Shown here one piece after another: positions 1 through 64,000 of a stretch of 64,000 nucleotides of DNA (the first letter of the stretch is position 1; each line of letters starts with the position of its first letter). The translations under genes were made by a program, and so were the position numbers. Source of the stretch: an uncultured Treponema sp. (GTDB taxonomy: Bacteria; Spirochaetota; Spirochaetia; Treponematales; Treponemataceae); contig CASGBA010000005.1 of assembly GCA_949299755.1 (NCBI GenBank), positions 1 to 64,000 on the forward strand, in the 5' to 3' direction. The notes beneath the pieces are model-generated. The model was given only the letters and a program-made list of their open reading frames with translations. It did no database searches and was not told where the DNA came from.

Positions 1-941
1 TGAAGGAATTCCCGGAATTGACGGATCCCCGTACAGGGCGTTCCCTCATGGAAAGGACGATGATAATCTGCAACACTTCGTCAATGCCTGTAGCCGCCCG
101 TGAAGCTTCGGTATATACGGGGGTTACCCTCGCAGAATATTACCGGCAGATGGGACTCGATGTCCTCCTTCTTGCTGATTCCACCAGCCGTTGGGCGCAG
201 GCTTTGCGTGAAATGTCCGGCCGCCTCGAGGAAATTCCGGGCGAAGAGGCTTTCCCCGCCTACCTTGAATCCTATATCGCCGCTTTTTACGAAAGGGCGG
301 GAATTGTCCGGCTGAGGGACGGTTCCACAGGCTCCGTCACAATCGGCGGAACAGTATCCCCCGCGGGCGGAAACTTTGAGGAACCTGTCACACAGGCCAC
401 CCTGAAGGTTGTCGGTGCTTTCCACGGTCTTTCCCGTGAGCGTTCCGACGCCCGTAAATACCCCGCCATACATCCTCTGGACTCCTGGTCAAAATATTCC
501 GGTGTAATAGACGCCGGAAAGGTCGCTTACGCGCGTTCTTTCCTCCGCAGAGGTGTGGAAGTGGAACAGATGATGAAGGTTGTAGGTGAAGAGGGAACCT
601 CTCTTGACGATTTTGTCGTTTATCTGAAAGAGGAATTCCTGGATTCCGTTTATCTCCAGCAGAACTCTTTTGACGAGGTTGACGCCGCTGTAGGAGTGGA
701 ACGGCAGAAATATGTGTTTGATATCCTTCTGACTATTCTCGGTACATCCTTCAAGTTTGAGGACAAGGATGAGGCTCGTTCCTGGTTTAACAAGAGCAGA
801 CAGCTTTTCATAGACTACAACTATTCCGAATGGAATTCGGAAGCTTTTAAAAACCTGGAACTTCAAATAAGGTCGGCGGTTGAAGATAAAGGTGTCGGCC
901 TGTCCGCCGAAGTTGAATCGCTTTTGAAAGAGGGCAACTGA
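1..941 (+). CDS. atpA: V-type ATP synthase subunit A, catalytic (C-terminal part, start lies before the window)
   Basis: This is the catalytic A subunit of the V1 head, which hydrolyses or makes ATP at the cytoplasmic face. The frame is open from base 3 and enters at a sequence that runs into the [13 protein letters not shown] stretch, so the Walker A region and N-terminus lie upstream of the window. The visible part has the [19 protein letters not shown] segment typical of A subunits and of the related F1 beta subunits, followed by the family's helical C-terminal domain. The stop overlaps the next start by one base (TGATG), so translation of A and B is probably coupled. It is the first visible gene of an A-B-D-I-K operon. 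Identity is secure. Confidence 0.97.
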
Positions 942-2236
942 TGAATAAGGTATACAGTAAAATTGAATCCATTAACGGTTCCGTTATAACCGTCAAGGCT
1001 GACGGTGTTAAATACGGGGAACTGGCAGAAATTGAGACAGCCTTCGGGACCTCTCTTGCGGAGGTCAACAAACTTGACGGGGACACAGTTTCCCTCCAGG
1101 TTTTTACCGGCGGCCGGGGTGTTTCCACCGGAGACAACATACGTTTTCTCGGCCATCAGATGCAGGTGAGTTTTTCATCGGATTTGATGGGCCGTATTTT
1201 CAACGGTTCAGGCGAGCCGCGTGACAAGGGTCCTGCTCTTAAAGACAACCTGACGGATATCGGCGGTCCGTCTGTAAATCCTGCGAAACGTATTATGGCC
1301 CGGCGCATGATCCGTACCGGTATCCCGATGATTGATATGTTCAATACACTGGTTGTTTCCCAGAAACTTCCGATTTTTTCAAGTTCGGGTGAACCCTACA
1401 ATGAATTGCTTGCAAGGATTGCCATGCAGGCGGAAGTAGACGTGATTATCCTTGGCGGCATGGGACTGAAATATGACGATTATCTTTATTTCAAGGACAC
1501 TCTGGAAAACGCCGGCGCGATGAGCCGTACTGTCATGTTCATACATACTGCGGCGGATCCCACCGTTGAATGCCTCATGATACCTGATATGTGTCTTGCC
1601 GTGGCGGAACAGTTCGCCATACAGGGTAAGGATGTCCTTGTCCTTTTAAGCGATATGACGAACTTCGCCGACGCCTTGAAGGAAATCGCGATTATCCAGG
1701 AGCAGGTTCCCTCGAACCGCGGTTATCCGGGGGATCTTTACAGCCAGCTTGCGTCCCGCTATGAAAAGGCGGTTGATTTTGACGATGCGGGTTCAGTAAC
1801 AATCCTTGCTGTAACGACAATGCCCGGTGATGACGTGACCCATCCTGTGCCGGACAACACCGGGTACATCACCGAGGGTCAGTTCTATTTGAAGAGGGGG
1901 CGCATAGAACCCTTCGGTTCCCTGTCACGTCTTAAACAAAATGTTAACGGGAAAACCAGGGATGACCACCGGGCGCTTATGGACAACATGATTAAGCTTT
2001 ATTCGGCATACAATGACACCCTGGAGAAAAAATCCATGGGCTTTATGATGTCTGACTGGGATAACAAGCTTTTGAAATACGGTGTTTTGTTTGAAAAACA
2101 GATGATGGATCTTTCTGTCAATATCCCGTTGGAAGGAGCCCTTGACGCAGGATGGAAAATTCTTGCCGAGTGTTTTAATCCTGAAGAAACCGGTATTAAA
2201 TCCGAGCTTCTGAGTAAATATTGGCCTAAGAATTGA
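941..2236 (+). CDS. atpB: V-type ATP synthase subunit B, regulatory
   Basis: This is the non-catalytic B subunit that alternates with A in the V1 hexamer. The length of 431 residues is normal for bacterial B subunits. It carries the [16 protein letters not shown] region where catalytic subunits have a P-loop, and no Walker A lysine motif, as expected. The family stretches [14 protein letters not shown] and [18 protein letters not shown] are present. The start is the ATG that overlaps the stop of subunit A, with a GAGGG ribosome site inside the end of A. It is followed after 22 bases by subunit D. Confidence 0.97.
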
Positions 2237-2258
2237 AGCTTCAGTAAAGAGGTTTTTT

Positions 2259-2900
2259 ATGGCGGTAAAGCTGACAAAAAACGAACTTAAGGCGCAGAAA
2301 GAAAGTCTGAAGATGTACAACCGGTATCTGCCCACACTTCAATTGAAGAAACAGCAGCTTCAGACTGAAATCCGCGCCATTGAATCCAAGGCAAGGGATG
2401 TACGTTCCCGCCGTGACAAGCTTCATGCCGAATTTGAAGCTTGGATAGCTGTATTCAGTGAAAAAGAAGCTTTTGCCCCTGACACTGTAACTGTCAGGCA
2501 GATAAGGACTTCAACAGGTAATATCGCCGGTGTTTCCATTCCTGTTTTTGACGGGGCTGATTTTGACCGGGCAGCTTACGATTTGTACAGCACCCCTTTG
2601 TGGATAGACACGGCTTCCGAGAAAATGGAAAGTGTTTTAAGTCTTGACCTTGAGGCAGGGGTGCTGGATGAACAAGTCCGGCTCTTGCAGGCTGAATTAA
2701 GGACAACAACCCAGCGGGTTAATTTGTTTGAAAAAATAAAAATCCCGGAAACAAAGGAAAATATCAGAAAAATCAGCGTATATCTGGGAGACCAGCAGGT
2801 TTCTGCTGTTGTCCGGGGCAAAATTTCAAAAAATAATCTGGAGCGTTCCAATAAAAATGTCTCCGGGACGGACGAACTTCAGCGGGAGGATTCTGTATGA
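2259..2900 (+). CDS. atpD: V-type ATP synthase subunit D, central stalk
   Basis: Subunit D forms the central rotor shaft that links the A3B3 head to the membrane ring. The 213 residues are largely predicted helix: an N-terminal coiled coil (about 1-65, rich in Lys, Gln and Glu) and a C-terminal helix (about 140-185, with [19 protein letters not shown]) that is the family signature. A GAGG ribosome site sits about 7 bases before the ATG. The last bases overlap the start of subunit I as ATGA. Separate E, F, C or G subunits are not visible; E and C would be expected upstream, outside the window. Confidence 0.95.
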
Positions 2901-4768
2901 TTGTACCCATGAAAAAAATATCGCTGGTGGTTCTCGAAGCTTCTAAGACGGGAGCCCTGTCTGCTTTAAGAAAACTGGGAGTGGTTCATGTGGAGAAAAA
3001 GGAGGCTTCCAGCCAGACTTTAACATCTCTGCAGGAATCCCTCATGCGTGTTGAGCAGGCAACCGGGATTTTGGCGGAAAGTAAGGCCAAGTCTTCCGCC
3101 GGATCAAAGAAAGCCGGCAGGGAGGAAGCCCTTGAAATAACGGACAAAATCCTTGCCCTTAAACAGCAAAAAGACGGCTACCTGGAGATTATTTCCAGGA
3201 CTTCAAGTGAATTGGAGCGGCTTGCAAAATGGGGGCCTGTGAATCCGGCTGACTTTGAATTTCTGGCTGACCACGGGATTTATCTTTTTCCTTTTGAAAT
3301 GTCCGCGGAGGATTTTTCCTCGCTTTCCGATTCAGTAAGGACTGTAACCCTTTCGCGGCATAAAAAAACCGTCCGCTGCGTGATTTGGAGCGATGTGAAC
3401 CTTCTCCCTTATTCCCTGCCGGCTTCCGCTGTGCCCCTTTCAATGCCGGAAAAATCCACGGCGGAAATGTCTGAGGAGATTAAAGCGGCGGAGAAAGCCG
3501 TTCCGGATGTTGATTCCAGAATCGCCGGTTTCCTGCCGTACAGGGATTCCCTGGATGAGCTTAAGAAAATCCTGCTGAAAGAAATTGAATTCGAAGTTGT
3601 CCGGGCGGGAATGCCTGAAATTTCCTTCCAAGATAGGGAAGAACAGGAGGAAGCCGTGGTCGCTTCCCCAAAGTTAGCCTGGCTTTCCGGCTTTGTCCCG
3701 GCGGACAAGGCTTCCATTGTTCTTGAAGCCGCCGCCGAAAACGGATGGGCCTGCGTTTCCGATGATCCTGCCGAGGAAGACAATGTGCCGACTCTGCTTA
3801 AAAACAGTAGGTTGGTGAACCTTATTTCGCCCTTGATGGATTTCCTCGGGACAGTCCCCGGTTACAGGGAAATTGATATTTCCCTGTGGTTCCTGTTTTT
3901 CTTCGGCGTGTTCTTCGCGATGATTTTCGGGGATGGAGGATACGGGGCTTTACTTACCCTGATTTCCATCATCGGGATTATAAAAACCTCCGGGAAAGGG
4001 AAAAAGGCGCCCAACGCACTTTTCATGATGCTTTATCTTTCAGTGATGACTGTCGCATGGGGCGTGGTCACCTGTACATGGTTTTCTATTCCTGCGTCCC
4101 AACTTCCCGATGTTTTGCGTTCCATAGCGGTTCCGGCTTTTTCATCGGAGAATCCTGCGGCCCAGGATAACATAAAGGTGTTTTGCTTTATCCTTGCGTT
4201 GATACAGCTTTCACTGGGGCATATTGTGTGTATTTTCAGGAATATACGTTCCCCGAAATTCCTGGGAGATTTGGGTTCCCTGATGATGGTTGTGGCGATG
4301 TTCTTTGTTGTTCTGAATCTTGTTGTTGACGCTGAAAAATATCCACTCAACAATCTGGTTATAGGAGGCATTATTGCAGGATTTTTCCTGAATTTCATTT
4401 TCTCAAATTATGAAGGGAATCTAGGTAAAGGTATTTTGACAAGCCTTCAGAATATAATTTCAATGCTTCTCGGTGTGGTGAACGTATTCGGTGATATTAT
4501 GAGTTACATCCGCTTGTGGGCAGTGGGTCTTGCGGGAAGTGCGATAAGTGCGACTGTAAATCAAATGGCTGGCCCTCTCTTGGGTGGTTTTATGGTATTT
4601 ATCGGTGTTTTGATTTTATTTTTTGGTCACGGATTGAATCTCATTATGAATGTTCTTTCTGTAATCGTCCATGGTGTACGGTTGAATATTCTTGAGTTTT
4701 CAAATCATATCAGTCTGACGTGGTCAGGCTTTAAATACGAGCCGTTCTCTGAGACGGTTGGAAAATAG
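2897..4768 (+). CDS. atpI: V-type ATP synthase subunit I (membrane stator)
   Basis: Subunit I is the equivalent of eukaryotic subunit a. It has a cytoplasmic N-terminal arm and a membrane half-channel that passes ions to the K ring. Of 623 residues, about 1-325 form the soluble arm with coiled-coil stretches, and about 326-610 form the membrane domain, starting with the strongly hydrophobic [20 protein letters not shown] segment. The conserved [16 protein letters not shown] helix near residue 540 carries the essential Arg. The start overlaps the stop of D (ATGA). The length is at the short end of the 600-700 residue family, as in other spirochaetes. Confidence 0.95.
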
Positions 4769-4778
4769 GAGTTCTGTT

Positions 4779-5207
4779 ATGGATTTAAATTTCGGTCTTT
4801 TCGGAGCTGCGGCAGTTCTGGGTATTTCGGCTGTTGGTTCCGCCATCGGTCTCGCGATTGCGGGGCAAGCCACCGTGGGTGCCTGGAAACGTTGTTACAT
4901 GAATAACAAGCCTGCTCCCTTCCTTGTGGTTGCCTTCGCCGGTGCACCCCTGACCCAGACAATTTACGGTTATCTTTTGATGAATACGATGCTTAAGTCT
5001 GTCAAGGATCCCTGGTATTTGCTCGGTGTTGGTCTTGTGTGCGGTCTTTCAATCGCCGCTTCTGCTGTTGCCCAAGGCAAGGCGGGTGCTTCCGGTTCAG
5101 ATGCGTATTGTGAAACCGGAAAAGGTTTTTCACAGTATATTACAGTTGTAGGTCTTTGTGAAACCGTTGCCTTGTTTGTAATGGTATTTGGTTTGATTTC
5201 TGTCTGA
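4779..5207 (+). CDS. atpK: V-type ATP synthase subunit K (rotor ring, double hairpin)
   Basis: This is the proteolipid of the rotor ring. The ATG at 4779 is preferred over an in-frame TTG at 4758 because AGGAG lies 7 bases upstream and the TTG falls inside subunit I. The 142 residues form four membrane helices as two hairpins. The ion-carrying Glu is E128 in helix 4 (GLCETVALF). Helix 2 has Thr59-Gln60 instead of an acid, and Gln99 sits in helix 3 (AVAQG). These match the residues that bind sodium in the Enterococcus hirae K ring, so sodium coupling is plausible (inference). The stop overlaps the next start (TGATG). Confidence 0.93.
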   Translation: MDLNFGLFGAAAVLGISAVGSAIGLAIAGQATVGAWKRCYMNNKPAPFLVVAFAGAPLTQTIYGYLLMNTMLKSVKDPWYLLGVGLVCGLSIAASAVAQGKAGASGSDAYCETGKGFSQYITVVGLCETVALFVMVFGLISV

Positions 5208-5947
5208 TGGAAGGTTTTGGTAAATTTTATAGTGAGGTACATGTGAAAAACTCAAGAAAAAGACTCATTGCGTCTTTGATTTTTTCATGTGCTGTTGTTA
5301 TTTCAGCGGTGATAATTGCCGCAGGATTGAGTAATATTTCCCCTGACCGCAGAACGGTTTCTGTCCGCGGACTTTGTGAACGCGAAGTTCCGGCAGATAC
5401 TGCCGTATGGTCCATTGTTTATACTTTCGGGGCTAATAGTCTCGGGGAACTCCATTCGATAATAACTTCAGCGGCAGAAAATGTTACTTCTTTTCTTGAA
5501 GGCAAAGGATTATCCTCTGAGGATTTTACAGTCCAGGCTCCTGTCATAACTGATTTGAGTACTGAACGGTATGGAACTGAGGCGAAATGGCGTTATCTTG
5601 CAAAGAATACTGTGCTTGTTCGCACAAAGAAAATCCAGGAAGTGAAGGATGCTGTTTCCGGATCCATAGAACTTATGGAAGATGGAATTGCCGTTACTTC
5701 TGATTATGGAAACACCGTGCAGTTTTTGTTCACCGGTTTGAATGAAGTGAAGCCTGAAATGATTGCCTCCGCCACGGAAAATGCCAGGGAAGCTGCCGAG
5801 CAGTTTGCCAGGGATTCAGGCAGCAGGGTCGGTAAAATAAAGTCGGCATCCCAGGGACTATTCACCATTGAAGACGCTGCTCCCGGATTATCCGACATTA
5901 AAACTGTAAGGGTTGTTACATCTGTCGAATATTATTTGGCTGATTAA
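5207..5947 (+). CDS. SIMPL-domain (DUF541) exported or membrane-anchored protein
   Basis: The 246-residue protein has an N-terminal hydrophobic segment (about residues 20-43) followed by a periplasmic SIMPL/DUF541 domain. That domain opens with VSVRGLCEREVPADTAVWSI, a typical first strand of the family (compare E. coli YggE), and ends with the paired strands around VRVVTSVEYYLAD. Its biochemical role is unknown. The ATG overlaps the subunit K stop. A GTG at 5243 preceded by GTGAGG would give a more ordinary signal sequence and is a real alternative. It probably shares the ATPase transcript, which may be positional only. Confidence 0.8.
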   Translation: MEGFGKFYSEVHVKNSRKRLIASLIFSCAVVISAVIIAAGLSNISPDRRTVSVRGLCEREVPADTAVWSIVYTFGANSLGELHSIITSAAENVTSFLEGKGLSSEDFTVQAPVITDLSTERYGTEAKWRYLAKNTVLVRTKKIQEVKDAVSGSIELMEDGIAVTSDYGNTVQFLFTGLNEVKPEMIASATENAREAAEQFARDSGSRVGKIKSASQGLFTIEDAAPGLSDIKTVRVVTSVEYYLAD

Positions 5948-5965
5948 TTTAAAATACTTTTATTT

Positions 5966-6565
5966 ATGTTTAATAGTTTATACGGGAATATAACCGGAAA
6001 AACACCGAACCAGATTTTTCTTGACACCGGCGGTATTGAATGGGATATTGCGGTGGCGGAAAAATCCTCCGGTGGTTTTCCTCCGGTGGGAGATAATGCC
6101 AGGATTTTTGTATGGCTTTATCACCGTGAGGATGCAGTAAAGCTTTTTGGTTTTGTGACAGAAGAGGAAAGGGATATTTTTTTGGAACTCCAAAAAGTTG
6201 AGGGTATAGGTCCCAGGGCGGCATTAAAAATACTTTCAGGAATTTCTGTATCTGATTTGGTAACTGCTTTGAAAAACGCGGATATTTCAAGGTTGGAAAA
6301 AATTTCCGGTATAGGCAGAAAAACAGCCCAGAAAATGCTCCTCGCCCTCCAGAACACGCTTGTTACACCAGATGTGCATCCCTCATATGTTTCCGGTAAG
6401 TCAGCCTGGGAGGACGTGGTGGCCGCTCTTGTTAATATGGGATATGACCGCCGTCAGTGTGAACAGGTTGTGATAAAACTTTCTTCGGGACTCGATCCTG
6501 CTTTGTCTTCCCAGGAACAGGAGGAACAGCTTTTCCGTATGGCTGTTTTGGAGTTATCTAAATGA
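5966..6565 (+). CDS. ruvA: Holliday junction DNA helicase subunit RuvA
   Basis: RuvA binds four-way junctions and loads the RuvB motor during recombinational repair. The 199 residues show domain I, an OB fold opening with MFNSLYGNITGKTPNQIFLDTGG. Domain II has two helix-hairpin-helix motifs, VEGIGPRAALKILSG and ISGIGRKTAQKMLLAL. The small C-terminal domain III contacts RuvB and contains VVAALVNMGYDRRQCEQ. No ribosome site is visible before the ATG (AT-rich, ATTT directly upstream). The gene overlaps ruvB by 4 bases. Confidence 0.96.
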   Translation: MFNSLYGNITGKTPNQIFLDTGGIEWDIAVAEKSSGGFPPVGDNARIFVWLYHREDAVKLFGFVTEEERDIFLELQKVEGIGPRAALKILSGISVSDLVTALKNADISRLEKISGIGRKTAQKMLLALQNTLVTPDVHPSYVSGKSAWEDVVAALVNMGYDRRQCEQVVIKLSSGLDPALSSQEQEEQLFRMAVLELSK

Positions 6566-7641
6566 GTGAAAGAAAAAGTCCTGACAGCAACTCTTTTTCC
6601 GGTTCCGGTATTTTACGGGCTGAGTTAAACCGCTATGAGGATTATCATGAAGGAAACCTGCGCCCGGAGTTTTTAAAGGATTTCTTGGGACAGGAGTCCT
6701 TGAAGAAAAACCTTTCGGTTTTTATTGAAGCAGCCAGGGCCAGAAATGACAGCCTTGACCATCTTTTTTTAATCGGCCCCCCTGGTTTGGGTAAAACCAC
6801 AATAGCGCAAATTACCGCCCATGAACTTGGTGCGGATTTCAAGGTAACCAGCGCTCCGGCTTTGGAAAAACCGAAAGATTTGGCCGGCATTCTTTCCACT
6901 GTGACAGAGAGGACTGTTTTCTTTATTGACGAAATACACCGGCTTAGACCCGCCATTGAAGAGATGCTTTATATCGCTATGGAAGATTTTGAGCTTGATT
7001 GGGTGATAGGACAGGGGGTCGCGGCAAGAACCGTCCGTATCCCGCTGCCTAAATTCACCCTTGTCGGGGCGACAACCAGGGCAGGAATGGTTTCCAGCCC
7101 CCTTATAAGCCGTTTCGGTATAGTACAGCGATTCAGTTTTTATGACAGGAAATCCCTGGCGGATATAATTTTCAGATCGGCTTCTATTTTATCTGTGGGA
7201 ATAGAAAAGGAAGCCGCTTTGACGCTGGCGGACTGTTCGAGAGGTACTCCCCGTGTGGCTAACAGACTTTTGCGGCGTATGAGGGATTTTGCCCAGATTG
7301 ACGGCAGCGGTGTGATCACGGAGAAAATCGTGCAGGAAGGATTGCTGAAACTGGAAATTGATTCTTTGGGACTTGAGCGGTATGACAGGGAAATCCTCCT
7401 GTCAATTATAAAGAATTTTTCAGGCGGCCCGGTGGGTGCGGAAACCCTGGCCATATCCATCGGGGAATCAGTGGATACTCTTGAGGATTATTATGAACCT
7501 TATTTAATCCAGGCAGGCCTTATACAACGTACCCCCCGCGGGAGAATCGTTACAAAAAAAGCATGGATTCATTTGGGGCTTGAAAGTTTATATCAGGATA
7601 ACGGCACTGTTGAAAATGAAGACCAAAGATTTTTATTTTGA
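6562..7641 (+). CDS. ruvB: Holliday junction DNA helicase subunit RuvB
   Basis: RuvB is the AAA+ ATPase that drives branch migration with RuvA. It has 359 residues. The RPEFLKDFLGQ opening, the Walker A GPPGLGKTT, the Walker B region FFIDEIHRL, sensor 1 (VGATTRAG) and the arginine-finger/sensor 2 part (DCSRGTPRVANRLLRR) are all present. The C-terminal winged helix ends with TPRGRIVTKKAWIHLGL, the usual DNA-binding end. The start is ATG in an ATGA overlap with ruvA, and the end overlaps queA by 26 bases. Confidence 0.97.
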   Translation: MSERKSPDSNSFSGSGILRAELNRYEDYHEGNLRPEFLKDFLGQESLKKNLSVFIEAARARNDSLDHLFLIGPPGLGKTTIAQITAHELGADFKVTSAPALEKPKDLAGILSTVTERTVFFIDEIHRLRPAIEEMLYIAMEDFELDWVIGQGVAARTVRIPLPKFTLVGATTRAGMVSSPLISRFGIVQRFSFYDRKSLADIIFRSASILSVGIEKEAALTLADCSRGTPRVANRLLRRMRDFAQIDGSGVITEKIVQEGLLKLEIDSLGLERYDREILLSIIKNFSGGPVGAETLAISIGESVDTLEDYYEPYLIQAGLIQRTPRGRIVTKKAWIHLGLESLYQDNGTVENEDQRFLF

Positions 7642-8740
7642 CTTACCTGAAGAGCTTATAGCCCAGAAACCTCCGGAAACCCGTGGGGCTGACAGGCTTT
7701 TATGTTTGAATCGTAGGGTTTTTTCAAACTGGCTTTCGGAGAGGAACGGTATGTTTAATCCGGGGGATTTTTCCTCCTCGAACCCGCCTCCGGGTATAGG
7801 GAATTTTCTTTTTTCCAGTCTTCCTGATTTAATACCGGAAAATACCCTGATGGTTTTCAATGATTCCAGGGTAAGGAAAGCGCGTATCTACGGTTTTTCA
7901 GAAGAGAAGGGAACCCAGGCGGAATTCCTTCTAGTTTCCCCGTTCTTTTTACAGGGAAAAGATTCCGGCACTGTGTGGAAAGTTATGGCTAAACGGGCCA
8001 AACGTCGCAAGGCAGGGCAGCGTTTTGTTTTTCCGGGGAATGTTATAGGAACTGTAATCGAATCCCCGGCTTTGGATGGCAGTGAATTCAAACTTTTGGA
8101 ATTTGATACCGTGGTGGATGATTCCTGGCTTGATGTTAATGGTCATGTCCCCCTTCCTCCGTATATACGCAGGGAGGACAGCACGGAAGATTCCCTCCGT
8201 TATCAAACGGTTTATGCCCGTGAGACGGGTTCCATGGCAGCCCCTACGGCGGGTCTCCATTTTACCGATGAAATCATTTCCCGGCTTGATAAAAAGGGAA
8301 TTTCCAGGGCTTATGTGACTTTGCACGTCGGACTGGGAACTTTCCTGCCGGTGCGTACGGATAATATCGAAGAGCACCATATGCATGAGGAATGCTTTTC
8401 CATTCCGCAGAACACCGCCGAGCTTGTCACCGAAGCGAAACGCGGCGGGCGGCCGGTTCTGGCTGTGGGAACCACAAGCATACGCACATTGGAATCGGCG
8501 TGGGATGAAACTGACGGCAGGCTGATTCCGGGACATTCTTCCACATCAATTTTCATATATCCCGGATATAAATTCAAAGTGGTGGATTATGTGTTTACGA
8601 ATTTCCATACTCCGGAATCAACCCTTTTGATGCTTGTTTCCGCTTTCGCCGGCAAGGGCGAAATTCTTTCCACTTATAAATATGCGGTGCATGAACGCTA
8701 CCGTTTTTTTTCTTACGGTGATTCCATGCTGATGCTTTGA
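7616..8740 (+). CDS. queA: S-adenosylmethionine:tRNA ribosyltransferase-isomerase QueA
   Basis: QueA transfers and isomerises the ribosyl part of SAM onto 7-aminomethyl-7-deazaguanine in tRNA, giving epoxyqueuosine. The ATG at 7616 (KTKDFYFDLPEELIAQKP) is the family start; the open frame extends further upstream only inside ruvB. It has 374 residues. Recognisable segments are VFNDSRVRKARI, the ETGSMAAPTAGLHFT stretch and VDYVFTNFHTPESTLLMLVSAFAG. About 20 extra residues (SNWLSERNG to LFSSLPD) lie between the N-terminal motif and the first barrel strand compared with E. coli. The ruvA-ruvB-queA order is also known from Borrelia. Confidence 0.95.
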   Translation: MKTKDFYFDLPEELIAQKPPETRGADRLLCLNRRVFSNWLSERNGMFNPGDFSSSNPPPGIGNFLFSSLPDLIPENTLMVFNDSRVRKARIYGFSEEKGTQAEFLLVSPFFLQGKDSGTVWKVMAKRAKRRKAGQRFVFPGNVIGTVIESPALDGSEFKLLEFDTVVDDSWLDVNGHVPLPPYIRREDSTEDSLRYQTVYARETGSMAAPTAGLHFTDEIISRLDKKGISRAYVTLHVGLGTFLPVRTDNIEEHHMHEECFSIPQNTAELVTEAKRGGRPVLAVGTTSIRTLESAWDETDGRLIPGHSSTSIFIYPGYKFKVVDYVFTNFHTPESTLLMLVSAFAGKGEILSTYKYAVHERYRFFSYGDSMLML

Positions 8741-8749
8741 TTTTCAGAA

Positions 8750-9613
8750 TCAGCTTGAAAGCATTTTAAAAGCGTTTTCTAAAAAATTAAAAAAACATTT
8801 CCGGTTGTAGGAGTGGGGAAGCAGGGTTTCAGGAAGAAAACTTTCCACATGGTCAATTATCGATGAAATATCTTTTTCCGAAAGGGGAAGGGTTTTCCCT
8901 ATGACAAGGTTTTCAAAATCCCTGTTCCTGAAAAAAGATTCGCTGGCCCAGGCTATACGCAAATCGTTTAATATGTTTTTCTGGCTCCGCACCAGAAATA
9001 CAAAAAAACCGGTATCTCGGGTAACAAGACCTTTACGGCCTGTGCGCTGGAAAACAGAAACATCCCAATGTTCCGTCGGGATTCTGATTTTCGTGATGAG
9101 TTCCTTTCCCCTTCTCAAATAATTTTCCGCTTGGGTTTCTTCGTTTTGGTTATTGGAAAAATAACTGTTAAGGGATACCCATTTCACTTCAGCTCCGTGA
9201 CGTATTTCAATTTTCGCGTCCAGTGCCAAAAGAGGTGCAAAAGCCGCATAGTGGAATTTTCTCTGGGCGATATTCCCTCCTATTGTTGCCAATGCCCGGA
9301 TAGACGGATTCCCGATGCTTCTAAGAGCTTTGTAAAGGATGGGAGGTATATTCTTTTCACCCAGATTGAGAATAGACCTGATTGTGACAGCCGCCCCGAA
9401 TTCTATGTATCTTTCAGTTTTGTTTATGACGCTTAGCTCCGGAATTCCGTTAAGTGTCAGGAGTTTTTCCGGCAATTCAAGCACTCTTTCTGTATGGCCT
9501 TGTATAATACCAGTACAACCACCGACAGGCTGTATTCCGGGAATATTTTTTATACTTGCCAGGGCCTCTTGAAGGGAATTTGAAAAGAATACTGTGGAAT
9601 CTTTTTTATTCAT
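8750..9613 (-). CDS. FAD-binding subunit of a xanthine-dehydrogenase-like enzyme
   Basis: This is the middle (CoxM/XdhB/YgfM-type) subunit that holds FAD and passes electrons between the iron-sulfur subunit and an acceptor. The ATG at 9613 is chosen because AGGAG lies about 13 bases upstream and ATGA overlaps the stop of the iron-sulfur gene; an upstream in-frame start at 9688 lies wholly inside that gene. The 287 residues contain both FAD-family motifs: PVGGCTGIIQG near the N-terminus and ALATIGGNIAQ at about 105-115. The C-terminal domain is the usual alpha/beta cap. It is the last gene of the minus-strand run and meets queA tail to tail with 9 bases between. Confidence 0.88.
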   Translation of the reverse strand: MNKKDSTVFFSNSLQEALASIKNIPGIQPVGGCTGIIQGHTERVLELPEKLLTLNGIPELSVINKTERYIEFGAAVTIRSILNLGEKNIPPILYKALRSIGNPSIRALATIGGNIAQRKFHYAAFAPLLALDAKIEIRHGAEVKWVSLNSYFSNNQNEETQAENYLRRGKELITKIRIPTEHWDVSVFQRTGRKGLVTRDTGFFVFLVRSQKNILNDLRIAWASESFFRNRDFENLVIGKTLPLSEKDISSIIDHVESFLPETLLPHSYNRKCFFNFLENAFKMLSS

Positions 9614-10083
9614 AGGTGTCTTTTTCTCCTGTAGGCCGCAGCTTTTTGAATCCCCTGTATTAAATCTTCTATGTCTGTGCAACGGCATATGATTCCGGAA
9701 AGCCGTTCCCGTATATCATTTTTACCCGGTTTTACATAGGTTGAGATTACCGCATGGGCTGTAAGGATTTTTCCAGCGTTGCAAAAACCGCACATGGTGA
9801 CCCCTGCATCCTCAAAACCTTTTTTTATGTCCTGATATTCTTCTGTTTTTTGGAAATGGGATAATGTTATGATTTCGGAATTCCTAATCTGAAAAGAGGG
9901 TATAATACAGGAGGAAACGGGAACCCCGTTCATCAATACTGTGCATGCACCACACCGTCCGGAACAGCAGGATTCCTTTGATTCCGTTAAATCAAACCGA
10001 TGACGTAAAATGTGTATAAGTCTGTCACCGGCTCTGGCATCAAGATATATTTTTTCCCCATTCAGCGTGAAAGGAATTATCAT
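9610..10083 (-). CDS. [2Fe-2S] subunit of a xanthine-dehydrogenase-like enzyme
   Basis: This small electron-transfer subunit of the molybdenum hydroxylase family has two [2Fe-2S] clusters. The plant-ferredoxin type cluster is set by CCSGRCGACTVLMNGVPVSSC, with exact C-x4-C-x2-C-x11-C spacing. The helical C-terminal cluster is set by MCGFCNAGK and IICRCTD. All eight cysteines are present, so this subunit looks functional, unlike the large subunit next to it. It overlaps its upstream neighbour by one base (TAATG) and its downstream neighbour by four, so the three genes form one translation-coupled unit. The length of 157 residues is normal. Confidence 0.92.
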   Translation of the reverse strand: MIIPFTLNGEKIYLDARAGDRLIHILRHRFDLTESKESCCSGRCGACTVLMNGVPVSSCIIPSFQIRNSEIITLSHFQKTEEYQDIKKGFEDAGVTMCGFCNAGKILTAHAVISTYVKPGKNDIRERLSGIICRCTDIEDLIQGIQKAAAYRRKRHL

Positions 10084-12290
10084 TATTTTGCCTCCTCTTT
10101 TTCTTCAAGGCAATTGTAAACATATTCAGCGTCTACAGGTGTTTTTGATGTAACCCTTCCTGTTATCTGCGCCAAGGCCGCACCGTAGGCTCCTGGCAAA
10201 AGATTATAGGCTATTGTTCCCAATCCGCTGGGTATGTCTTTTGATTCTATGAAAGTGATTTCCGGTTCTGGAATATAGGAAGACGATAATATATCAAACA
10301 GAATTCCATCCTTGGCTTGGAATTTTCCGTCTTCAATGTTTATATTTTCCGAAATAATTTTGGAAACAGCTTCTTTCACTGTTTTTTTTACAGTATTGAC
10401 AGCCGCATGCCGGTTGAAAAGCCTGCCCGCTGCGCAGGAAATCCATATACCCCTGATTTTAATATCGTAATTCAGGGGATCCATTTCCAACTCAACGGCA
10501 CAGGCTCCAGGAGTTGAAGAAATAAAAGGACTCCGTGCCGTGGTGATGTATGACATTTTTTCATTTTGATCCGCGGATTTTTCCAGTGGGTTTTTTACAG
10601 GTTTGTATGTTTTTTTTACCGTTATTGGCAGAGGCTTCCTAAAGCGCTGCCTTTGTATACTTGAACAGCATTTTGAAACTAGCGGGGCGAGGATGGCGAC
10701 TTTACTTGAAAGGGTATCCGGACCTGTTGATGACATGTCAGTTGTATCACTGCCTGTAAAGCTTATCAGTTTTTTTTCTACATCAAGGGTTTCTGCCGCT
10801 ATGGTACTTAAAATTTCTTTCATGGAAGGTGAATAAAATCCTGACTTTATGTGTATTTCGCCGTTTGTTTCCATGGTCATTTCCACTGAATATTGAGCTT
10901 CATCTATGGTCGTTGTTACAAACCCGTTACCCTGATATCCCCAGGTTAAACCTATGCCACGGAGGGAGCCGTCATTTATATTGTTCCGCTTTTTATTCAG
11001 GTTTTCGTATGCGGTATATTTTCTGAGAAAAGCGGAGGATTCACATACTTTGTCGACTACTGCCAGCATTTTTTCCTCCGCCGCATTTATTTTTTTTATT
11101 TCTGTCGGGAGCATATTGAGTTTTTCTGCCACAAGAGCCATATGGCTTTCCAATGCAAAAAAAACCGAAGCTTCTCCAAATCCATTCATGGCGCCCATTG
11201 GCGGAAGATTTGTCCTTACTGCGGTAATATTTATTTTTTGATTTTCAATATTATACAGCCCGGACGCTGTGATTGATGTTCTTGCAATGATTTCGGAAAG
11301 GAAAGGACTGTAGCCTCCTATATTAAGCCAAACATTTGTTTCCATGGCTTTAATTTTACCTTCAGTTGAAACCGCTGTCCTGTATTCTATTTTTGCCGGA
11401 GAGGATTTCAAAGTATAAAGAAAGTCCTCGTTTCTCGAAAGAACAACCTTTACCGGTTTTTTGCATAAAAATGAAGCCAAAGCGGTTTGGGCGGTCACAA
11501 GGGACGGCATCCAGATTTTTCCGTCCAAGGCTTCCCCTATTTCCGTGGGAGCCACTATAATTTTATCGGACGGATAATTTAGAACCAGTGACACTGTTTT
11601 CCTCACATGAAAGGGCCATTGTGTCGCCGTGTAAATTTCCAGACAATCTTTTTTTTGCCGGACAACGGCTCCGGGGGTTTCCGCATAAAAATGGTCCTGC
11701 GGGGAAATATCCACACAGGATTCCACGACTATTAATTCATTTTTGCTCTTTCCTACGGTTTTGTATTTTTTTTCAACCGTCTCCGCTTCTGTTTTATTTT
11801 CCGGATTTTGGGAATTTTCCGCAGCTTCTCCTTGGGGATCCGCCTTTTTCTTGCGGCCCGCTTTCTTTATTCGTAGGAATTTTTCGCAGTCGCCTTTGCT
11901 TTCACTGTGGATAATATACGGAGGAATACTGTCTTTTGTTTTTTTTTCGAAAACAGATTGAAAATCAACCGCTTCCAAAGTTTCGGCTTGAATTTCCACT
12001 TTTTCCGCCAAATCTTCGGTTATTTCGTAGTCAGGACCCACAAGAATTCCCAAGGGTTCCCCCAGATAGTTGATTTCATCAGGAGTAAAAACCGGAACAA
12101 CTGAGCCATTAAGTTCCAGATAGTTTTTCCCTGGAACATCCTTCGCTGTATATAGAAAATATCCGTCCGGAAGTTCCGGTGGTACTATGCTTATCAATTT
12201 TCCATGCCGAACCGGTGAACGTATCAATACGCCGTAATATTGGCCGGGGAATTTCAAATCGCTGAAAAAGATATGTTCGTTCTCGTCCAT
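10083..12290 (-). CDS. Divergent large (molybdenum-type) subunit of a xanthine-dehydrogenase-like enzyme
   Basis: The order large-FeS-FAD and the fold-level similarity (TATQWPFHVRKTVSLVLNYP, NLPPMGAMNGFG, GEIHIKSGF) place this in the XdhA/CoxL family. However, every molybdopterin-site hallmark is altered: the GGFGGK loop reads GEALDGK (about residue 252), RGFG reads NGFG (about 369), the GQG loop reads SPS (about 487), and the GxGE loop with the catalytic Glu reads GLGT (about 690). A Lys/Glu-rich insert of some 45 residues lies near 140-185. The ATG at 12290 is preferred over a TTG at 12302; no ribosome site is clear at either. It starts 19 bases after a sugar aminotransferase gene. It may be inactive, structural, or use other chemistry. 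Confidence 0.8.
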   Translation of the reverse strand: MDENEHIFFSDLKFPGQYYGVLIRSPVRHGKLISIVPPELPDGYFLYTAKDVPGKNYLELNGSVVPVFTPDEINYLGEPLGILVGPDYEITEDLAEKVEIQAETLEAVDFQSVFEKKTKDSIPPYIIHSESKGDCEKFLRIKKAGRKKKADPQGEAAENSQNPENKTEAETVEKKYKTVGKSKNELIVVESCVDISPQDHFYAETPGAVVRQKKDCLEIYTATQWPFHVRKTVSLVLNYPSDKIIVAPTEIGEALDGKIWMPSLVTAQTALASFLCKKPVKVVLSRNEDFLYTLKSSPAKIEYRTAVSTEGKIKAMETNVWLNIGGYSPFLSEIIARTSITASGLYNIENQKINITAVRTNLPPMGAMNGFGEASVFFALESHMALVAEKLNMLPTEIKKINAAEEKMLAVVDKVCESSAFLRKYTAYENLNKKRNNINDGSLRGIGLTWGYQGNGFVTTTIDEAQYSVEMTMETNGEIHIKSGFYSPSMKEILSTIAAETLDVEKKLISFTGSDTTDMSSTGPDTLSSKVAILAPLVSKCCSSIQRQRFRKPLPITVKKTYKPVKNPLEKSADQNEKMSYITTARSPFISSTPGACAVELEMDPLNYDIKIRGIWISCAAGRLFNRHAAVNTVKKTVKEAVSKIISENINIEDGKFQAKDGILFDILSSSYIPEPEITFIESKDIPSGLGTIAYNLLPGAYGAALAQITGRVTSKTPVDAEYVYNCLEEKEEAK

Positions 12291-12309
12291 AAAACAAACC
12301 AATCCAAGG

Positions 12310-13494
12310 TTAAGACTTCTTGTAATATTTTGCGCCTATTTTCGTTACTCTGTCAATAACGTAATGAATTTCTTCTTCATTCATTCCTGGCCAAAAGGGC
12401 AGGGAAATTGTTGTATCCGCCTTTTCGGCTGCATTTGGAAAGTCGGAACGGGAAAGGCCGTACCTTTTTTTTATGAAAGTAAAGTCAAAATGGGGGATAA
12501 AATGAACAGAAATTCCTAATCCTTCTTTTTGCAGTTCTTTCGCGAATTCATCCCTTGTAACCAGAAGTTTTTCCGGCTTTATTCTTAAAAGATACAGATG
12601 CCAGGCGTTCCCCGTACTGTCCGGAGGTATACGTAAAAAGTCATAACCGGAAAATGCTTCATTGAAAATTCCGGCAATCATTTTTCTGCGCTCCAAAAAG
12701 GCCTCCGCTTTTTTTAACTGAATCCGTCCTATGGCTGCAAGGATGTCCGGCATATTGCATTTCCATCCGGCACAGGTTACATCGTATTTCCACGAAGCTT
12801 CCTTTTCCGTGTATCTGTTCCAAACAGCCCTGTCTATTCCGTTTGAACGCAGGGTTTTTATTACTCCGGCCTTTTCGGGATTTTTCAGGGTGATCATCCC
12901 GCCTTCTCCTGTTGTTATTGTTTTTGTCGCATAAAAGGAAAAAACGCCCGCATCTGCCAGGGTTCCGGCGAAACCTGTTTTTGTTTTTGCCGGAAAAGCG
13001 TGGGCAGCATCCTCAATGACAACAGCGTTATACCTTTTTGCGCAGGCGTTTATATCTTCCATCGGACATAGGTTTCCTCCAATGTGTACTGGGACTACCG
13101 CTTTTATTTTTTTTTCTTTTTTGAATACATCCTCAAGCCTTTCCAGATCAATGCTGTAAGAATCTTTTTCAATGTCGCAGTAAACAATTTCTGCTCCGAG
13201 ATGCAAAGATGATGTGGCTGTGGAAATAAAAGTGTAAGGAGTGGTTACGGTTTTTGTTCCGGGACCAATCCCAAAGGCTTCCAGCGCCAGAAGCAATCCG
13301 GAGGATGCGCTGTTTACGCTTAATGCTTCCGGCGCTCCTATAAAGTCCGCAAATTCTTTTTCAAAAGCCAGAGCTTCCTTTCCTGTCGTGAGCCAACCCG
13401 AACGGATTACATTTAAAACCGCGTTTTCCTCTTCTTCAGAAAAGGAAGGTTTGAAAAACGGGATGAAAGGCTTATCTGCCGGTTTTGTTTCCAT
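12310..13494 (-). CDS. DegT/DnrJ/EryC1-type sugar aminotransferase
   Basis: This PLP-dependent enzyme of the family aminates nucleotide-linked keto sugars. The order PFFKPSFSEEEENAVLNVIRSGWLTTGKE, VNSASSGLLLALEA, VIEDAAHAF (the PLP-stacking Asp-His region) and FYATKTITTGEGGM (the Schiff-base Lys in SFYATK) is typical. ATG 13494 has AGGG about 9 bases upstream and is preferred to ATG 13518; both overlap the dehydratase gene upstream. The neighbouring UDP-sugar 4,6-dehydratase would supply the 4-keto sugar, so a 4-amino-4,6-dideoxy sugar product is likely (inference). The 394-residue length is normal. Confidence 0.9.
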   Translation of the reverse strand: METKPADKPFIPFFKPSFSEEEENAVLNVIRSGWLTTGKEALAFEKEFADFIGAPEALSVNSASSGLLLALEAFGIGPGTKTVTTPYTFISTATSSLHLGAEIVYCDIEKDSYSIDLERLEDVFKKEKKIKAVVPVHIGGNLCPMEDINACAKRYNAVVIEDAAHAFPAKTKTGFAGTLADAGVFSFYATKTITTGEGGMITLKNPEKAGVIKTLRSNGIDRAVWNRYTEKEASWKYDVTCAGWKCNMPDILAAIGRIQLKKAEAFLERRKMIAGIFNEAFSGYDFLRIPPDSTGNAWHLYLLRIKPEKLLVTRDEFAKELQKEGLGISVHFIPHFDFTFIKKRYGLSRSDFPNAAEKADTTISLPFWPGMNEEEIHYVIDRVTKIGAKYYKKS

Positions 13495-15013
13495 TTGATA
13501 TTTCCCTGTAGAATTCATCCAAAGATGGTACAGCTTCCCTCAAGTAAGAGATAAGGATATTTTTATTTCTGTACATATCCTTGTTTCCGTCTGAATATTT
13601 GCATACCGCTGAAAGTTTTGCCAACAAATCGTCGGTGTTAAAATCTCCAGCGGCATTTTCTGTTTCTTTTTTCTGAAGTTTGAAAATTTTCGGGAATCCG
13701 ATTTTTACGGGTTCTTCGTTTTCACTCCAAAGGGGTTCTGAAAGTCTTTCTCCGGGTCTGCTTCCTGTGATTTCTATTTTTATGTCTTTTCCAGGTTCGT
13801 ATCCGCTGAATCTTATGAGCAGGGCCGCAATGTCTATTATTTTCAGAGGCTGCCCCATATCCAGTAGATAAGAGGATCCGTTTTCGCCGACACCTCCTGT
13901 TTTTAGCACAAGGGAACAGGCTTCCGGAATTGTCATAAAATACCGGGTCATTGCCGGATCTGTCACTGTAACCGGGCCTCCTTTTTTTATTTGGCTTAAA
14001 AAGAGGGGCAGGATTGAACCCCGGGAACCGAGTACGTTTCCAAACCGTACAAACATATAAGCCTGGTTATCTTTTCGGGGAAATTGACCGGATTTAATTT
14101 TTTCCGCGGCTTGAAGTGTTAATTTTTCGCAGATGTATTTTGATACTCCGTAAATTGAAACCGGATTTACCGCTTTATCTGTGGATATAAGCACAAAACG
14201 GGGAACTCCATAGCTTAAACAAGCGTCCAGTATGTTTTTTGTTCCGAATACGTTATTTTCTATTGCGGCGACTGGATTTTCCTCCATCATGGGGACATGC
14301 TTGTAGGCGGCCGCATGGAAAACCACATCACAGTGAAGTTTCGATATTATGTTGTGTATATACTCCCGGTTTTGTAAATCACCGATTACAGGAACAATTG
14401 TTGCTTTTTCCCCGACCCCACCTTCCTGGAGCAGTCTTAATTCCTTGTCTATTTGATAAATTGAATTTTCACCGTGACCGAAAAGATATAGTCTTTCAGC
14501 TCCTCCTGAAAGCAGTTGTCTGGCTATTTCTCCTCCTATTGAGCCTCCTGCCCCTGTTATAAGAACCCTTTTTCCCCTAAGGTAAGCCAGGCTTTCTTTT
14601 AAATTGATGACCACAGGGGCACGCCCCAGAATGTCCTGAGGGTCTATCTCCCTGGTTTGAATCAGGTGGGCGGGACCTTCAATAATCTGGGAGATATTAG
14701 GTAGAAGCTTTATTTTATTAAAACCTGCATCCCTCAAATTGCTGTATATGTTTTTGAGTCTTTCAGGAGGGGCTCCGGGAATTGCGATTAATGCTTCGTC
14801 CTTCGGTCCTATGTTCATCACCCGTATAACGCTGTCCACAGGCCCTAAAACGGGTACCCCGTCTATATTTACCCCTATTTTAGCCGGATCATCATCAAGG
14901 AAAGCGGTTACGCTTCCGAAAACCCCCTTGCTTTTTATTTCCGAGGCCAGCATTGTTCCGGCGATTCCTGCGCCGATTATATAAATTTTAGTACCGGGTG
15001 TATTATCTGTCAT
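13472..15013 (-). CDS. Nucleotide-sugar 4,6-dehydratase, CapD/PglF-like but without membrane helices
   Basis: There are two Rossmann domains. The first, at about 8-110, opens with KIYIIGAGIAGTMLASEI and corresponds to the cytoplasmic CoA-binding-like domain of CapD/PglF proteins. The second, at about 148-430, is an extended SDR with VLITGAGGSIGGEIARQL, FHAAAYKHVPMMEENP and STDKAVNPVSIYGVSKY. The four N-terminal membrane helices of classic CapD/WbpM proteins are missing, and the SDR triad reads S-Y-K where the large membrane enzymes usually have Met for Tyr. It likely dehydrates UDP-HexNAc. Length is 513 residues. It follows the LoaP-like gene by 39 bases and overlaps the aminotransferase. Confidence 0.87.
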   Translation of the reverse strand: MTDNTPGTKIYIIGAGIAGTMLASEIKSKGVFGSVTAFLDDDPAKIGVNIDGVPVLGPVDSVIRVMNIGPKDEALIAIPGAPPERLKNIYSNLRDAGFNKIKLLPNISQIIEGPAHLIQTREIDPQDILGRAPVVINLKESLAYLRGKRVLITGAGGSIGGEIARQLLSGGAERLYLFGHGENSIYQIDKELRLLQEGGVGEKATIVPVIGDLQNREYIHNIISKLHCDVVFHAAAYKHVPMMEENPVAAIENNVFGTKNILDACLSYGVPRFVLISTDKAVNPVSIYGVSKYICEKLTLQAAEKIKSGQFPRKDNQAYMFVRFGNVLGSRGSILPLFLSQIKKGGPVTVTDPAMTRYFMTIPEACSLVLKTGGVGENGSSYLLDMGQPLKIIDIAALLIRFSGYEPGKDIKIEITGSRPGERLSEPLWSENEEPVKIGFPKIFKLQKKETENAAGDFNTDDLLAKLSAVCKYSDGNKDMYRNKNILISYLREAVPSLDEFYREISNGNKTGR

Positions 15014-15052
15014 TCATGCAACCTCTTTTTCTTTTTCAGAACGATTTTCAAA

Positions 15053-15571
15053 TTATTGTATTATTTCAAATCCCAAGTCTATCAAAAAGGAATTTTCGTA
15101 AAAATCCAGCTTTACCTTCACCCTTTTTTTCCTTCTATCCACCTTGATAATGCAACCTTCCAGTCCTTTTAAGGGGCCGGAAACAATCTGAATCCTGTCA
15201 TTTTCATCAAATTTGGCGGTGGATATATCCGCAACCGCTCCGAAAGATGTGAAATGCAGGATCAATTCCAAATCTTTGCCTTTTAAGGATTCTGGTTTTT
15301 TATTATCCGGTAAAAAGCGGCAAAATCCTGCGGATGATTTTAACATTCCTAAAAGGTTATTGTCTATTTCATTATATTTTAAAAAGATGTATCCAGGAAA
15401 GAGAGGATAGAGTTTTTCAGATAATAAGCCGCTTTTCCGTATTATCAGTTTTTTTTGCGGGAAGAAAAACTCCGGAATTTCCGTTTGACAGGCGTTTTCC
15501 GCAATAACTTTGAAATTTTTTATGAAATTCTCCTCGGAACCTGTTATAACCTGAATGACATAGAAATTCAT
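15053..15571 (-). CDS. loaP: NusG-paralogue antiterminator, LoaP/UpxY-like
   Basis: The 172-residue protein has an N-terminal NGN domain (YVIQVITGSEENFIKNF to PGYIFLKY, about 3-105) and a C-terminal KOW domain (DRIQIVSGPLKGLEGCIIKVDRRKKRVKV, about 125-155). The KOW Lys/Arg cluster DRRKKR matches the LoaP type of specialised NusG paralogue. These factors ride RNA polymerase and suppress termination in long polysaccharide or secondary-metabolite operons. It stands first in a minus-strand run of sugar genes, as such factors often do. The start is ATG; no ribosome site is visible. The housekeeping nusG is not in this window. The subfamily name is less certain than the NGN-KOW fold. Confidence 0.82.
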   Translation of the reverse strand: MNFYVIQVITGSEENFIKNFKVIAENACQTEIPEFFFPQKKLIIRKSGLLSEKLYPLFPGYIFLKYNEIDNNLLGMLKSSAGFCRFLPDNKKPESLKGKDLELILHFTSFGAVADISTAKFDENDRIQIVSGPLKGLEGCIIKVDRRKKRVKVKLDFYENSFLIDLGFEIIQ

Positions 15572-15638
15572 AGCCGGTAAAAGATATCATACAGCCATAA
15601 AAAAGAAAATATGCCTGGGGAAATACCTGTTTAAGTAC

Positions 15639-15666
15639 TTAACTCCATAAGCCGATATTGTATAGA
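15639..15666 (+). promoter_or_regulatory. Predicted promoter for the exported-protein pair at 15.7 kb
   Basis: TTAACT (15639-15644), a 16-base spacer and TATAGA (15661-15666) lie 17 bases before the ATG at 15684, with GGAGGG as ribosome site between. Spacing and position fit a sigma-70 type promoter. Confidence 0.5.
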
Positions 15667-15683
15667 GAATACCGGAGGGTTTT

Positions 15684-16202
15684 ATGCGTGCTTTTTTTTC
15701 AATGCTTTGCTTTTTATTTCTTTTAGGTAGTGCTTCTGCCTCTACTGTAACTGTTTCAATGGCCCAAAACAAAAATGCTCCTGCCATAGCCGTTGAGATG
15801 ACACGTGTCATTGAAGACCAGATAATGAATGATTATTTCGCTTCCGGAGAAATAGTTTCCAACATGGAAATAGTTGAAAACTGCTCTTCCTTTGATAATC
15901 CCATGTTCAGTGTTAAGGAAGCTTCTCACGGAATGTCTGACTTCCTGCTGGCGGTTTTCCTTGAATACGGCCCGGATGAAAAGAAATTTACGGATTCAGA
16001 GGCCACATACGCTGAATTGAAAGAGGTCAATTGGCGGGTTGTGGATGTCCGCTCTCCGCAGGTTCTGGGTAGCGGTTATTTCAAAGTTAGTAACTCCCGT
16101 GTCCAGGAACAAAATCCCTATGAATGTGCCAGGATAATCGCAGGTCTTATCAGCAAAGAAGGTTTAAAAATACAAAATGGAGATAATGGAGGGAACAAAT
16201 GA
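15684..16202 (+). CDS. Exported protein of unknown function
   Basis: I do not recognise this 172-residue protein. Residues 1-19 form a clear signal peptide (RAFFSMLCFLFLLGSASAS), with cleavage likely after ASA. The mature part alternates predicted strands and helices and has two cysteines. Around residue 83-125 it reads DFLLAVFLEYGPDEKKF and ELKEVNWRVVDVRSPQVLGSGYF, which resembles small periplasmic proteins that bind or polymerise nothing obvious. GGAGGG lies 6-10 bases before the ATG. It overlaps the SPOR-domain gene by 4 bases (ATGA), so the two are probably made together and act in the envelope. Confidence 0.75.
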   Translation: MRAFFSMLCFLFLLGSASASTVTVSMAQNKNAPAIAVEMTRVIEDQIMNDYFASGEIVSNMEIVENCSSFDNPMFSVKEASHGMSDFLLAVFLEYGPDEKKFTDSEATYAELKEVNWRVVDVRSPQVLGSGYFKVSNSRVQEQNPYECARIIAGLISKEGLKIQNGDNGGNK

Positions 16203-17491
16203 GAAAACTTTCAGCTTTGCTCGCTGTTGTTGTTTTACTGCTTTCCCAGGGAGCTGTATGGGCTGTTTGGGAGGGAAATGCCGGTGTGGGTTCCGCAGGT
16301 AATTTCCCCGGGAGCGGAATGTATGCTTTAAGTGATATGTTCCCTAAAAACACCCTGGTGGATATCCAGAATTTGGAAACCGGCCTTTCCGTCCGGGCAG
16401 TGGTTGTCGGTTTATCCGGCGTGCCCGGGCTGGTTGCTTCTGTTTCTCCTGAAGTGGCGGAAAGCCTGAATATAAAAGAAGGCTCCGTCAGCCGTGTAAG
16501 GATATTTGTCCCTTCGGATACCTCCGAGGTTACAGTGGATGGTTTTGCCGGTCCGGTGAATGACAGTATAGACAGCAATGATCCGGATGTGAATCCTGCC
16601 GCCTTCGTGGCTTCAGAATATCCTTTGGAAGCGGGCACTGTTTACGATGAAACTGTAAATATGTCTGTGGCGGATGCAGAAGAAGCGGATGCTGAAAATA
16701 CAGGAGAAACGGTTGTTATGGCCGATCCTGTTGAAGAGACCGCAGAAACTGTGGATTCTTTAATTGTTTCCCAACCGGACAATGAACCGGAAGTGGTTTC
16801 TGAGGTCGCCGTATTTGAGCCGGTGGAAGAAGTTGAACCGTTGTATAGTGAAAATACAGATGACCAGGTATTTACGGATGATCCGGTTGTGGCCGTTGTG
16901 CCGCCGGTAAAGGAAAAAGAGGAAACTGAAGAAGTGACGGCGGATGCGGAAGTTATGGAAGTGGAGGAAATTGCACTGGTTCCTGCGGATATGAATCCTC
17001 CTCCTGCTGACGGATCCTATGTGGATGAGCTTGTTCCCGAGGTAGCCCCGGTTTCTTATGCGGAACCTGTAGGCGTTGATACCGGTATTGTGGCAGAGGT
17101 TGAGGAAGAAGCGGATTCAATCGCTTCTGCTGAAGCTAATGAAGAAATTGAAGAAGAAAGCTTTATTTCTGAATACATACCGTCATATGTGGAGAAAGAA
17201 GAACCTGTCACTGACACCCGTGATTTGGAACCTGCGGTGGTTGTATCTGTTCCTTCTGGTACCCTTAAAAAGGGTTATTACGTGCAAATAGGAAGTTATA
17301 TTGAGCCTGAAAACGTAAGGAAAATCGTTGATTCTTACAGCGGTAAATATCCGATTGCCTGTATGGATTCAGCCGCTTCCGGAGCCAAGAAAATCCTTGT
17401 TGGAAGTCTTGCGGCTGATGAGACAGGGGCTGTGTTGGAGTTCTTCCAAAAAGAAGGATTTAAGGACGCTTTTGTTTATGTGATAAATTAA
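16199..17491 (+). CDS. Exported SPOR-domain protein with long acidic linker
   Basis: The 430-residue protein has three parts. A signal peptide at about 1-22 ends at AVWA. A domain at about 40-105 (MFPKNTLVDIQNLETGLSV and SVSPEVAESLNIKEGSVSRV) resembles the double-psi barrel of RlpA-like proteins. A very acidic, low-complexity linker spans roughly 150-345. The C-terminal 75 residues are a SPOR domain (GYYVQIGSY to DAFVYVIN), which in other bacteria binds denuded peptidoglycan. A role at division or elongation sites is plausible. The RlpA-like assignment is weaker than the SPOR call because catalytic residues were not identified. The 3' end is duplicated downstream. Confidence 0.82.
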   Translation: MRKLSALLAVVVLLLSQGAVWAVWEGNAGVGSAGNFPGSGMYALSDMFPKNTLVDIQNLETGLSVRAVVVGLSGVPGLVASVSPEVAESLNIKEGSVSRVRIFVPSDTSEVTVDGFAGPVNDSIDSNDPDVNPAAFVASEYPLEAGTVYDETVNMSVADAEEADAENTGETVVMADPVEETAETVDSLIVSQPDNEPEVVSEVAVFEPVEEVEPLYSENTDDQVFTDDPVVAVVPPVKEKEETEEVTADAEVMEVEEIALVPADMNPPPADGSYVDELVPEVAPVSYAEPVGVDTGIVAEVEEEADSIASAEANEEIEEESFISEYIPSYVEKEEPVTDTRDLEPAVVVSVPSGTLKKGYYVQIGSYIEPENVRKIVDSYSGKYPIACMDSAASGAKKILVGSLAADETGAVLEFFQKEGFKDAFVYVIN

Positions 17492-17558
17492 ACAACCTTC
17501 TTTTGCTTCTATATACGAGTCATTTAAGGACGCTTTTGTTTATGTGATAAATTAAACA
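17458..17558 (+). repeat. 37-bp perfect direct repeat, copies at 17458-17494 and 17522-17558
   Basis: The last coding bases of the SPOR-domain gene, its stop codon and four following bases recur exactly 64 bases downstream. A 27-base spacer separates the copies. The second copy lies between the stop codon and the terminator and is not translated in this frame. It looks like a partial tandem duplication. Confidence 0.9.
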
Positions 17559-17581
17559 GCCGTTTGTTATTCCCTTAAAAT

Positions 17582-17616
17582 AAAAACCTCCGTAGTTTTG
17601 TTACGGAGGTTTTTTT
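17582..17616 (+). terminator. Rho-independent terminator, probably bidirectional
   Basis: A perfect 12-base stem (AAAACCTCCGTA paired with TACGGAGGTTTT) with a 7-base loop is flanked by A-rich sequence on the left and a T run on the right. It lies between the SPOR-domain gene and the 3' end of secA, so it can stop transcription from both sides. Confidence 0.93.
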
Positions 17617-17660
17617 ATATCTGTAGGAACAACAGGGCGGAATGCACTTTTTTTGTTTTA

Positions 17661-20432
17661 TCAGCGTCCGCAGCAATGTTTGTATTTTTTCCCTGAACCG
17701 CATGGACATGGGTCATTGCGTCCGATTTTTGGTCCTGTCCTTACCACCTGTACAGAAGATGGATTCGCCGCCGACTGGGTAGGGGAACCTCCTTTTCCTG
17801 ACGGTATACCTGATCTGGGTATACCGAACATTCCGGAATCCTGATGGTTTTCATTCATGCCTGATATCCTGCGTTCCCGGCGGACTGATTCGGAACTTTC
17901 TCGCTTGATTTTCACCAGGAAAATCCTGGATGCTATTTCGAGCCTTATGTCATCGAGCATTGTATAAAAAATATCGAAACCTTCAAGTTTGTATTCTGTA
18001 AGCGGATTTTTCTGTCCGTAAGAACGCAAATAAACGGATTCCCTCAAAGATTCAAGTCTTTCCAGGTGGGCAAGCCATTTCCGGTCTATGGACTGGAGAT
18101 ACTGGTATCTGATGAAAGCATTTAAATTTTCCTTTCCTGCAAGGGCTTCTTTTTCCGCTATGTCTCTTTCCAAGGCGGAAATAATTCTCTTTTTCGCTTC
18201 CTCTGTGTTTTTTCTGCAAAGCTCTATATCTTCCGGTGAAATCTGGTATCCGGTTTTTTCCCTCATATCTTTTATGAGGTCATTGTCCGCTTTTGCCTCT
18301 TCTTTTTTCCATGATGAGGAATAATCATCAAGATAAACTTCAACATATTCCCTTGCAGTATTCAATATGCGGTCGGACAAATTGTTATCTGTAAGAATAC
18401 TGTGCCGTTGTGAATATATGAAAGATCTCTGCTCATTCAGAACATCGTCATATTCAAGCAAATGCTTACGTATTTCAAAGTTACGTTCTTCAACTTTTTT
18501 CTGGGCTTTTTCAATACTCTTATTCAACCAGGGATGGAAAATAGGTTCTCCAGGCTTCATCCCGATTTTTGACATCAAATGTTTAAGGTTTTCACCTCCA
18601 AAAAGCCTCATCAGGTCGTCGTCCATGGAAATAAAGAATTTGGAACGGCCCGGATCCCCCTGGCGCCCTGAACGTCCGCGGAGCTGGTTATCAATACGTC
18701 TGCTTTCATGCCGCTCGGTTCCAATGACATAAAGGCCACCCAGTTTTTTTACTTCTTCGTAATCCTTTTTCCATTTTTCGTATTCTTCCGCATAGGCTGC
18801 TTCGTATTGTTCCCGGGTGGCTTCAGTCCCCACCTTTTTCCTGGCGCGGAATTCCGGATTGCCTCCCAGCTTAATGTCCGTACCGCGTCCCGCCATGTTT
18901 GTTGCAATGGTTACGGAGCCTTTGGCGCCGGCTTCGGCAATAATAAGTGCTTCCCGAGCGTGGTTTTTCGCATTCAAAACCTCGTGGCGTATGCCCCTCT
19001 TCTGGATTAACCGGGAAATGAGTTCCGATTTTTCGATGGACACTGTACCCACAAGGACAGGCTGGCCTTTTTTGTTTGCCGCCGCTATTTCATCGCACAA
19101 AGCATCCCATTTGTCTTTTTCGTTTAAATAAACCACATCGTCTTCGTCAATCCTGGCTACAGGCAGGTTTGTGGGAATGACCACAGGCTGAAGGTTGTAT
19201 ATTTTATTGAATTCCACCGCCTCTGTGTCTGCGGTTCCCGTCATGCCGGAAAGCTTTTTATACATCCTGAAAAAATTCTGGAAGGTAATTGTAGCCATGG
19301 TACGGTTCCGTTGGGCTATTTTAATATGTTCCTTCGCTTCAATAGCCTGGTGTAGTCCGTCGGAGTAACGTCTCCCTTCCAGAATTCTTCCTGTAAATTC
19401 ATCAACGATTTGAACGGCGCCGTCTTTTACCACATAATCCACGTCAATGTGGTAGAGTTTGTGGGCTGCCAGTGACTGGGTGAAATAATGTATGTATTCA
19501 AAATTTTCCTCGTCAAACAAGCTTCCGGAAATAAACCTGCGGTCTTTGAGAATTTCTTCTATGTGAAGCATGCCTTCATTTGTAAAAGACACTTTCTTTG
19601 ATTTTTCATCCAGTTTATAGTCACCTTTGATTTCTTCTCCCCGGGCTTCATCAGGATAGTCGTTGGTTCCCGGCTTTTTTTCCACCTCTTCCAGCATTGA
19701 AACAAGCTTGTCAACTTCAAAAAATTTCGATGTGTCGTCTTCCGCGGCGCCAGAAATAATAAGGGGGGTTCTGGCTTCATCTATCAAAATCGAGTCTATT
19801 TCGTCCACAATGGCAAAGTTGAAGGGGCGCTGGGTACATTCGTTTATGTCCCATTGCATATTATCCCTCAGATAGTCAAAACCTAGTTCGTTGTTGGTTC
19901 CATAGGTTATGTCGCAGTTATAGGCAGCCCGCCGGGAAGCCTTGTCCATGTTTGAAAGGATTACACCCACTGATACCCCTAAATATGCGTACACAGGCCG
20001 CATCCAGTCCGCGTCCCTTTCCGCCAGATAATCGTTGACGGTGACAATATGTACCCCGTCTCCGGTGAGGCTATTTAAATAGGCGGCGGCAACGCACATG
20101 AGGGTTTTTCCCTCTCCGGTTTTCATTTCGGTTATCCGCCCGCTGTGAAGGACGAGTGAACCGAGAATCTGGACATCGTAGGGTCTTTCTCCAAGGATTC
20201 GTCTGGCCGCTTCCCTTGCCAAGGCGAATGCTTCCGGCAGGAATGAATCCAGGGATTCCCCTGCCTTGTATCTTTTTCGGAATTCTTCGGTTTGTTTTGG
20301 AAAATCTTCTTCCGCCAGGGAGAGTGCCCAGGCTTCTTTTTCATTTATGCGGTGCAATACAGGGAGCATCGCCTTTATATCTCTTTCGTGTTGGGAGCCT
20401 ATAAAAAACTTCAATATTTTGTCTGTAATCAT
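17661..20432 (-). CDS. secA: Preprotein translocase ATPase SecA
   Basis: SecA is the motor that pushes unfolded preproteins through SecYEG. The 923 residues contain Walker A (MKTGEGKTLM), the DEAD-like VDEIDSILIDEARTPLIISG segment, the ATNMAGRGTDIKLGG motif and the helical wing and scaffold domains. The C-terminal zinc/SecB-binding motif CPCGSGKKYKHCCG is complete, after a Ser/Gly/Pro-rich linker. The start ATG has no ribosome site. A promoter with a 17-base spacer ends 6 bases before it, so the mRNA may begin at the start codon. It shares a 64-base intergenic region with a divergent lipoprotein gene. Confidence 0.98.
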   Translation of the reverse strand: MITDKILKFFIGSQHERDIKAMLPVLHRINEKEAWALSLAEEDFPKQTEEFRKRYKAGESLDSFLPEAFALAREAARRILGERPYDVQILGSLVLHSGRITEMKTGEGKTLMCVAAAYLNSLTGDGVHIVTVNDYLAERDADWMRPVYAYLGVSVGVILSNMDKASRRAAYNCDITYGTNNELGFDYLRDNMQWDINECTQRPFNFAIVDEIDSILIDEARTPLIISGAAEDDTSKFFEVDKLVSMLEEVEKKPGTNDYPDEARGEEIKGDYKLDEKSKKVSFTNEGMLHIEEILKDRRFISGSLFDEENFEYIHYFTQSLAAHKLYHIDVDYVVKDGAVQIVDEFTGRILEGRRYSDGLHQAIEAKEHIKIAQRNRTMATITFQNFFRMYKKLSGMTGTADTEAVEFNKIYNLQPVVIPTNLPVARIDEDDVVYLNEKDKWDALCDEIAAANKKGQPVLVGTVSIEKSELISRLIQKRGIRHEVLNAKNHAREALIIAEAGAKGSVTIATNMAGRGTDIKLGGNPEFRARKKVGTEATREQYEAAYAEEYEKWKKDYEEVKKLGGLYVIGTERHESRRIDNQLRGRSGRQGDPGRSKFFISMDDDLMRLFGGENLKHLMSKIGMKPGEPIFHPWLNKSIEKAQKKVEERNFEIRKHLLEYDDVLNEQRSFIYSQRHSILTDNNLSDRILNTAREYVEVYLDDYSSSWKKEEAKADNDLIKDMREKTGYQISPEDIELCRKNTEEAKKRIISALERDIAEKEALAGKENLNAFIRYQYLQSIDRKWLAHLERLESLRESVYLRSYGQKNPLTEYKLEGFDIFYTMLDDIRLEIASRIFLVKIKRESSESVRRERRISGMNENHQDSGMFGIPRSGIPSGKGGSPTQSAANPSSVQVVRTGPKIGRNDPCPCGSGKKYKHCCGR

Positions 20433-20438
20433 TATTTA

Positions 20439-20467
20439 AGTGTACTGAAAGTGATTGGCGTTGACAA
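20439..20467 (-). promoter_or_regulatory. Predicted secA promoter (TTGTCA-17-TACACT), leaderless layout
   Basis: On the minus strand TTGTCA (20467-20462) and TACACT (20444-20439) are separated by exactly 17 bases. Only TAAATA lies between the -10 box and the secA ATG, so the predicted transcription start falls on the A of the ATG. The -35 overlaps that of the divergent promoter. Confidence 0.65.
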
Positions 20468-20489
20468 GAAGTAAAATGAATTTTACGCT
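20461..20489 (+). promoter_or_regulatory. Predicted promoter of the divergent lipoprotein gene (TTGACA-17-TACGCT)
   Basis: TTGACA at 20461-20466 and TACGCT at 20484-20489 have a 17-base spacer. The ATG at 20497 begins 8 bases after the -10 box, at about the predicted transcription start. The TTGACA overlaps the -35 of secA on the other strand. Confidence 0.6.
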
Positions 20490-20496
20490 GTGTCTT

Positions 20497-21732
20497 ATGA
20501 AATTGCCCGTTTTTATTTTTTTTACCCTTTCCCTTCTGGTTTTAGTGTCCGGTTGCGGAAAAAACGCCACTTCTGATTTGGACAGGGAAGAGTTGTTTTC
20601 TGTCTCTTACGGACGTTTTGATGATGAAATCGATTTATTTACCCATACAATAAATGGTGATTGTCCCGCTGTATGCCTCTTCATGAGAGACGGTATCTTT
20701 TATATTGGGAATGCCTCTTCGGAAAAAGTCCTGCAATTTACTTCTTACGGTGATCTTCTTTCAGTTTACTATAATCCTGAATCGGTTCCTGCCCCCGATT
20801 TTTATTCCGCCTTTGAAATTGAGGGGGAAAATACCAGGAATCCGGGTATAACCACCCAAAAGGCTGTTGAATACCCTTTTAACAGGATTTTTTCCGTGGC
20901 AGTTGACTCAAAAAAACGGCTTTATGTGGCGGATGCTCTTCCCCCGGAACGGGTTGAATATAACGAGGAAGAACAGCTCATGTTGGAAAACATTGTGGTG
21001 CGTTTTGACGCTTCAGGAAAATTCATAGACTATATAGGGCAGGAGGGGCCGGCGGGAACTCCTTTTTCCGCTTTGGCTGGAATTTTCATTAATTCCGACG
21101 ATGACCTTTTTGTGGTTTCCAGAAAGCCTTCGGGAGCCACTGTGTTTTGGTATGATCCTGACGGAAAACTCCTTTACCGTATCCCCATTTCCTTTGATTC
21201 CCTGCCTTCTCCCTATCAGGACGGCAAAAAGAATATTTCTGTTCTGGCGGATATTATTCCTGCATACCGTTCTGGCATTTTGTTTTTTAAGATTGATTAT
21301 TACCGGGAAGTCGTGGATTCCGAAACCGGTTCCGCCAGCGGAATTTCTTTTGATAAAAGTTTTTTGTATCCGTTTATGATAGAAAGCGCATCTTTCGGGG
21401 AGCAGGTGGAATTACCTGTTTATGAGGATTTGGATGATTCTTCCAATGTCCTCAGGACAAAGGCATTGAAACCCTATGGACTTTTAGGTGTAACCGGGAA
21501 TAATCATGTGTTTTTATATACACCGACATCCCGTGGTTATGAAATTTGTATTCTGGATTTAGAGTCAAAACGGGTGCAAAAAAGGGCTCTTCTCATTTCC
21601 TATTCTGAACAGGTTTACAACGCCTTTCATCTTTCGGGAGACGGGATTCTTTCGGCCCTTCTTGCAGGTCCGGACAAGGCTTCTGTAGTCTGGTGGCGTA
21701 CAGATTCCCTGATCGGAGAGATACGCAGGTAA
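20497..21732 (+). CDS. Lipoprotein with NHL-like beta-propeller segments
   Basis: Start choice: ATG 20497 gives a classic lipoprotein signal (KLPVFIFFTLSLLVLVSGC, lipobox LVSGC, Cys at residue 20) and lies at the predicted start of transcription. ATG 20476, with AGAAG upstream, is the alternative and adds seven residues. The mature part, about 390 residues, has blade-like repeats such as RIFSVAVDSKKRLYVADA and VVRFDASGKFIDYIG, which suggest an NHL-type propeller. The family resembles conserved spirochaete lipoproteins of unknown role. No enzymatic motif was seen. The protein probably sits on the periplasmic side of a membrane. Confidence 0.75.
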   Translation: MKLPVFIFFTLSLLVLVSGCGKNATSDLDREELFSVSYGRFDDEIDLFTHTINGDCPAVCLFMRDGIFYIGNASSEKVLQFTSYGDLLSVYYNPESVPAPDFYSAFEIEGENTRNPGITTQKAVEYPFNRIFSVAVDSKKRLYVADALPPERVEYNEEEQLMLENIVVRFDASGKFIDYIGQEGPAGTPFSALAGIFINSDDDLFVVSRKPSGATVFWYDPDGKLLYRIPISFDSLPSPYQDGKKNISVLADIIPAYRSGILFFKIDYYREVVDSETGSASGISFDKSFLYPFMIESASFGEQVELPVYEDLDDSSNVLRTKALKPYGLLGVTGNNHVFLYTPTSRGYEICILDLESKRVQKRALLISYSEQVYNAFHLSGDGILSALLAGPDKASVVWWRTDSLIGEIRR

Positions 21733-21746
21733 TGTGTTGGAACCTG

Positions 21747-21752
21747 TATAAT
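21747..21752 (+). promoter_or_regulatory. Possible -10 box (TATAAT) before the gene at 21772
   Basis: A perfect TATAAT lies 19 bases before the GTG at 21772, with GGAG between them. No convincing -35 was found, so this is a weak internal promoter candidate. Confidence 0.3.
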
Positions 21753-21771
21753 ACCAGCCCGGAGTTTTGGT

Positions 21772-22431
21772 GTGGATAGTGAAAAAAACGGCGGCATTAC
21801 ATCTGGAGATACCCGTTCTTCCGTTTCTCTTGGAAATGAAGTGATTGATACCGGGGAACAGGGCGGATTGTCTTCTTCCGGTGAAGAGCGGCCTTCACAG
21901 CTTGTCTTTCATTATAACAGGGAGCGTAGATTGGCCAAGGCATCCGAAGCTGTCCGCCGGACTTATACCGAAGGGTACACACCTAATAAAGGATTTATAA
22001 AGGGACTTACAGCCAATGCCGGTTTGAGAAGTGTCCTTGCAGTAATTGTCATTTTATGCGCTGTGGTAATCATCCTTTCAGTTTTCGGCCCATCTGAAAG
22101 CGAGGGTTCTTTTCATGGGGTGCCTGTGCGGCTCCGTGCCTTTGTATTCGATGAAACACTTTTTGTCGCTGTCACCTTCGATGGAACCAGCGTATTGCCA
22201 GGGGAATTTCCTGCCATGGTGAAAGCTGAAATAACAGCCTCTGACAGCGGTGGAACCCCTGCCGCCCGTTCGGAGGTCACTGGACGTTATACTGGAACGG
22301 AATTGGTTTTAAGGTATTCGGGAACAGATTATGATTTCGCCGGAGTTAAGGTTTCCGTTTCATTTTTAAATCCAGGGAAGGGGGATCCTGTTGAAGACCT
22401 TGTGCTTTCCACCCGGGTTAAACGTGAATAA
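21772..22431 (+). CDS. Single-span membrane protein of unknown function
   Basis: I do not recognise this 219-residue protein. It starts with GTG, with GGAG about 7 bases upstream. Residues 1-85 are hydrophilic, acidic at first and then basic (FHYNRERRLAKASEAVRR), and would be cytoplasmic. A single membrane helix lies at about 87-110 (SVLAVIVILCAVVIILSVF). The remaining 105 residues are predicted to be strands of a small extracytoplasmic beta domain. It stands in a run of small envelope genes between secA and rlmN. The topology suggests a link between cytoplasm and periplasm, but no function can be assigned. Confidence 0.7.
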   Translation: MDSEKNGGITSGDTRSSVSLGNEVIDTGEQGGLSSSGEERPSQLVFHYNRERRLAKASEAVRRTYTEGYTPNKGFIKGLTANAGLRSVLAVIVILCAVVIILSVFGPSESEGSFHGVPVRLRAFVFDETLFVAVTFDGTSVLPGEFPAMVKAEITASDSGGTPAARSEVTGRYTGTELVLRYSGTDYDFAGVKVSVSFLNPGKGDPVEDLVLSTRVKRE

Positions 22432-22514
22432 AAACAAAGTCTTTCATAAATAAAACGATGTTATTTATATCCAAAATATGATAGAATACAAGAGATGTTT
22501 TTGCGGAGGAAAAA

Positions 22515-22943
22515 ATGATTCAATTTTATTTTCTTTCAGTTTTGTTAAACGCTTTCTCAGGCTGTATATTATTTTTCGGCATATCTTCCAAAGATGACCC
22601 TCCGCTGGAGGAAACCTCAGGAAGCTCTTTTTTTCCGTCCTTTACACGTAGTGAATCATTCCGTTTTGTGCTTGGACTTGCCGCCATTGCGGTTGGTGTT
22701 TTGAAACTGCTTAGCCCTGTAAAAGGGGATGTTCCAATTATCGGTGATGTTTTTCCCGCCGCCGCCGGGATTGTATCCGGATTCGCTTTGATTTACGAAC
22801 ATGTCCGTGTGCGGAAATTTTCCGAAAAGGTTGAGCAGAATAAATACATACGCAAGCTTCTTGATTATAAAACCTATATCGGAATTGCGGCCATGATTGC
22901 CGCTGCCCTTCATTTTTTGTTCCCTGCTGTGGTGGTTATTTGA
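22515..22943 (+). CDS. Small multi-span membrane protein of unknown function
   Basis: This 142-residue hydrophobic protein has three or four predicted membrane helices: about 4-22, 50-66, 75-95 and 119-140. A charged stretch at 97-118 (EHVRVRKFSEKVEQNKYIRK) would be cytoplasmic. It has no recognised domain. GGAGG lies 6 bases before the ATG. An AT-rich region with TATGAT at 22477-22482 lies upstream and may be a promoter, but its -35 is unclear. The gene ends 4 bases before the Nudix gene. Confidence 0.7.
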   Translation: MIQFYFLSVLLNAFSGCILFFGISSKDDPPLEETSGSSFFPSFTRSESFRFVLGLAAIAVGVLKLLSPVKGDVPIIGDVFPAAAGIVSGFALIYEHVRVRKFSEKVEQNKYIRKLLDYKTYIGIAAMIAAALHFLFPAVVVI

Positions 22944-22947
22944 TTCC

Positions 22948-23400
22948 ATGGCTGCTGTGAGTATGTCCGGAGACAAACGCCCCGCTTTTTCTGTTGCCGG
23001 GATAATATACCGTCAGGGTAAACTCCTTTTGGGGAAACGCATTAACCAGGGTTTTATGGGCGGCCGGTGGGAATTTCTTGGAGGCAAGGTTGAAGCCGGT
23101 GAAGGATTGGAAGAGGCTCTGGCCAGAGAATTCAAAGAAGAGACCGGTGTATCTGTTTTTGTAGGATCATTCATTTGTTCCTCTTTTTTCCGGAACAACA
23201 ATGGTGAAGTAAAACTTTCCGCCTTTTCCGTTAAACTTCCGGATGATTTTTCTCTCACGGAAGTTGTCCTTCCTGAACACAGTGAACTTTCCTGGTTCCC
23301 TGTTGATAAGGTGGAAAACCTCCATCTTGTTGATTCTGACAGAAATCTGCTTCCTGCGATTAAAGAATGGATTTCAACCCTGGAAGATGACAATGTGTAA
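22948..23400 (+). CDS. Nudix hydrolase, MutT-like
   Basis: The complete Nudix box GX5EX7REUXEEXGU is present (GKVEAGEGLEEALAREFKEETGV, residues about 46-68). The WEFLGG strand before it and the SWFPVDKVENL segment after it are typical of MutT/8-oxo-dGTP diphosphatase-like enzymes that clean the nucleotide pool. The ATG at 22948 is taken; one at 22963 is also possible, and neither has a strong ribosome site. A longer frame upstream lies inside the membrane-protein gene. It has 150 residues. The substrate cannot be fixed from sequence. Confidence 0.88.
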   Translation: MAAVSMSGDKRPAFSVAGIIYRQGKLLLGKRINQGFMGGRWEFLGGKVEAGEGLEEALAREFKEETGVSVFVGSFICSSFFRNNNGEVKLSAFSVKLPDDFSLTEVVLPEHSELSWFPVDKVENLHLVDSDRNLLPAIKEWISTLEDDNV

Positions 23401-23782
23401 TACACGGCCTGTTATTTTTTTTATTTTATTTTCCTTTGTGTTGTTTTTTTCCTGTTCCGGAAAGTCCAAGATCGCTGAAATTGAATTTCCACCCACTTAC
23501 ATGGTTGAAACCAGGGAACGGTTTGTTGTGGTTACCCATCCTTACGCCGCCTTGAGGGATCAACCCGGTGAAACCGGTGTAACCATAGGCCATTGCCGGA
23601 AAGGGGATGTTTTTGAAGTGACAGGAACCCGTTTTATGGAATCGGGTAAAAAACAAGTGTTATGGATATGCCTTGAAGGCGGATGGATTTTACGCTCTTC
23701 AGTCATGCTTTTTTCCACAAGAGCCCAGGCGGAAAACGCTTCCCGGGCTTTTTTAGAGGAGAACCCGCCCGGAAATATTTGA
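23393..23782 (+). CDS. Small lipoprotein with SH3-like domain
   Basis: The ATG at 23393 has GGAAG about 7 bases upstream and overlaps the end of the Nudix gene. The 129 residues begin with a lipoprotein signal (NTRPVIFFILFSFVLFFSC, lipobox LFFSC). Residues 45-108 (VVTHPYAALRDQPGETG to WICLEGGWILRSSVML) match the pattern of bacterial SH3 domains, with the ALRDQPG 'learn' motif and the closing WI strand. Such domains bind peptidoglycan or other envelope ligands. It is convergent with rlmN. Confidence 0.78.
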   Translation: MCNTRPVIFFILFSFVLFFSCSGKSKIAEIEFPPTYMVETRERFVVVTHPYAALRDQPGETGVTIGHCRKGDVFEVTGTRFMESGKKQVLWICLEGGWILRSSVMLFSTRAQAENASRAFLEENPPGNI

Positions 23783-23802
23783 TCCGGTTCCGGGCTCCAG
23801 TT

Positions 23803-24831
23803 TTAATCCTCTTTTTTTGTTTTCCCCAGCTGGCCGCAGGCTCCGGAAATGGATCTTCCCCTGGGATATCTTACCGTTACATTCATCCCCGATTTTTTCA
23901 AGAAATCCGCAACAACTTTTGTTTCGGCAGTTGTAGGCCTTGAAAAGGGTAGTCCTTCCGCCGGATTCCAGGGTATCAGGTTGAGGTTTGCATTTAAACC
24001 CTGGCAAAAATCCTTCAATCCTTCTGCGTGGGATTTGTCCGTATTAACCCCCTTCAACAAAACCGCCTCTAAAGTCACCCTGTTCCCGGTTTTCCGGCAG
24101 AAATACATGAGGGCTTTTTTTAGTTCCGGCAGAGGGTTGTTTTTTTCCACCGGCATCAGTTTTGCCCGCAAAACCGGATCCGCTGTGGTCAGGGAAACCG
24201 CAAGCCTTATTTCCGGTCCGTGATCCGCTAAATCGTAAATACCGCCGCAGATACCCGCTGTTGAGACAGTGATACGCCTGCGGGAAAGTCCCCTTCCTTC
24301 CTTGGAAGTAAGAATGGAAATTGTTTTCCGTATCGCTTCAAGGTTGAGGAGAGGTTCCCCCATGCCCATAAAAACAATGTTATCCAATTTTCCTGAGTTT
24401 TTTTCAAGGTAAAGGAATTGCTCGATTATTTCGCCGGTTGTCAAATTTCTGCTGAATCCCAGGCTCCCTGTTTTGCAAAAAGCGCACCCCATGGGACATC
24501 CTGCCTGACAGGATACACAGGCTGTTTTCCTTCCCGATGAATCAATTAAAAGCACGGTTTCCACCGCCGCACCGTCATAAAGAGTCACTTGGATTTTTAT
24601 TGTTCCATCCGGGTCATGGAGAATTTTTCCGGGAAAACTTGAGCGAACCTTGTAGTTTGCCTCCAGGTAATCCCGTTTTTCTTTCGGAATGTTTGTCATT
24701 TCAGAGAAGTCAAGGACACCTTTGGAAATCCATTGGAAAATCTGCTTCCCGCGGAAAGTTTCTGTACTGTCCCCGCATACAATCTGTTGTATTTCTTCAG
24801 GCAACATTCCCGAAAGAACTTTCTCAATCAT
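23803..24831 (-). CDS. rlmN: Dual-specificity rRNA/tRNA adenine C2-methyltransferase RlmN
   Basis: This radical SAM enzyme methylates C2 of A2503 in 23S rRNA and A37 in some tRNAs. The cluster motif C-x3-C-x2-C is GCPMGCAFCKTG, followed by SLGFSRNLTTGEI. The GMGEPLLN motif and the methyl-carrier Cys near the C-terminus (SGACGQL) are present. It has 342 residues. Only weak ribosome-binding sequence (AAAG) precedes the ATG. It lies 24 bases after the TPR gene, so it probably belongs to the same minus-strand transcript. Confidence 0.95.
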   Translation of the reverse strand: MIEKVLSGMLPEEIQQIVCGDSTETFRGKQIFQWISKGVLDFSEMTNIPKEKRDYLEANYKVRSSFPGKILHDPDGTIKIQVTLYDGAAVETVLLIDSSGRKTACVSCQAGCPMGCAFCKTGSLGFSRNLTTGEIIEQFLYLEKNSGKLDNIVFMGMGEPLLNLEAIRKTISILTSKEGRGLSRRRITVSTAGICGGIYDLADHGPEIRLAVSLTTADPVLRAKLMPVEKNNPLPELKKALMYFCRKTGNRVTLEAVLLKGVNTDKSHAEGLKDFCQGLNANLNLIPWNPAEGLPFSRPTTAETKVVADFLKKSGMNVTVRYPRGRSISGACGQLGKTKKED

Positions 24832-24855
24832 ATTCTTTGTAAAGGGTTTGAAAAT

Positions 24856-25995
24856 TTAATTTTGAAGCTTGTGGAGCATTTCGGTGACAAGATGATTCCT
24901 TATACCGAATCTTTGGAACTGGAGGAGGGTGTCCACCGCCTGCTGTTTATTTTTTAAGTTGACATAGCAATCCGCAAGCTCAAGGTACAACCTGTAATTT
25001 CTGGGATCCGACTGTAAAAGCTGTGAAAGGCTTTTGATGGCCTCCTCATATCTTCCCCGCTGTTTGTTTATCATTGCTATGCCCAAAACAGCGTAAATAT
25101 CAAATTCAATGTCGAGGGCACGCTGGTAATATTCCTCCGCTTTGTCATATTCGGTCATATTCCTGTATGCATCTCCGGCCCTGGTTAATATAACCTTGTT
25201 GTTGGGGTCTATTTCGAGGATTTTATTCCAGTATTCAACTGATTTTGCCTGTTGGTTTAATCCCCTGTAACAGTCAGCCAGTCCGAAGAGAGCGTAAAAA
25301 TTGTTTTCGTCCATTCTGAGGGCCCGCTGAAAATAGTAAATCCCCTTTTCGAAGGTTTTAAGCTTCCGGTGGCAGTTTCCTATTGATGTTAAAACCCTTA
25401 TGTCAACGGCGGCTTCGTTCAAGTCAAGCATTTTCTGCCAGTAGTACAGGGCATCCCTGTATTCCTTGAAATCGTAGTGAAGGTGTCCTAGCCCTATCAA
25501 TGCATAGGGGTTGTTTTCTTCCATGTCCAGTACTCTTAGGTACAGGATTTTTGAATGCCTGAAATCCTTTATTTTCCGGTATGCGTCCGCCACCCTGGTT
25601 AAAACCGTTATATTTTTATCGTCATGCTGGAGGTATTGCTCCCAAATTTCAATAGCCTTATCATACATTCCCAAGGCTTTATAACAATCCGCCAGACCGA
25701 AGAGGGCGTAATTATTACCTGGATGGAAATTCAGACACTTGGAATAATATTCGACAGCCTGCCGGAAATTTTCTTTTTTTCTCTCCGCATCCCCTAATCC
25801 CACAAGGGCATAATTATTGTTTTCTTCCAGTGCCAGAATTTTTCTGAATGCGTTTTCCGCTTCCTCACAGCAATTGTCTTTGAGAAGTAAATAACCGTTT
25901 TTTGACAATTCAGCTATTTTGTTGAATCGTTTATCTTCTTCGGATATTTCCGGAATCGGTTCCGGGATAGGCATCTCTGTAAAAAGATCTGACAC
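24856..25995 (-). CDS. Tetratricopeptide-repeat protein
   Basis: The 379 residues are built from about ten TPR units in register from residue 27 to the end. Two unit types alternate: one with the pattern ALxGLxDCY (ALVGLGDAE, ALFGLADCYK, ALIGLGHLH, ALFGLADCYR) and one with VLTRxADAYR (VLTRVADAYRK, VLTSIGNCHRK, ILTRAGDAYRN). There is no signal peptide, so it is probably a cytoplasmic scaffold. Similar TPR proteins occur in treponemes. Its partner is not known. It follows an upstream half-TPR gene by 11 bases. Confidence 0.85.
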   Translation of the reverse strand: MSDLFTEMPIPEPIPEISEEDKRFNKIAELSKNGYLLLKDNCCEEAENAFRKILALEENNNYALVGLGDAERKKENFRQAVEYYSKCLNFHPGNNYALFGLADCYKALGMYDKAIEIWEQYLQHDDKNITVLTRVADAYRKIKDFRHSKILYLRVLDMEENNPYALIGLGHLHYDFKEYRDALYYWQKMLDLNEAAVDIRVLTSIGNCHRKLKTFEKGIYYFQRALRMDENNFYALFGLADCYRGLNQQAKSVEYWNKILEIDPNNKVILTRAGDAYRNMTEYDKAEEYYQRALDIEFDIYAVLGIAMINKQRGRYEEAIKSLSQLLQSDPRNYRLYLELADCYVNLKNKQQAVDTLLQFQRFGIRNHLVTEMLHKLQN

Positions 25996-26006
25996 AAGTA
26001 CTCCTG

Positions 26007-26327
26007 TTATTTTTCTATTACGGCTGAAATCAGCCCGCTGATATTTTTTATAATCGGTTCAAATTTTCTACGGTTATGTGCCAGCCAATACATTTTCAGT
26101 GCGTCCAGCTCCCGGTTTTGTCCTGCATAATAGTCACCGACCCGGGTTAAACCGTCTGAATAACCGGTTGCCATGAAAATACGTTTAGCCGCCTCAACAT
26201 TTCCTGCGTTAAAAAATTCGTTTCCGCGTCTATTCAATAGAACCTTCTGTGATGAGGAAAGCGTTTGGGGAGATATTTCCGTTGTTTTTATGAAACCATT
26301 TCCTGGATTGCTTTTATCCGTCAACAT
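26007..26327 (-). CDS. Small protein with a TPR-like helical segment
   Basis: This 106-residue protein is not a named family. The first 30 residues are polar and probably disordered. Residues about 32-80 (RRGNEFFNAGNVEAAKRIF and RVGDYYAGQNRELDALKMYW) look like one to two TPR-type helix pairs. It directly precedes the larger TPR gene and is probably its partner. A promoter-like pair lies 28 bases upstream, and a partial ribosome site (AAGTGG) precedes the ATG. Confidence 0.7.
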   Translation of the reverse strand: MLTDKSNPGNGFIKTTEISPQTLSSSQKVLLNRRGNEFFNAGNVEAAKRIFMATGYSDGLTRVGDYYAGQNRELDALKMYWLAHNRRKFEPIIKNISGLISAVIEK

Positions 26328-26355
26328 AAAAAAGCCACTTATTCCAAATGAAACA

Positions 26356-26385
26356 AGTTTACTATATAGTCATGGTTTATTTCAA
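26356..26385 (-). promoter_or_regulatory. Predicted promoter for the TPR-TPR-rlmN run
   Basis: On the minus strand TTGAAA (26385-26380) and TAAACT (26361-26356) are 18 bases apart, 28 bases before the ATG at 26327, in very AT-rich DNA that separates this run from rsmD. Confidence 0.42.
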
Positions 26386-26449
26386 TATTTAAAAATAAGA
26401 ATTTACATTAAAAAAAATTTTATTGAAATTAAATATTACCCGTGTTTTT

Positions 26450-26983
26450 TCAGACTTTCTGATAAAAGTCCACTATGGAACGGCCGTAAATCCGCCTGTC
26501 CCTGAGTTCCATGGATGGATTAATAAGGTCTGGCATTTCCGTTTCCCGGGGTCTGTGGATAAGGGCAAACCCTCCTTTTTTCAGTATATCCCTTTCACCG
26601 CATACACTTACAAGTTCCCGGTGGAATTTATAGGGAAAGGGCGGATCGAAGTAAATAATGTCAAAGCTTTCTTTGGAACGTTTCAAATAAAGTTCCGCAG
26701 GTAAAAAACTGCATTTTATTTTAACCGGGGATATGGATATGTTTTTGAAAATGGTTTTTGACTTCCCCCTGTCTTTTTCCACCAGAACCGCTTTTTCCGC
26801 ACCCCTGGAAACCGCTTCCAGGGCACAAACTCCGGAACCGCTGAAAACATCCAGAAAACTTTTTCCGCTTAAATCCCCTAAAACCGCAAAAAAGGATTCC
26901 CTGGCCCTGTCCATGGCCGGTCTTATTTCCCCGGGAGGACATTCAATGTGCCTTCCTTTTAATAATCCGCCTGTTATACGCAT
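26450..26983 (-). CDS. rsmD: 16S rRNA (guanine966-N2)-methyltransferase RsmD
   Basis: This enzyme methylates G966 in the small-subunit rRNA. The 177 residues open with MRITGGLLKGRHI, followed by RPAMDRARESFFAVL, the SAM-binding FLDVFSGSGVCALEAVSRGA and the catalytic YFDPPF. All are standard RsmD features, and length is normal. No ribosome site precedes the ATG. It begins one base after the stop of the unknown gene upstream, so translation is probably coupled. Confidence 0.93.
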   Translation of the reverse strand: MRITGGLLKGRHIECPPGEIRPAMDRARESFFAVLGDLSGKSFLDVFSGSGVCALEAVSRGAEKAVLVEKDRGKSKTIFKNISISPVKIKCSFLPAELYLKRSKESFDIIYFDPPFPYKFHRELVSVCGERDILKKGGFALIHRPRETEMPDLINPSMELRDRRIYGRSIVDFYQKV

Positions 26984-26984
26984 T

Positions 26985-27428
26985 TTACTGGAAATTCAAA
27001 AGTTCCGATAATTCACTGCTGGAAACAATGTCCCTGGAATCCCCGGGCTTTTCTGTCTTTATTATGCTTTCCCGGCTTTCCTTCATTAATTCAGAATGCT
27101 GGGCCCTTATGGTTTGGAGCTTTTGGATTATATCTGAGAAACAGTCTTTCATGGGGGTTTTTCTTTGTAAAATCAGGTCAAGAAGCTTTATGAATTTATC
27201 CTGACAGGAATGTATGGATTGCATAAGGGAAAGGTAATCCGAAAGCTGTCTGTTTTTCTGTATTTGGCCATAAATTTGCTTGATTGTAGAATCAAAAAAC
27301 AAAATATCGTCTACGGTTTTGTTATAAAAGTATTCCTGGGAAAGCTCCAGCAAAAGACCCTCTCTTACATTATCTATTGAACGGGCCAGTTGGTATAAAT
27401 TGTCCTGGAATACAATGTTTTGAAGCAT
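26985..27428 (-). CDS. Helical protein of unknown function upstream of rsmD
   Basis: The 147 residues are almost entirely predicted helix (for example DNLYQLARSIDNVREGLLLE and FDSTIKQIYGQIQKNRQ), with no signal peptide or known motif. It has a strong ribosome site (AGGGGG) and its own promoter with a perfect -10 box. It is transcribed away from rpsF and is followed directly by rsmD. I cannot assign a function. Confidence 0.72.
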   Translation of the reverse strand: MLQNIVFQDNLYQLARSIDNVREGLLLELSQEYFYNKTVDDILFFDSTIKQIYGQIQKNRQLSDYLSLMQSIHSCQDKFIKLLDLILQRKTPMKDCFSDIIQKLQTIRAQHSELMKESRESIIKTEKPGDSRDIVSSSELSELLNFQ

Positions 27429-27450
27429 CTTTCCCCCTAAAATATTTTTT

Positions 27451-27479
27451 ATTATAGAATATATATCGGTTTTTAGGAA
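27451..27479 (-). promoter_or_regulatory. Predicted promoter for the unknown gene-rsmD pair
   Basis: A perfect TATAAT (27456-27451, minus strand) lies 22 bases before the ATG at 27428. TTCCTA (27479-27474) lies 17 bases upstream as a moderate -35. Confidence 0.5.
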
Positions 27480-27513
27480 GGGTGGTTTGAGAAATATTGG
27501 CTCTTCTCTTTAC

Positions 27514-27542
27514 TTGACCAAGGATTGTATATTTGATACCTT
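27514..27542 (+). promoter_or_regulatory. Predicted promoter of the rpsF-ssb-rpsR-rplI-dnaB operon
   Basis: TTGACC (27514-27519), a 17-base spacer and TACCTT (27537-27542) with an extended TGA just before the -10 box. The predicted start leaves a leader of about 50 bases before rpsF. Confidence 0.6.
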
Positions 27543-27558
27543 GGTTAATACAACTCCC

Positions 27559-27579
27559 GCCTGCGCTTAAAGGGCAGGC
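27559..27579 (+). promoter_or_regulatory. Hairpin in the rpsF leader, possible S6:S18 autoregulatory site
   Basis: GCCTGC (27559-27564) pairs with GCAGGC (27574-27579) across a 9-base loop, about 20 bases before the rpsF start. Many bacteria control this operon through an S6:S18-binding leader RNA. Only the stem and position support that here; the conserved CCG-bulge architecture was not confirmed. Confidence 0.3.
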
Positions 27580-27600
27580 CAATAGTCCATAGGAGGAAAA

Positions 27601-27882
27601 ATGAGAGATTATGAGTTGATGGTTGTCTTCCCTTTGGAGGAAGATAAGTTTAAGACGAGTTCAGACGCAATCCGTGGAATTATCAATGCTAATGGTGCCC
27701 AGATTAAGTCTGAAGAACCCTACGGTGACCGGGATTTGGCTTACGAAATTAAAAAGCATACCCGTGGCCGTTATATTCTTTTCAATATCAGTGCCCAGCC
27801 GGAAAAAATCGTTGAAATGGACCGGCAGATTAAGCTGACCCAAAATATCCTTACCTATCTTTTTATCCGTGTGGATGAATAA
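27601..27882 (+). CDS. rpsF: 30S ribosomal protein S6
   Basis: S6 binds S18 on the platform of the small subunit. The 93 residues match from MRDYELMVVFPLEEDKF through EEPYGDRDLAYEIKKHTRGRYILFNI to TQNILTYLFIRVDE. AGGAGG lies just before the ATG. It is the first gene of the classic rpsF-ssb-rpsR-rplI order. Confidence 0.97.
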   Translation: MRDYELMVVFPLEEDKFKTSSDAIRGIINANGAQIKSEEPYGDRDLAYEIKKHTRGRYILFNISAQPEKIVEMDRQIKLTQNILTYLFIRVDE

Positions 27883-27907
27883 GCCTTATTCTTAACGGGA
27901 GGTTTCT

Positions 27908-28396
27908 GTGGCGGATTTGAATCGTGTTATGTTGATTGGAAGGCTTACGAGGGATGCCGAACTGAAATACACTTCGGGTGGCATGGCTGTCTGTAAATTT
28001 TCCATCGCTGTGAATAAATTCCGTAAGAACGGAGACCAGAGGGTTGAGGAAGCTAATTTTTTTGATATTGTTTTGTGGGGCCGTTCCGGGGAAGCCCTTA
28101 ACCAGTATTTGATTAAGGGGAAACAGGTCGCCGTGGACGGGGAACTCCATCAGAACAGGTGGGAACAGGACGGACAGCCGCGCAGCAAGATTGAAATCAT
28201 TGCGACCAATGTGCAGCTTTTGGGTGGTTCTTCCGGTGGCAATTATTCCGGAGGCGGTTATTCCAGTTCCCAGCCGATGAAACCGCAGTCTTCCCCTGAA
28301 GATGGTTGGCAGCGGAATAATGAGCAGAAACCCAGGGATTACCAGGAAATGGATTCCTCCCCGGATTCCGACTTCCCGGACGATATACCCTTTTGA
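27908..28396 (+). CDS. ssb: Single-stranded DNA-binding protein
   Basis: SSB coats single-stranded DNA and recruits repair and replication proteins. The OB fold covers about 1-105 (ADLNRVMLIGRLTRDAELKY, VDGELHQNRWEQDGQPRSKIEI). A Gly/Ser/Gln-rich linker follows, and the acidic tip DFPDDIPF that docks partner proteins is intact. The start is GTG with GGGAGG upstream. Its place between rpsF and rpsR is typical. It has 162 residues. Confidence 0.96.
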   Translation: MADLNRVMLIGRLTRDAELKYTSGGMAVCKFSIAVNKFRKNGDQRVEEANFFDIVLWGRSGEALNQYLIKGKQVAVDGELHQNRWEQDGQPRSKIEIIATNVQLLGGSSGGNYSGGGYSSSQPMKPQSSPEDGWQRNNEQKPRDYQEMDSSPDSDFPDDIPF

Positions 28397-28437
28397 TGGT
28401 TCTGCTTTTGAATTGATTTTACCAGTAGGAGTTTTTT

Positions 28438-28740
28438 ATGGCTAACGAAAAAATGAAAGATATGGAAGGCGATATTTCTTCCCAGGAAGCTTACCGCGAT
28501 GGTGAGGATAAGGGAGCCCGGAAGGGAAAGGTTTTTTTCCGCAAAAAAGTATGCCGCTTTTGCAATCAAAAAACAAAAATAGATTATAAAGATGCGGATA
28601 CCCTCAGGAGGTATACTACTGAGCGGGGAAAGATTCTGCCGAGAAGGATTACAGGAACCTGTGCGAAGCACCAGCGCCGCTTGGCTTTGGAAATCAAGAG
28701 GGCAAGAACCCTGGCCCTGCTTCCTTATGTTTCACCGTAA
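28438..28740 (+). CDS. rpsR: 30S ribosomal protein S18
   Basis: The 100-residue protein carries the S18 core [46 protein letters not shown]. The N-terminal 30 residues are a charged extension. CRFCNQ before the core and TCAKH inside it leave three cysteines, which suggests the zinc-binding form of S18. AGGAG precedes the ATG. It pairs with S6, two genes upstream. Confidence 0.96.
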
Positions 28741-28741
28741 G

Positions 28742-28839
28742 GCCGGATTTTCGGCGGATGTTTATTGAGCCGCTAAAATAAATATAACAAATATATTTTT
28801 CAAACCGCCGGGTGTCCAACTCCCGGATGCCGACGGCGG
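28742..28839 (+). promoter_or_regulatory. Structured spacer between rpsR and rplI
   Basis: This 123-base spacer holds several stems: GCCG/CGGC at 28742-28755, an AT-rich stem AAATATA/TATATTT at 28780-28798 followed by T residues, and a GC-rich CCGGG/CCCGG hairpin at 28808-28826. An alternative pairing of CCGCCG (28805-28810) with CGGCGG (28834-28839) would compete with it. It could attenuate or stabilise the rplI-dnaB message. No known family was recognised. Confidence 0.35.
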
Positions 28840-28863
28840 AAAATATCAGGAGAGGAGCTTGAA

Positions 28864-29454
28864 ATGAAAGTAATTTTGAATGAGGATGTAAAACATCTTG
28901 GCGAAGAGGGCGACATAAAAGACGTGGCCAACGGGTATGCCCGTAATTATCTGTTTCCCCGTTCCTATGCGGTTCCCTGCAATCCCATGACGCTTGCTTA
29001 TTTTGAAACACGCAAGGCGGAAATTGAAGCTAAAAAAGAAGCCAAAAGGGCTGATGCCGCCAGTTTGAAGGAAAAACTTGAGGCTGCGGTTGTTAATATT
29101 TCCATGCCTGCCGGTGCAAACGGGAAACTGTACGGCGCCGTTACAAATCAGACCGTAACAGAGGCCCTGCATAACCTTGGCTTTGATATTGAACGCAAGA
29201 GGGTTGAACTTCCCGGTTTGACTTTTAAAAGCGTTGGAAAATACCATGCTGTTGTGCGGCTTTACGAAAACGCTTCCGCCACCATACAGGTTATTGTGTC
29301 AGCCCAAGGGTCTCCTGATGCCGCCCCGAAAACTTCGGATGCCGCCGGAGAAAAAAAAGCCTCTCCCGCGGAAGCTGCCAATGAGCCTGCCGCAGTTGCG
29401 GAGGAATCTTCGGAAACAGACGCTGTTCCGGATTCCGACGGGGAAAATAACTGA
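28864..29454 (+). CDS. rplI: 50S ribosomal protein L9 with acidic C-terminal extension
   Basis: L9 binds 23S rRNA at the base of the L1 stalk. The N-terminal domain (MKVILNEDVKHLGEEGDIKDVANGYARNYL, here given in part), the connecting helix and the C-terminal domain ending in VRLYENASATIQVIV account for about 147 residues. A further ~50 residues rich in Ala, Glu, Ser and Pro follow, making 196 in total against the usual ~150. The extension is low-complexity and probably disordered. AGGAG lies about 10 bases before the ATG. Confidence 0.94.
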   Translation: MKVILNEDVKHLGEEGDIKDVANGYARNYLFPRSYAVPCNPMTLAYFETRKAEIEAKKEAKRADAASLKEKLEAAVVNISMPAGANGKLYGAVTNQTVTEALHNLGFDIERKRVELPGLTFKSVGKYHAVVRLYENASATIQVIVSAQGSPDAAPKTSDAAGEKKASPAEAANEPAAVAEESSETDAVPDSDGENN

Positions 29455-29479
29455 AATTTAACCGGCTCCGGGATTCCCA

Positions 29480-30796
29480 ATGGTTTATCAATTTCCAAAA
29501 GATAAAATTCCGCCTCATGATATGGAGGCGGAGAGTGCGACTCTCGGAGCGATACTTCTCGATCCGGATGCAATAGGTTCGGTAATCCGTTATCTGCGTC
29601 CGGATAATTTTTATTCCCTTCAAAACCAGAAAATATTCGCCGCTATTCTTTCCCTTTACAATGACGGGAAAACCGTGGATTTAATTACCCTTGCGGATAA
29701 GCTCCGTCTTAATGGGGAACTGGATGCGGCCGGCGGTCCGGGATATTTGGCTTCCCTTACTGATACGGTTCCCACCAGCGCCAATGTTGAATATTACGCT
29801 AAAATTGTCCTGGACAGATCCATCAGAAGGAAGCTGCTCAATATTGCGGCTAAAATAGTAGCGGACAGCCATGATGAAACAGAGGAAAGCAGGGTAATCC
29901 TTGAATCCTCCCAAAAACAGCTTTTTGATTTGACGGACGCAAACCAGTCGGCCACAGTGACTTCCCCAAAGGAGCTAATTCCCCGGGCCATCGGAGCCAT
30001 AGAGAATCTTTATAAAAACAGGGACTCTTACAGCGGGATTCCGTCCGGGTTCGGGGATTTGGACGCTATGACCAGCGGCTTCCAAAAATCCGAACTTATT
30101 ATTATTGGGGCACGTCCTTCGGTGGGAAAAACAGCCCTTGCCCTTTCCATGGCCTCCCATATTGCGATAAAAAAGAAAATTCCCGCCGCTTTTTTTTCGT
30201 TGGAAATGTCAGGGCTTCAACTTATGTTCCGTCTCCTTTCTTCAGAATCCCATATTTCCTCCCACAGTATCCGTACCGGCTTTTTAAAATTAACGGATTT
30301 GGAGAACATTCAGGATGCGGCCGGTAAAATTTACGAAGCACCCCTTTACCTTGTTGATATGCCCAACATGAAACTTCTGGATTTAAGGGCTATGGCAAGA
30401 AGGATAAGACAGCAGTACGATGTCCGTATTATTTTTATAGATTATCTCACTTTGATAACGAGTGAAAATAATTTAATACCCCGCCATGAGCAAATAGCGG
30501 AAATATCCCGTTCCCTGAAAGCTTTGGCCCGTGAGCTGGATATTCCGGTAGTGGCTCTTTCACAGGTTAAAAGGGATGCGGAAGGTAAAACGCCCACATT
30601 GGCCGATTTGAGGGAATCGGGTTCCATTGAGCAGGATGCGGATGTGGTTATGTTTTTACACCGGGAGCGGAGTTCCGGCGAAGAAACCATTGACACTAAA
30701 TTGATAGTTGCGAAACAGAGGAACGGTCCGGTTGGAGACATAGAGATACTGTTCCGCCCGAAATATACGGAATTTGTCTCGAAAAACCACGATTAA
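29480..30796 (+). CDS. dnaB: Replicative DNA helicase DnaB
   Basis: DnaB is the hexameric 5'-3' helicase at the replication fork. The 438 residues show the N-terminal helical domain (PHDMEAESATLGAILLDPDA), a linker helix, then the RecA-like domain with Walker A (GARPSVGKTALALS), FFSLEMS, IFIDYLTLI (Walker B) and the DLRESGSIEQDADVV motif that precedes the HRE loop. Length is normal. No strong ribosome site was found. It is the last gene of the ribosomal-protein operon, a common bacterial placement. Confidence 0.96.
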   Translation: MVYQFPKDKIPPHDMEAESATLGAILLDPDAIGSVIRYLRPDNFYSLQNQKIFAAILSLYNDGKTVDLITLADKLRLNGELDAAGGPGYLASLTDTVPTSANVEYYAKIVLDRSIRRKLLNIAAKIVADSHDETEESRVILESSQKQLFDLTDANQSATVTSPKELIPRAIGAIENLYKNRDSYSGIPSGFGDLDAMTSGFQKSELIIIGARPSVGKTALALSMASHIAIKKKIPAAFFSLEMSGLQLMFRLLSSESHISSHSIRTGFLKLTDLENIQDAAGKIYEAPLYLVDMPNMKLLDLRAMARRIRQQYDVRIIFIDYLTLITSENNLIPRHEQIAEISRSLKALARELDIPVVALSQVKRDAEGKTPTLADLRESGSIEQDADVVMFLHRERSSGEETIDTKLIVAKQRNGPVGDIEILFRPKYTEFVSKNHD

Positions 30797-30893
30797 CCTG
30801 TATTGAACACAAGGCTGTTTTCCCCTTGGATTTTGTCCTTTTGCCTTTACGGAGAATATAACTAAAAATATCATGGCGCAAACAGCCGGGATA

Positions 30894-30902
30894 TGGTATA
30901 CT
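30894..30902 (+). promoter_or_regulatory. Extended -10 promoter for hexokinase
   Basis: TGG followed by TATACT (30897-30902) forms an extended -10 element. No strong -35 is present, which fits this promoter class. The predicted start near 30909 gives a leader of about 47 bases. Confidence 0.5.
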
Positions 30903-30910
30903 TGACCAGC

Positions 30911-30928
30911 GCGGTAAAATCATACCGC
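30911..30928 (+). promoter_or_regulatory. Inverted repeat at the predicted 5' end of the hexokinase mRNA
   Basis: GCGGTA and TACCGC flank a 6-base spacer. As DNA it could be an operator just downstream of the -10 box; as RNA it would form a 5'-terminal hairpin. The sequence does not decide between these. Confidence 0.4.
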
Positions 30929-30955
30929 CAATTATGGAAATTTAGCGAGGTATTT

Positions 30956-32284
30956 ATGAATGCTCATAATGCGGTGAATGCTTTTTTCGGTAAACATGGA
31001 TTTGCGCCTTCTACCCCCGATATTTCTTCCGCAGTTTCGGCTCTTTTGTTCGATATGGAAGAAGGATTGGCTTCATCTTCAACAGACAAAAAACTACATT
31101 CTTCCATGCCGATGATTCCCACCTGGACAAAACCTCCGGCCTCCGTTCCCAAAAACGCTTCCATCATTGTTATTGATGCCGGCGGGACAAATTTCCGTTC
31201 CAGCCTTGTTACCTTTGACAAGGACGGAAACCCTTCGATTTCAGATATGCAGAAAACATCCATGCCGGGAACAGACCGGGAATATTCTAAGGATGAGTTT
31301 TTTGATAAAATAGCCGACAATCTGGCTCATTTGAAAAATAAGGCCTCACGAATAGCTTTCTGTTTTTCATATGCTTTTACGGCTTTACCCGGCGGGGACG
31401 GTCAGGTAATAGAGATGTCCAAGGGTGTCCGTGCCCCGGAAGTCCATGGATGTCTCTTGGGGGAAAACCTTTCCAATGCCCTGGTTGCCAAGGGTTGGAA
31501 AAAACCGGAAAAAATTGTGCTGGTTAATGATACATCCGCAGCCCTTCTTGCCGGTGCGTCCGCAGCGGTTAACGGGAAGCTTTACGATTCCTACGTGGGA
31601 TTTATATTGGGTACAGGCATGAATGCCGCCTATATTGAAAGCGAAGAAATCCTGAAAATTGCCAATACAAAAGAAGGGGCGGGTTTCGGTCCCCAGATTG
31701 TGGTTTGTGAATCCGGGAAATCAGACAAAATGGCCTTCTCGGAATTCGATGAAAAAATCCTGAAAATAATAAATACCCCAGCTCCTTATGAACGTATGTG
31801 TTCCGGTGTCTTTTTGGGACCATTGGGACAAATCGCCCTGAAAGCCGCCGCCGATGACGGGATTTTTTCACCGGAAGTTGCCACTAAATTAAAAGCCCTG
31901 GATAACCTTGAGCTTAAAGACATGGATATGTTTTTCTACGGTCCCTACCGGACGGACACCAAATTGGGGGCCATTGTTTCCTGCGGGAATGAATTTGACA
32001 GGGAAGCTGTTTACAGGATACTTGATTCGTTTGTGGAACGTTCCGCCCGGCTGGCAGCCGCCAATATTTCCGCCGCTGTCATAAAATGCGGCAAGGGTTT
32101 TAACCCAGCGCGGCCTGTATGTGTTTTATGTGAAGGTACTACCTTCTTGAAAACCCATAATTTGCGTGACCGGGTTATAGGATATTTGAATACCGAGCTT
32201 ACAGTGAACCGCGGTATCTGGTATGAAATTGTTACAATGGACAATGCCGTTACTCTGGGTACAGCGGTGGCAGGGTTGATTTAG
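30956..32284 (+). CDS. Hexokinase
   Basis: This belongs to the eukaryote-type hexokinase family, which is found in treponemes and phosphorylates glucose at the start of glycolysis. The ATP-binding phosphate-1 motif is VIDAGGTNFRSSLVTF. The sugar-binding region is FCFSYAFTALPGGDGQV, the catalytic Asp lies in VNDTSAALLAG, and a second phosphate loop is LGTGMNAAYIE. The 442-residue length fits the single-unit enzyme. ATG 30956 has GAGG upstream; an upstream TTG in frame is unlikely. Many treponemes use this in place of a PTS for glucose entry (family knowledge). Confidence 0.93.
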   Translation: MNAHNAVNAFFGKHGFAPSTPDISSAVSALLFDMEEGLASSSTDKKLHSSMPMIPTWTKPPASVPKNASIIVIDAGGTNFRSSLVTFDKDGNPSISDMQKTSMPGTDREYSKDEFFDKIADNLAHLKNKASRIAFCFSYAFTALPGGDGQVIEMSKGVRAPEVHGCLLGENLSNALVAKGWKKPEKIVLVNDTSAALLAGASAAVNGKLYDSYVGFILGTGMNAAYIESEEILKIANTKEGAGFGPQIVVCESGKSDKMAFSEFDEKILKIINTPAPYERMCSGVFLGPLGQIALKAAADDGIFSPEVATKLKALDNLELKDMDMFFYGPYRTDTKLGAIVSCGNEFDREAVYRILDSFVERSARLAAANISAAVIKCGKGFNPARPVCVLCEGTTFLKTHNLRDRVIGYLNTELTVNRGIWYEIVTMDNAVTLGTAVAGLI

Positions 32285-32299
32285 GGGGCATTCCTTTGG

Positions 32300-33499
32300 G
32301 TGGAAGGAACGGACGTTAAAATGCTGAATTTTCCTGTTGTTCCTCTTGCCGTGGTGGTTTTAATATTACTCATAATTGCCATTCTGTTTTTTTCAGAAAA
32401 AGGAAAGGGCATCAGGAATATGTGCCGCTTGATAATAACCGGTTTGGATTCCGGCTTTAATATCGGGCAGATTATGTTTCTTGGAAAAATAGGCAAGGCT
32501 GCCGGTTTGGAGGATCCTTCTTCGTTATTCTGGTCATCTTCCGCCATGGATAAATGTACTTCTGAAATAGTAAGGCAAGCTGGTGTTGCCGGCAACAGCG
32601 ATAATACCGCTATACAACATCTCCTTTCTTCCTTGTACGAGTACAGAAATAAAGTCGATTTGGAGCAGTCAAGGGAGAAAAGAGGAATTGAGTCAACCAG
32701 GAATATAAAACCCGGTCAGCGGGTACGTATCCTTTTGGCGGGTGCGGGTGTTTTTAGTTCAAAGGTTGTGTCAAATACAGCGGCTTATTTGAAACTGGAT
32801 TTTCCCCATTCGCCGAACACTTTTGCAACGGAGATTGACTGGCTTTATAAGGAAGTCAAAGTATACTTTTGGCGTATAGACGATGCAGGTTATGAATTTT
32901 CCTCAACAGTTATTCCCAGAGACACGGATGGAGGGAAGGCCGTAATATTTCTTTCACATTCGAATTCTGTTGTCCGTTCCCAAATGAGAAAGTCCAGGCG
33001 CGTTAAGTGTTCCATTTATGCCCAGCTTTACCTTATTAAAGATTCAGGACAGGTTTCCAACCGGATAGAGGCGGAACCCGGTATGAAATGTATGCTTGAA
33101 GATTTATCTGAAAGCGGTGCGATGATTTTAATAGGTGGCAGGGCTGTAAAGGGACTTAAAATCAAGCTTCAGTTTTTAATCCAGGATACCCTGATTATAA
33201 TGACAGGGATTTCCAGGGCGGTGGGATATGACAAAGAAAAGAACCGTTCCCATGTCCATTTTGAATGCGAGCATATTGATCCAAGAATGCGGAATACGGT
33301 GCTTTCATTTGTTTACAATGTGCTGCCGGAGGAAGAAAAACAGGAGATGCAGGCTCTTACCCTTTCTGAGGAAGATAGTAAAATAGACGGAGAGGAGACA
33401 GTAGGACCTTTTTTCAAAGATGATGCGGAAAATAAGGTTAATGAAAGTGGTTTTTCCATGGAAATGCCTGATTTTCTTCAACCCGATGATGCAAAATGA
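32300..33499 (+). CDS. Membrane-anchored PilZ-domain protein (c-di-GMP effector)
   Basis: Residues about 12-31 form one membrane helix (VVPLAVVVLILLIIAILFF). A cytoplasmic region follows, with a YcgR-like N-terminal module (about 135-225) and a PilZ domain (about 228-345). The PilZ domain has both c-di-GMP contacts: RKSRR (RxxxR, residues 230-234) and DLSESG (DxSxxG, residues 268-273). Binding of c-di-GMP is therefore expected. The C-terminus is acidic. A GTG at 32300 with AGGGGG upstream is taken; ATG 32321 is an alternative. In spirochaetes such proteins affect motility and surface behaviour. Confidence 0.85.
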   Translation: MEGTDVKMLNFPVVPLAVVVLILLIIAILFFSEKGKGIRNMCRLIITGLDSGFNIGQIMFLGKIGKAAGLEDPSSLFWSSSAMDKCTSEIVRQAGVAGNSDNTAIQHLLSSLYEYRNKVDLEQSREKRGIESTRNIKPGQRVRILLAGAGVFSSKVVSNTAAYLKLDFPHSPNTFATEIDWLYKEVKVYFWRIDDAGYEFSSTVIPRDTDGGKAVIFLSHSNSVVRSQMRKSRRVKCSIYAQLYLIKDSGQVSNRIEAEPGMKCMLEDLSESGAMILIGGRAVKGLKIKLQFLIQDTLIIMTGISRAVGYDKEKNRSHVHFECEHIDPRMRNTVLSFVYNVLPEEEKQEMQALTLSEEDSKIDGEETVGPFFKDDAENKVNESGFSMEMPDFLQPDDAK

Positions 33500-33522
33500 A
33501 TTACTTCACCGGGAAATTACAT

Positions 33523-33538
33523 CGGAATAAAAATTCCG
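33523..33538 (+). other. Perfect hairpin next to a ribosome site
   Basis: CGGAAT and ATTCCG flank an AAAA loop, and the GGGAGG ribosome site of the gene at 33549 begins at the base of the stem. Folding could affect initiation. Confidence 0.35.
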
Positions 33539-33548
33539 GGAGGAATAT

Positions 33549-34742
33549 ATGATAAAAAAAATTTTTACCTTGCTTATTTTTTCTGTTTTTCTTGGTAGTG
33601 TGCATTCCCATACATCTGCCTCCACCTTGTCTGAGGATCCTATTGTTGTTTCTTACCAGAGGAATTTTATAAGGGCTGGTATCAGCACAAAGCTGGAACT
33701 GCTTTCAGGAGCTTCGGAAATTCCTTCCGTGAATATGACACCTCTGTATTCCGACGCCCTGTATTTTGCCATATCAAGCTTTTATGTATTAGGCGAGGAC
33801 AGACAGCTGGTTGATATAGCCTGTTCCGCGGTAAACGCTGCCGCAGCCGGACAGGATCCTTCAATTCTCCCTTCCATATATGAAATATTCCCTTTGTTTA
33901 CAAATAGTGTTTTAAGGATTTCCTGCATCAATGCCATTGCAAAGTTATCAGGTCCTGAGGGCGAAGGTTTTGAGTTTTTGAAAACCTGGTTCGCTTCAGC
34001 ATTGGATGACTGTGAATCCGGAAAATTTGTTGATCCCAGGATTATGACCAGTGCTTTGGAAGCTTTTGCCGTTCTTGGAAATCCTTCTGTTTTTCCCTTT
34101 GTTTTCAGGGCTGCGGTTTCCAATTTGGATTCTTCAGTTGTGGCAGCGGCTGGGAAAACCATCAATTCCCTTAATGAGGGCTATACTGATAATATTTTAT
34201 CAATCATTTTGGAGAAAAATCCTGAGAAAACCCAGGCAGCCTTTTCATTTGCAGTCTCAAATGAAAATCTTCAGGAAGCGGATTTGGGCATGATTGCCGA
34301 AAATGTTTTTAATACAATGCTTGAGGTGGATTCCCAGGGTAATCCCGACGCAGCCCCTGTCCTGGAGTCATCCCTGGAGGTGCTTACCAGATTAAAATGG
34401 TTCCGGGCTTCCCCGTCTGTGCTCCGGTATTTTTACAGAATGCAAAGTGAATATAAAACGGAAAATATTGGGGCGGAAAAGCTGATTCCGGTGATAAATT
34501 GTTTGGGGGCAATGGGAACCACTGAGGCTGCGCAGGCTCTTTCAATTTTTCTTGGTCTTATGAATTCAGAGACAGAGCAAAAAAAGACCTGCAATGAAAA
34601 TCTCATGCTCTCAATCATAAACGCATTGGGAGACCTCGGCGATAAATCCGCCTTTGATTATCTTCTTTATGTGGGGTATTTGGATTACCCTGAATCCGTT
34701 AAACAGGCCTCCCGCGATGCACTCGCGAGGTTGAAGTGGTAG
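33549..34742 (+). CDS. Exported helical-repeat (HEAT-like) protein
   Basis: The 397-residue protein has a signal peptide at about 1-23 (KKIFTLLIFSVFLGSVHSHT). The mature protein is made of repeated helix pairs of about 35-45 residues, for example LRISCINAIAKLSGPEGEGFEFLKTWF and MLSIINALGDLGDKSAFDYLLYV, closing with SVKQASRDALARLKW. This pattern is HEAT-like, and the protein is probably a periplasmic scaffold. No catalytic motif was seen. It overlaps the ComEC-like gene by 7 bases. The name of the family is not known to me. Confidence 0.76.
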   Translation: MIKKIFTLLIFSVFLGSVHSHTSASTLSEDPIVVSYQRNFIRAGISTKLELLSGASEIPSVNMTPLYSDALYFAISSFYVLGEDRQLVDIACSAVNAAAAGQDPSILPSIYEIFPLFTNSVLRISCINAIAKLSGPEGEGFEFLKTWFASALDDCESGKFVDPRIMTSALEAFAVLGNPSVFPFVFRAAVSNLDSSVVAAAGKTINSLNEGYTDNILSIILEKNPEKTQAAFSFAVSNENLQEADLGMIAENVFNTMLEVDSQGNPDAAPVLESSLEVLTRLKWFRASPSVLRYFYRMQSEYKTENIGAEKLIPVINCLGAMGTTEAAQALSIFLGLMNSETEQKKTCNENLMLSIINALGDLGDKSAFDYLLYVGYLDYPESVKQASRDALARLKW

Positions 34743-36406
34743 GGGAAAAAAAACAAGAAAAAACGAAATTAAATGAAAAACCGGTTTTGTATTGTGTCAG
34801 GGGGAGAATATCCGGAATATTTCCCCCTGTACTGATTGTTTCCACTGTAATTGTTTTTTTCATGCTTTTTTTTAATCCGGAGAAGGTTCCTTATTTTCCC
34901 GGGATTATGCTGACTTTCCTTTTTTGCTTTTTTTTATTGCTATCGGTTTTTTCCCGTATGTGCGGGAAATTTCTTTTTGTAAAGGCAGATTCCTGTCCGG
35001 GATTTTTGCACCGCCATCTTCGTTTTTTTTCGTCCAAGTCATCCTTTTTTGCGGCTGTTGCGGCCGGAATCCTTTTAGCCGGTTTTGCCCTTTTCAGAAT
35101 CCACCGTGATTCCATGGCTCCTGTAACCCTCGCTTCCCTGGAAGATGTGTCCGCCGCCGGTTTCGAATTAAAGGGTGATCCCGTCCCCATGGGAAAGAAA
35201 TATTACCGGGCGGAAGCCGCTGCATCCCGCTTCTTTTATCCTGACGGAACGGAATTTTCCGCTTCTGGAAAATTCACGGTGTTTTTTCCCGTGGAAATTG
35301 TACGGGCTGCCCTGCCTGAAAACACAGCCAGAGGCCACAAACGCATTTATATTTCCGGAGGATTAAGCCTTTTATGCAATGGCAGATTTAGTACACCGGA
35401 AAAAGCGGACGGCGGTCTTTGTTTTTATGTTTCGGAATTGTCAGAGGCTGGTTTCAAGCCGGGTATCTTTGGTAAAATTCTGGAAGCTCGCAGTACATCC
35501 AGGATGAATCTTCTCAAAACCCTTTACGGATGGGGTGATGCGGGCGGCTTTTTTTTAGCCCTGTCTTCAGGTATGCGTGAATTTATGGACGAATCCATAA
35601 GCGGCATTTTCCGTCGTTCCGGGCTGTCCCACATACTTGCATTGTCCGGAATGCATTTGGGGATTATAGGCGGGGCAGTCCTGTGGATTGGAGGCAAGAC
35701 CGGCGGGAAACGTTTCGCTGTACGGGTTTCACTGCTGGTGCTGGTTTTTTTCCTGTTTTTCGCAGGGTATTCCCCCTCGTTGTTCAGGGCCTGTCTGTTT
35801 TCCCTGGCAGTAACCGCCTTACGGCGCATCGGCTTCCCTGTACGGTTTCTTCCGGTATTAGCCTGTGTTTTTTGCATCCATATTTTGATTATGCCTGCCG
35901 ACATATATTCAGTTTCTTTCCAGCTTTCTTATCTGGCTACAACAGGGATTTTTTCCGCCGGTGAATTTTTTAAGGAAGTTTTTAACGGATTTATTCCCGA
36001 AAAACTTCGTTCATCGGTTTCGGTTTCGTTGGGAGCTCAGTTCGCTGTTTTCCCGGTTTCAATGTCGGTATTCGGAATGTTTGCACCGGCAGGAATCGCA
36101 GCCGGTTTGTTACTTTCTTTTCCGGTTTCTTTCTTCCTGGTTTCAGGATTCTGCTGTTTTTTGTTTTCAGCTTTATTTCCCTGCCTATACGGCTTGTGCG
36201 GCTTTTTTATGACGGTGCAATACAAAGTGATTTACGGTGCCGCCTTGTTTTTTTCAGGTTTCCCGGTTTTGAACTCCGGGCAGTCTATCTTGTACGCACC
36301 GGCTTCAATGTGTATACTGTATTCAGTTCTTATACTTTCAGGAAGCTTTGTTTTACGTGCACTGCGTTTGAGGAGGATGATGGGTGTTGATTTTTCCGGA
36401 TTATGA
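34736..36406 (+). CDS. ComEC/Rec2-like membrane protein without the metallo-beta-lactamase domain
   Basis: The competence-domain signature is present: SGMREFMDESISGIFRRSG, then SHILALSGMHLGIIGG (HxxxSGxH), followed by about eight membrane helices. Three more helices lie in the N-terminal part, and an OB-like segment spans about 110-230. In DNA-uptake bacteria ComEC forms the inner-membrane channel for single-stranded DNA. At 556 residues this protein stops after the membrane domain and lacks the C-terminal metallo-beta-lactamase-like nuclease domain of full-length (about 750 residue) ComEC. The GTG start overlaps the upstream stop. Confidence 0.85.
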   Translation: MVGEKKQEKTKLNEKPVLYCVRGRISGIFPPVLIVSTVIVFFMLFFNPEKVPYFPGIMLTFLFCFFLLLSVFSRMCGKFLFVKADSCPGFLHRHLRFFSSKSSFFAAVAAGILLAGFALFRIHRDSMAPVTLASLEDVSAAGFELKGDPVPMGKKYYRAEAAASRFFYPDGTEFSASGKFTVFFPVEIVRAALPENTARGHKRIYISGGLSLLCNGRFSTPEKADGGLCFYVSELSEAGFKPGIFGKILEARSTSRMNLLKTLYGWGDAGGFFLALSSGMREFMDESISGIFRRSGLSHILALSGMHLGIIGGAVLWIGGKTGGKRFAVRVSLLVLVFFLFFAGYSPSLFRACLFSLAVTALRRIGFPVRFLPVLACVFCIHILIMPADIYSVSFQLSYLATTGIFSAGEFFKEVFNGFIPEKLRSSVSVSLGAQFAVFPVSMSVFGMFAPAGIAAGLLLSFPVSFFLVSGFCCFLFSALFPCLYGLCGFFMTVQYKVIYGAALFFSGFPVLNSGQSILYAPASMCILYSVLILSGSFVLRALRLRRMMGVDFSGL

Positions 36407-37280
36407 CTCACCTTCTGCTTTAAAAGCTTTCCTTGAAAGCCGCGGGATGGGAATGCAGAAAAAATTCGGGCAGAACTTTTTGATAAATGCCGGCGCCCGT
36501 AAGAAGCTTTTAGACAGCTTGAATATTAAAGCCGGGGATGAAATCTGGGAGGTAGGGCCGGGTCTTGGCGTAATGACCCGGGATCTTTTGGAAAGGGGAG
36601 GAAGGGTCACTGCATTTGAAATAGACAGGGGCTTTTGCGCCGTGTTGCGGGATTTTTTTTCCGGCAATCCGGATTTCATTCTGGTTGAGGGTGATGTGAT
36701 GAAAACCTGGAAAGAGACCGGGAAGGATTTTTTGTCCTGTTCCGTTGGTAAGCCGTTTTTTTTTGGTAATTTGCCTTACAATATAGCCGCTTCCCTTATG
36801 GCTGATTTTATTACGTCCATGTTTCTTTTTGACAGGGCTTTGGTAACCGTGCAAAAAGAAGTCGCGCTACGCATGGGGGCCGGGCCGGGTTCGGGAGATT
36901 ACTCGTCTTTTTCTGTTCTTTGTACCAGGTTTTATGATGTGAAATGTGTAATGGATTTAGCCCCTGGTAATTTTTGGCCGAGACCGAATGTTGTTTCCAG
37001 GGCTGTCCTGTTGGAAAAAAAGGCGGTGCCTGCTGTTTGTTCCGATGACAGTTTGTTTTTCGCCCTTGTCCGGGCTTTGTTTGTTTCCAGACGCAAAACA
37101 ATAAAAAACAATCTTTCCGCCTGGTTATCGACAAAAACAAAGAATGAGGTGACTGCTTGCGAAACAGCTTCCTTTATGCTTCAATATGCCGGTATTGCGC
37201 ATAATGAGAGGGCTGAGAATTTAAGCCCGGAGGTTTTTTGTTCTTTGGCCGATGCGGCTAAAGAAGCAGGATTGGGTTGA
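36384..37280 (+). CDS. rsmA: 16S rRNA dimethyladenosine transferase RsmA (KsgA)
   Basis: RsmA dimethylates A1518 and A1519 of 16S rRNA. KKFGQNFLINAGARKKLLDSL, IWEVGPGLGVMTRDLLERGG (SAM motif I), the catalytic NLPYNIAASLM and FWPRPNVVSRAVLLE are all family hallmarks. The GTG start at 36384 has AGGAGGA about 7 bases upstream and overlaps the end of the ComEC-like gene. It has 298 residues. The C-terminal domain is normal. Confidence 0.95.
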   Translation: MLIFPDYDSPSALKAFLESRGMGMQKKFGQNFLINAGARKKLLDSLNIKAGDEIWEVGPGLGVMTRDLLERGGRVTAFEIDRGFCAVLRDFFSGNPDFILVEGDVMKTWKETGKDFLSCSVGKPFFFGNLPYNIAASLMADFITSMFLFDRALVTVQKEVALRMGAGPGSGDYSSFSVLCTRFYDVKCVMDLAPGNFWPRPNVVSRAVLLEKKAVPAVCSDDSLFFALVRALFVSRRKTIKNNLSAWLSTKTKNEVTACETASFMLQYAGIAHNERAENLSPEVFCSLADAAKEAGLG

Positions 37281-37313
37281 TTATAAAATCATTCGGAAAT
37301 TTGGAAGATTAAA

Positions 37314-38012
37314 ATGAATGCAGGGATAAAAGAAAAACTCCAGATAATTATGTCGGAAATTGACAATGCGGTTTCCCGTTCCGGAAGACAAGCCGGTGCG
37401 GTAAAATTAGTGGCTGTCAGCAAATTTCATCCCCAGGAAGCCGTAAAGGAGGTTTTTTCCGCCGGACAGACCTTGTTCGGGGAAAACCGGGTACAGGAAG
37501 CCACTGAAAAATTCACCCCCCTTATACGGGAGTGTCCGGGTATTTCCCTTCACTTGATAGGTTCCCTTCAGAGAAATAAGGTAAAGCGTATTCTACCGCT
37601 GGTGTCCTGCATCCAGTCATTGGACAGGCTTGAATTGCTCTTGGAAATTGAAAAACAGGCTGCCGTCATCGGTAAAAAGATCGATGTGCTGTTTGAAATT
37701 CATACCGGGGAGCAGTCCAAATCCGGCTATGCAGATGATGCCTCTCTATTTGAATCCGTTGATGCCTTGGCTGACTGCCCCCATGTTGTATGCCGCGGGT
37801 TGATGACCATGGCGCCTTTTACTGACAATGAATCGGAAATCAGGGCCTCATTCAAGAAATTGCGGACAATCCAGTGTGAATGCGTGAAAAGGTATCCGGA
37901 TTTGGACTTTTCGGAATTGTCCATGGGGATGTCCTCCGATTTCAAAATAGCCGTGGAAGAGGGCTCCACCATGGTCAGGATAGGGACAGCGATTTTCGGA
38001 GAAAGGGTATGA
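37314..38012 (+). CDS. YggS-family PLP-binding protein
   Basis: This non-enzymatic carrier binds pyridoxal phosphate and keeps PLP and amino-acid pools in balance. The PLP lysine lies in LVAVSKFHP. FGENRVQEATEKF, HLIGSLQRNKVKRIL, CRGLMTMAPF and ELSMGMSSDFKIAVEEGSTMVRIG are the usual strands of the TIM-barrel fold. It has 232 residues. The stop overlaps the next start (ATGA). Confidence 0.94.
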   Translation: MNAGIKEKLQIIMSEIDNAVSRSGRQAGAVKLVAVSKFHPQEAVKEVFSAGQTLFGENRVQEATEKFTPLIRECPGISLHLIGSLQRNKVKRILPLVSCIQSLDRLELLLEIEKQAAVIGKKIDVLFEIHTGEQSKSGYADDASLFESVDALADCPHVVCRGLMTMAPFTDNESEIRASFKKLRTIQCECVKRYPDLDFSELSMGMSSDFKIAVEEGSTMVRIGTAIFGERV

Positions 38013-38572
38013 CTCCCCGGTTTACAAGGTTAATGTCCCTTGTCCTTTTTTTTGCATTGTCCGCCTGTTTAGTGTTCCCCGCAAATACCGGAACCGGTGA
38101 AGAGGAATATGAGCCTTATTCCGGAGATGAATTCAATCCGGTCTTGAAGGATATCAGGCGGGCGGAAATCATAGCCTTCGGATCTTTCCCTTTTGTGGTG
38201 TTTTTTTCAACCGTGTATTATGATGTGTACCGGTATTTTTCCCACAATATGCAGGACGCATATTTACCATGGCCTTTTAAAGATGCGTCAACAGCGGTTT
38301 CTGTTTCCGAAAATGAACAGAAAATGCTGTTGTTCACTTCAATGGGAATTTCTGTTGGAATCGCTCTTTTTGATTTTGTTTTCCGCACTGTGTTCCGCAA
38401 CATGAAAGAAAAAAAAGCGGAGGAGGAAGCCAGGGAAAATATTCATCCCATACAAATAAGGCCCCTGATACGTGCCAAAGATGAAAGCATTTATCCTCAA
38501 CCTCCGGTGCCGGATTCCGTTCCTGAAAACTCAATCCAAATAACCTCCGGCGCCGGAGACAGTGCCAGTTAA
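38009..38572 (+). CDS. Membrane protein of unknown function
   Basis: The start at 38009 overlaps the YggS stop as ATGA. A longer open frame upstream lies inside the YggS gene. The 187 residues have a signal-like helix at 8-25 (MSLVLFFALSACLVFP), a hydrophobic stretch at about 55-72 and another at about 108-130. Charged regions between them and a cytoplasmic Lys/Glu-rich tail follow. No domain is recognised. It sits between YggS and a pseudouridine synthase and ends one base before the next ATG. Confidence 0.7.
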   Translation: MTPRFTRLMSLVLFFALSACLVFPANTGTGEEEYEPYSGDEFNPVLKDIRRAEIIAFGSFPFVVFFSTVYYDVYRYFSHNMQDAYLPWPFKDASTAVSVSENEQKMLLFTSMGISVGIALFDFVFRTVFRNMKEKKAEEEARENIHPIQIRPLIRAKDESIYPQPPVPDSVPENSIQITSGAGDSAS

Positions 38573-38573
38573 A

Positions 38574-39509
38574 ATGATGGAAAATACAATCACAGTCAAA
38601 CTTGATGGCAAACCTGGAGAGCGCCTTGATAAATATTGCTCGGAATTCTGCGGCATAACCCGTTCCCGGTTAAAAAACGGTGCGGACAGCATATATGTGA
38701 ACGGTGTTCCGGCGAAGCTTTCAAAGATTGTCAAACCCGGGGATGTAATTTCTTTCAGGTGGGAGGATCCTGTTCCGGATGATATTAAACCTGAAAATAT
38801 TCCTCTGGATATTTTGTTTGAGGATTCAAATGTTACGGTTGTCAATAAAAAACAGGGGATGGTGACCCATCCTGGTGCCGGAAATTGGAACGGAACCCTT
38901 GTCAATGCTCTTTTGTTTCATTGGGGTAGGGATGTATCATCTGCAACAGTATCCCTGCGGCCGGGAATTGTCCACAGACTTGATAAGGACACATCGGGTG
39001 TGATTATAACAGCCCGCAATCCTGAAACAGAAAGTTTCCTCCAAAATGAATTTAAATCCAGACGTGTGAAAAAAATTTATGCCGCTGTATTATGTGGTTT
39101 GCCTCCGGCGCAACAGGGGGTTGTGGAAACTTTTATAATGCGTGATCCGAAAAACAGAATGCGTTTTGTATGTACAACTGACTCTTCAAAGGGAAAATAC
39201 GCCAAAACAGCCTACAAGGTCATATACTGGAATCCTGAAGAGAACCTTTCATTTGTTGTTTTCAGAATTTACACAGGAAGAACCCATCAAATAAGGGTTC
39301 ACAGCCGTTTCCTTGGATGTCCCGTTCTCGGGGACTCTTTGTACGGAAAGAAAAATAAAATCCCCGGGGAAAATACCCTGATGCTTCATGCTATGTATTT
39401 GAAGATAAAAATCCCCGGGAAGCAGGAACCGGTTGTTTTCCGGGCGCCGCTTCCACAAAGGTTCAAGGAAATATTGAAGTCATTGAAGGACTGCGGGAAA
39501 GGGATATAA
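38574..39509 (+). CDS. RluA-family pseudouridine synthase, RluD-like
   Basis: The 311-residue protein has an N-terminal S4 RNA-binding domain (GERLDKYCSEFCGITRSRLKNG, part of residues 15-70). The synthase domain has the catalytic Asp in GIVHRLDKDTSGVIITAR, and YTGRTHQIRVHSRFLGCPVLGDSLYG is present. It is likely to modify 23S rRNA (RluD-like), but the exact site is not fixed by sequence. ATG 38574 is taken; 38577 and a GTG at 38562 are possible. Confidence 0.92.
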   Translation: MMENTITVKLDGKPGERLDKYCSEFCGITRSRLKNGADSIYVNGVPAKLSKIVKPGDVISFRWEDPVPDDIKPENIPLDILFEDSNVTVVNKKQGMVTHPGAGNWNGTLVNALLFHWGRDVSSATVSLRPGIVHRLDKDTSGVIITARNPETESFLQNEFKSRRVKKIYAAVLCGLPPAQQGVVETFIMRDPKNRMRFVCTTDSSKGKYAKTAYKVIYWNPEENLSFVVFRIYTGRTHQIRVHSRFLGCPVLGDSLYGKKNKIPGENTLMLHAMYLKIKIPGKQEPVVFRAPLPQRFKEILKSLKDCGKGI

Positions 39510-39512
39510 AAG

Positions 39513-40331
39513 ATGGTATTTGAAAATTCCTCCTCGGAAGAATTCAACAAATATTTTTACCGGGCTGAACCTGAGGTTCTCTATGATACCGGGAGCTTCT
39601 CTATTTTATGGAAACCCCACAATATGCCCTGTGCCCCTTTACGGGAAAATGAAAATGGTACCCTTTTATCCTGGTATCTCTATCAATCCGGTGTTTCTGA
39701 GGGGGCGGGGTCAGTCGCCGGGAAAAAAACTGTGGAACGGGGTCTGTTGCACCGGCTGGATACCCCAACAGCAGGACTGGTCCTGATTGCTAAAAAACAG
39801 GAAAGCTTTGATTTTTTGTCAAATGCGCAAAAGGCCGGAATGTTTCAAAAAACCTATAAAGCTTTTTGCGTTGGAAACGATGCTATAAATTGTTTCATGA
39901 AACCGGTTGTCCCCGTTGAAAAAGAATTGTTTCCACTCTGTGACTTTCCTGTTTTTGTTGAATCCCAATTCAGGGCTTTCGGGCCTGGAGGAAGGGAAGT
40001 GAGGCCAGTTTTCCCTTCTTCCAGACATTGGGAACCCGGTTGTAACCGGAATTACCGTACAGAAATTCAAAATGTCATGGAATCCGCGGGCACAGGATGC
40101 TGTAGTTTCATTTGCTCTCTGTCAAAGGGTTTCCGTCATCAGGTAAGAAGCCATCTGGCCGCCTGTGGTTTTCCCATTTGTGGTGACAGGCTTTACAATC
40201 CTTTTTGCAGGCTTTGTGGTACCAGCTCTTGTTGTATGCAGTTTTTTGCTGTTTCCCTCAGCTTTCCGGATCCTGACGGGAAGGGGACAATAATTTTTTC
40301 ACTTCCGCCAACAGATAAAACGAGCCTGTAA
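39513..40331 (+). CDS. RluA-family pseudouridine synthase without S4 domain
   Basis: This is a second RluA-type synthase directly after the first. The catalytic segment is GLLHRLDTPTAGLVLIAKK. The later GFRHQVRSHLAACGFPICGDRLYN matches the family. There is no S4 domain. The middle (about residues 125-205) is divergent and Cys-rich near the end (CRLCGTSSCC), where metal binding is conceivable. It has 272 residues. Its 3' end overlaps folC on the other strand by 74 bases. The substrate (rRNA or tRNA) is unknown. Confidence 0.88.
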   Translation: MVFENSSSEEFNKYFYRAEPEVLYDTGSFSILWKPHNMPCAPLRENENGTLLSWYLYQSGVSEGAGSVAGKKTVERGLLHRLDTPTAGLVLIAKKQESFDFLSNAQKAGMFQKTYKAFCVGNDAINCFMKPVVPVEKELFPLCDFPVFVESQFRAFGPGGREVRPVFPSSRHWEPGCNRNYRTEIQNVMESAGTGCCSFICSLSKGFRHQVRSHLAACGFPICGDRLYNPFCRLCGTSSCCMQFFAVSLSFPDPDGKGTIIFSLPPTDKTSL

Positions 40332-41625
40332 TAAGTAGAGACGCATTTTCCTTTTTTGCGATTTCCAAGGCATTTAATATTGCAGTCCCGTATTCCGGGA
40401 TAATTTCGGGCAGGCTGCCGTCTGTAGTTCTGCAATTTTTTTTGAAAGCTTTTTCCGCTTCTGTAATATTGCTTTCCTTTTTACATCCTGGTTTTGTTAT
40501 TATGATACGGGAAAAAAGGCTGTCTGTTTGTTTTGAAATATTTTCCACGTTTTTATCCGCTGCGCAGGCAAATAACAAATGGGCTTTTCCAGGATAAAGC
40601 TTGAAAAAGGATTTTAAGGTTCCGTGGATACTGTTTTCTGTGTGGGCGCCGTCAAGAACAACGGGGATGCCTAAATCCATTATTTCAAAACGCCCTGGGA
40701 TAAAACATTCCGAAAGGGCTTTTTCTATGACTTTTTCTTCTATTTCCGGAATGATTGTTTTTAAGGCGTAGGCCGCAAGAACCGCATTTTCTGCCTGTAT
40801 TTCCGGCAGCATTTTAAGGTTGAATGAAAGCGGTCTTTTGAATGAGGCGCCTCCAGGTATGCTTTTAAATCCAGCTTTTACAGACAAGGAGGTCCCTTCA
40901 TAAACAGTGTCAAGAAAATCCAGGACTTCGTCCATAAAAAAAACAGGACTGGACATTTGATAGGCTTTTTTTAAAAAAACATCTTTTACTTCCTGGTTTT
41001 GTTTGGAAATGAATACGGGAATTCCTGGTTTGATTATACCGGCTTTTTCTCCTGCAATTTCTTTTTTTGTGTTGCCCAGATATCCCGTGTGTTCAAGCTC
41101 AATGGTGGTTATAATACACGCTTCCGGTTTCAGTACATTTGTGGCGTCAAGTCTTCCGCCTAATCCGGTTTCAAAAACCGCCCAGGGTAAACCTGCTGTT
41201 TTGAATGTCAGCATGGCAAACAGGGTTACAAGCTCAAACCAGGATGGAGCCTTCCCTCCTGGAATTAAACCGGGAACTATGGAGTTAACCCGGGAAACAA
41301 GATAATCTGCGGCCTGACCGTAAATTTCCTCCGTAAAAAAACCTCCGGGACCTGTTATCCGTTCCCTGAAATCCGATATATGGGGTGATGTATAAAGACC
41401 GGAAGGTTTCCCCGATTCCGTCAGTATTCGTGCGGCTATGGTTGATACAGAGCCTTTCCCTTTGGAACCGGCCGTATGTACGGATTTAAAGCTGTTTTGG
41501 GGCATTCCCAGTCTTTTGACCAGAAAAACCATTGTGTCAAGGGAAAATCCTTCCGTATTGGTTGTGTGCTCATAATTAATATAATTCGTCAACCAATCGG
41601 AAAATAAATCTGTCTGTTTTACCAT
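40258..41625 (-). CDS. folC: Folylpolyglutamate synthase / dihydrofolate synthase
   Basis: This is a Mur-ligase-fold enzyme that adds Glu to folates, and in many bacteria to dihydropteroate as well. KSVHTAGSKGKGSVSTIAARIL is the P-loop region. GLYTSPHISDFRERI, FETGLGGRLDATNVLKPEACIITTIELEH and VVLDGAHTENS are the standard family stretches. It has 455 residues. No ribosome site precedes the ATG, and a promoter -10 box ends 6 bases before it, so a leaderless message is possible. It is divergent from murC. Confidence 0.94.
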   Translation of the reverse strand: MVKQTDLFSDWLTNYINYEHTTNTEGFSLDTMVFLVKRLGMPQNSFKSVHTAGSKGKGSVSTIAARILTESGKPSGLYTSPHISDFRERITGPGGFFTEEIYGQAADYLVSRVNSIVPGLIPGGKAPSWFELVTLFAMLTFKTAGLPWAVFETGLGGRLDATNVLKPEACIITTIELEHTGYLGNTKKEIAGEKAGIIKPGIPVFISKQNQEVKDVFLKKAYQMSSPVFFMDEVLDFLDTVYEGTSLSVKAGFKSIPGGASFKRPLSFNLKMLPEIQAENAVLAAYALKTIIPEIEEKVIEKALSECFIPGRFEIMDLGIPVVLDGAHTENSIHGTLKSFFKLYPGKAHLLFACAADKNVENISKQTDSLFSRIIITKPGCKKESNITEAEKAFKKNCRTTDGSLPEIIPEYGTAILNALEIAKKENASLLITGSFYLLAEVKKLLSPSRQDPES

Positions 41626-41631
41626 GAGTTG

Positions 41632-41660
41632 ATTATGGCGTAAATCCTGCTTGTCGTAAA
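41632..41660 (-). promoter_or_regulatory. Predicted folC promoter (TTTACG-17-CATAAT), leaderless layout
   Basis: On the minus strand TTTACG (41660-41655) and CATAAT (41637-41632) are 17 bases apart. Six bases separate the -10 box from the ATG, so the predicted transcript starts on the start codon. The -35 overlaps that of murC. Confidence 0.6.
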
Positions 41661-41679
41661 GCAGTCGATACGGTAGAAT
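41651..41679 (+). promoter_or_regulatory. Predicted murC promoter (TTGTCG-17-TAGAAT), near-leaderless
   Basis: TTGTCG (41651-41656) and TAGAAT (41674-41679) have a 17-base spacer. Eight bases separate the -10 box from the murC ATG. The AAGGA there is too close to the ATG for ordinary Shine-Dalgarno use. Confidence 0.6.
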
Positions 41680-41687
41680 AAAAAGGA

Positions 41688-43157
41688 ATGGAAACTTTTT
41701 CTTTGCCGGAGAATCTGTCCGGATTTAATATTCATATGGTCGGCATTAAAGGTACCGGTATGGCGGCTCTGGCGGAGCTTTTAACCCACGATGGCGCTGT
41801 CATAACAGGAAGCGATGTTCCTGATAAATTTTATACCGACGACATTCTCAAAGCGATTGGCATATCACCTGCATGCGGGTTTGATGCCTCCCATATTCCG
41901 GAAAATACGGAGCTGGTGATTTATTCTTCTGCCTACTCAAAAGATGTGAATCCTGAGCTTGTTGCAGCGGCGGAAAGGCATCTCCCAATGCTGCTGTATA
42001 CGGAGGCTTTGGGCCAGTTTTCTTCCAGATCCTTTTCGATAGGGATATCCGGGGTTCATGGAAAAACTACGGTTTCAGGGATGACAGGCTCTGTTTTTAA
42101 AGCCTTTAACCTTGATTCATCCGTATTGGCTGGCAGTGCAATTTCTTCTTTCGGTGGAAAATGTACAATGATAAACGGTTCAAAATATTTCGCCGCTGAA
42201 ACATGTGAGTACCAGAAACATTTCCTTTCCTTTCATCCTTCAAAAATAATTTTAACCGGGATTGAATGTGACCATCAGGATTTTTACCCTACCTATGAAT
42301 CCATTTTTTCCGCTTTTGTTCAATATATAAATCTTCTGCCTCATTTTGGTGAATTGATTTATTGTGCCGATAATCCCGGAGCAAAAGATGCCGCTCAAAT
42401 AACTTTCTCAGGCCGCCCCGATATTGTTTTCACCGGATACGGAGAAACTGCCTCCGGTCCTTTTAAGCTTTCCTTTTTGGGGGTCCGTAACGGACGGCAA
42501 TTTTTTTCATTAAAAGGATTGCCCGGAGAATTCAGCTTGCGTATACCAGGACGGCATAACGTTCTCAATGCCTGTGCCGTCTGTGCTTTGATTGTTTCAA
42601 TAATAAAGAAAGAAAAAGGGGAGTTTACTTTTGCGGATGCAGGGAAACTCAGAGAGGCTTTGGCGTCCTATTCCGGTTCAAAACGCCGGGCCGAAATTGT
42701 CGGAGAGGAAGCCGGTATCCTTGTTATTGATGATTATGCCCATCATCCGACAGCAGTGTCTTCCACTTTGGCCGGTTTCCGGGAATTTTACCCGGGAAGA
42801 CGCATAGTTGTGGATTTCATGTCGCATACATACAGCAGAACCGCTGCCTTGTTACGGGAATTTTCAAAATCTTTCCAGTCCGCAGACGAGGTTATCCTGC
42901 ATAAAATTTATCCTTCCGCCAGGGAGAAATTTGACGGAACTGTTACAGGAAAAACCTTGTTTGACGCGGTAAAGCAAAACCATAAAAATGTCCGTTATTT
43001 TGAAGAACCTTTGGAAGCCAGAAATTATCTTTCAACAAGCCTGAAACCAGGTGATGTTTTCATAACTATGGGGGCAGGAGACAACTGGAAACTTGGACTC
43101 GCAGTGCTGGAGGATTTAAAATTGCGGGAAAACAAAAAAAGCAGGAAGCAAAAATGA
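41688..43157 (+). CDS. murC: UDP-N-acetylmuramate--L-alanine ligase
   Basis: MurC adds the first amino acid of the peptidoglycan stem peptide. MVGIKGTGMAALAELL is the N-terminal UDP-binding Rossmann start. GISGVHGKTTVSGMTG is the ATP P-loop, FAAETCEYQKHFL and IDDYAHHPTAVSSTL are Mur-ligase motifs, and the C-terminus contains FMSHTYSRTAALLREF. It has 489 residues. It overlaps yicC by 4 bases. Confidence 0.95.
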   Translation: METFSLPENLSGFNIHMVGIKGTGMAALAELLTHDGAVITGSDVPDKFYTDDILKAIGISPACGFDASHIPENTELVIYSSAYSKDVNPELVAAAERHLPMLLYTEALGQFSSRSFSIGISGVHGKTTVSGMTGSVFKAFNLDSSVLAGSAISSFGGKCTMINGSKYFAAETCEYQKHFLSFHPSKIILTGIECDHQDFYPTYESIFSAFVQYINLLPHFGELIYCADNPGAKDAAQITFSGRPDIVFTGYGETASGPFKLSFLGVRNGRQFFSLKGLPGEFSLRIPGRHNVLNACAVCALIVSIIKKEKGEFTFADAGKLREALASYSGSKRRAEIVGEEAGILVIDDYAHHPTAVSSTLAGFREFYPGRRIVVDFMSHTYSRTAALLREFSKSFQSADEVILHKIYPSAREKFDGTVTGKTLFDAVKQNHKNVRYFEEPLEARNYLSTSLKPGDVFITMGAGDNWKLGLAVLEDLKLRENKKSRKQK

Positions 43158-44026
43158 AAAGTATGACCGGCTATGCCTATACCGAGACCTATTTGGATGA
43201 CACTTTTGTTTCTGTTGAAATAAAAAGTTTGAATTCCAGATTCCTTGATTTGTCTGTCAATCTTCCTTATTGGTTGTCAAAAATTGAAAAGAAAATCCGG
43301 GATTATTTTTCCACAAAAATTTTGCGTGGAAAGGTTGACGTGACGCTCCGGATCCGCGAAGCTGAAGGAAATATTTCTGTTTATGCTGATACTGCGGTGG
43401 CAAAGGCTTATACTTCAGCGATAAAGCAGATTGCCGATTCAATAGGTTTTTCGGGTGATATTCCTTTTTCTTCTGTTATTTCCCAGGAGGGGGTTCTCCG
43501 GACAGAGCACGCTTCAAACCAGGAACAATATTTTGAATCAATCCTTCCTGTTTTAGATAAGGCTTTCGGGGATTTTGAAAAATCCCGGATTGAAGAAGGA
43601 CGGGTTCTCAAGGATGATGTTTTGGAAATGGTTTCCCGTATCAGGAATTCAATGTCTGTTATTGAGAAATGGATTCCCTCCATGGAAGAAAATTTCCGGA
43701 GAAATATCCGTGCAAAATTTGAGGATGTACTTGGCAAGTTGTCCGAAGCGGATGAACAAAGGATTATGCAGGAAACGGCGGCTTTGCTTGTCAAATACAC
43801 TATAAATGAAGAAGTTGTCCGACTCCATTCCCATTTAAATTGTCTTTGCAAGGAAATTGAAGAGAACCCTGCGCCCGGCAAAAAACTTGATTTTATATGC
43901 CAGGAAATAAACAGGGAAGCGAATACAATCGGTTCCAAAAATCAGGATTTAGAATCCGGGATGGCGGTTATTTCCATAAAAGATGCTTTGGAAAATATCA
44001 GGGAACAAATACGTAATATCGAGTAA
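43154..44026 (+). CDS. YicC-family endoribonuclease
   Basis: The 290-residue protein matches the YicC family from the opening KSMTGYAYTE to the end motif REANTIGSKNQDLE followed by IKDALENIREQIRNIE. Members act as endoribonucleases in E. coli and B. subtilis. The N-terminal half holds strands such as VSVEIKSLNSRFLDLSVNLP; the C-terminal half is the helical conserved DUF1732 part. It overlaps murC by ATGA. YicC genes more often sit beside gmk; here a cytidylate-kinase-like gene follows. Confidence 0.93.
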   Translation: MKSMTGYAYTETYLDDTFVSVEIKSLNSRFLDLSVNLPYWLSKIEKKIRDYFSTKILRGKVDVTLRIREAEGNISVYADTAVAKAYTSAIKQIADSIGFSGDIPFSSVISQEGVLRTEHASNQEQYFESILPVLDKAFGDFEKSRIEEGRVLKDDVLEMVSRIRNSMSVIEKWIPSMEENFRRNIRAKFEDVLGKLSEADEQRIMQETAALLVKYTINEEVVRLHSHLNCLCKEIEENPAPGKKLDFICQEINREANTIGSKNQDLESGMAVISIKDALENIREQIRNIE

Positions 44027-44056
44027 AATTTTAGATAAAATGAAAGGCGGCGGAGT

Positions 44057-44635
44057 GTGAAAAAATCTTTGAAAGATACATATAAAATTTCTCCGGGAAA
44101 GGAGCTTAGAATCGCCCTTTCAGGAAGCTCAGGATGCGGTAACACAACTGTATCGAGGATTCTGGCTGAAATATTGAATATCAATTTGATAAATTACACT
44201 TTCCGCAATATCGCCGCAGAAAGAGGCATACCCCTTAAAACCATAATTGAAGGCGCCAAAACTGATTTTTCTTATGACAAAATTGTAGACACTACCCAGG
44301 TTGATTTGGCTAAGAAATCCTCCTGTGTCTTGGGATCCAGGCTTGCTGTCTGGATGTTGCCGGAGGCGGATTTAAAAGTTTATCTGTCCGCTTCCCCTGA
44401 AGTGCGGGCAGCAAGGATCCAGAAAAGGGAAGGCGGCGATTTAAACGAAATACGTCTTTTTACGGAAATGAGGGATGCGGAAGATACCCGCCGCTACAAG
44501 GAACTTTACGGCATCAACAACAGGGATTTTTCCGCCGCTGACATTGTGATAGACACAGAAAAAATGAATCCGGAGGAAATTGCCGTGGAAATCCTTGAAA
44601 AACTTGTGGAAAAGGGATTGGTGGTTAAAAGCTGA
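44057..44635 (+). CDS. Cytidylate-kinase-like nucleoside monophosphate kinase
   Basis: The 192-residue P-loop protein opens with LRIALSGSSGCGNTTVSRILAEIL. The Walker A Lys is replaced by Asn, as in the archaeal/Cmk-like branch where this position also varies. The KREGGDLNEIRLFTEMRDAEDTRRYKELYGI segment matches the lid and NMP region of that branch. It probably phosphorylates CMP, though a different nucleotide or sugar cannot be excluded. The start is GTG with GGCGGAG before it. It is the last gene of the murC-yicC run. Confidence 0.82.
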   Translation: MKKSLKDTYKISPGKELRIALSGSSGCGNTTVSRILAEILNINLINYTFRNIAAERGIPLKTIIEGAKTDFSYDKIVDTTQVDLAKKSSCVLGSRLAVWMLPEADLKVYLSASPEVRAARIQKREGGDLNEIRLFTEMRDAEDTRRYKELYGINNRDFSAADIVIDTEKMNPEEIAVEILEKLVEKGLVVKS

Positions 44636-44683
44636 CGCTTTTGCTGTCAATCTGCTGTCACAGGGGGAGGACAGGCTTGCAAG

Positions 44684-44700
44684 TCATTGCGCTGCAATGA
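44684..44700 (+). other. Perfect 7-base inverted repeat beside tRNA-Gly
   Basis: TCATTGC and GCAATGA flank GCT, in the 3' trailer of the tRNA on the minus strand and downstream of the kinase gene on the plus strand. No T run follows on either strand, so it is not a typical terminator. An overlapping palindrome CTTGCAAG lies at 44676-44683. Confidence 0.5.
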
Positions 44701-44708
44701 AATGGAAA

Positions 44709-44780
44709 AGCGGATGAAGGGAGTCGAACCCTCGTCTCCAGCTTGGAAGGCTGGGGTAATAGCCGTTATACGACATCCGC
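44709..44780 (-). tRNA. tRNA-Gly (anticodon TCC)
   Basis: On the minus strand the acceptor stem GCGGATG/CATCCGC closes with discriminator T. The D arm is GTATAACGGCTATTAC, the anticodon loop is CTTCCAA, and the T arm is GAGGGTTCGACTCCC. The layout matches E. coli tRNA-Gly(TCC) closely. The CCA end is not encoded. It decodes GGA and GGG. It stands alone between convergent protein genes and has its own promoter. Confidence 0.96.
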
Positions 44781-44795
44781 AAGGCTTATGCTGGA

Positions 44796-44824
44796 AAGAT
44801 AACAAAAAAATGAAAAAGCGTCAA
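44796..44824 (-). promoter_or_regulatory. tRNA-Gly promoter (TTGACG-17-TATCTT)
   Basis: On the minus strand TTGACG (44824-44819), a 17-base spacer and TATCTT (44801-44796) lie 15 bases before the tRNA 5' end. It is one of the clearest sigma-70-type promoters in the window and shows that the 17-base spacing used elsewhere is genuine. Confidence 0.75.
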
Positions 44825-44853
44825 GGGTTTGTGGAAGGAATGGATTTTTAATC

Positions 44854-46398
44854 CTAATATTCAAGTCCCATACCGATGAAAATTTCCATTATATCCCCGC
44901 CGTCCCGTTTCGCTGATGCGCCGAAGTCCAGTTTGCTGTCAATCAACTCTTTTAAGTCAAATCCAACACTTATCCGGCCGTAAATACTGCGCATTTTTTT
45001 CGGGAAAATTATCATTTCGAGTCCGGAAGAGTACCATGCATCCTTAAAGGAAAAGTACCTGTCCGTATATTGGTCATGGGTTAATCCGAAATCAAAGAAT
45101 GGAGAAACATGCATTTCAAAACTGATGTATCTTGTCCAATTCACACCGGTGGTATATTCAAAATCCACATCCAGTATTTTAACCGGCAGATCCAAATTGA
45201 AGAAGAAAGCTGCGTCTGTGTCTATCCTGCTGTCAATAATACCTCTCATGTATGAACCCACATCTTTCTGCAAGTCGCCGTCACTTTCCCAGTCATACAT
45301 TACAAACATCCGCCCTGATATTCCCAAAAAGGATAAAATAGGGGTATATCCCCTGAGGGTTGTTTCCGCTGAAAGCTTTTTTTCAAATGTTATGAAATTG
45401 TATGTCCATCCGTTTTTGAAAGAGAAATCAAAACCTCTCCGGTAGTTTCCCAACCAATCATAACGTCCGAAGCTTGAACTGTGGGAGATTGTAATGCTTG
45501 TACCTTTCAAATCATCATCTGTGATGCCTTTGGGTGCCCAGTTATTCTGCAGTGAAATTTCAGGGGTCCATAACAAATCGCCGAAATAATCGTGGTGGTA
45601 AATTGTAACAGGAAAATTGATGTAAAAATTATTCCCGAAATAAAGTGGATCATCTTTATACAATTCTTCATCACTGTCTCTGGGATACACATATACTTCC
45701 TGGGATATACCTGCATGGAAATCAAGCCTTTCCTGGATTAATTCCCTTTCGTAATCCAAAACCGTGTCAAAGGTAAATTCCGCCGGCTCTCCTATGGGAA
45801 CTGAAATTTCAGAATCAACGGACCAGCTGAATTCCTGGTTAAACAGCATAAAGGGTATTTTAAAATCGATGTTACCTCCAAGCGTGGTGGGGGTGTCGTC
45901 ATCATTGGGATCGTATTCGTACACAACGTCTGCGTTGAGTTCTTCCATGGAGCCCATAAAGTTGTAGTTCTTCAGTTTCAGTTTCAATTCCAATCCGTTA
46001 TTGGAAGTGAATTTCGGGTATGGAACCGCGATAATATTGATTGTGTCCCTGACTTTGATGAAAAGGTCAACAGGTACTTGCCCGGATGTATCCGGAGTTC
46101 CGTAGGAAACGTCAATGGTTCCCTCAGCCAGGACACGTTCATTCATTAGTTTTACACGCATATCAGCTATGTAAGCTTCAAATTCTTCTTTCGTTGTAAA
46201 AATTCTTGTTTCATCAATGTCAAGGTTTTTGGAAAGTGGATATACTCTTGTTGATCCGTCCACTTCATAATCAACCCTGTTTATTTTGTATGTTTCTGCC
46301 GATAGGGTTAAAAATAAAGCGGGGAAAACAGCAGAAAAAAATACAATGAAAAAATTCCTTCTCCATGAAGAAATTCGGGCCGGGTTCGCTTTATGCAT
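44854..46398 (-). CDS. Outer-membrane beta-barrel protein with one POTRA-like domain
   Basis: The 514-residue protein has a signal peptide at about 14-40 (NFFIVFFSAVFPALFLTLSA, cleavage after SAE). A POTRA-like module lies at about 40-130 (ETYKINRVDYEVDGSTRVYPL to TINIIAVPYPKF). A long series of amphipathic strands follows and ends in the aromatic terminus GLEY. This resembles small Omp85-like or single-POTRA outer-membrane proteins. ATG 46398 has AGGAG about 13 bases upstream; an upstream ATG at 46437 lies in a -10-like box. It follows an exported protein by 39 bases. The Omp85 link is by pattern and not certain. Confidence 0.7.
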   Translation of the reverse strand: MHKANPARISSWRRNFFIVFFSAVFPALFLTLSAETYKINRVDYEVDGSTRVYPLSKNLDIDETRIFTTKEEFEAYIADMRVKLMNERVLAEGTIDVSYGTPDTSGQVPVDLFIKVRDTINIIAVPYPKFTSNNGLELKLKLKNYNFMGSMEELNADVVYEYDPNDDDTPTTLGGNIDFKIPFMLFNQEFSWSVDSEISVPIGEPAEFTFDTVLDYERELIQERLDFHAGISQEVYVYPRDSDEELYKDDPLYFGNNFYINFPVTIYHHDYFGDLLWTPEISLQNNWAPKGITDDDLKGTSITISHSSSFGRYDWLGNYRRGFDFSFKNGWTYNFITFEKKLSAETTLRGYTPILSFLGISGRMFVMYDWESDGDLQKDVGSYMRGIIDSRIDTDAAFFFNLDLPVKILDVDFEYTTGVNWTRYISFEMHVSPFFDFGLTHDQYTDRYFSFKDAWYSSGLEMIIFPKKMRSIYGRISVGFDLKELIDSKLDFGASAKRDGGDIMEIFIGMGLEY

Positions 46399-46428
46399 TA
46401 TCAAAAGGAAACTCCTTGGTTCGGTTTC

Positions 46429-46434
46429 ATTATA
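46429..46434 (-). promoter_or_regulatory. Possible -10 box (TATAAT) before the barrel gene
   Basis: TATAAT on the minus strand lies just after the stop codon of the upstream gene and 30 bases before the barrel ATG. The -35 is weak (TGTGGT-like). It would let the barrel gene be transcribed apart from the gene before it. Confidence 0.4.
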
Positions 46435-46437
46435 CAA

Positions 46438-47124
46438 TTACTTATATGTAACCACATCCAGATTCCATTTCTTTGGCCGGGAAATAGCCTTTATGTAAAT
46501 AGCCCCTTTCCCCGGGGCAAAAAGTTCCAGTTTAACGAGAGGAGATTTTATGAAGAATTTTTTTACGGTAATCCCGTATGCTTCGTCAAAAAGACAGGGG
46601 GATATCTTTTTAAATCCGGCCCGGTCTTCGTATATTGCGGTTCCTATTTCAATGTAAGTTTCATAAGGTTCGGTCAAGAATAAATCCAGGGCCTCCTGCC
46701 CGGGCACAAGTTTTGCCCCTGTTTCCAGGCGCTCAAGTTTTTCCAGGGCAAGTATGGCCAGGACCCTTTTGCCTCCCAAATCGTATTCATTCTGCATTTG
46801 GCGCAAATGTTCCCCCAGTATCGTTATGCGTATATTCCTGGGTTCAATCAGTCTGTAAAAGCAGTCGATGATTTCAAAAACATTTATGTGGATTTCCGCC
46901 GCCAAATCCACAACATTTCGTATATCCTCCATTGTACACTCGTAGTTTTCTCCTGGGACAAGGGGAAGCTGTTCAACGTATTTTTTTATGTGGGGCAGTG
47001 CCGCGTCTGAGCCTATACGTGAATCTTTTTCCGCGGCAGAATCCACACCGTAAACCGACGCTGTAAAAAGACAGGACAATAATACAGCGACTAACACAAG
47101 TAAACGCCGGAGGGAATTTGTCAT
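46438..47124 (-). CDS. Exported protein of unknown function, between phosphoglycosyl transferase and barrel genes
   Basis: The start ATG 47124 has GGAG about 12 bases upstream; a longer frame upstream lies inside the sugar-transferase gene. The 228 residues have a signal peptide at about 1-26 (RLLVLVAVLLSCLFTASVYG). The mature part is mixed helix and strand: VVDLAAEIHINVFEIIDCFYR, RVLAILALEKLERLETGAK and a C-terminal beta stretch. It matches no family I know. It begins 2 bases after the phosphoglycosyl transferase stop, so the two are probably co-translated. It may work in glycan export with the barrel. Confidence 0.72.
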   Translation of the reverse strand: MTNSLRRLLVLVAVLLSCLFTASVYGVDSAAEKDSRIGSDAALPHIKKYVEQLPLVPGENYECTMEDIRNVVDLAAEIHINVFEIIDCFYRLIEPRNIRITILGEHLRQMQNEYDLGGKRVLAILALEKLERLETGAKLVPGQEALDLFLTEPYETYIEIGTAIYEDRAGFKKISPCLFDEAYGITVKKFFIKSPLVKLELFAPGKGAIYIKAISRPKKWNLDVVTYK

Positions 47125-47126
47125 TA

Positions 47127-48575
47127 TTAACGTGCTCCTTTCCCTGAAAAAATTACAAAAATTGTTCTGGCGATAAGCCACACATCCATCCAGATGGACC
47201 AGTTCTGGATATAATATGAATCCAAAGAGATACGTTCATCATAGTCAACATCGCTTCGCCCTGATACCTGCCACATACCGGAAAGGCCTGGTTTTACGGA
47301 GAAAACATAATCGAAACTTTCACCGTATTTCGGCACCTCTTCTTTTGTTACAGGCCTGGGACCGATAAAACTCATTTCACCTTTCAGTATGTTCCAAAGC
47401 TGAGGCAGCTCGTCAAGACTGGTTTTACGCAGGAATTTCCCTATGGGCGTTATCCTGGGATCATCTGTAATTTTCTGGTATTTTTCCCATTCTTCCCTGT
47501 ACGCAGGGTTTGAATCCAGGATTTCTTTCAGTTTTATATCAGCATCCGGAAACATGGACCTGAATTTAAGAACCTTTATAGGTTTCCCGTTCTGGCCGAT
47601 ACGGTTGTGCCTGAAGAAAACGGGTCCCTTGGAGGTGGCTTTTATAAGAAGGGCTATGATGATTATTACAGGAACGGCAATACATGAACCTACCAACAAA
47701 AGGAATAAATCCGTGGTACGCTTCAAAATACGGTTTGTGGTTCTGGTAAGATAATGGGTTGTTGAAAAACCTATTATTCCATCTATGTCCCTGGGGGTCA
47801 TGGTTATTGTGTCAAGATAGGTCATATTGGGAATGACTATGTTATAACGGAAGTTTGCGAGGGTTGTTTGCATCAACATTTTAAAAGATGTATCCGAATC
47901 GGAAGAATGGATAATCACAGCCATTTTTATGTGTAATTCCGTATTTAGTCTTATACTGTCTTTTATGGATTTTAATACAGGAATGTCCCTGTATTCCTCC
48001 CATCCGGAGGTTTTCCTGGAAACGATTACGGCGGGAACATACCCGAAGCGGGGGTTTTTCAGCATATTGTCAACAACCTGACGGGTTCGGTCGTCATCCT
48101 CACCGTAAATGACTGCCGGAAGCCCCCAGGATTTCATCTTGGAGAAAACGGTGGCGACAGCTATCCTCCTGGAGAGGGGAAGGGAGAAGGTTGAAAAAGC
48201 GAATCCCAGCAGAAAGCCTGCTGATACATAGCTCCTGCCGTCTGTCTCCACTGCGATTGAAATGGCGATTGCCCCGAAACATATGCCGTTGGCCAGCACG
48301 AAGTTTTTTATCTGCTCGCTGGGGGACTGCATGAATCCCGGGTACAGCTTGAAAATATTGTAAATGACCAGAAAAAAAGGAAGGTATACCCAATATGTCA
48401 CGAAACTTTTGAAGTTGATATAGTGGAAGTCCACAAGGTTAACAATGAAAAATCCCGCCCCTATACAGAGCATGATTGTAATAAAGTCAGATATAATGAA
48501 TGCTATCACGGAGTAAGCAGAACTAGTATGCTTGTATCTGGTTTTGTACCAGGATATGTATTTTTCTATATCCAC
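47127..48575 (-). CDS. Phosphoglycosyl transferase, WbaP/CpsE-like (polyprenyl-phosphate sugar transferase)
   Basis: It transfers a sugar-1-phosphate from a UDP-sugar to undecaprenyl phosphate, the first step of a surface polysaccharide repeat. The 482 residues have about four N-terminal membrane helices and a CoA-binding-like fold in the middle. The C-terminal catalytic domain contains KRTTDLFLLLVGSCIAVP, RIGQNGKPIKVLKFRSM, LRKTSLDELPQLWNILKGEMSFIGPRPV and KPGLSGMWQVSGR. The start is GTG with GGAG about 13 bases upstream. It leads a run with the exported protein and the barrel. Confidence 0.92.
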   Translation of the reverse strand: MDIEKYISWYKTRYKHTSSAYSVIAFIISDFITIMLCIGAGFFIVNLVDFHYINFKSFVTYWVYLPFFLVIYNIFKLYPGFMQSPSEQIKNFVLANGICFGAIAISIAVETDGRSYVSAGFLLGFAFSTFSLPLSRRIAVATVFSKMKSWGLPAVIYGEDDDRTRQVVDNMLKNPRFGYVPAVIVSRKTSGWEEYRDIPVLKSIKDSIRLNTELHIKMAVIIHSSDSDTSFKMLMQTTLANFRYNIVIPNMTYLDTITMTPRDIDGIIGFSTTHYLTRTTNRILKRTTDLFLLLVGSCIAVPVIIIIALLIKATSKGPVFFRHNRIGQNGKPIKVLKFRSMFPDADIKLKEILDSNPAYREEWEKYQKITDDPRITPIGKFLRKTSLDELPQLWNILKGEMSFIGPRPVTKEEVPKYGESFDYVFSVKPGLSGMWQVSGRSDVDYDERISLDSYYIQNWSIWMDVWLIARTIFVIFSGKGAR

Positions 48576-48792
48576 GATATTCTATTGTCTCCATATCAAA
48601 TCGAATACAAATCTTCACAAAGTCTTAACAATAAAGCACTCGAGATGTAGAAATCGTTACATAAATATGCACAACCGTTGTTAATACCGGGCAAAGAATA
48701 CCAAAAAAAGACTTTTTTGGCAATATAACAGGTTGACCGGCTCCAGAAGGAGCTTCCATGGAGTTTCCCCGGAGAAAAAGAACCGGAACCGT
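48576..48792. other. Gene-free spacer of 217 bases with palindromic stretches
   Basis: It holds CCAAAAAA/TTTTTTGG around AGAC (48701-48720), GCTCC/GGAGC around AGAA near 48740, and ACAAC/GTTGT around one C near 48672. It separates the glycosyltransferase unit from the phosphoglycosyl transferase unit on the minus strand. A terminator and a promoter are expected here, but neither is clear. Confidence 0.4.
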
Positions 48793-50046
48793 TTACAGTA
48801 GAGGCCTGAGGCGCTTGATGTAAGCTTCTGCGACAATGGTGTCTGCGAAACGGGTTTCAGCTATATTCCTGGAAGCTTCTCCCATCCGTTTTTTTTCAAT
48901 AATTGGAAGGGAAATGTATTTCTTCATTTTTTCTTCAAGATTTTCCGGGTCAGCGGGTTGGCACAAATATCCGTTTATCCCTTCTTCTACCGGCTCCTTC
49001 GTGCCGGGACTGTCCGCCGCTATCAAGGCTTTTCCCATGGCGGCGGCTTCCAGCAAAACCCTGGGAACTCCTTCCCTGTAGTAAGATGGAAGCACAACGC
49101 AATCCGCCTGTTTTATATAAGGCCTGACATCCTCGGTTAGCCCGTGCCAGGTTACGGTTCCGTTTTTCACAGCCTCTTCCAGCTGTTTTTCAGGTATGTA
49201 AATAGGATTGGAACTGTCATGTTCCCCTATTAAGTCAAAACAGGCGGTGGGGTATTCGGTTTTAACCGCCGCCGCCGCTTCAATAAAGTCCCCGCATCCT
49301 TTGGTGGTGAGCAGCCGTCCGCTGAATAAAAACCTGACGCCATTTTCCGTGTTCGGAACAGCGGAAATATTGTTATTTCCGTCTTCGTAATCCGGCCGGA
49401 AAAAGTCAACGTCCACGCCTGAACCGGGAATAACTTCTGTTTTCCCGGGATTGCAAAGGGATTTTAATATGAAAAAATCCCTGTCATTTTTATTCTGGAA
49501 AAAAACAAAGGCTTTTTTTGGGAAAAAAGCGGCTTTGTACATGGTGTACACTATTTTTGCTGTCAGCCCTTTTTTTTCAGCCACAACCCCCAGTCCTGTT
49601 ATGTTGTTGAATGAGGGAATAGAACAGAGGGAGGCGGCCATTGAACCGTAAATGTCCGGTTTATTGTTAAAGTGTAGGACTGCAACAGGTTTCAGCCTTT
49701 TGTATATTTTAATGAAACACAGTAAAAGCCGGAGGTCTTTAATGGGATTTGTTCCGTCTCCTTCCATTGGAAGGGAAATAAATGTTGATTTGAGGTTTTG
49801 CTGGATCAGCCGGCTGTATTTGTCTTCTTTTCCGGCATCTCCTGTATCCCGGTCTTTTTCTTCCTTCCCGGATTTTTTTACCCCTGTCATACTTCCTGTT
49901 GCTCCCATACAAATTGTCTCAAAACCTTCGTTTTGTATCGCCTGTATGAGTTTCCTGCGGCTGTAAATATTCCAGGAAGTATTGGCCGTTATTATGACCA
50001 AGGGCTTGTCAGGGAACTGTCTCGGGTTGGTTTTCAGTATGTCCAT
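48793..50046 (-). CDS. Glycosyltransferase, GT4 type
   Basis: The 417-residue GT-B enzyme has the N-terminal lobe LVIITANTSWNIYSRRKLIQAI and GLGVVAEKKGLTAKIVYTMY. The C-terminal donor-binding lobe contains RFLFSGRLLTTKGCGDFIEAAAA and the E-x7-E motif region SYYREGVPRVLLEAAAMGKALIAAD, followed by EEGINGYLCQPADPENL. These are typical of group 1 glycosyltransferases such as PglA and WcfS. The donor is unknown. It is coupled (TGATG) to the phosphotransferase gene upstream and followed by a 217-base spacer with no gene. Confidence 0.9.
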   Translation of the reverse strand: MDILKTNPRQFPDKPLVIITANTSWNIYSRRKLIQAIQNEGFETICMGATGSMTGVKKSGKEEKDRDTGDAGKEDKYSRLIQQNLKSTFISLPMEGDGTNPIKDLRLLLCFIKIYKRLKPVAVLHFNNKPDIYGSMAASLCSIPSFNNITGLGVVAEKKGLTAKIVYTMYKAAFFPKKAFVFFQNKNDRDFFILKSLCNPGKTEVIPGSGVDVDFFRPDYEDGNNNISAVPNTENGVRFLFSGRLLTTKGCGDFIEAAAAVKTEYPTACFDLIGEHDSSNPIYIPEKQLEEAVKNGTVTWHGLTEDVRPYIKQADCVVLPSYYREGVPRVLLEAAAMGKALIAADSPGTKEPVEEGINGYLCQPADPENLEEKMKKYISLPIIEKKRMGEASRNIAETRFADTIVAEAYIKRLRPLL

Positions 50047-50816
50047 CAGTTTTCCTGGTTTTCCACAATATTCCGGTCATAATCCTGTCCGTTATCCAGG
50101 GCTGAAACCTTTTTTACAAGCTTGATTGTGGTAACCGCAAATCCCCCGCAGTAAATAAGTGCGTATACCGAAATAATCACAGGAAGAACGGCGATAAGAG
50201 CCGTGTGCAGGAAGGGAAGGAGGAGGCCTGCCAAGTACAGGACGGGCATATACCCTGTAACACCTATTTCTTCGCTGAATCTCTTTTCTTTGCCTTGTAC
50301 CGGCTGTATGCCCGCTGAAAGTTCCGCGTTTTTGAACGCCTGGTAAAAAAGCCTCATCAGAATATTTGCCGCCGCCGCCGCCGCTCCGATTAAAAGCCAC
50401 AGGGCCTTGTCTGTAAAAAACCATGCTGAAAGCCCCATGGAGAAGAGTTCTGTTGTGTAAGCCGTATACCCTCCTGCAGCGTCCACGGCTCCGCCGTAAA
50501 CGCTTTTTTTGCCCAGGGTTCTGGCCATGTTTCCGTCGGCGCAGTCCAGTATTCCGAATATAAGAAAAAGCGCAGCGGCGGCTATATGGAGGGAGAAAAT
50601 CTTCGTAAGGGCAAAAACTGCGGCGACAAGACAGCACAGGGCGCTGAAGTATGTTACTGCATTGGGACTTATCCCCAAATTCAATGCTAGGACGGATACG
50701 GGATAGGATACCGGGCGCAAAAAAAATTTTGTCACCGTACCGTCCGCCCTCCGTTTTTCTTCGGTCAGTGAAGCTGTAACGTCCCTGAGTGTGTATTTTT
50801 CGCCGGTGTCCCTCAT
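50046..50816 (-). CDS. CDP-alcohol phosphatidyltransferase-family protein with altered fourth Asp
   Basis: This family joins a CDP-activated alcohol to another alcohol in the membrane. Of 256 residues, the motif region DCADGNMARTLGKKSVYGG and the VDAAGG after it keep D91, D94, A98-R99, G108 and D112 of DGx2ARx8Gx3Dx3D. Position 116, the fourth Asp, is Gly. About six membrane helices follow. The gene lies between two glycosyltransferases and overlaps both (ATGA and TGATG), so it belongs to glycan building rather than general phospholipid synthesis. The substrate is unknown, and activity is in doubt because the fourth Asp is usually the general base. Confidence 0.87.
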   Translation of the reverse strand: MRDTGEKYTLRDVTASLTEEKRRADGTVTKFFLRPVSYPVSVLALNLGISPNAVTYFSALCCLVAAVFALTKIFSLHIAAAALFLIFGILDCADGNMARTLGKKSVYGGAVDAAGGYTAYTTELFSMGLSAWFFTDKALWLLIGAAAAAANILMRLFYQAFKNAELSAGIQPVQGKEKRFSEEIGVTGYMPVLYLAGLLLPFLHTALIAVLPVIISVYALIYCGGFAVTTIKLVKKVSALDNGQDYDRNIVENQEN

Positions 50817-51874
50817 GATAGAATCTCCGTAATTATATTATTGAATCTTTCATCCAGGTTTTCCAATGCTGAGCTGTAAGTTTTGTATGCATTCCCGGAT
50901 ATCCTTTTCCTTTCACTGTCGTTATCAAGGTACCGGTGAGTTTTCTCTATGAGTGTCTCGGCATCCCAGTCAAAGGGGACGTATGTTTCATCCGGAATGA
51001 AAATATCCGGCCAGGTTTCAATGTGGGACATATCCGGCTTTAAAAGCAGGCTCCCGTTTTGCACGGCTTCAAAATCCCGGAGGCAAAGCTCCCCCCAGCC
51101 GAAGGGGCTTATGGTTATCTTCGAATTCATCACTTCCTTATTGAACACGGACTGTTTCACGCTTCCGGTTATAAAGGCCCTGTCATTCTTAACTGTGTCA
51201 AGGATAAGGGAGCGCTGGAAACTTATGGAAGGCCGGGAAATAAGGCCTATCCGGCAGTGGGCATCGAAAATACCCTTGTTGTTTTCAGGATGGAATGCCA
51301 CATTCCGCAGGTAAAAGGCTTTTACAACCGGTATCCCCAGGTATCTGGCCACCGTGTAACCGGCCCGCTGCCTTGTTTGCCCCCTGGGGAAATCCCCGAT
51401 TCCGATATTCCAGGAAATACGGAGCTTGTCCAGTTCCCTTACGTCTTTTATCACAGGTCTGTCTGTCCAGTCCGGATCCTGCACCCCGTATTTTCTGTGG
51501 TAATAATCCGAGTATAGCTCCTTGCCGTACAAATGGCGTTTGTAAATCTCCCGGTCTTTGAAGGCAGCCTTGCAGTAAAAATAATCCGTGTAGGGAAGCA
51601 CCTCCAGCCTGGGGATTCCACCTCCGGCATCATCATGGAAGAAAGCGATGCAATCGTACTTTTTCCTCAGGGCCTTCATTAAATCCAGGTCAACCCGGTC
51701 TGGTTTTATGAATTGCCGCATCATGATGAGAACTTTGTTTTTGTCTTTTTTCAAGCAGAATTCCGGGGAGCAGGTGAATTTGAATTTCGCCCCGGTTTTA
51801 CAAAACAGAAAGGGTTTGAGGGAGTGGAAGCATGCTATTCTGTCGGCGATGGTTAGAACCGTTATATTGCTCAT
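50813..51874 (-). CDS. Glycosyltransferase, CgeB-like (Glyco_trans_1_2 type)
   Basis: The 353-residue protein has a C-terminal lobe (SKITISPFGWGELCLRDFEAVQNGSLLLKPDMSHIET, cited in part) that matches the glycosyltransferase domain of CgeB-type enzymes. That domain comes before ERKRISGNAYKTYSSALENLDERF. The N-terminal half is divergent. It probably adds a sugar in the same glycan as its neighbours. It is the first gene of the minus-strand unit and is divergent from another glycosyltransferase. The -10 box is 11 bases before the ATG and no ribosome site is seen. Confidence 0.78.
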   Translation of the reverse strand: MSNITVLTIADRIACFHSLKPFLFCKTGAKFKFTCSPEFCLKKDKNKVLIMMRQFIKPDRVDLDLMKALRKKYDCIAFFHDDAGGGIPRLEVLPYTDYFYCKAAFKDREIYKRHLYGKELYSDYYHRKYGVQDPDWTDRPVIKDVRELDKLRISWNIGIGDFPRGQTRQRAGYTVARYLGIPVVKAFYLRNVAFHPENNKGIFDAHCRIGLISRPSISFQRSLILDTVKNDRAFITGSVKQSVFNKEVMNSKITISPFGWGELCLRDFEAVQNGSLLLKPDMSHIETWPDIFIPDETYVPFDWDAETLIEKTHRYLDNDSERKRISGNAYKTYSSALENLDERFNNIITEILS

Positions 51875-51885
51875 TGATGTAAAAT

Positions 51886-51914
51886 ATTATAGAATAGAAA
51901 ATCTAAAAAGTCTA
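51886..51914 (-). promoter_or_regulatory. Predicted promoter of the glycosyltransferase unit (TAGACT-17-TATAAT)
   Basis: On the minus strand TAGACT (51914-51909), a 17-base spacer and a perfect TATAAT (51891-51886) lie 11 bases before the ATG at 51874. The predicted leader is about 5 bases. Confidence 0.6.
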
Positions 51915-51933
51915 TATAATCCGGTGGTTTCTG

Positions 51934-51947
51934 GACGGATGTCCGTC
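51934..51947 (+). other. Hairpin in the divergent glycosyltransferase leader
   Basis: GACGG and CCGTC flank ATGT in the leader of the plus-strand glycosyltransferase, downstream of a perfect TATAAT at 51915-51920 that lacks a good -35. A regulatory role is possible but unsupported. Confidence 0.35.
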
Positions 51948-51972
51948 TTCATAATTTTATGGATGTGGTGAA

Positions 51973-53118
51973 ATGAGTGATTTTGAAACCGGTGGAAAAC
52001 CGAAAATAGGGGTGTTTTCAAAGCCCCTGGACAACTGGACAAGTGGTTCCGGTCATCATCTTGATGAAATGATGAAGCGGATTATATCCATAAATGAAGC
52101 TGAAGGTTCCCCGTTCGACTTCTACTTTATCCATTATAGGAAGAGTGAAAATCCCATTTATTCCCGTGTCAAGGAAATCCTGATACCCCGGAATCCAATA
52201 GCTGCGGCGGGAGTTCTGCGTCCCTACGGTTTTTCCCTTCTGCATTATTCCCCTCTTTCAATTTACGCCCCCATGTTCAGGCTCAAGGCGAAGAAGATTG
52301 CCACAATCCACGGGGCGGAGGAAGTTATTTATCCCCAGGGGTATTCTTTTATTGCGAAAATGCATGAAAAATACGCCATGCCGGTTTTAGCCCGGAAACT
52401 GGATGCCATAGCCACCGTTTCACAGGCGAGTAAGCGGTATTATGTGTCTGACTACAAGGTTAAGCCTGAGCGTGTGTTTTTAACTCCCAACGGGTTCTCA
52501 TCCGAATTCCGCCGCCTTCCGTCTGATTCCGTGGAAAAGGCTTTGACCGGAATGGGTGTGCGCAAACCCTATGTGCTTCATATAAGCAGGTATTCCATGA
52601 GGAAGAATCCTGAATGTGTTCTCGGCTCCTTCGCCCTGTTTTCTGAAAAACACCCTGACTGGTTCCTTGTATGCGCCGGGAAAGGCTGGGATTCCCCGGA
52701 AGTCGCGGAAAGGGCAAAGGTCCTGGGCGTAAAAAATTTTATCACCCCGGGATTTGTTTCCGAAAGCCAGGCTGCCGTGCTGTACAACGGTGCTGAAGTT
52801 TTTGTGTTCCCCTCCTTTGCGGAAGGCTTCGGTATGCCCAATGTGGAGGCAATGGCCTGCGGCTGTCCCGTGGTTACCAGCTCCGTTTTCGCCATACCTG
52901 AGGTTGTGGGGGATGCTGCGGTTTTGCTGAAAGACATGAGGGATTCCGGCGAATGCGCTTCCGCCATTGAAAAAATATGTTCGGATAGAGCATTCCGGGA
53001 CACACTTGTTAATGCCGGTTTACAACGTTGCAAGCTGTACAATTGGGATGAAAGTGCCGCCATATTGTTCGCAAAATACAAGGAGCTTTTATCTCTTCCG
53101 TCCCACGCTTCACCATAA
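51973..53118 (+). CDS. Glycosyltransferase, GT4 type
   Basis: The 381-residue GT-B enzyme has VEKALTGMGVRKPYVLHISRYSMRKNPECVL and GFVSESQAAVLYNGAEVFVFPSFAEGFGMPNVEAMACGCPVVTS. Both are strong GT4 marks; the second carries the E-x7-E motif that binds donor phosphate. It is transcribed away from the other glycosyltransferases and probably finishes the same repeat or another branch. It starts at ATG; the ribosome site (GTGGTG) is weak. It ends before an AT-rich stem-loop. Confidence 0.92.
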   Translation: MSDFETGGKPKIGVFSKPLDNWTSGSGHHLDEMMKRIISINEAEGSPFDFYFIHYRKSENPIYSRVKEILIPRNPIAAAGVLRPYGFSLLHYSPLSIYAPMFRLKAKKIATIHGAEEVIYPQGYSFIAKMHEKYAMPVLARKLDAIATVSQASKRYYVSDYKVKPERVFLTPNGFSSEFRRLPSDSVEKALTGMGVRKPYVLHISRYSMRKNPECVLGSFALFSEKHPDWFLVCAGKGWDSPEVAERAKVLGVKNFITPGFVSESQAAVLYNGAEVFVFPSFAEGFGMPNVEAMACGCPVVTSSVFAIPEVVGDAAVLLKDMRDSGECASAIEKICSDRAFRDTLVNAGLQRCKLYNWDESAAILFAKYKELLSLPSHASP

Positions 53119-53164
53119 TTTTCATGTATAATATTATTTGTTGCCTCAATGTAAATATCATATA

Positions 53165-53185
53165 AATAACAAAATGTTATTTTTT
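53165..53185 (+). terminator. Weak stem-loop terminator
   Basis: AATAACA and TGTTATT flank AAA and are followed by a T run. The stem is almost all A-T, so strength is doubtful. It lies between the glycosyltransferase and the efflux operon. Confidence 0.35.
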
Positions 53186-53201
53186 ATTCATGCAACGTTT
53201 C

Positions 53202-53230
53202 TGGAGACTTGTTCATTATAATGTTATATT
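53202..53230 (+). promoter_or_regulatory. Predicted promoter of the efflux operon
   Basis: TGGAGA (53202-53207), a 17-base spacer and TATATT (53225-53230), with a second -10-like TATAAT at 53217-53222. The leader before the ATG at 53260 is about 23 bases and includes GGAGG. Confidence 0.5.
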
Positions 53231-53259
53231 TCCGCCGTAAGGATGGATTTGGAGGATTT

Positions 53260-54558
53260 ATGAAACAAAATAACGTCATCAAGCTTTTTGCTGTTTTGAC
53301 GGTATGCTTTTTCTGTATGGCTGCGGTTTCCGCCCAAACTGTTTTCACGATTGACAGTGCCGTAAAAGCCGCCTTTGAAAACAATATAAATATTGAACGC
53401 AGCGCCCTTACCCTGCAAGGTTTGGAAAGGGCTAAAAAACACGCTTGGAACAGTATGTCGCCGTCAGTAAGTATAGGGGCAGGACTCCAGCGTATAAATG
53501 ACAAAGCCTCCCAAGGCCTTTCATATGATTACAGTGCTTATGGGCAGGCATCAATTGGGATTAATTTTTCCCCCGCTCTTTTGGCTGCAATCAAAACGGC
53601 TGATCTTCAGTATGAAAGCGGGGAACTTGCTTTTGATGAGGCTGTCCGTTCCATAGAGCTTGCGGTCCGCCAGGCTTTTTACGGTCTTTTATACGAGCAG
53701 GCATATATTGAACAGCATGAGCGCAGTCTGGAAACAGCGAGACAGCAGTATGAGCAGAATTACCGCCAGTATAAGGCCGGCCGCATAAGTGAAATTGATG
53801 TATTAAGCGCCCAGGTGAACTATGAGCAGCGTAAGCCTGTTCTTGAAAGCGCCCGTGTTTCTTATATGAATGACATGGATACTTTCAAAATTTTGTTGGG
53901 GATAGATGTACGGGAAGACATTGTTCTGGACGGCTCATTGGATAATCTGCTTTCTTTGGAAGATATTTCCATTAATTCTTCCCAGGTGAATCCTCCATCC
54001 GTGACGCTTCTTGAAAAGCAGTTGGAAACCGCTGAATCCACTCTTTCCGCCACAAAACTTTATTCTTATGGGCCGACTTTCACCCTGTCCTGGGGATATC
54101 AGCCCTTTGCCACTGACAGGGATAATTTTAAGGAATGGAATGATGTGGGAAGTTTGTCAATCGGTGTGTCCCTTCCCATAGACAGCTGGTTTCCCTGGTC
54201 TCCAGCCGCGGATAATATAGCCAGTGCAAAAGATACCGTTACGGATTTGCAACTTCAGCTTGAAAATGAAAAACAAGTTGTAGGCAATAACATCACTTCT
54301 TATCTCCGTCAAATAAAACAATCCCGTTCTTCTATAGAATCCTGCCAGGCTAACGTTGAATTGGCGCAGAAATCTTATGAGCTGGCTCTGGAAGCTTACA
54401 ACCGCGGTGCCAGGGATCTTCTAAGTCTCCAGGATGCCTCGGACAAACTTTTTGAAGCGGAGGTTTCCCTACTTTCAGAAGCCTATAATCTTGGAGTCGC
54501 TATTTTGAATCTTGAAAATTCCGCCGGTATTCCTTTCGGAACATTGACCGCGCAATAA
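53260..54558 (+). CDS. TolC-family outer-membrane efflux protein
   Basis: The 432-residue protein has a signal peptide at about 1-25 (KLFAVLTVCFFCMAAVSAQ). Two copies of the TolC helical hairpin follow, each with strongly heptad helices (for example LEQHERSLETARQQYEQNYRQYKAGRISEIDVL-type segments near 160-195). Such proteins form the outer-membrane tunnel of tripartite pumps. The start ATG 53260 has GGAGG 4-8 bases upstream; the longer frame upstream contains the promoter. It is followed 17 bases later by the adaptor, so the three pump parts are co-transcribed. Confidence 0.92.
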   Translation: MKQNNVIKLFAVLTVCFFCMAAVSAQTVFTIDSAVKAAFENNINIERSALTLQGLERAKKHAWNSMSPSVSIGAGLQRINDKASQGLSYDYSAYGQASIGINFSPALLAAIKTADLQYESGELAFDEAVRSIELAVRQAFYGLLYEQAYIEQHERSLETARQQYEQNYRQYKAGRISEIDVLSAQVNYEQRKPVLESARVSYMNDMDTFKILLGIDVREDIVLDGSLDNLLSLEDISINSSQVNPPSVTLLEKQLETAESTLSATKLYSYGPTFTLSWGYQPFATDRDNFKEWNDVGSLSIGVSLPIDSWFPWSPAADNIASAKDTVTDLQLQLENEKQVVGNNITSYLRQIKQSRSSIESCQANVELAQKSYELALEAYNRGARDLLSLQDASDKLFEAEVSLLSEAYNLGVAILNLENSAGIPFGTLTAQ

Positions 54559-54575
54559 TATAATGGAGGAATAAA

Positions 54576-55571
54576 ATGACTCTTAAAACAAAACGTATTC
54601 TAATCGTTTTTGGTATTTGTGTTGTGCTGATTGCACTGATGATTTTGATTCCGGGTGGTAAGAAAGATTCCGGACCTGCCGGAAAAGACTCAGAAGAAAT
54701 TGTATATGCGGTGCGGAGTGCATCCGTGGGGCGGCAGACCCTTATATCATATATTCAAGCCAACGGAGATGTTGAGGCTACCAGTTCCATAGACGTTTAT
54801 CCTGATATGGGAGGGAAATTGGTAAGGACCCATGTGAATCTTGGCTCCCAGGTTACGAAGGGGCAGGTTATAGCGGAAGTTGACCCTTCCACACCCGGTG
54901 TCCCCTATGAAATAAGTCCTGTACGCGCACCTCTTTCCGGTGCAATTACTTCCCAGCCCCTTCAGCCCGGGACTACCGTTACAACTACTACCGCTGTCGC
55001 CGTTATAGGCAGCATTGATGATTTGCAGATTACAGCCAATGTTCCCGAACGTTACGCTTCTTTATTGCGCACAGGAATGAAAGCTGATGTGACCCTGGAA
55101 GCGTATCCAGGCGTCACTTTTTCTGCCACAGTAACAAGGGTTTCTCCTGTTGTTGATTCCATTTCAAGGACAAAGGAACTTCAGTTTTCCTTTGACAATC
55201 AAGATCCCCGTATAAATGCGGGTATGTTTGCGAAAATAAAACTTTATACCACTGAAAAAGAAAATGTGCTGGTTGTCCCGGAGACTTGTATAATTTCCTC
55301 TTTCGGGAAACAGCATGTGTTTGTAATAGGCCCTGACGGAAATAAAGCTGTTAAACGTGATATCGCAATAGGTATGAGCGTTGACGGAATGGTTGAAGTT
55401 ATTTCCGGATTGACAGAAAATGATAAGGTTATTATTGAAGGTGTCCAATTGCTTTCCGACGGTTCTTCAATCCGTGATATTACATCTGTTTCACTGAAAA
55501 AGACTGAACAAACTGGAGCTCCTGTAACGGCGGAAACCGATAAAGGAAATCTTGGAGGCGGTGCAGTATGA
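54576..55571 (+). CDS. RND efflux periplasmic adaptor (HlyD/AcrA-like)
   Basis: The 331-residue protein has an N-terminal membrane helix (IVFGICVVLIALMILIPGG). A split lipoyl domain follows, with DVYPDMGGKLVRTHVNLGSQVTKGQVIAEVD and VRAPLSGAITSQPLQPGTTV, and then beta-barrel and membrane-proximal parts (EKENVLVVPETCIIS). The helical hairpin of typical AcrA proteins is short or absent, because the two lipoyl halves are close together. It connects TolC to the pump. GGAGG lies 6-10 bases upstream. It overlaps the pump gene by ATGA. Confidence 0.92.
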   Translation: MTLKTKRILIVFGICVVLIALMILIPGGKKDSGPAGKDSEEIVYAVRSASVGRQTLISYIQANGDVEATSSIDVYPDMGGKLVRTHVNLGSQVTKGQVIAEVDPSTPGVPYEISPVRAPLSGAITSQPLQPGTTVTTTTAVAVIGSIDDLQITANVPERYASLLRTGMKADVTLEAYPGVTFSATVTRVSPVVDSISRTKELQFSFDNQDPRINAGMFAKIKLYTTEKENVLVVPETCIISSFGKQHVFVIGPDGNKAVKRDIAIGMSVDGMVEVISGLTENDKVIIEGVQLLSDGSSIRDITSVSLKKTEQTGAPVTAETDKGNLGGGAV

Positions 55572-58500
55572 GTTTGTCAAAAGGTGCTGTAGAACATCCT
55601 GTCCTTACTCTCATTGTTTTTGCGCTGCTGGGGATAATGGGTGTTTTTGTTTTAGGCAATATAGCAATCGACCTTTTTCCTGAAATAGATATCCCGATGA
55701 TTCTGGTACTGACAACCTATGATAATGCCGGCCCGGAATCGGTTGAAAAATCTGTCACAGAAGTTTTGGAAGGTTCATTAGTAAGTGTCAGTGACCTTGA
55801 TACCCTGACTTCCTATTCCTCTGAAGAGACTTCGATGATACTTTTGGAATTCAACTACGGTACGGATTTGGATGTGGCGACAAACGATATCCGTGATAAA
55901 ATCGACATGGTTAAGCGTTTCCTTCCGGACAGCGTTGATAACCCGAGCATTATAAAAATGGACGCTTCCTCCATGCCGATTATGCGTATCGCTGTCCGCG
56001 GGAATATGTCCAGCAACGAGTTGAGGGAAATCGCCGACAACACCATATCCGACCAGTTGTCACAGGCTTCCGGTGTGGCAGAGGCAAGGGTTTCCGGCGG
56101 TAATGAGAAAATTGTACGTATTGAAATCGCGAAGAACAGGCTTGACGCTTTTAATTTAACACTTTCCCAGATAAGTTCCCAGCTTGCCGCCCAAAGTCTT
56201 GAGCTGGGCGGTGGTAAAATAACCGAACAGAACATGGATTACAGTATAAGGACAACCGGTGAATTCGCATCGATTGAGGAAATCCAGAACACTGTTGTTG
56301 CCACAGTAAATGGTTATAATGTCAAGCTTTCGGATTTAGGTGAAGTCTTTGAGGGTTATGAAGACAAATCAAACGCGGTTTATATAAACGGTGAAGAAGG
56401 CGTATATGTAAGTATTGTAAAGCAAAGCGGTAAGAATACCGTTGCGGTGGCAAAATCAGTGTATGCAAAAATGGAGGAAATTAAGAGTATCCTTCCTGCC
56501 GGAATTTCACTCCAGGTTGTTTCCGATGATACAGAGGAAATAAGTGATACGATAAGTATTCTGGTTGATTCGGCATGGCAGGGTCTTCTTCTTGCTGTTC
56601 TTATACTTTTCCTGTTCCTGCAAAGCATGAAAAGTACGATAATCATTTCCATTTCAATTCCCTTGTCAATCATCATAACTTTGCTTGCAATGTATATGAC
56701 GGGAATAACATTGAATATGATGACGTTAACAGGTTTGATTCTTGGTGTAGGTATGATTGTTGACTCATCAATTGTTATGATTGACAATATTTACACGTAC
56801 CGTTTGCGTGGCGCAAAACCCTATGTTTCCGCAATTCTTGGGTCATCGGAGATGCTGGCATCCGTTGTTTCAGGAAACCTGACAACGATTTGCGTCTTCC
56901 TTCCTTTTATATTGTTTGAAGCGGAACTTGGTGTTATGGGTGAAATGTTTAACAGTTTGATTTTCACCATCATAATTGCCTTGGTTTCCAGTCTTTTTGT
57001 GGCTATATTCCTTGTGCCTGTGCTTGCCGGTCATTTTATCCCGCTTACAAACCGAACCGAAAAGCCCGTAAAAAACAAGGCGCTCGCTACGTTTTATGCA
57101 TTCCTGGACAAGGTGTTGAATAAGATAACGGATGTTTACCGGGTTATGCTGAAAGCAGCTTTAGGCCACAGAATTATTACCGCCATTATTGTGGCTACAA
57201 TTTTTATCCTGAGTATAATCCAACTCCAGAGGATGAATATTATTTTCATGGACAGTGGTGAGGAAAGCTCAGTTGACCTTAACGTTGAGCTTCCAATCGG
57301 AACTACCTTGGATGAAACGGATGCGGTTATGCGCCAGCTTGAACGCATAGCCTTTGATGAAATTGAAGGGTACGACTTCATCATTACCAGCGTCGGTACA
57401 GGTGCAAACCGCCAGAGCGGGGATGCTTCATACAAAGGCGGTCTTTCAATACAGCTGCCCAATGTTTCGGAACAAATAGACAGCTCGGAAACAATAAAAG
57501 AGAAACTCCGCGCTCATTTCCAGGATTTCCCCGGTGTGTCCTTCACTTTTGAACAGGGTAGGGCCGCTTCCATCGCTGGAAGTGATATTGATGTCGCCAT
57601 CCGTTCCGATGATCTTGATGCGGCTTACAGTACCGCTCTTTCTATTGAAACCATTCTTTCCGGTATGGAGGATTTGACGGATGTTTCAATAGATATGACG
57701 GAAGGATTGCCGCAGCTTGAAATAAAAATTGACAGGGAACGTGCCTATGCTTTCGGCTTGACTGTCAGCGCAATTGCGAATGAAATCAATGCCTGTATGG
57801 ATGGTGTCACCGCTTCCGTATACCGCAGCCAGGGTAACGAGTACGACATGGTTGTTATGCTTAGACCCGAAGACAGGGCGCAGATTATCGACCTGGATCA
57901 AATCTTCGTTAACAGCCCCAACGGAAGGGTTAGTGTCGCTAACTTCGCCGAAGTTATAAAGGGTTCCGGCCCTGTAACGATTACCCGTGAGGATCAAACC
58001 CGTATAATCCATGTTACAGCCGACATTATTACAAATGTCCGTGCCGACATTGTGGAGAACAACATCATGCAGGCAATCGCTTCCCAGATGATTGTCCCGG
58101 AGCAGGTTACAATAAGCTATGAGGGTTCATGGAAAGAAATCCAGGAACAGGGTAGAACTTACATAATGATAATTATCCTTGCCATCATCCTTGTTTTCGG
58201 TGTAATGGCAGGAACTTACGAGTCATTCAAGGCTCCTCTTATAAACCTTTTCACAATTCCCATGTTGTTAATCGGTGTTGTCGGGATTTATACTATCATG
58301 GGTCAGGCTATGTCAATTATGTCCATGATTGGTATCATCATGCTTGTAGGTATAGTTGTAAATAACGGTATCATCCTTGTTGACTACACGACCCTATTGC
58401 GTGAACGCGGGATGGATATTAAGAATGCCTGTCTTGCCGCCGGTGTGTCACGTCTGCGTCCTGTACTTATGACAACCTTGACCACAATCCTTGGTATGCT

Positions 58501-58705
58501 GCCTATGTGTTTTGATACAGAAGGACAGGCGGCAATTGTGCAGCCTATCGCCCTTTGCGTTGCAGGTGGTCTTACATCAAGTACATTTATTACTTTGCTC
58601 TTTATCCCGGTCGTTTATTCCGTGATTATGGCAAAAGATAAACAGGGACACATGAAATCCACCGCAATTGAAAATCTTAAACGGTTGGAGGAAAAAAATG
58701 TCTGA
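55568..58705 (+). CDS. RND efflux pump, AcrB-type permease
   Basis: The 1045-residue inner-membrane pump has twelve predicted helices and two large periplasmic loops. It opens with SLSKGAVEHPVLTLIVFALLGI, typical for RND proteins. Helix 4 contains GVGMIVDSSIVMIDNI, so only one of the two central Asp residues of E. coli AcrB (D407/D408) is kept. Helix 10 has GIVVNNGIILVDYT. The substrate (drug, metal, lipid or toxin) cannot be told from sequence. The PII-like gene overlaps its end by 8 bases, and the two-component genes follow. Confidence 0.93.
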   Translation: MSLSKGAVEHPVLTLIVFALLGIMGVFVLGNIAIDLFPEIDIPMILVLTTYDNAGPESVEKSVTEVLEGSLVSVSDLDTLTSYSSEETSMILLEFNYGTDLDVATNDIRDKIDMVKRFLPDSVDNPSIIKMDASSMPIMRIAVRGNMSSNELREIADNTISDQLSQASGVAEARVSGGNEKIVRIEIAKNRLDAFNLTLSQISSQLAAQSLELGGGKITEQNMDYSIRTTGEFASIEEIQNTVVATVNGYNVKLSDLGEVFEGYEDKSNAVYINGEEGVYVSIVKQSGKNTVAVAKSVYAKMEEIKSILPAGISLQVVSDDTEEISDTISILVDSAWQGLLLAVLILFLFLQSMKSTIIISISIPLSIIITLLAMYMTGITLNMMTLTGLILGVGMIVDSSIVMIDNIYTYRLRGAKPYVSAILGSSEMLASVVSGNLTTICVFLPFILFEAELGVMGEMFNSLIFTIIIALVSSLFVAIFLVPVLAGHFIPLTNRTEKPVKNKALATFYAFLDKVLNKITDVYRVMLKAALGHRIITAIIVATIFILSIIQLQRMNIIFMDSGEESSVDLNVELPIGTTLDETDAVMRQLERIAFDEIEGYDFIITSVGTGANRQSGDASYKGGLSIQLPNVSEQIDSSETIKEKLRAHFQDFPGVSFTFEQGRAASIAGSDIDVAIRSDDLDAAYSTALSIETILSGMEDLTDVSIDMTEGLPQLEIKIDRERAYAFGLTVSAIANEINACMDGVTASVYRSQGNEYDMVVMLRPEDRAQIIDLDQIFVNSPNGRVSVANFAEVIKGSGPVTITREDQTRIIHVTADIITNVRADIVENNIMQAIASQMIVPEQVTISYEGSWKEIQEQGRTYIMIIILAIILVFGVMAGTYESFKAPLINLFTIPMLLIGVVGIYTIMGQAMSIMSMIGIIMLVGIVVNNGIILVDYTTLLRERGMDIKNACLAAGVSRLRPVLMTTLTTILGMLPMCFDTEGQAAIVQPIALCVAGGLTSSTFITLLFIPVVYSVIMAKDKQGHMKSTAIENLKRLEEKNV

Positions 58706-59063
58706 TTCTGATGTTGTGAATAATGCTGTGCCGGAACAGGCTGCCGGAGGGAATTGTTGCGAAATACTTTACCGTTGCGAAATAATCGCCAACAATTCCG
58801 TGCAGGATGATATTGTTGACGTGCTTGAAGCGGCTTGCCCGGATATCCTGTACAGTATCCTCCCGACAGTTTACGGTCGCGGGGAAAATGACAGGAAATT
58901 TGGAAGTACAACATGGCCTGAAACAAATTTTATTTTGATTACATATGTGACAGAGAATATGCTTCAGTCAATAAAAAATGCAGTGCAAGCAGTTAAAGAA
59001 AGGTTTTCCGGAGAAGGGATCAAACTGTTTATAGTGCAAAGTAATTATCCTGGAAGTTTATAA
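58698..59063 (+). CDS. Small PII-like, transporter-associated protein (PG0541-like)
   Basis: The 122-residue protein starts at ATG 58698, with GGAGG 6-10 bases upstream, inside the end of the pump gene. Residues about 21-116 show a beta-alpha-beta-beta-alpha-beta pattern like PII/ferredoxin-like folds: EILYRCEIIANNSVQDDIVDVLE, YSILPTVYGRGENDRKF and NFILITYVTENMLQSIKNAV. It resembles the PG0541 group found beside RND genes in Bacteroidetes. The role is unknown; sensing a small ligand for the pump is plausible. Two cysteines lie in GGNCCEI. Confidence 0.78.
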   Translation: MSDSDVVNNAVPEQAAGGNCCEILYRCEIIANNSVQDDIVDVLEAACPDILYSILPTVYGRGENDRKFGSTTWPETNFILITYVTENMLQSIKNAVQAVKERFSGEGIKLFIVQSNYPGSL

Positions 59064-59101
59064 TTATGTTTTATGCAGGAGTTTTATATCGGAAGTAGAA
59101 A

Positions 59102-59797
59102 ATGAAAGCGGATGTTTTGATTGTGGAAGATGTCCGTGAGTTGGCAGAACTGGTGTCCATGTATCTTAATAAAGAGGGTATGGATACTGTTTTGTGTGAA
59201 ACTGCGGAAGAAGCCCTCGAAATCACTAAGACCAGGAAATTTGACCTTGTGGTTTTGGATTTAAATTTGCCGGGAATAGACGGTTTTGAATTCCTGTCTA
59301 TTTTCCGGAAAACAAATTCTTCTCCTGTAATGATAATGTCCGCCCGGGATTCAGACGAAGACATTATTGCAGGTTTAGGCAATGGTGCGGATGAATTTGT
59401 TACAAAGCCTTTTTCTCCCAGGGTTTTTGCTGCCAGGGTACGTGCCATAATACGGAGAATGCAGGATTCTTCTTCGGAAAACGAAAAGACAATACATTTC
59501 GGTGATTTTACGCTTTATGAAACCACATGCATTCTTAAAAAAAATTCCGAAAGGATTCCTCTTTCTGTTAAAGAATATGATGTGCTTGATTATCTTGTGA
59601 ATAATGCGGGAAAACCTATTCAACCTGAAGTCATTTATAATAGTGTATGGAAAAATGCTTATGGTGATTTGTCTGCGGTCGCCGTTTATGTGCAACGTCT
59701 TAGAAAAAAAATTGAAAAAGATCCTTCTAATCCGCAGTTTATAGAAACTGTTTTTGGAATGGGATACCGTTTTAATCTTGAACCTTTTGAACAATAG
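59102..59797 (+). CDS. OmpR-family response regulator
   Basis: The 231-residue protein has a receiver domain with E9-D10, phosphoacceptor D53 (VVLDLNLPG), S80 and K102 (VTKPFSP). A winged-helix DNA-binding domain (about 135-228, with LSVKEYDVLDYLVNNAGKPI and VAVYVQRLRKKIEKDP) follows. It is 38 bases after the PII-like gene and 6 before the kinase. It probably controls the pump operon in response to envelope stress or a substrate (inference from position). Confidence 0.95.
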   Translation: MKADVLIVEDVRELAELVSMYLNKEGMDTVLCETAEEALEITKTRKFDLVVLDLNLPGIDGFEFLSIFRKTNSSPVMIMSARDSDEDIIAGLGNGADEFVTKPFSPRVFAARVRAIIRRMQDSSSENEKTIHFGDFTLYETTCILKKNSERIPLSVKEYDVLDYLVNNAGKPIQPEVIYNSVWKNAYGDLSAVAVYVQRLRKKIEKDPSNPQFIETVFGMGYRFNLEPFEQ

Positions 59798-59803
59798 ATT
59801 TAA

Positions 59804-61282
59804 ATGAAAATAAAAAGTTTTTTTGTGATTTTGTTGATAGGTATAGCTGTAATCCCTATTTTTCTGTTCGGAACAATGACATTCATTTTTTACTACCGTT
59901 CTTTAAGCCGTGTCTTTATTTCGGAAGAAACCGCCACGGAGATTATAAATTTAGAGCGAACGGATAGAGATATAGAACATTTTATAAACCGGTATATTAA
60001 TTCATTGCCCCATATGATGGATTGTATCGCTTTGGATAAAGATGGAAACGTTTTGTTTTCAACTATTCAAAAAATACCTGAAAATTCTATTCTAAAAAAA
60101 GATGATATTTTTCATTTTATAAAAACTACCGGGGAAGGCTATTTTTTTGGACTGGATCGTGCGGTAGTAGGCAGTATTCCTGAGGATGAAAGTACAGAAT
60201 ATGTGGACGGAGAAACCGATTTGTCCGGGACCGGGAAAGGAGAGTTGATTTATTTTTTAACCCGGGTAAAAAAGGATAATTCCGGGCCTCGTCGTTTTTT
60301 GAAAGATGGATTTTTTATAATAATAGGTGTTTCAGATATAATATTGCTTTTTGCGATTACTATTTCTATTTTTATTATCAGACAGATCACATCATCCCTT
60401 ACTATGTTAAAGGATGCGGTAAAAACCATGGAAGCTGGAAATCTTGATAAAGAAATAAAACTAAAAAGTAATAATGAAATTATGATTCTTGCGGAATACT
60501 TGGATCACATGAGACAAGGACTGAAAAATGACCAGATAAGACGGTCAAGATTTTTGATGGGATTAAGTCATGATTTACGCACTCCTGTTGCCCTTATAAA
60601 AGGTTACACGGAAGCCATACGAGACGGAATGGCCGATGATCCCGCTATGTTGGCGAAATCCCTTGACATTATTGATACAAAAATCACACAGCTTGAAAGT
60701 CTGCTGAATGCTCTTATAGACAGTGTTAGACTGGAAACCAGCGAATGGAAAGGGAAACAGACAGAATGTAATTTAAATTCTTTTTTCCTGTCTTATGGTT
60801 CACGAATAAGTCAGGATGGAAATCTTTTGCGGAGACATATAAACACTGAAATCGATATTCCGAAAAATCTTTTTTTGTTGGTCGATGAAGAAATTTTATC
60901 ACGTTTTTTGGAAAATATTGTTAGTAACTCTTTTAGATATACCCAAGAGGGTGGTGTCATTAAATTCAGTGCTATTTGGTTTCCTTCTGGCAAAGATCAT
61001 AAAAAAAGAAAAATCCAGTCCGGTGATATTGAAGGGAAAAACGGAAGACTTGAAGTGGTAATCTCTGATAACGGATGCGGTATAGCGGAGGCGGATCTCC
61101 CGTTTATTTTTGATCCGTTTTACAGAGGCACGAATTCCAGACGTGAAGAAGGTTATGGTTTTGGACTCGCCGCTGTGAAACATATCGCTGATACCTATAG
61201 CTGGACGGTGGATGTGGACTCAAAACAGGGGGAAGGAACAACTTTCGCTGTTTCTATTTATGACTGTATATACAACGAATAA
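59804..61282 (+). CDS. Sensor histidine kinase
   Basis: The 492-residue protein has a membrane helix at about 5-30, a periplasmic sensor region (about 31-168), a second helix at about 170-192, HAMP (about 193-245), and HisKA with H256 in LMGLSHDLRTPVALIKGY. HATPase follows with N box IVSNSFRYTQ, G1 SDNGCGIAEADLPFIF and G2 GYGFGLAAVKHI. It is the partner of the response regulator just before it. The ribosome site is weak, so translation may be coupled to the regulator. The signal is unknown. Confidence 0.95.
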   Translation: MKIKSFFVILLIGIAVIPIFLFGTMTFIFYYRSLSRVFISEETATEIINLERTDRDIEHFINRYINSLPHMMDCIALDKDGNVLFSTIQKIPENSILKKDDIFHFIKTTGEGYFFGLDRAVVGSIPEDESTEYVDGETDLSGTGKGELIYFLTRVKKDNSGPRRFLKDGFFIIIGVSDIILLFAITISIFIIRQITSSLTMLKDAVKTMEAGNLDKEIKLKSNNEIMILAEYLDHMRQGLKNDQIRRSRFLMGLSHDLRTPVALIKGYTEAIRDGMADDPAMLAKSLDIIDTKITQLESLLNALIDSVRLETSEWKGKQTECNLNSFFLSYGSRISQDGNLLRRHINTEIDIPKNLFLLVDEEILSRFLENIVSNSFRYTQEGGVIKFSAIWFPSGKDHKKRKIQSGDIEGKNGRLEVVISDNGCGIAEADLPFIFDPFYRGTNSRREEGYGFGLAAVKHIADTYSWTVDVDSKQGEGTTFAVSIYDCIYNE

Positions 61283-61293
61283 AAACTTTCGTT

Positions 61294-63093
61294 TCAGTTG
61301 TTCCCAAAAAGTTCGGAATATGTTCCGCTTTTTTCCACCTGTCCCTTTGTGATTTTGTAAATTACGTCGCATTTTTTCAAAGTGGACGTTCTATGGGCAA
61401 TTATTAAAATTGTTTTCTTTCCAGCCAGGTTGTCAATGGCTGTCATGACATCCGCTTCGGTTTGTCCGTCAAGGGCGCTGGTAGCTTCATCAAGAACGAG
61501 CACAGGCGGATTTGTATAAAGGGCTCTGGCGATACCTATCCTTTGTTGTTGTCCGCCTGACAGACATACTCCACGTTCACCAACTTTTGTATTGTAGCCG
61601 TCTTTTAATTCATCATGTATGAAGTTATGTATCTGGGCCATTTCTGCGGCCCGTTTTACAGCTTCATCATCAATCTTATCAACAGGAAATCCGAACGCAA
61701 TATTTTCTTTTATGCTCGTGTTTGACAAATAAACACTTTGAGGTACATAACCTATGTTTTTTTGCCATGAATTCCTGTTGGAATCGTTTATTACAGTTCC
61801 GTCAATGATGAGCTGTCCTTGTTGTGGTATAAGTAATCCTAGAATCACATCAATAGTCGTTGTTTTTCCTGATCCCGTTGTACCGCAAAAACCAACAATG
61901 GTGTTGGCTTTTATTTCCAAAGAAATATTTTTTAATACCGGATCCTGTTTATTCGGATAAGTATAAAAAATTTTGTCCAGCTTTATGGAATTTGTAAATG
62001 GCATTTGTTTTATATTCTCATCCGGCAACTGCAAGGCATTTTTTTCCAATTCAAATTCTTTAATGATTTTTTCTGTTCCGGGCGCACTGTATTTTAATTT
62101 TGTTACCGAACGGAAAAACTGTTGCACGGATGGAAGCAGCCTGTATCCTGCATAGGCATAGAGGCTTATCGCTGAGATTGTGGCGGAAAAATTTCCGGAG
62201 GAACGCAGAGTAAGGAAAATAATAAAAAGAATAATGGCTGACAAACCTATCGATTCCAGCACATATTTCGGGAGGGTTCCTATAACTTCTTCTGCGGCAA
62301 CATTTTTACTGTATCTGCGGGAAGAGGGGATAAAAGAATTAATAAAGATTTTTTCTGTTCCGGAAATTTTTGCGGCCTTTATTCCCCAGAATACTTCGTT
62401 TGTTGAACGGGATAGGGTTGTCATAAGATCAAATCTTTCAGTTCCGAGTTTTGAAAGTTTTCTTTTTGTTGTGACAAGAATTGCACTGTAAACAATCAGA
62501 ATCAATGCGCTGATTACCACACTACTTACAGGATCCACCACAAAAAGAAATGCGGCAAGAAGGATGATTTGTACGCCGTAAGTCGTGATTTCTGTCATTT
62601 GCATGACAGTTCCGGTTATCATATTCATAATTTCAGTATTGATATTTTTGCCGAATTCATAACTGTTTTTTCCAAGAAAATATGAATACCTCTGTCCCAG
62701 ATAGGCGGTGAATAATCTTGTGGCAAGAGTATGTCTGCATACCTGCACAAACCTGGTTTTCACATACATCAAAAAAGCGGAAAAGGCATTCCGGATTATT
62801 ACGAAAATAAGCATGGCTGCGCCAAGGGAAACCAAAAACCAACGGGTGCTTTGGAAGCCGAAAAACTCGTAAATCGCCTTTAAAACCGGTGTTGTAAAAA
62901 TCGAATCCGGGTTTGCGGCCACCGTAATAAAAGGCATTATGGAGCCTACCCCTATTATTTCAACCAAACCCATAAGCAGGGCCATAAAAAGAACAGCAAT
63001 AAACCTGCGTCTTTCCCTGGGAGCCAATAACCTTATTACTTTAAGGGAATGTTTGAATGGAATATGCTTCGCAAATTTTTTATTTACCCTCAC
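61294..63093 (-). CDS. ABC transporter, fused permease and ATPase
   Basis: The 599-residue half-transporter has six membrane helices in the first 330 residues. The ATPase has Walker A (GFCGTTGSGKTTTIDVILGLL, in part), Q loop, signature LSGGQQQRIGIARAL, Walker B VLVLDEATSALDG and H-loop IAHRTSTL. This exporter class moves lipids, lipid-linked sugars or peptides. Its partner, UDP-glucose dehydrogenase, ends 3 bases upstream, so the two are co-transcribed and a glycan or lipid-linked sugar is the likely cargo. The start is GTG with GGAG 9 bases upstream. It is convergent with the kinase gene. Confidence 0.92.
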   Translation of the reverse strand: MRVNKKFAKHIPFKHSLKVIRLLAPRERRRFIAVLFMALLMGLVEIIGVGSIMPFITVAANPDSIFTTPVLKAIYEFFGFQSTRWFLVSLGAAMLIFVIIRNAFSAFLMYVKTRFVQVCRHTLATRLFTAYLGQRYSYFLGKNSYEFGKNINTEIMNMITGTVMQMTEITTYGVQIILLAAFLFVVDPVSSVVISALILIVYSAILVTTKRKLSKLGTERFDLMTTLSRSTNEVFWGIKAAKISGTEKIFINSFIPSSRRYSKNVAAEEVIGTLPKYVLESIGLSAIILFIIFLTLRSSGNFSATISAISLYAYAGYRLLPSVQQFFRSVTKLKYSAPGTEKIIKEFELEKNALQLPDENIKQMPFTNSIKLDKIFYTYPNKQDPVLKNISLEIKANTIVGFCGTTGSGKTTTIDVILGLLIPQQGQLIIDGTVINDSNRNSWQKNIGYVPQSVYLSNTSIKENIAFGFPVDKIDDEAVKRAAEMAQIHNFIHDELKDGYNTKVGERGVCLSGGQQQRIGIARALYTNPPVLVLDEATSALDGQTEADVMTAIDNLAGKKTILIIAHRTSTLKKCDVIYKITKGQVEKSGTYSELFGNN

Positions 63094-63096
63094 TGA

Positions 63097-64000
63097 TTAT
63101 ACTCCCACGCCGGTATAATAAAAACCTTTCGATTCAAGCTGTGACCTCGGATATATATTCCTCAAATCAATAAAAACAGGTTTTTTTAGAAGTTCCTTCA
63201 CCCTGTCTAAGTCAAGACTTCTGTATTGATTCCATTCTGTCATCAATACAAGCGCGTCCGCATCCTTTATAGCCTCATATTCTGAATCACAAAGTTTCAG
63301 CGTGTCCCCCAAATCCTTTAGACGCCATTCCGCCTCTTCGAGTGCAGCCGGATCACAGGCGCGTATTTCAGCTCCGGCCTCCGCAAGTCCTCTGATTATT
63401 GTTATGGCGGGTGATTCCCTCATATCATCGGTGTTTGGTTTAAAAGCCAGCCCGCAGACAGCTATAATCTTTCTGTCCAGCCGCCCGTCTTTTGATCCTG
63501 TTACGGCTTCCCTTATTTTTGATACCATGAGTGTTTTTTGGTTTTCGTTGGCCTTTATTGTTGTTTCGACTATGCTCAATGGCGAACCCGCATCCCTTCC
63601 TATCCTTGCCATGGCCCTGGTGTCTTTAGGAAAACAACTTCCGCCGTAACCGGGCCCTGGATGAAGGAATTTCCCTCCGATACGGCCGTCCCTTCCCATG
63701 GCTTTGGCCACAGCCTGCACATCTGCGCCTATTTTTTCACACAGGTTCGCCACCTCGTTGATGAAGGTTATTTTCACGGCAAGGAAAGAATTGGAAGCAT
63801 ACTTTATCATTTCCGCCGTTTCCAGATTTGTCTCAATATATGGTGTTTCATTTATGTAGAGAGCCCTGTAAACATCTTTCATCAAGTCTTTTGCTTTGAC
63901 GCTTTCAGCCCCTATTACCACCCGGTCAGGATGGGTGAAGTCCTGGACAGCGCTTCCTTCCCGCAGGAATTCAGGGTTTGAAACCACATCAAAGCCTATG
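63097..64000 (-). CDS. UDP-glucose 6-dehydrogenase (N-terminus lies beyond the window)
   Basis: It oxidises UDP-glucose to UDP-glucuronate for glycan synthesis. The visible 301 residues include VVSNPEFLREGSAVQDF, ETAEMIKYASNSFLAVKITFINE and the catalytic Cys in GPGYGGSCFPKDTRAM. The NAD-binding C-terminal domain reads VCGLAFKPNTDDMRESPAI to DALVLMTEWNQYR. The frame continues open past base 64000 on the minus strand; the Rossmann N-terminal end is missing. UDP-GlcNAc or UDP-ManNAc dehydrogenases are close relatives, so the sugar may differ. Confidence 0.93.
   Translation of the reverse strand, partial: IGFDVVSNPEFLREGSAVQDFTHPDRVVIGAESVKAKDLMKDVYRALYINETPYIETNLETAEMIKYASNSFLAVKITFINEVANLCEKIGADVQAVAKAMGRDGRIGGKFLHPGPGYGGSCFPKDTRAMARIGRDAGSPLSIVETTIKANENQKTLMVSKIREAVTGSKDGRLDRKIIAVCGLAFKPNTDDMRESPAITIIRGLAEAGAEIRACDPAALEEAEWRLKDLGDTLKLCDSEYEAIKDADALVLMTEWNQYRSLDLDRVKELLKKPVFIDLRNIYPRSQLESKGFYYTGVGV

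Follow-up and report, generated by a model that had tools for sequence, protein, structure and literature searches.

Introduction

The xanthine oxidase/xanthine dehydrogenase (XO/XDH) family, which includes XdhABC, bovine xanthine oxidase, Rhodobacter capsulatus XDH and nicotinate dehydrogenase (3hrd), combines a large subunit with a subunit carrying two [2Fe-2S] clusters and an FAD subunit. A 2018 survey of molybdenum use described orphan members of the XO family, encoded by organisms with no complete pathway for the molybdenum cofactor (Moco); it listed molybdenum independence among the possibilities and detected no residue signature that marks these orphans (PMC6147048). The survey also cites NuoG of complex I as a molybdenum-independent homologue, a Moco-less relative of the DMSO reductase family. 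Among treponemes, T. pallidum TPASS_0079 and TPASS_0081 are annotated as xanthine dehydrogenase with the term 'molybdoprotein binding' (PMC4403809); we found no publication on T. pallidum TP0078/TP0080.

Here we describe a three-subunit complex (XL, XS and XF) encoded in the window, by which we mean the whole 64,000-nucleotide stretch of DNA analysed, from an uncultured Treponema sp. The complex shares the fold and subunit plan of the XO/XDH family, but its large subunit, XL, lacks GGFGGK, RGFG, GQG and the catalytic Glu, its host lacks the Moco pathway, and its genes are linked to genes of sugar-nucleotide metabolism. Because XL departs from the XO family in both cofactor-binding and catalytic residues, we do not class it among the xanthine dehydrogenases. 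Like the orphans of PMC6147048 it is an XO homologue in an organism without a full Moco pathway; unlike them, it comes with defined residue losses and an operon context. In a literature search that lay mostly outside subscription journals, we found no paper describing a Moco-less XL clade and none reporting activity of close XL homologues.

Gene content and fold of the complex

The genes lie in a minus-strand run in the order LoaP-CapD-DegT-XL-XS-XF, and neighbours abut or overlap (Table 1). The initial annotation placed XL at 10083-12290; the open reading frame is real and reaches further, to a TTG at its edge at 12302, and 12290 is an in-frame ATG at residue 5. This ATG is nearly invariant in the family and, on comparison of the sequences, is probably the true start. 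The actual start of XF probably lies downstream of the listed ATG.

Table 1. Features of the XL operon, with positions in the window
Feature	Position	Strand	Description
XF	8750..9688	minus	FAD subunit; 312-aa ORF; FAD_binding_5, 116.3 bits
XS	9610..10083	minus	two-cluster [2Fe-2S] subunit; 157 aa; Fer2, Fer2_2; overlaps XL stop
XL	10083..12302	minus	XDH-fold large subunit, predicted Moco-less; 739 aa counted from TTG
GLGT where GxGE expected	10215..10226	minus	SGLGT; bovine E1261 -> T696
SPS where GQG expected	10824..10832	minus	YSPSMK vs MGQG; bovine Q1040 site
NGFG where RGFG expected	11175..11186	minus	AMNGFG vs AFRGFG; bovine R912 -> N373
GEALDGK where GGFGGK expected	11517..11537	minus	IGEALDGK vs GGGFGGK
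Q202, Q-loop Gln	11697..11699	minus	kept; bovine Q767, by alignment
DegT	12310..13518	minus	PLP aminotransferase, PseC-like; DegT_DnrJ_EryC1, 341.8 bits
CapD	13472..15013	minus	NDP-sugar 4,6-dehydratase, soluble, N-terminal Rossmann-type domain; Polysacc_synt_2, 363 bits
LoaP	15053..15571	minus	LoaP-type antiterminator (NusG paralogue) at the head of the run; antiterm_LoaP, 140.9 bits (cut-off 125)

XL carries the Hammerhead, MoCoBD_1 and MoCoBD_2 fold, as seen in Pfam matches (MoCoBD_1 181.8, MoCoBD_2 50.7 and Ald_Xan_dh_C 32.9 bits), in the predicted model and in comparison with PDB structures, and reaches none of the NCBIfam enzyme cut-offs. Structure prediction was one of the checks suggested in the initial annotation. 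The AlphaFold model (AF2, 55-sequence alignment; pLDDT 84.4, pTM 0.85) matches bovine xanthine oxidase over its full length (3b9j_K; Z 42.5, 664 residues, 3.2 Å) and R. capsulatus XDH comparably (1jro_B; Z 42.0), and as modelled, XL keeps the complete XDH fold.

Loss of the molybdenum site

Re-reading the sequence bears out the four motif changes reported in the initial annotation, as well as the absence of a GQIEGG-type stretch from XL of the window. Bovine-numbered residues were mapped onto XL through alignment to the mammalian enzymes, and the pocket was judged from alignments; F798, G799 and E802 correspond to L259, D260 and I263, and G1039-Q1040-G1041 to S491-P492-S493. The broader statement that every recognisable motif has gone holds for GGFGGK, RGFG, GQG and the catalytic Glu, and does not hold for Q202, the substrate Arg (bovine R880, R341 in XL) or the SGP turn, which survives as STGP. 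No cofactor residues shifted to other positions are seen in the alignments, and close homologues are equally degenerate.

The losses recur across the lineage: GGFGGK, RGFG or GQG is intact in none of 126 distinct XL sequences from Spirochaetia, whereas all four motifs are intact in 11 of 11 true XDHs of the phylum, so the pattern is not a matter of chance. The catalytic Glu (bovine E1261) is kept in 21 of 95 Treponemataceae XL and in 16 of 31 others, and some XL from outside the Treponemataceae retain the Q-loop and GxGE, a partial retention that, read from the sequences, would give a picture of stepwise erosion.

The window genome (2.35 Mb, 99.2% complete) yielded no match to MoaC, MoeA_N (MoeA), Mob_synth_C (the MoaA C-terminal domain) or MoaE in a family-by-family search, for which control genomes behaved as expected. 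MoaC is likewise missing from the XL-bearing genomes G312, G380, G150, G255, G267, G304, G319 and G353, and was found in 18 of the 145 genomes of the family. MoaC-positive treponemes have a motif-less XL plus a separate true XDH; in G034, G057 and G140 (loci L052-L054) this extra homologue has every motif intact and no CapD or DegT nearby. Lineage-wide motif loss and the missing synthesis genes strongly support the earlier suggestion that the enzyme has dropped molybdopterin, and we regard the XL complex as almost certainly Moco-free. That XL is instead a molybdenum hydroxylase, with scavenged Moco held by unrecognised residues, is very improbable: retention of the Q-loop and the GxGE Glu by certain relatives from a different family of the order would suit such an enzyme, but no XL has GGFGGK, RGFG or GQG, even the MoaC-positive genomes keep a motif-less XL beside their true XDH, and neither synthesis nor insertion machinery turned up among the four families searched for in the window genome.

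Has the vacated pocket been refilled? The initial annotation had considered another cofactor, and a different pterin, a nucleotide or a metal in the same place would be consistent with the kept fold and with positions conserved specifically in XL, namely W229 (Cys in true XDHs), L558-P559 (in an 'RxPLPITVKK' segment), C545/C546, P592 and S491; P703 is a further XL-specific position. Against this, among columns invariant in true XDH, those of the former Moco site, as picked by the analyst, have a mean entropy of 2.68 bits in XL versus 1.90 bits in the others (permutation p = 0.00065). A pocket that drifts this freely is unlikely to hold a substitute cofactor through those same residues, and the alignments reveal no conserved set of new metal ligands there. 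We consider such a replacement improbable. No new invariant cluster of catalytic appearance was seen among the XL sequences either.

Distribution and selection

A protein search found an XL homologue in 142 of 145 genomes of the same family, including 106 of 106 high-quality ones; completeness is 59-72% in the three genomes where none was found. In a wider survey, a profile search of 296 genomes of the phylum followed by reading of the loci, motif-less XL in the order CapD-DegT-XL-XS-XF was seen in about 11 additional families of the class. Given this presence throughout the family with shared motif loss, XL is a lineage trait and not one decayed gene. A tree of 65 sequences separates true XDH from XL by a branch with SH-aLRT 100; within XL the branches are long and the deep splits have little resolution.

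Purifying selection acts on XL: compared with the sister species, dN/dS is 0.076 for XL, 0.016 for XS and 0.022 for XF, approximate values with dS near saturation. XL also diverges more quickly than its neighbours in the operon, with a mean identity of 0.32 against 0.59 for DegT and 0.65 for CapD, as might be expected of a pseudogene decaying after Moco loss. That reading is refuted by conservation, with an intact homologue in every good-quality genome of the family, the low dN/dS and the retention of XL in a reduced 1.14-Mb genome, and we give it practically no weight.

The electron-transfer subunits

As the initial annotation had reported, XS of the window has all eight cluster cysteines (C39, C44, C47, C59, C98, C101, C133 and C135) and XF both FAD motifs; FAD-site motifs persist in the Treponemataceae. 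The claim that the electron-transfer arm looks live is sound for the window, where the ligands are intact, and does not extend to all relatives. Ligands for both clusters are kept in 122 of 135 orthologous XS and lost in part or whole in 13, in a count that includes a few genomes twice. In ten of these 13 at least one cluster II ligand is missing and cluster I is intact; two others have lost both clusters, and the last has lost cluster I ligands. The partner subunits of true XDHs keep both clusters in 11 of 11.

In xanthine oxidase, the path from cluster I to FAD runs through cluster II, and a subunit without cluster II should therefore have a broken chain. The 13 XS with lost ligands thus indicate that the full FAD-cluster II-cluster I chain is no fixed requirement, and cluster loss in some lineages weakens the case for electron transfer. 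The earlier proposal of a redox module with a structural partner is tempered in the same way: it is still compatible with the data in outline, but not as a module that must have the complete cluster chain.

Several individual loci illustrate the range of XS sequences. In XS of G020 (L043:9270-9737) none of the four plant-type cluster II cysteines is left, the cluster I ligands are in place, and Pfam recognises only Fer2_2. In two other families of Spirochaetia (L193:8323-8802 and L215:7857-8411), XS has lost nearly all cluster cysteines within a preserved XL-XS-XF order. C133, a ligand of the Mo-proximal cluster I, at first appears to be missing in 37 treponeme XS; the sequences inspected mostly show a shifted Cys pair (xCC), and the cluster is probably kept. 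In many treponemes (for example L041, L058, L061 and L071) the cluster I 'CxC' has become an adjacent 'CC' (PCC for CRC).

A non-redox alternative holds that the XDH-like heterotrimer is structural or regulatory, for instance joining CapD and DegT or stabilising DegT, with FAD and clusters that are structural or vestigial. It would account for the free drift of the old pocket, for the persistence of the genes after loss of cluster ligands in G020, L193 and L215, and for the combination of low XL identity with a strongly kept fold. The retention of both ligand sets in most XS, and of XF and its FAD motifs widely, exceeds the needs of a pure scaffold, and we judge a scaffold rather unlikely. Whether the role of the complex is redox or purely structural is, in our assessment, evenly balanced.

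Association with sugar-nucleotide genes

Neither the lineage-wide distribution nor the operon with a sugar-nucleotide dehydratase and an aminotransferase formed part of the initial annotation. DegT scores 315.6 bits against PseC, under the cut-off of 423.5, and CapD 178.2 bits against PseB, under 407.75; the PLP lysine of DegT, K199, is invariant in 35 DegT sequences. We also weighed a 3-deoxygenation of the E1/E3 type, in which an FAD/2Fe-2S reductase serves a DegT-fold dehydrase, and discarded it: the dehydrase of that system has His where DegT keeps the PLP Lys.

Of 102 testable Treponemataceae loci, 100 have DegT next to XL, as do 21 of 32 others, and CapD lies upstream within 2.2 kb of XL in 80 of 95 and 22 of 31, respectively. 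A search of 84,980 species genomes with DegT gave spirochaetal sequences for all of its best 80 matches; XL lies beside DegT in 79 of them, and the remaining locus stops at a contig edge. The closest named match comes from an uncultured Treponema (85% identity). The sugar link of the XL complex is not universal across loci: 11 of the 32 loci outside the Treponemataceae have no adjacent DegT, including all five f12 loci and L191, which is so counted only because its XL frame is extended. The f12 loci (L210, L215, L219, L220 and L221) encode XL-like motif-less complexes with no CapD or DegT nearby; MoaC was found in only one sampled f12 genome, and the group often has a second XDH with intact motifs. 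These complexes are possibly a further variant.

The small genome G020 (1,139,633 bp; locus L043) is apparently T. pallidum, with the same operon as TPASS_0079/TPASS_0081, judging from gene order and the annotation in PMC4403809. Its XL operon holds the sole Polysacc_synt_2 gene and the only strong DegT of the genome, and its single NeuB-type synthase lies outside the operon. NeuB is common across the phylum and its co-occurrence with XL is not specific; the NeuB homologues of treponemes score below both synthase cut-offs. In the f6 group of small genomes, which we take to be Borreliaceae, neither XL nor NeuB was found. The flagellins of T. denticola reportedly bear a sugar of the pseudaminic-acid type whose acyl group is unusual. 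In Bacillus subtilis, a legionaminic acid pathway is encoded by the sps genes (PMC7439481). Taken together, CapD and DegT, the NeuB patterns of G020 and f6, and the T. denticola and B. subtilis parallels point to a sugar that is probably of the nonulosonic-acid type, and we consider it likely that the XL complex is linked to the sugar pathway.

Other genes of the window may be mentioned here. Beside LoaP, at 15684-17491, lies a divergent pair encoding a 172-aa protein with a signal-like start and a 430-aa protein, neither with a Pfam match; similar pairs adjoin LoaP-CapD in several spirochaete families (for example L182, L184 and L192). The genes at 18-5207, judged by eye, resemble a V/A-type ATPase operon (A and B subunits and D-like, I-like and K-like proteins) and are located upstream of ruvAB and queA.

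Discussion

On balance we lean slightly towards a molybdenum-free, XDH-fold flavin/2Fe-2S heterotrimer tied to the synthesis of a 4-amino-4,6-dideoxy sugar, the chemistry being predicted. On this reading, Moco would have disappeared from XL-XS-XF in some spirochaete ancestor, the proteins would have persisted in a different role, and the three subunits would still assemble. The complex would most likely help to make or modify the 4-amino-4,6-dideoxy sugar that would arise through CapD, as a UDP-sugar 4,6-dehydratase, and DegT, as a C4 aminotransferase, on a route to a nonulosonic-acid-type surface or flagellar sugar. Redox activity would reside in the FAD of XF together with the [2Fe-2S] cluster(s) in XS, and XL would serve as scaffold and as docking platform for a partner or substrate; flavin chemistry is the least certain of these steps.

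If this is true, the XL branch would be an XDH-fold counterpart to NuoG in the DMSO reductase family. In both, a molybdoenzyme fold outlives Moco; NuoG differs in belonging to another fold family, in having Fe-S clusters of its own and in its respiratory role. For the question of orphan molybdoproteins raised in PMC6147048, the XL clade supplies a residue signature and a testable case. It also corrects the label of molybdopterin-binding xanthine dehydrogenase on a gene present in essentially all treponemes: the designation of TPASS_0079/0081 implies molybdenum binding, which the sequence contradicts.

That an entire clade of molybdenum-free XDH relatives performs a new flavin/2Fe-2S step in spirochaete nucleotide-sugar synthesis, including in treponemes with reduced genomes, is a tentative proposal to which we give somewhat less than even weight. 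The sugar pathway to which the complex is tied is the only source of such a sugar that a highly reduced genome has kept, which suggests an important role in surface or flagellar glycans.
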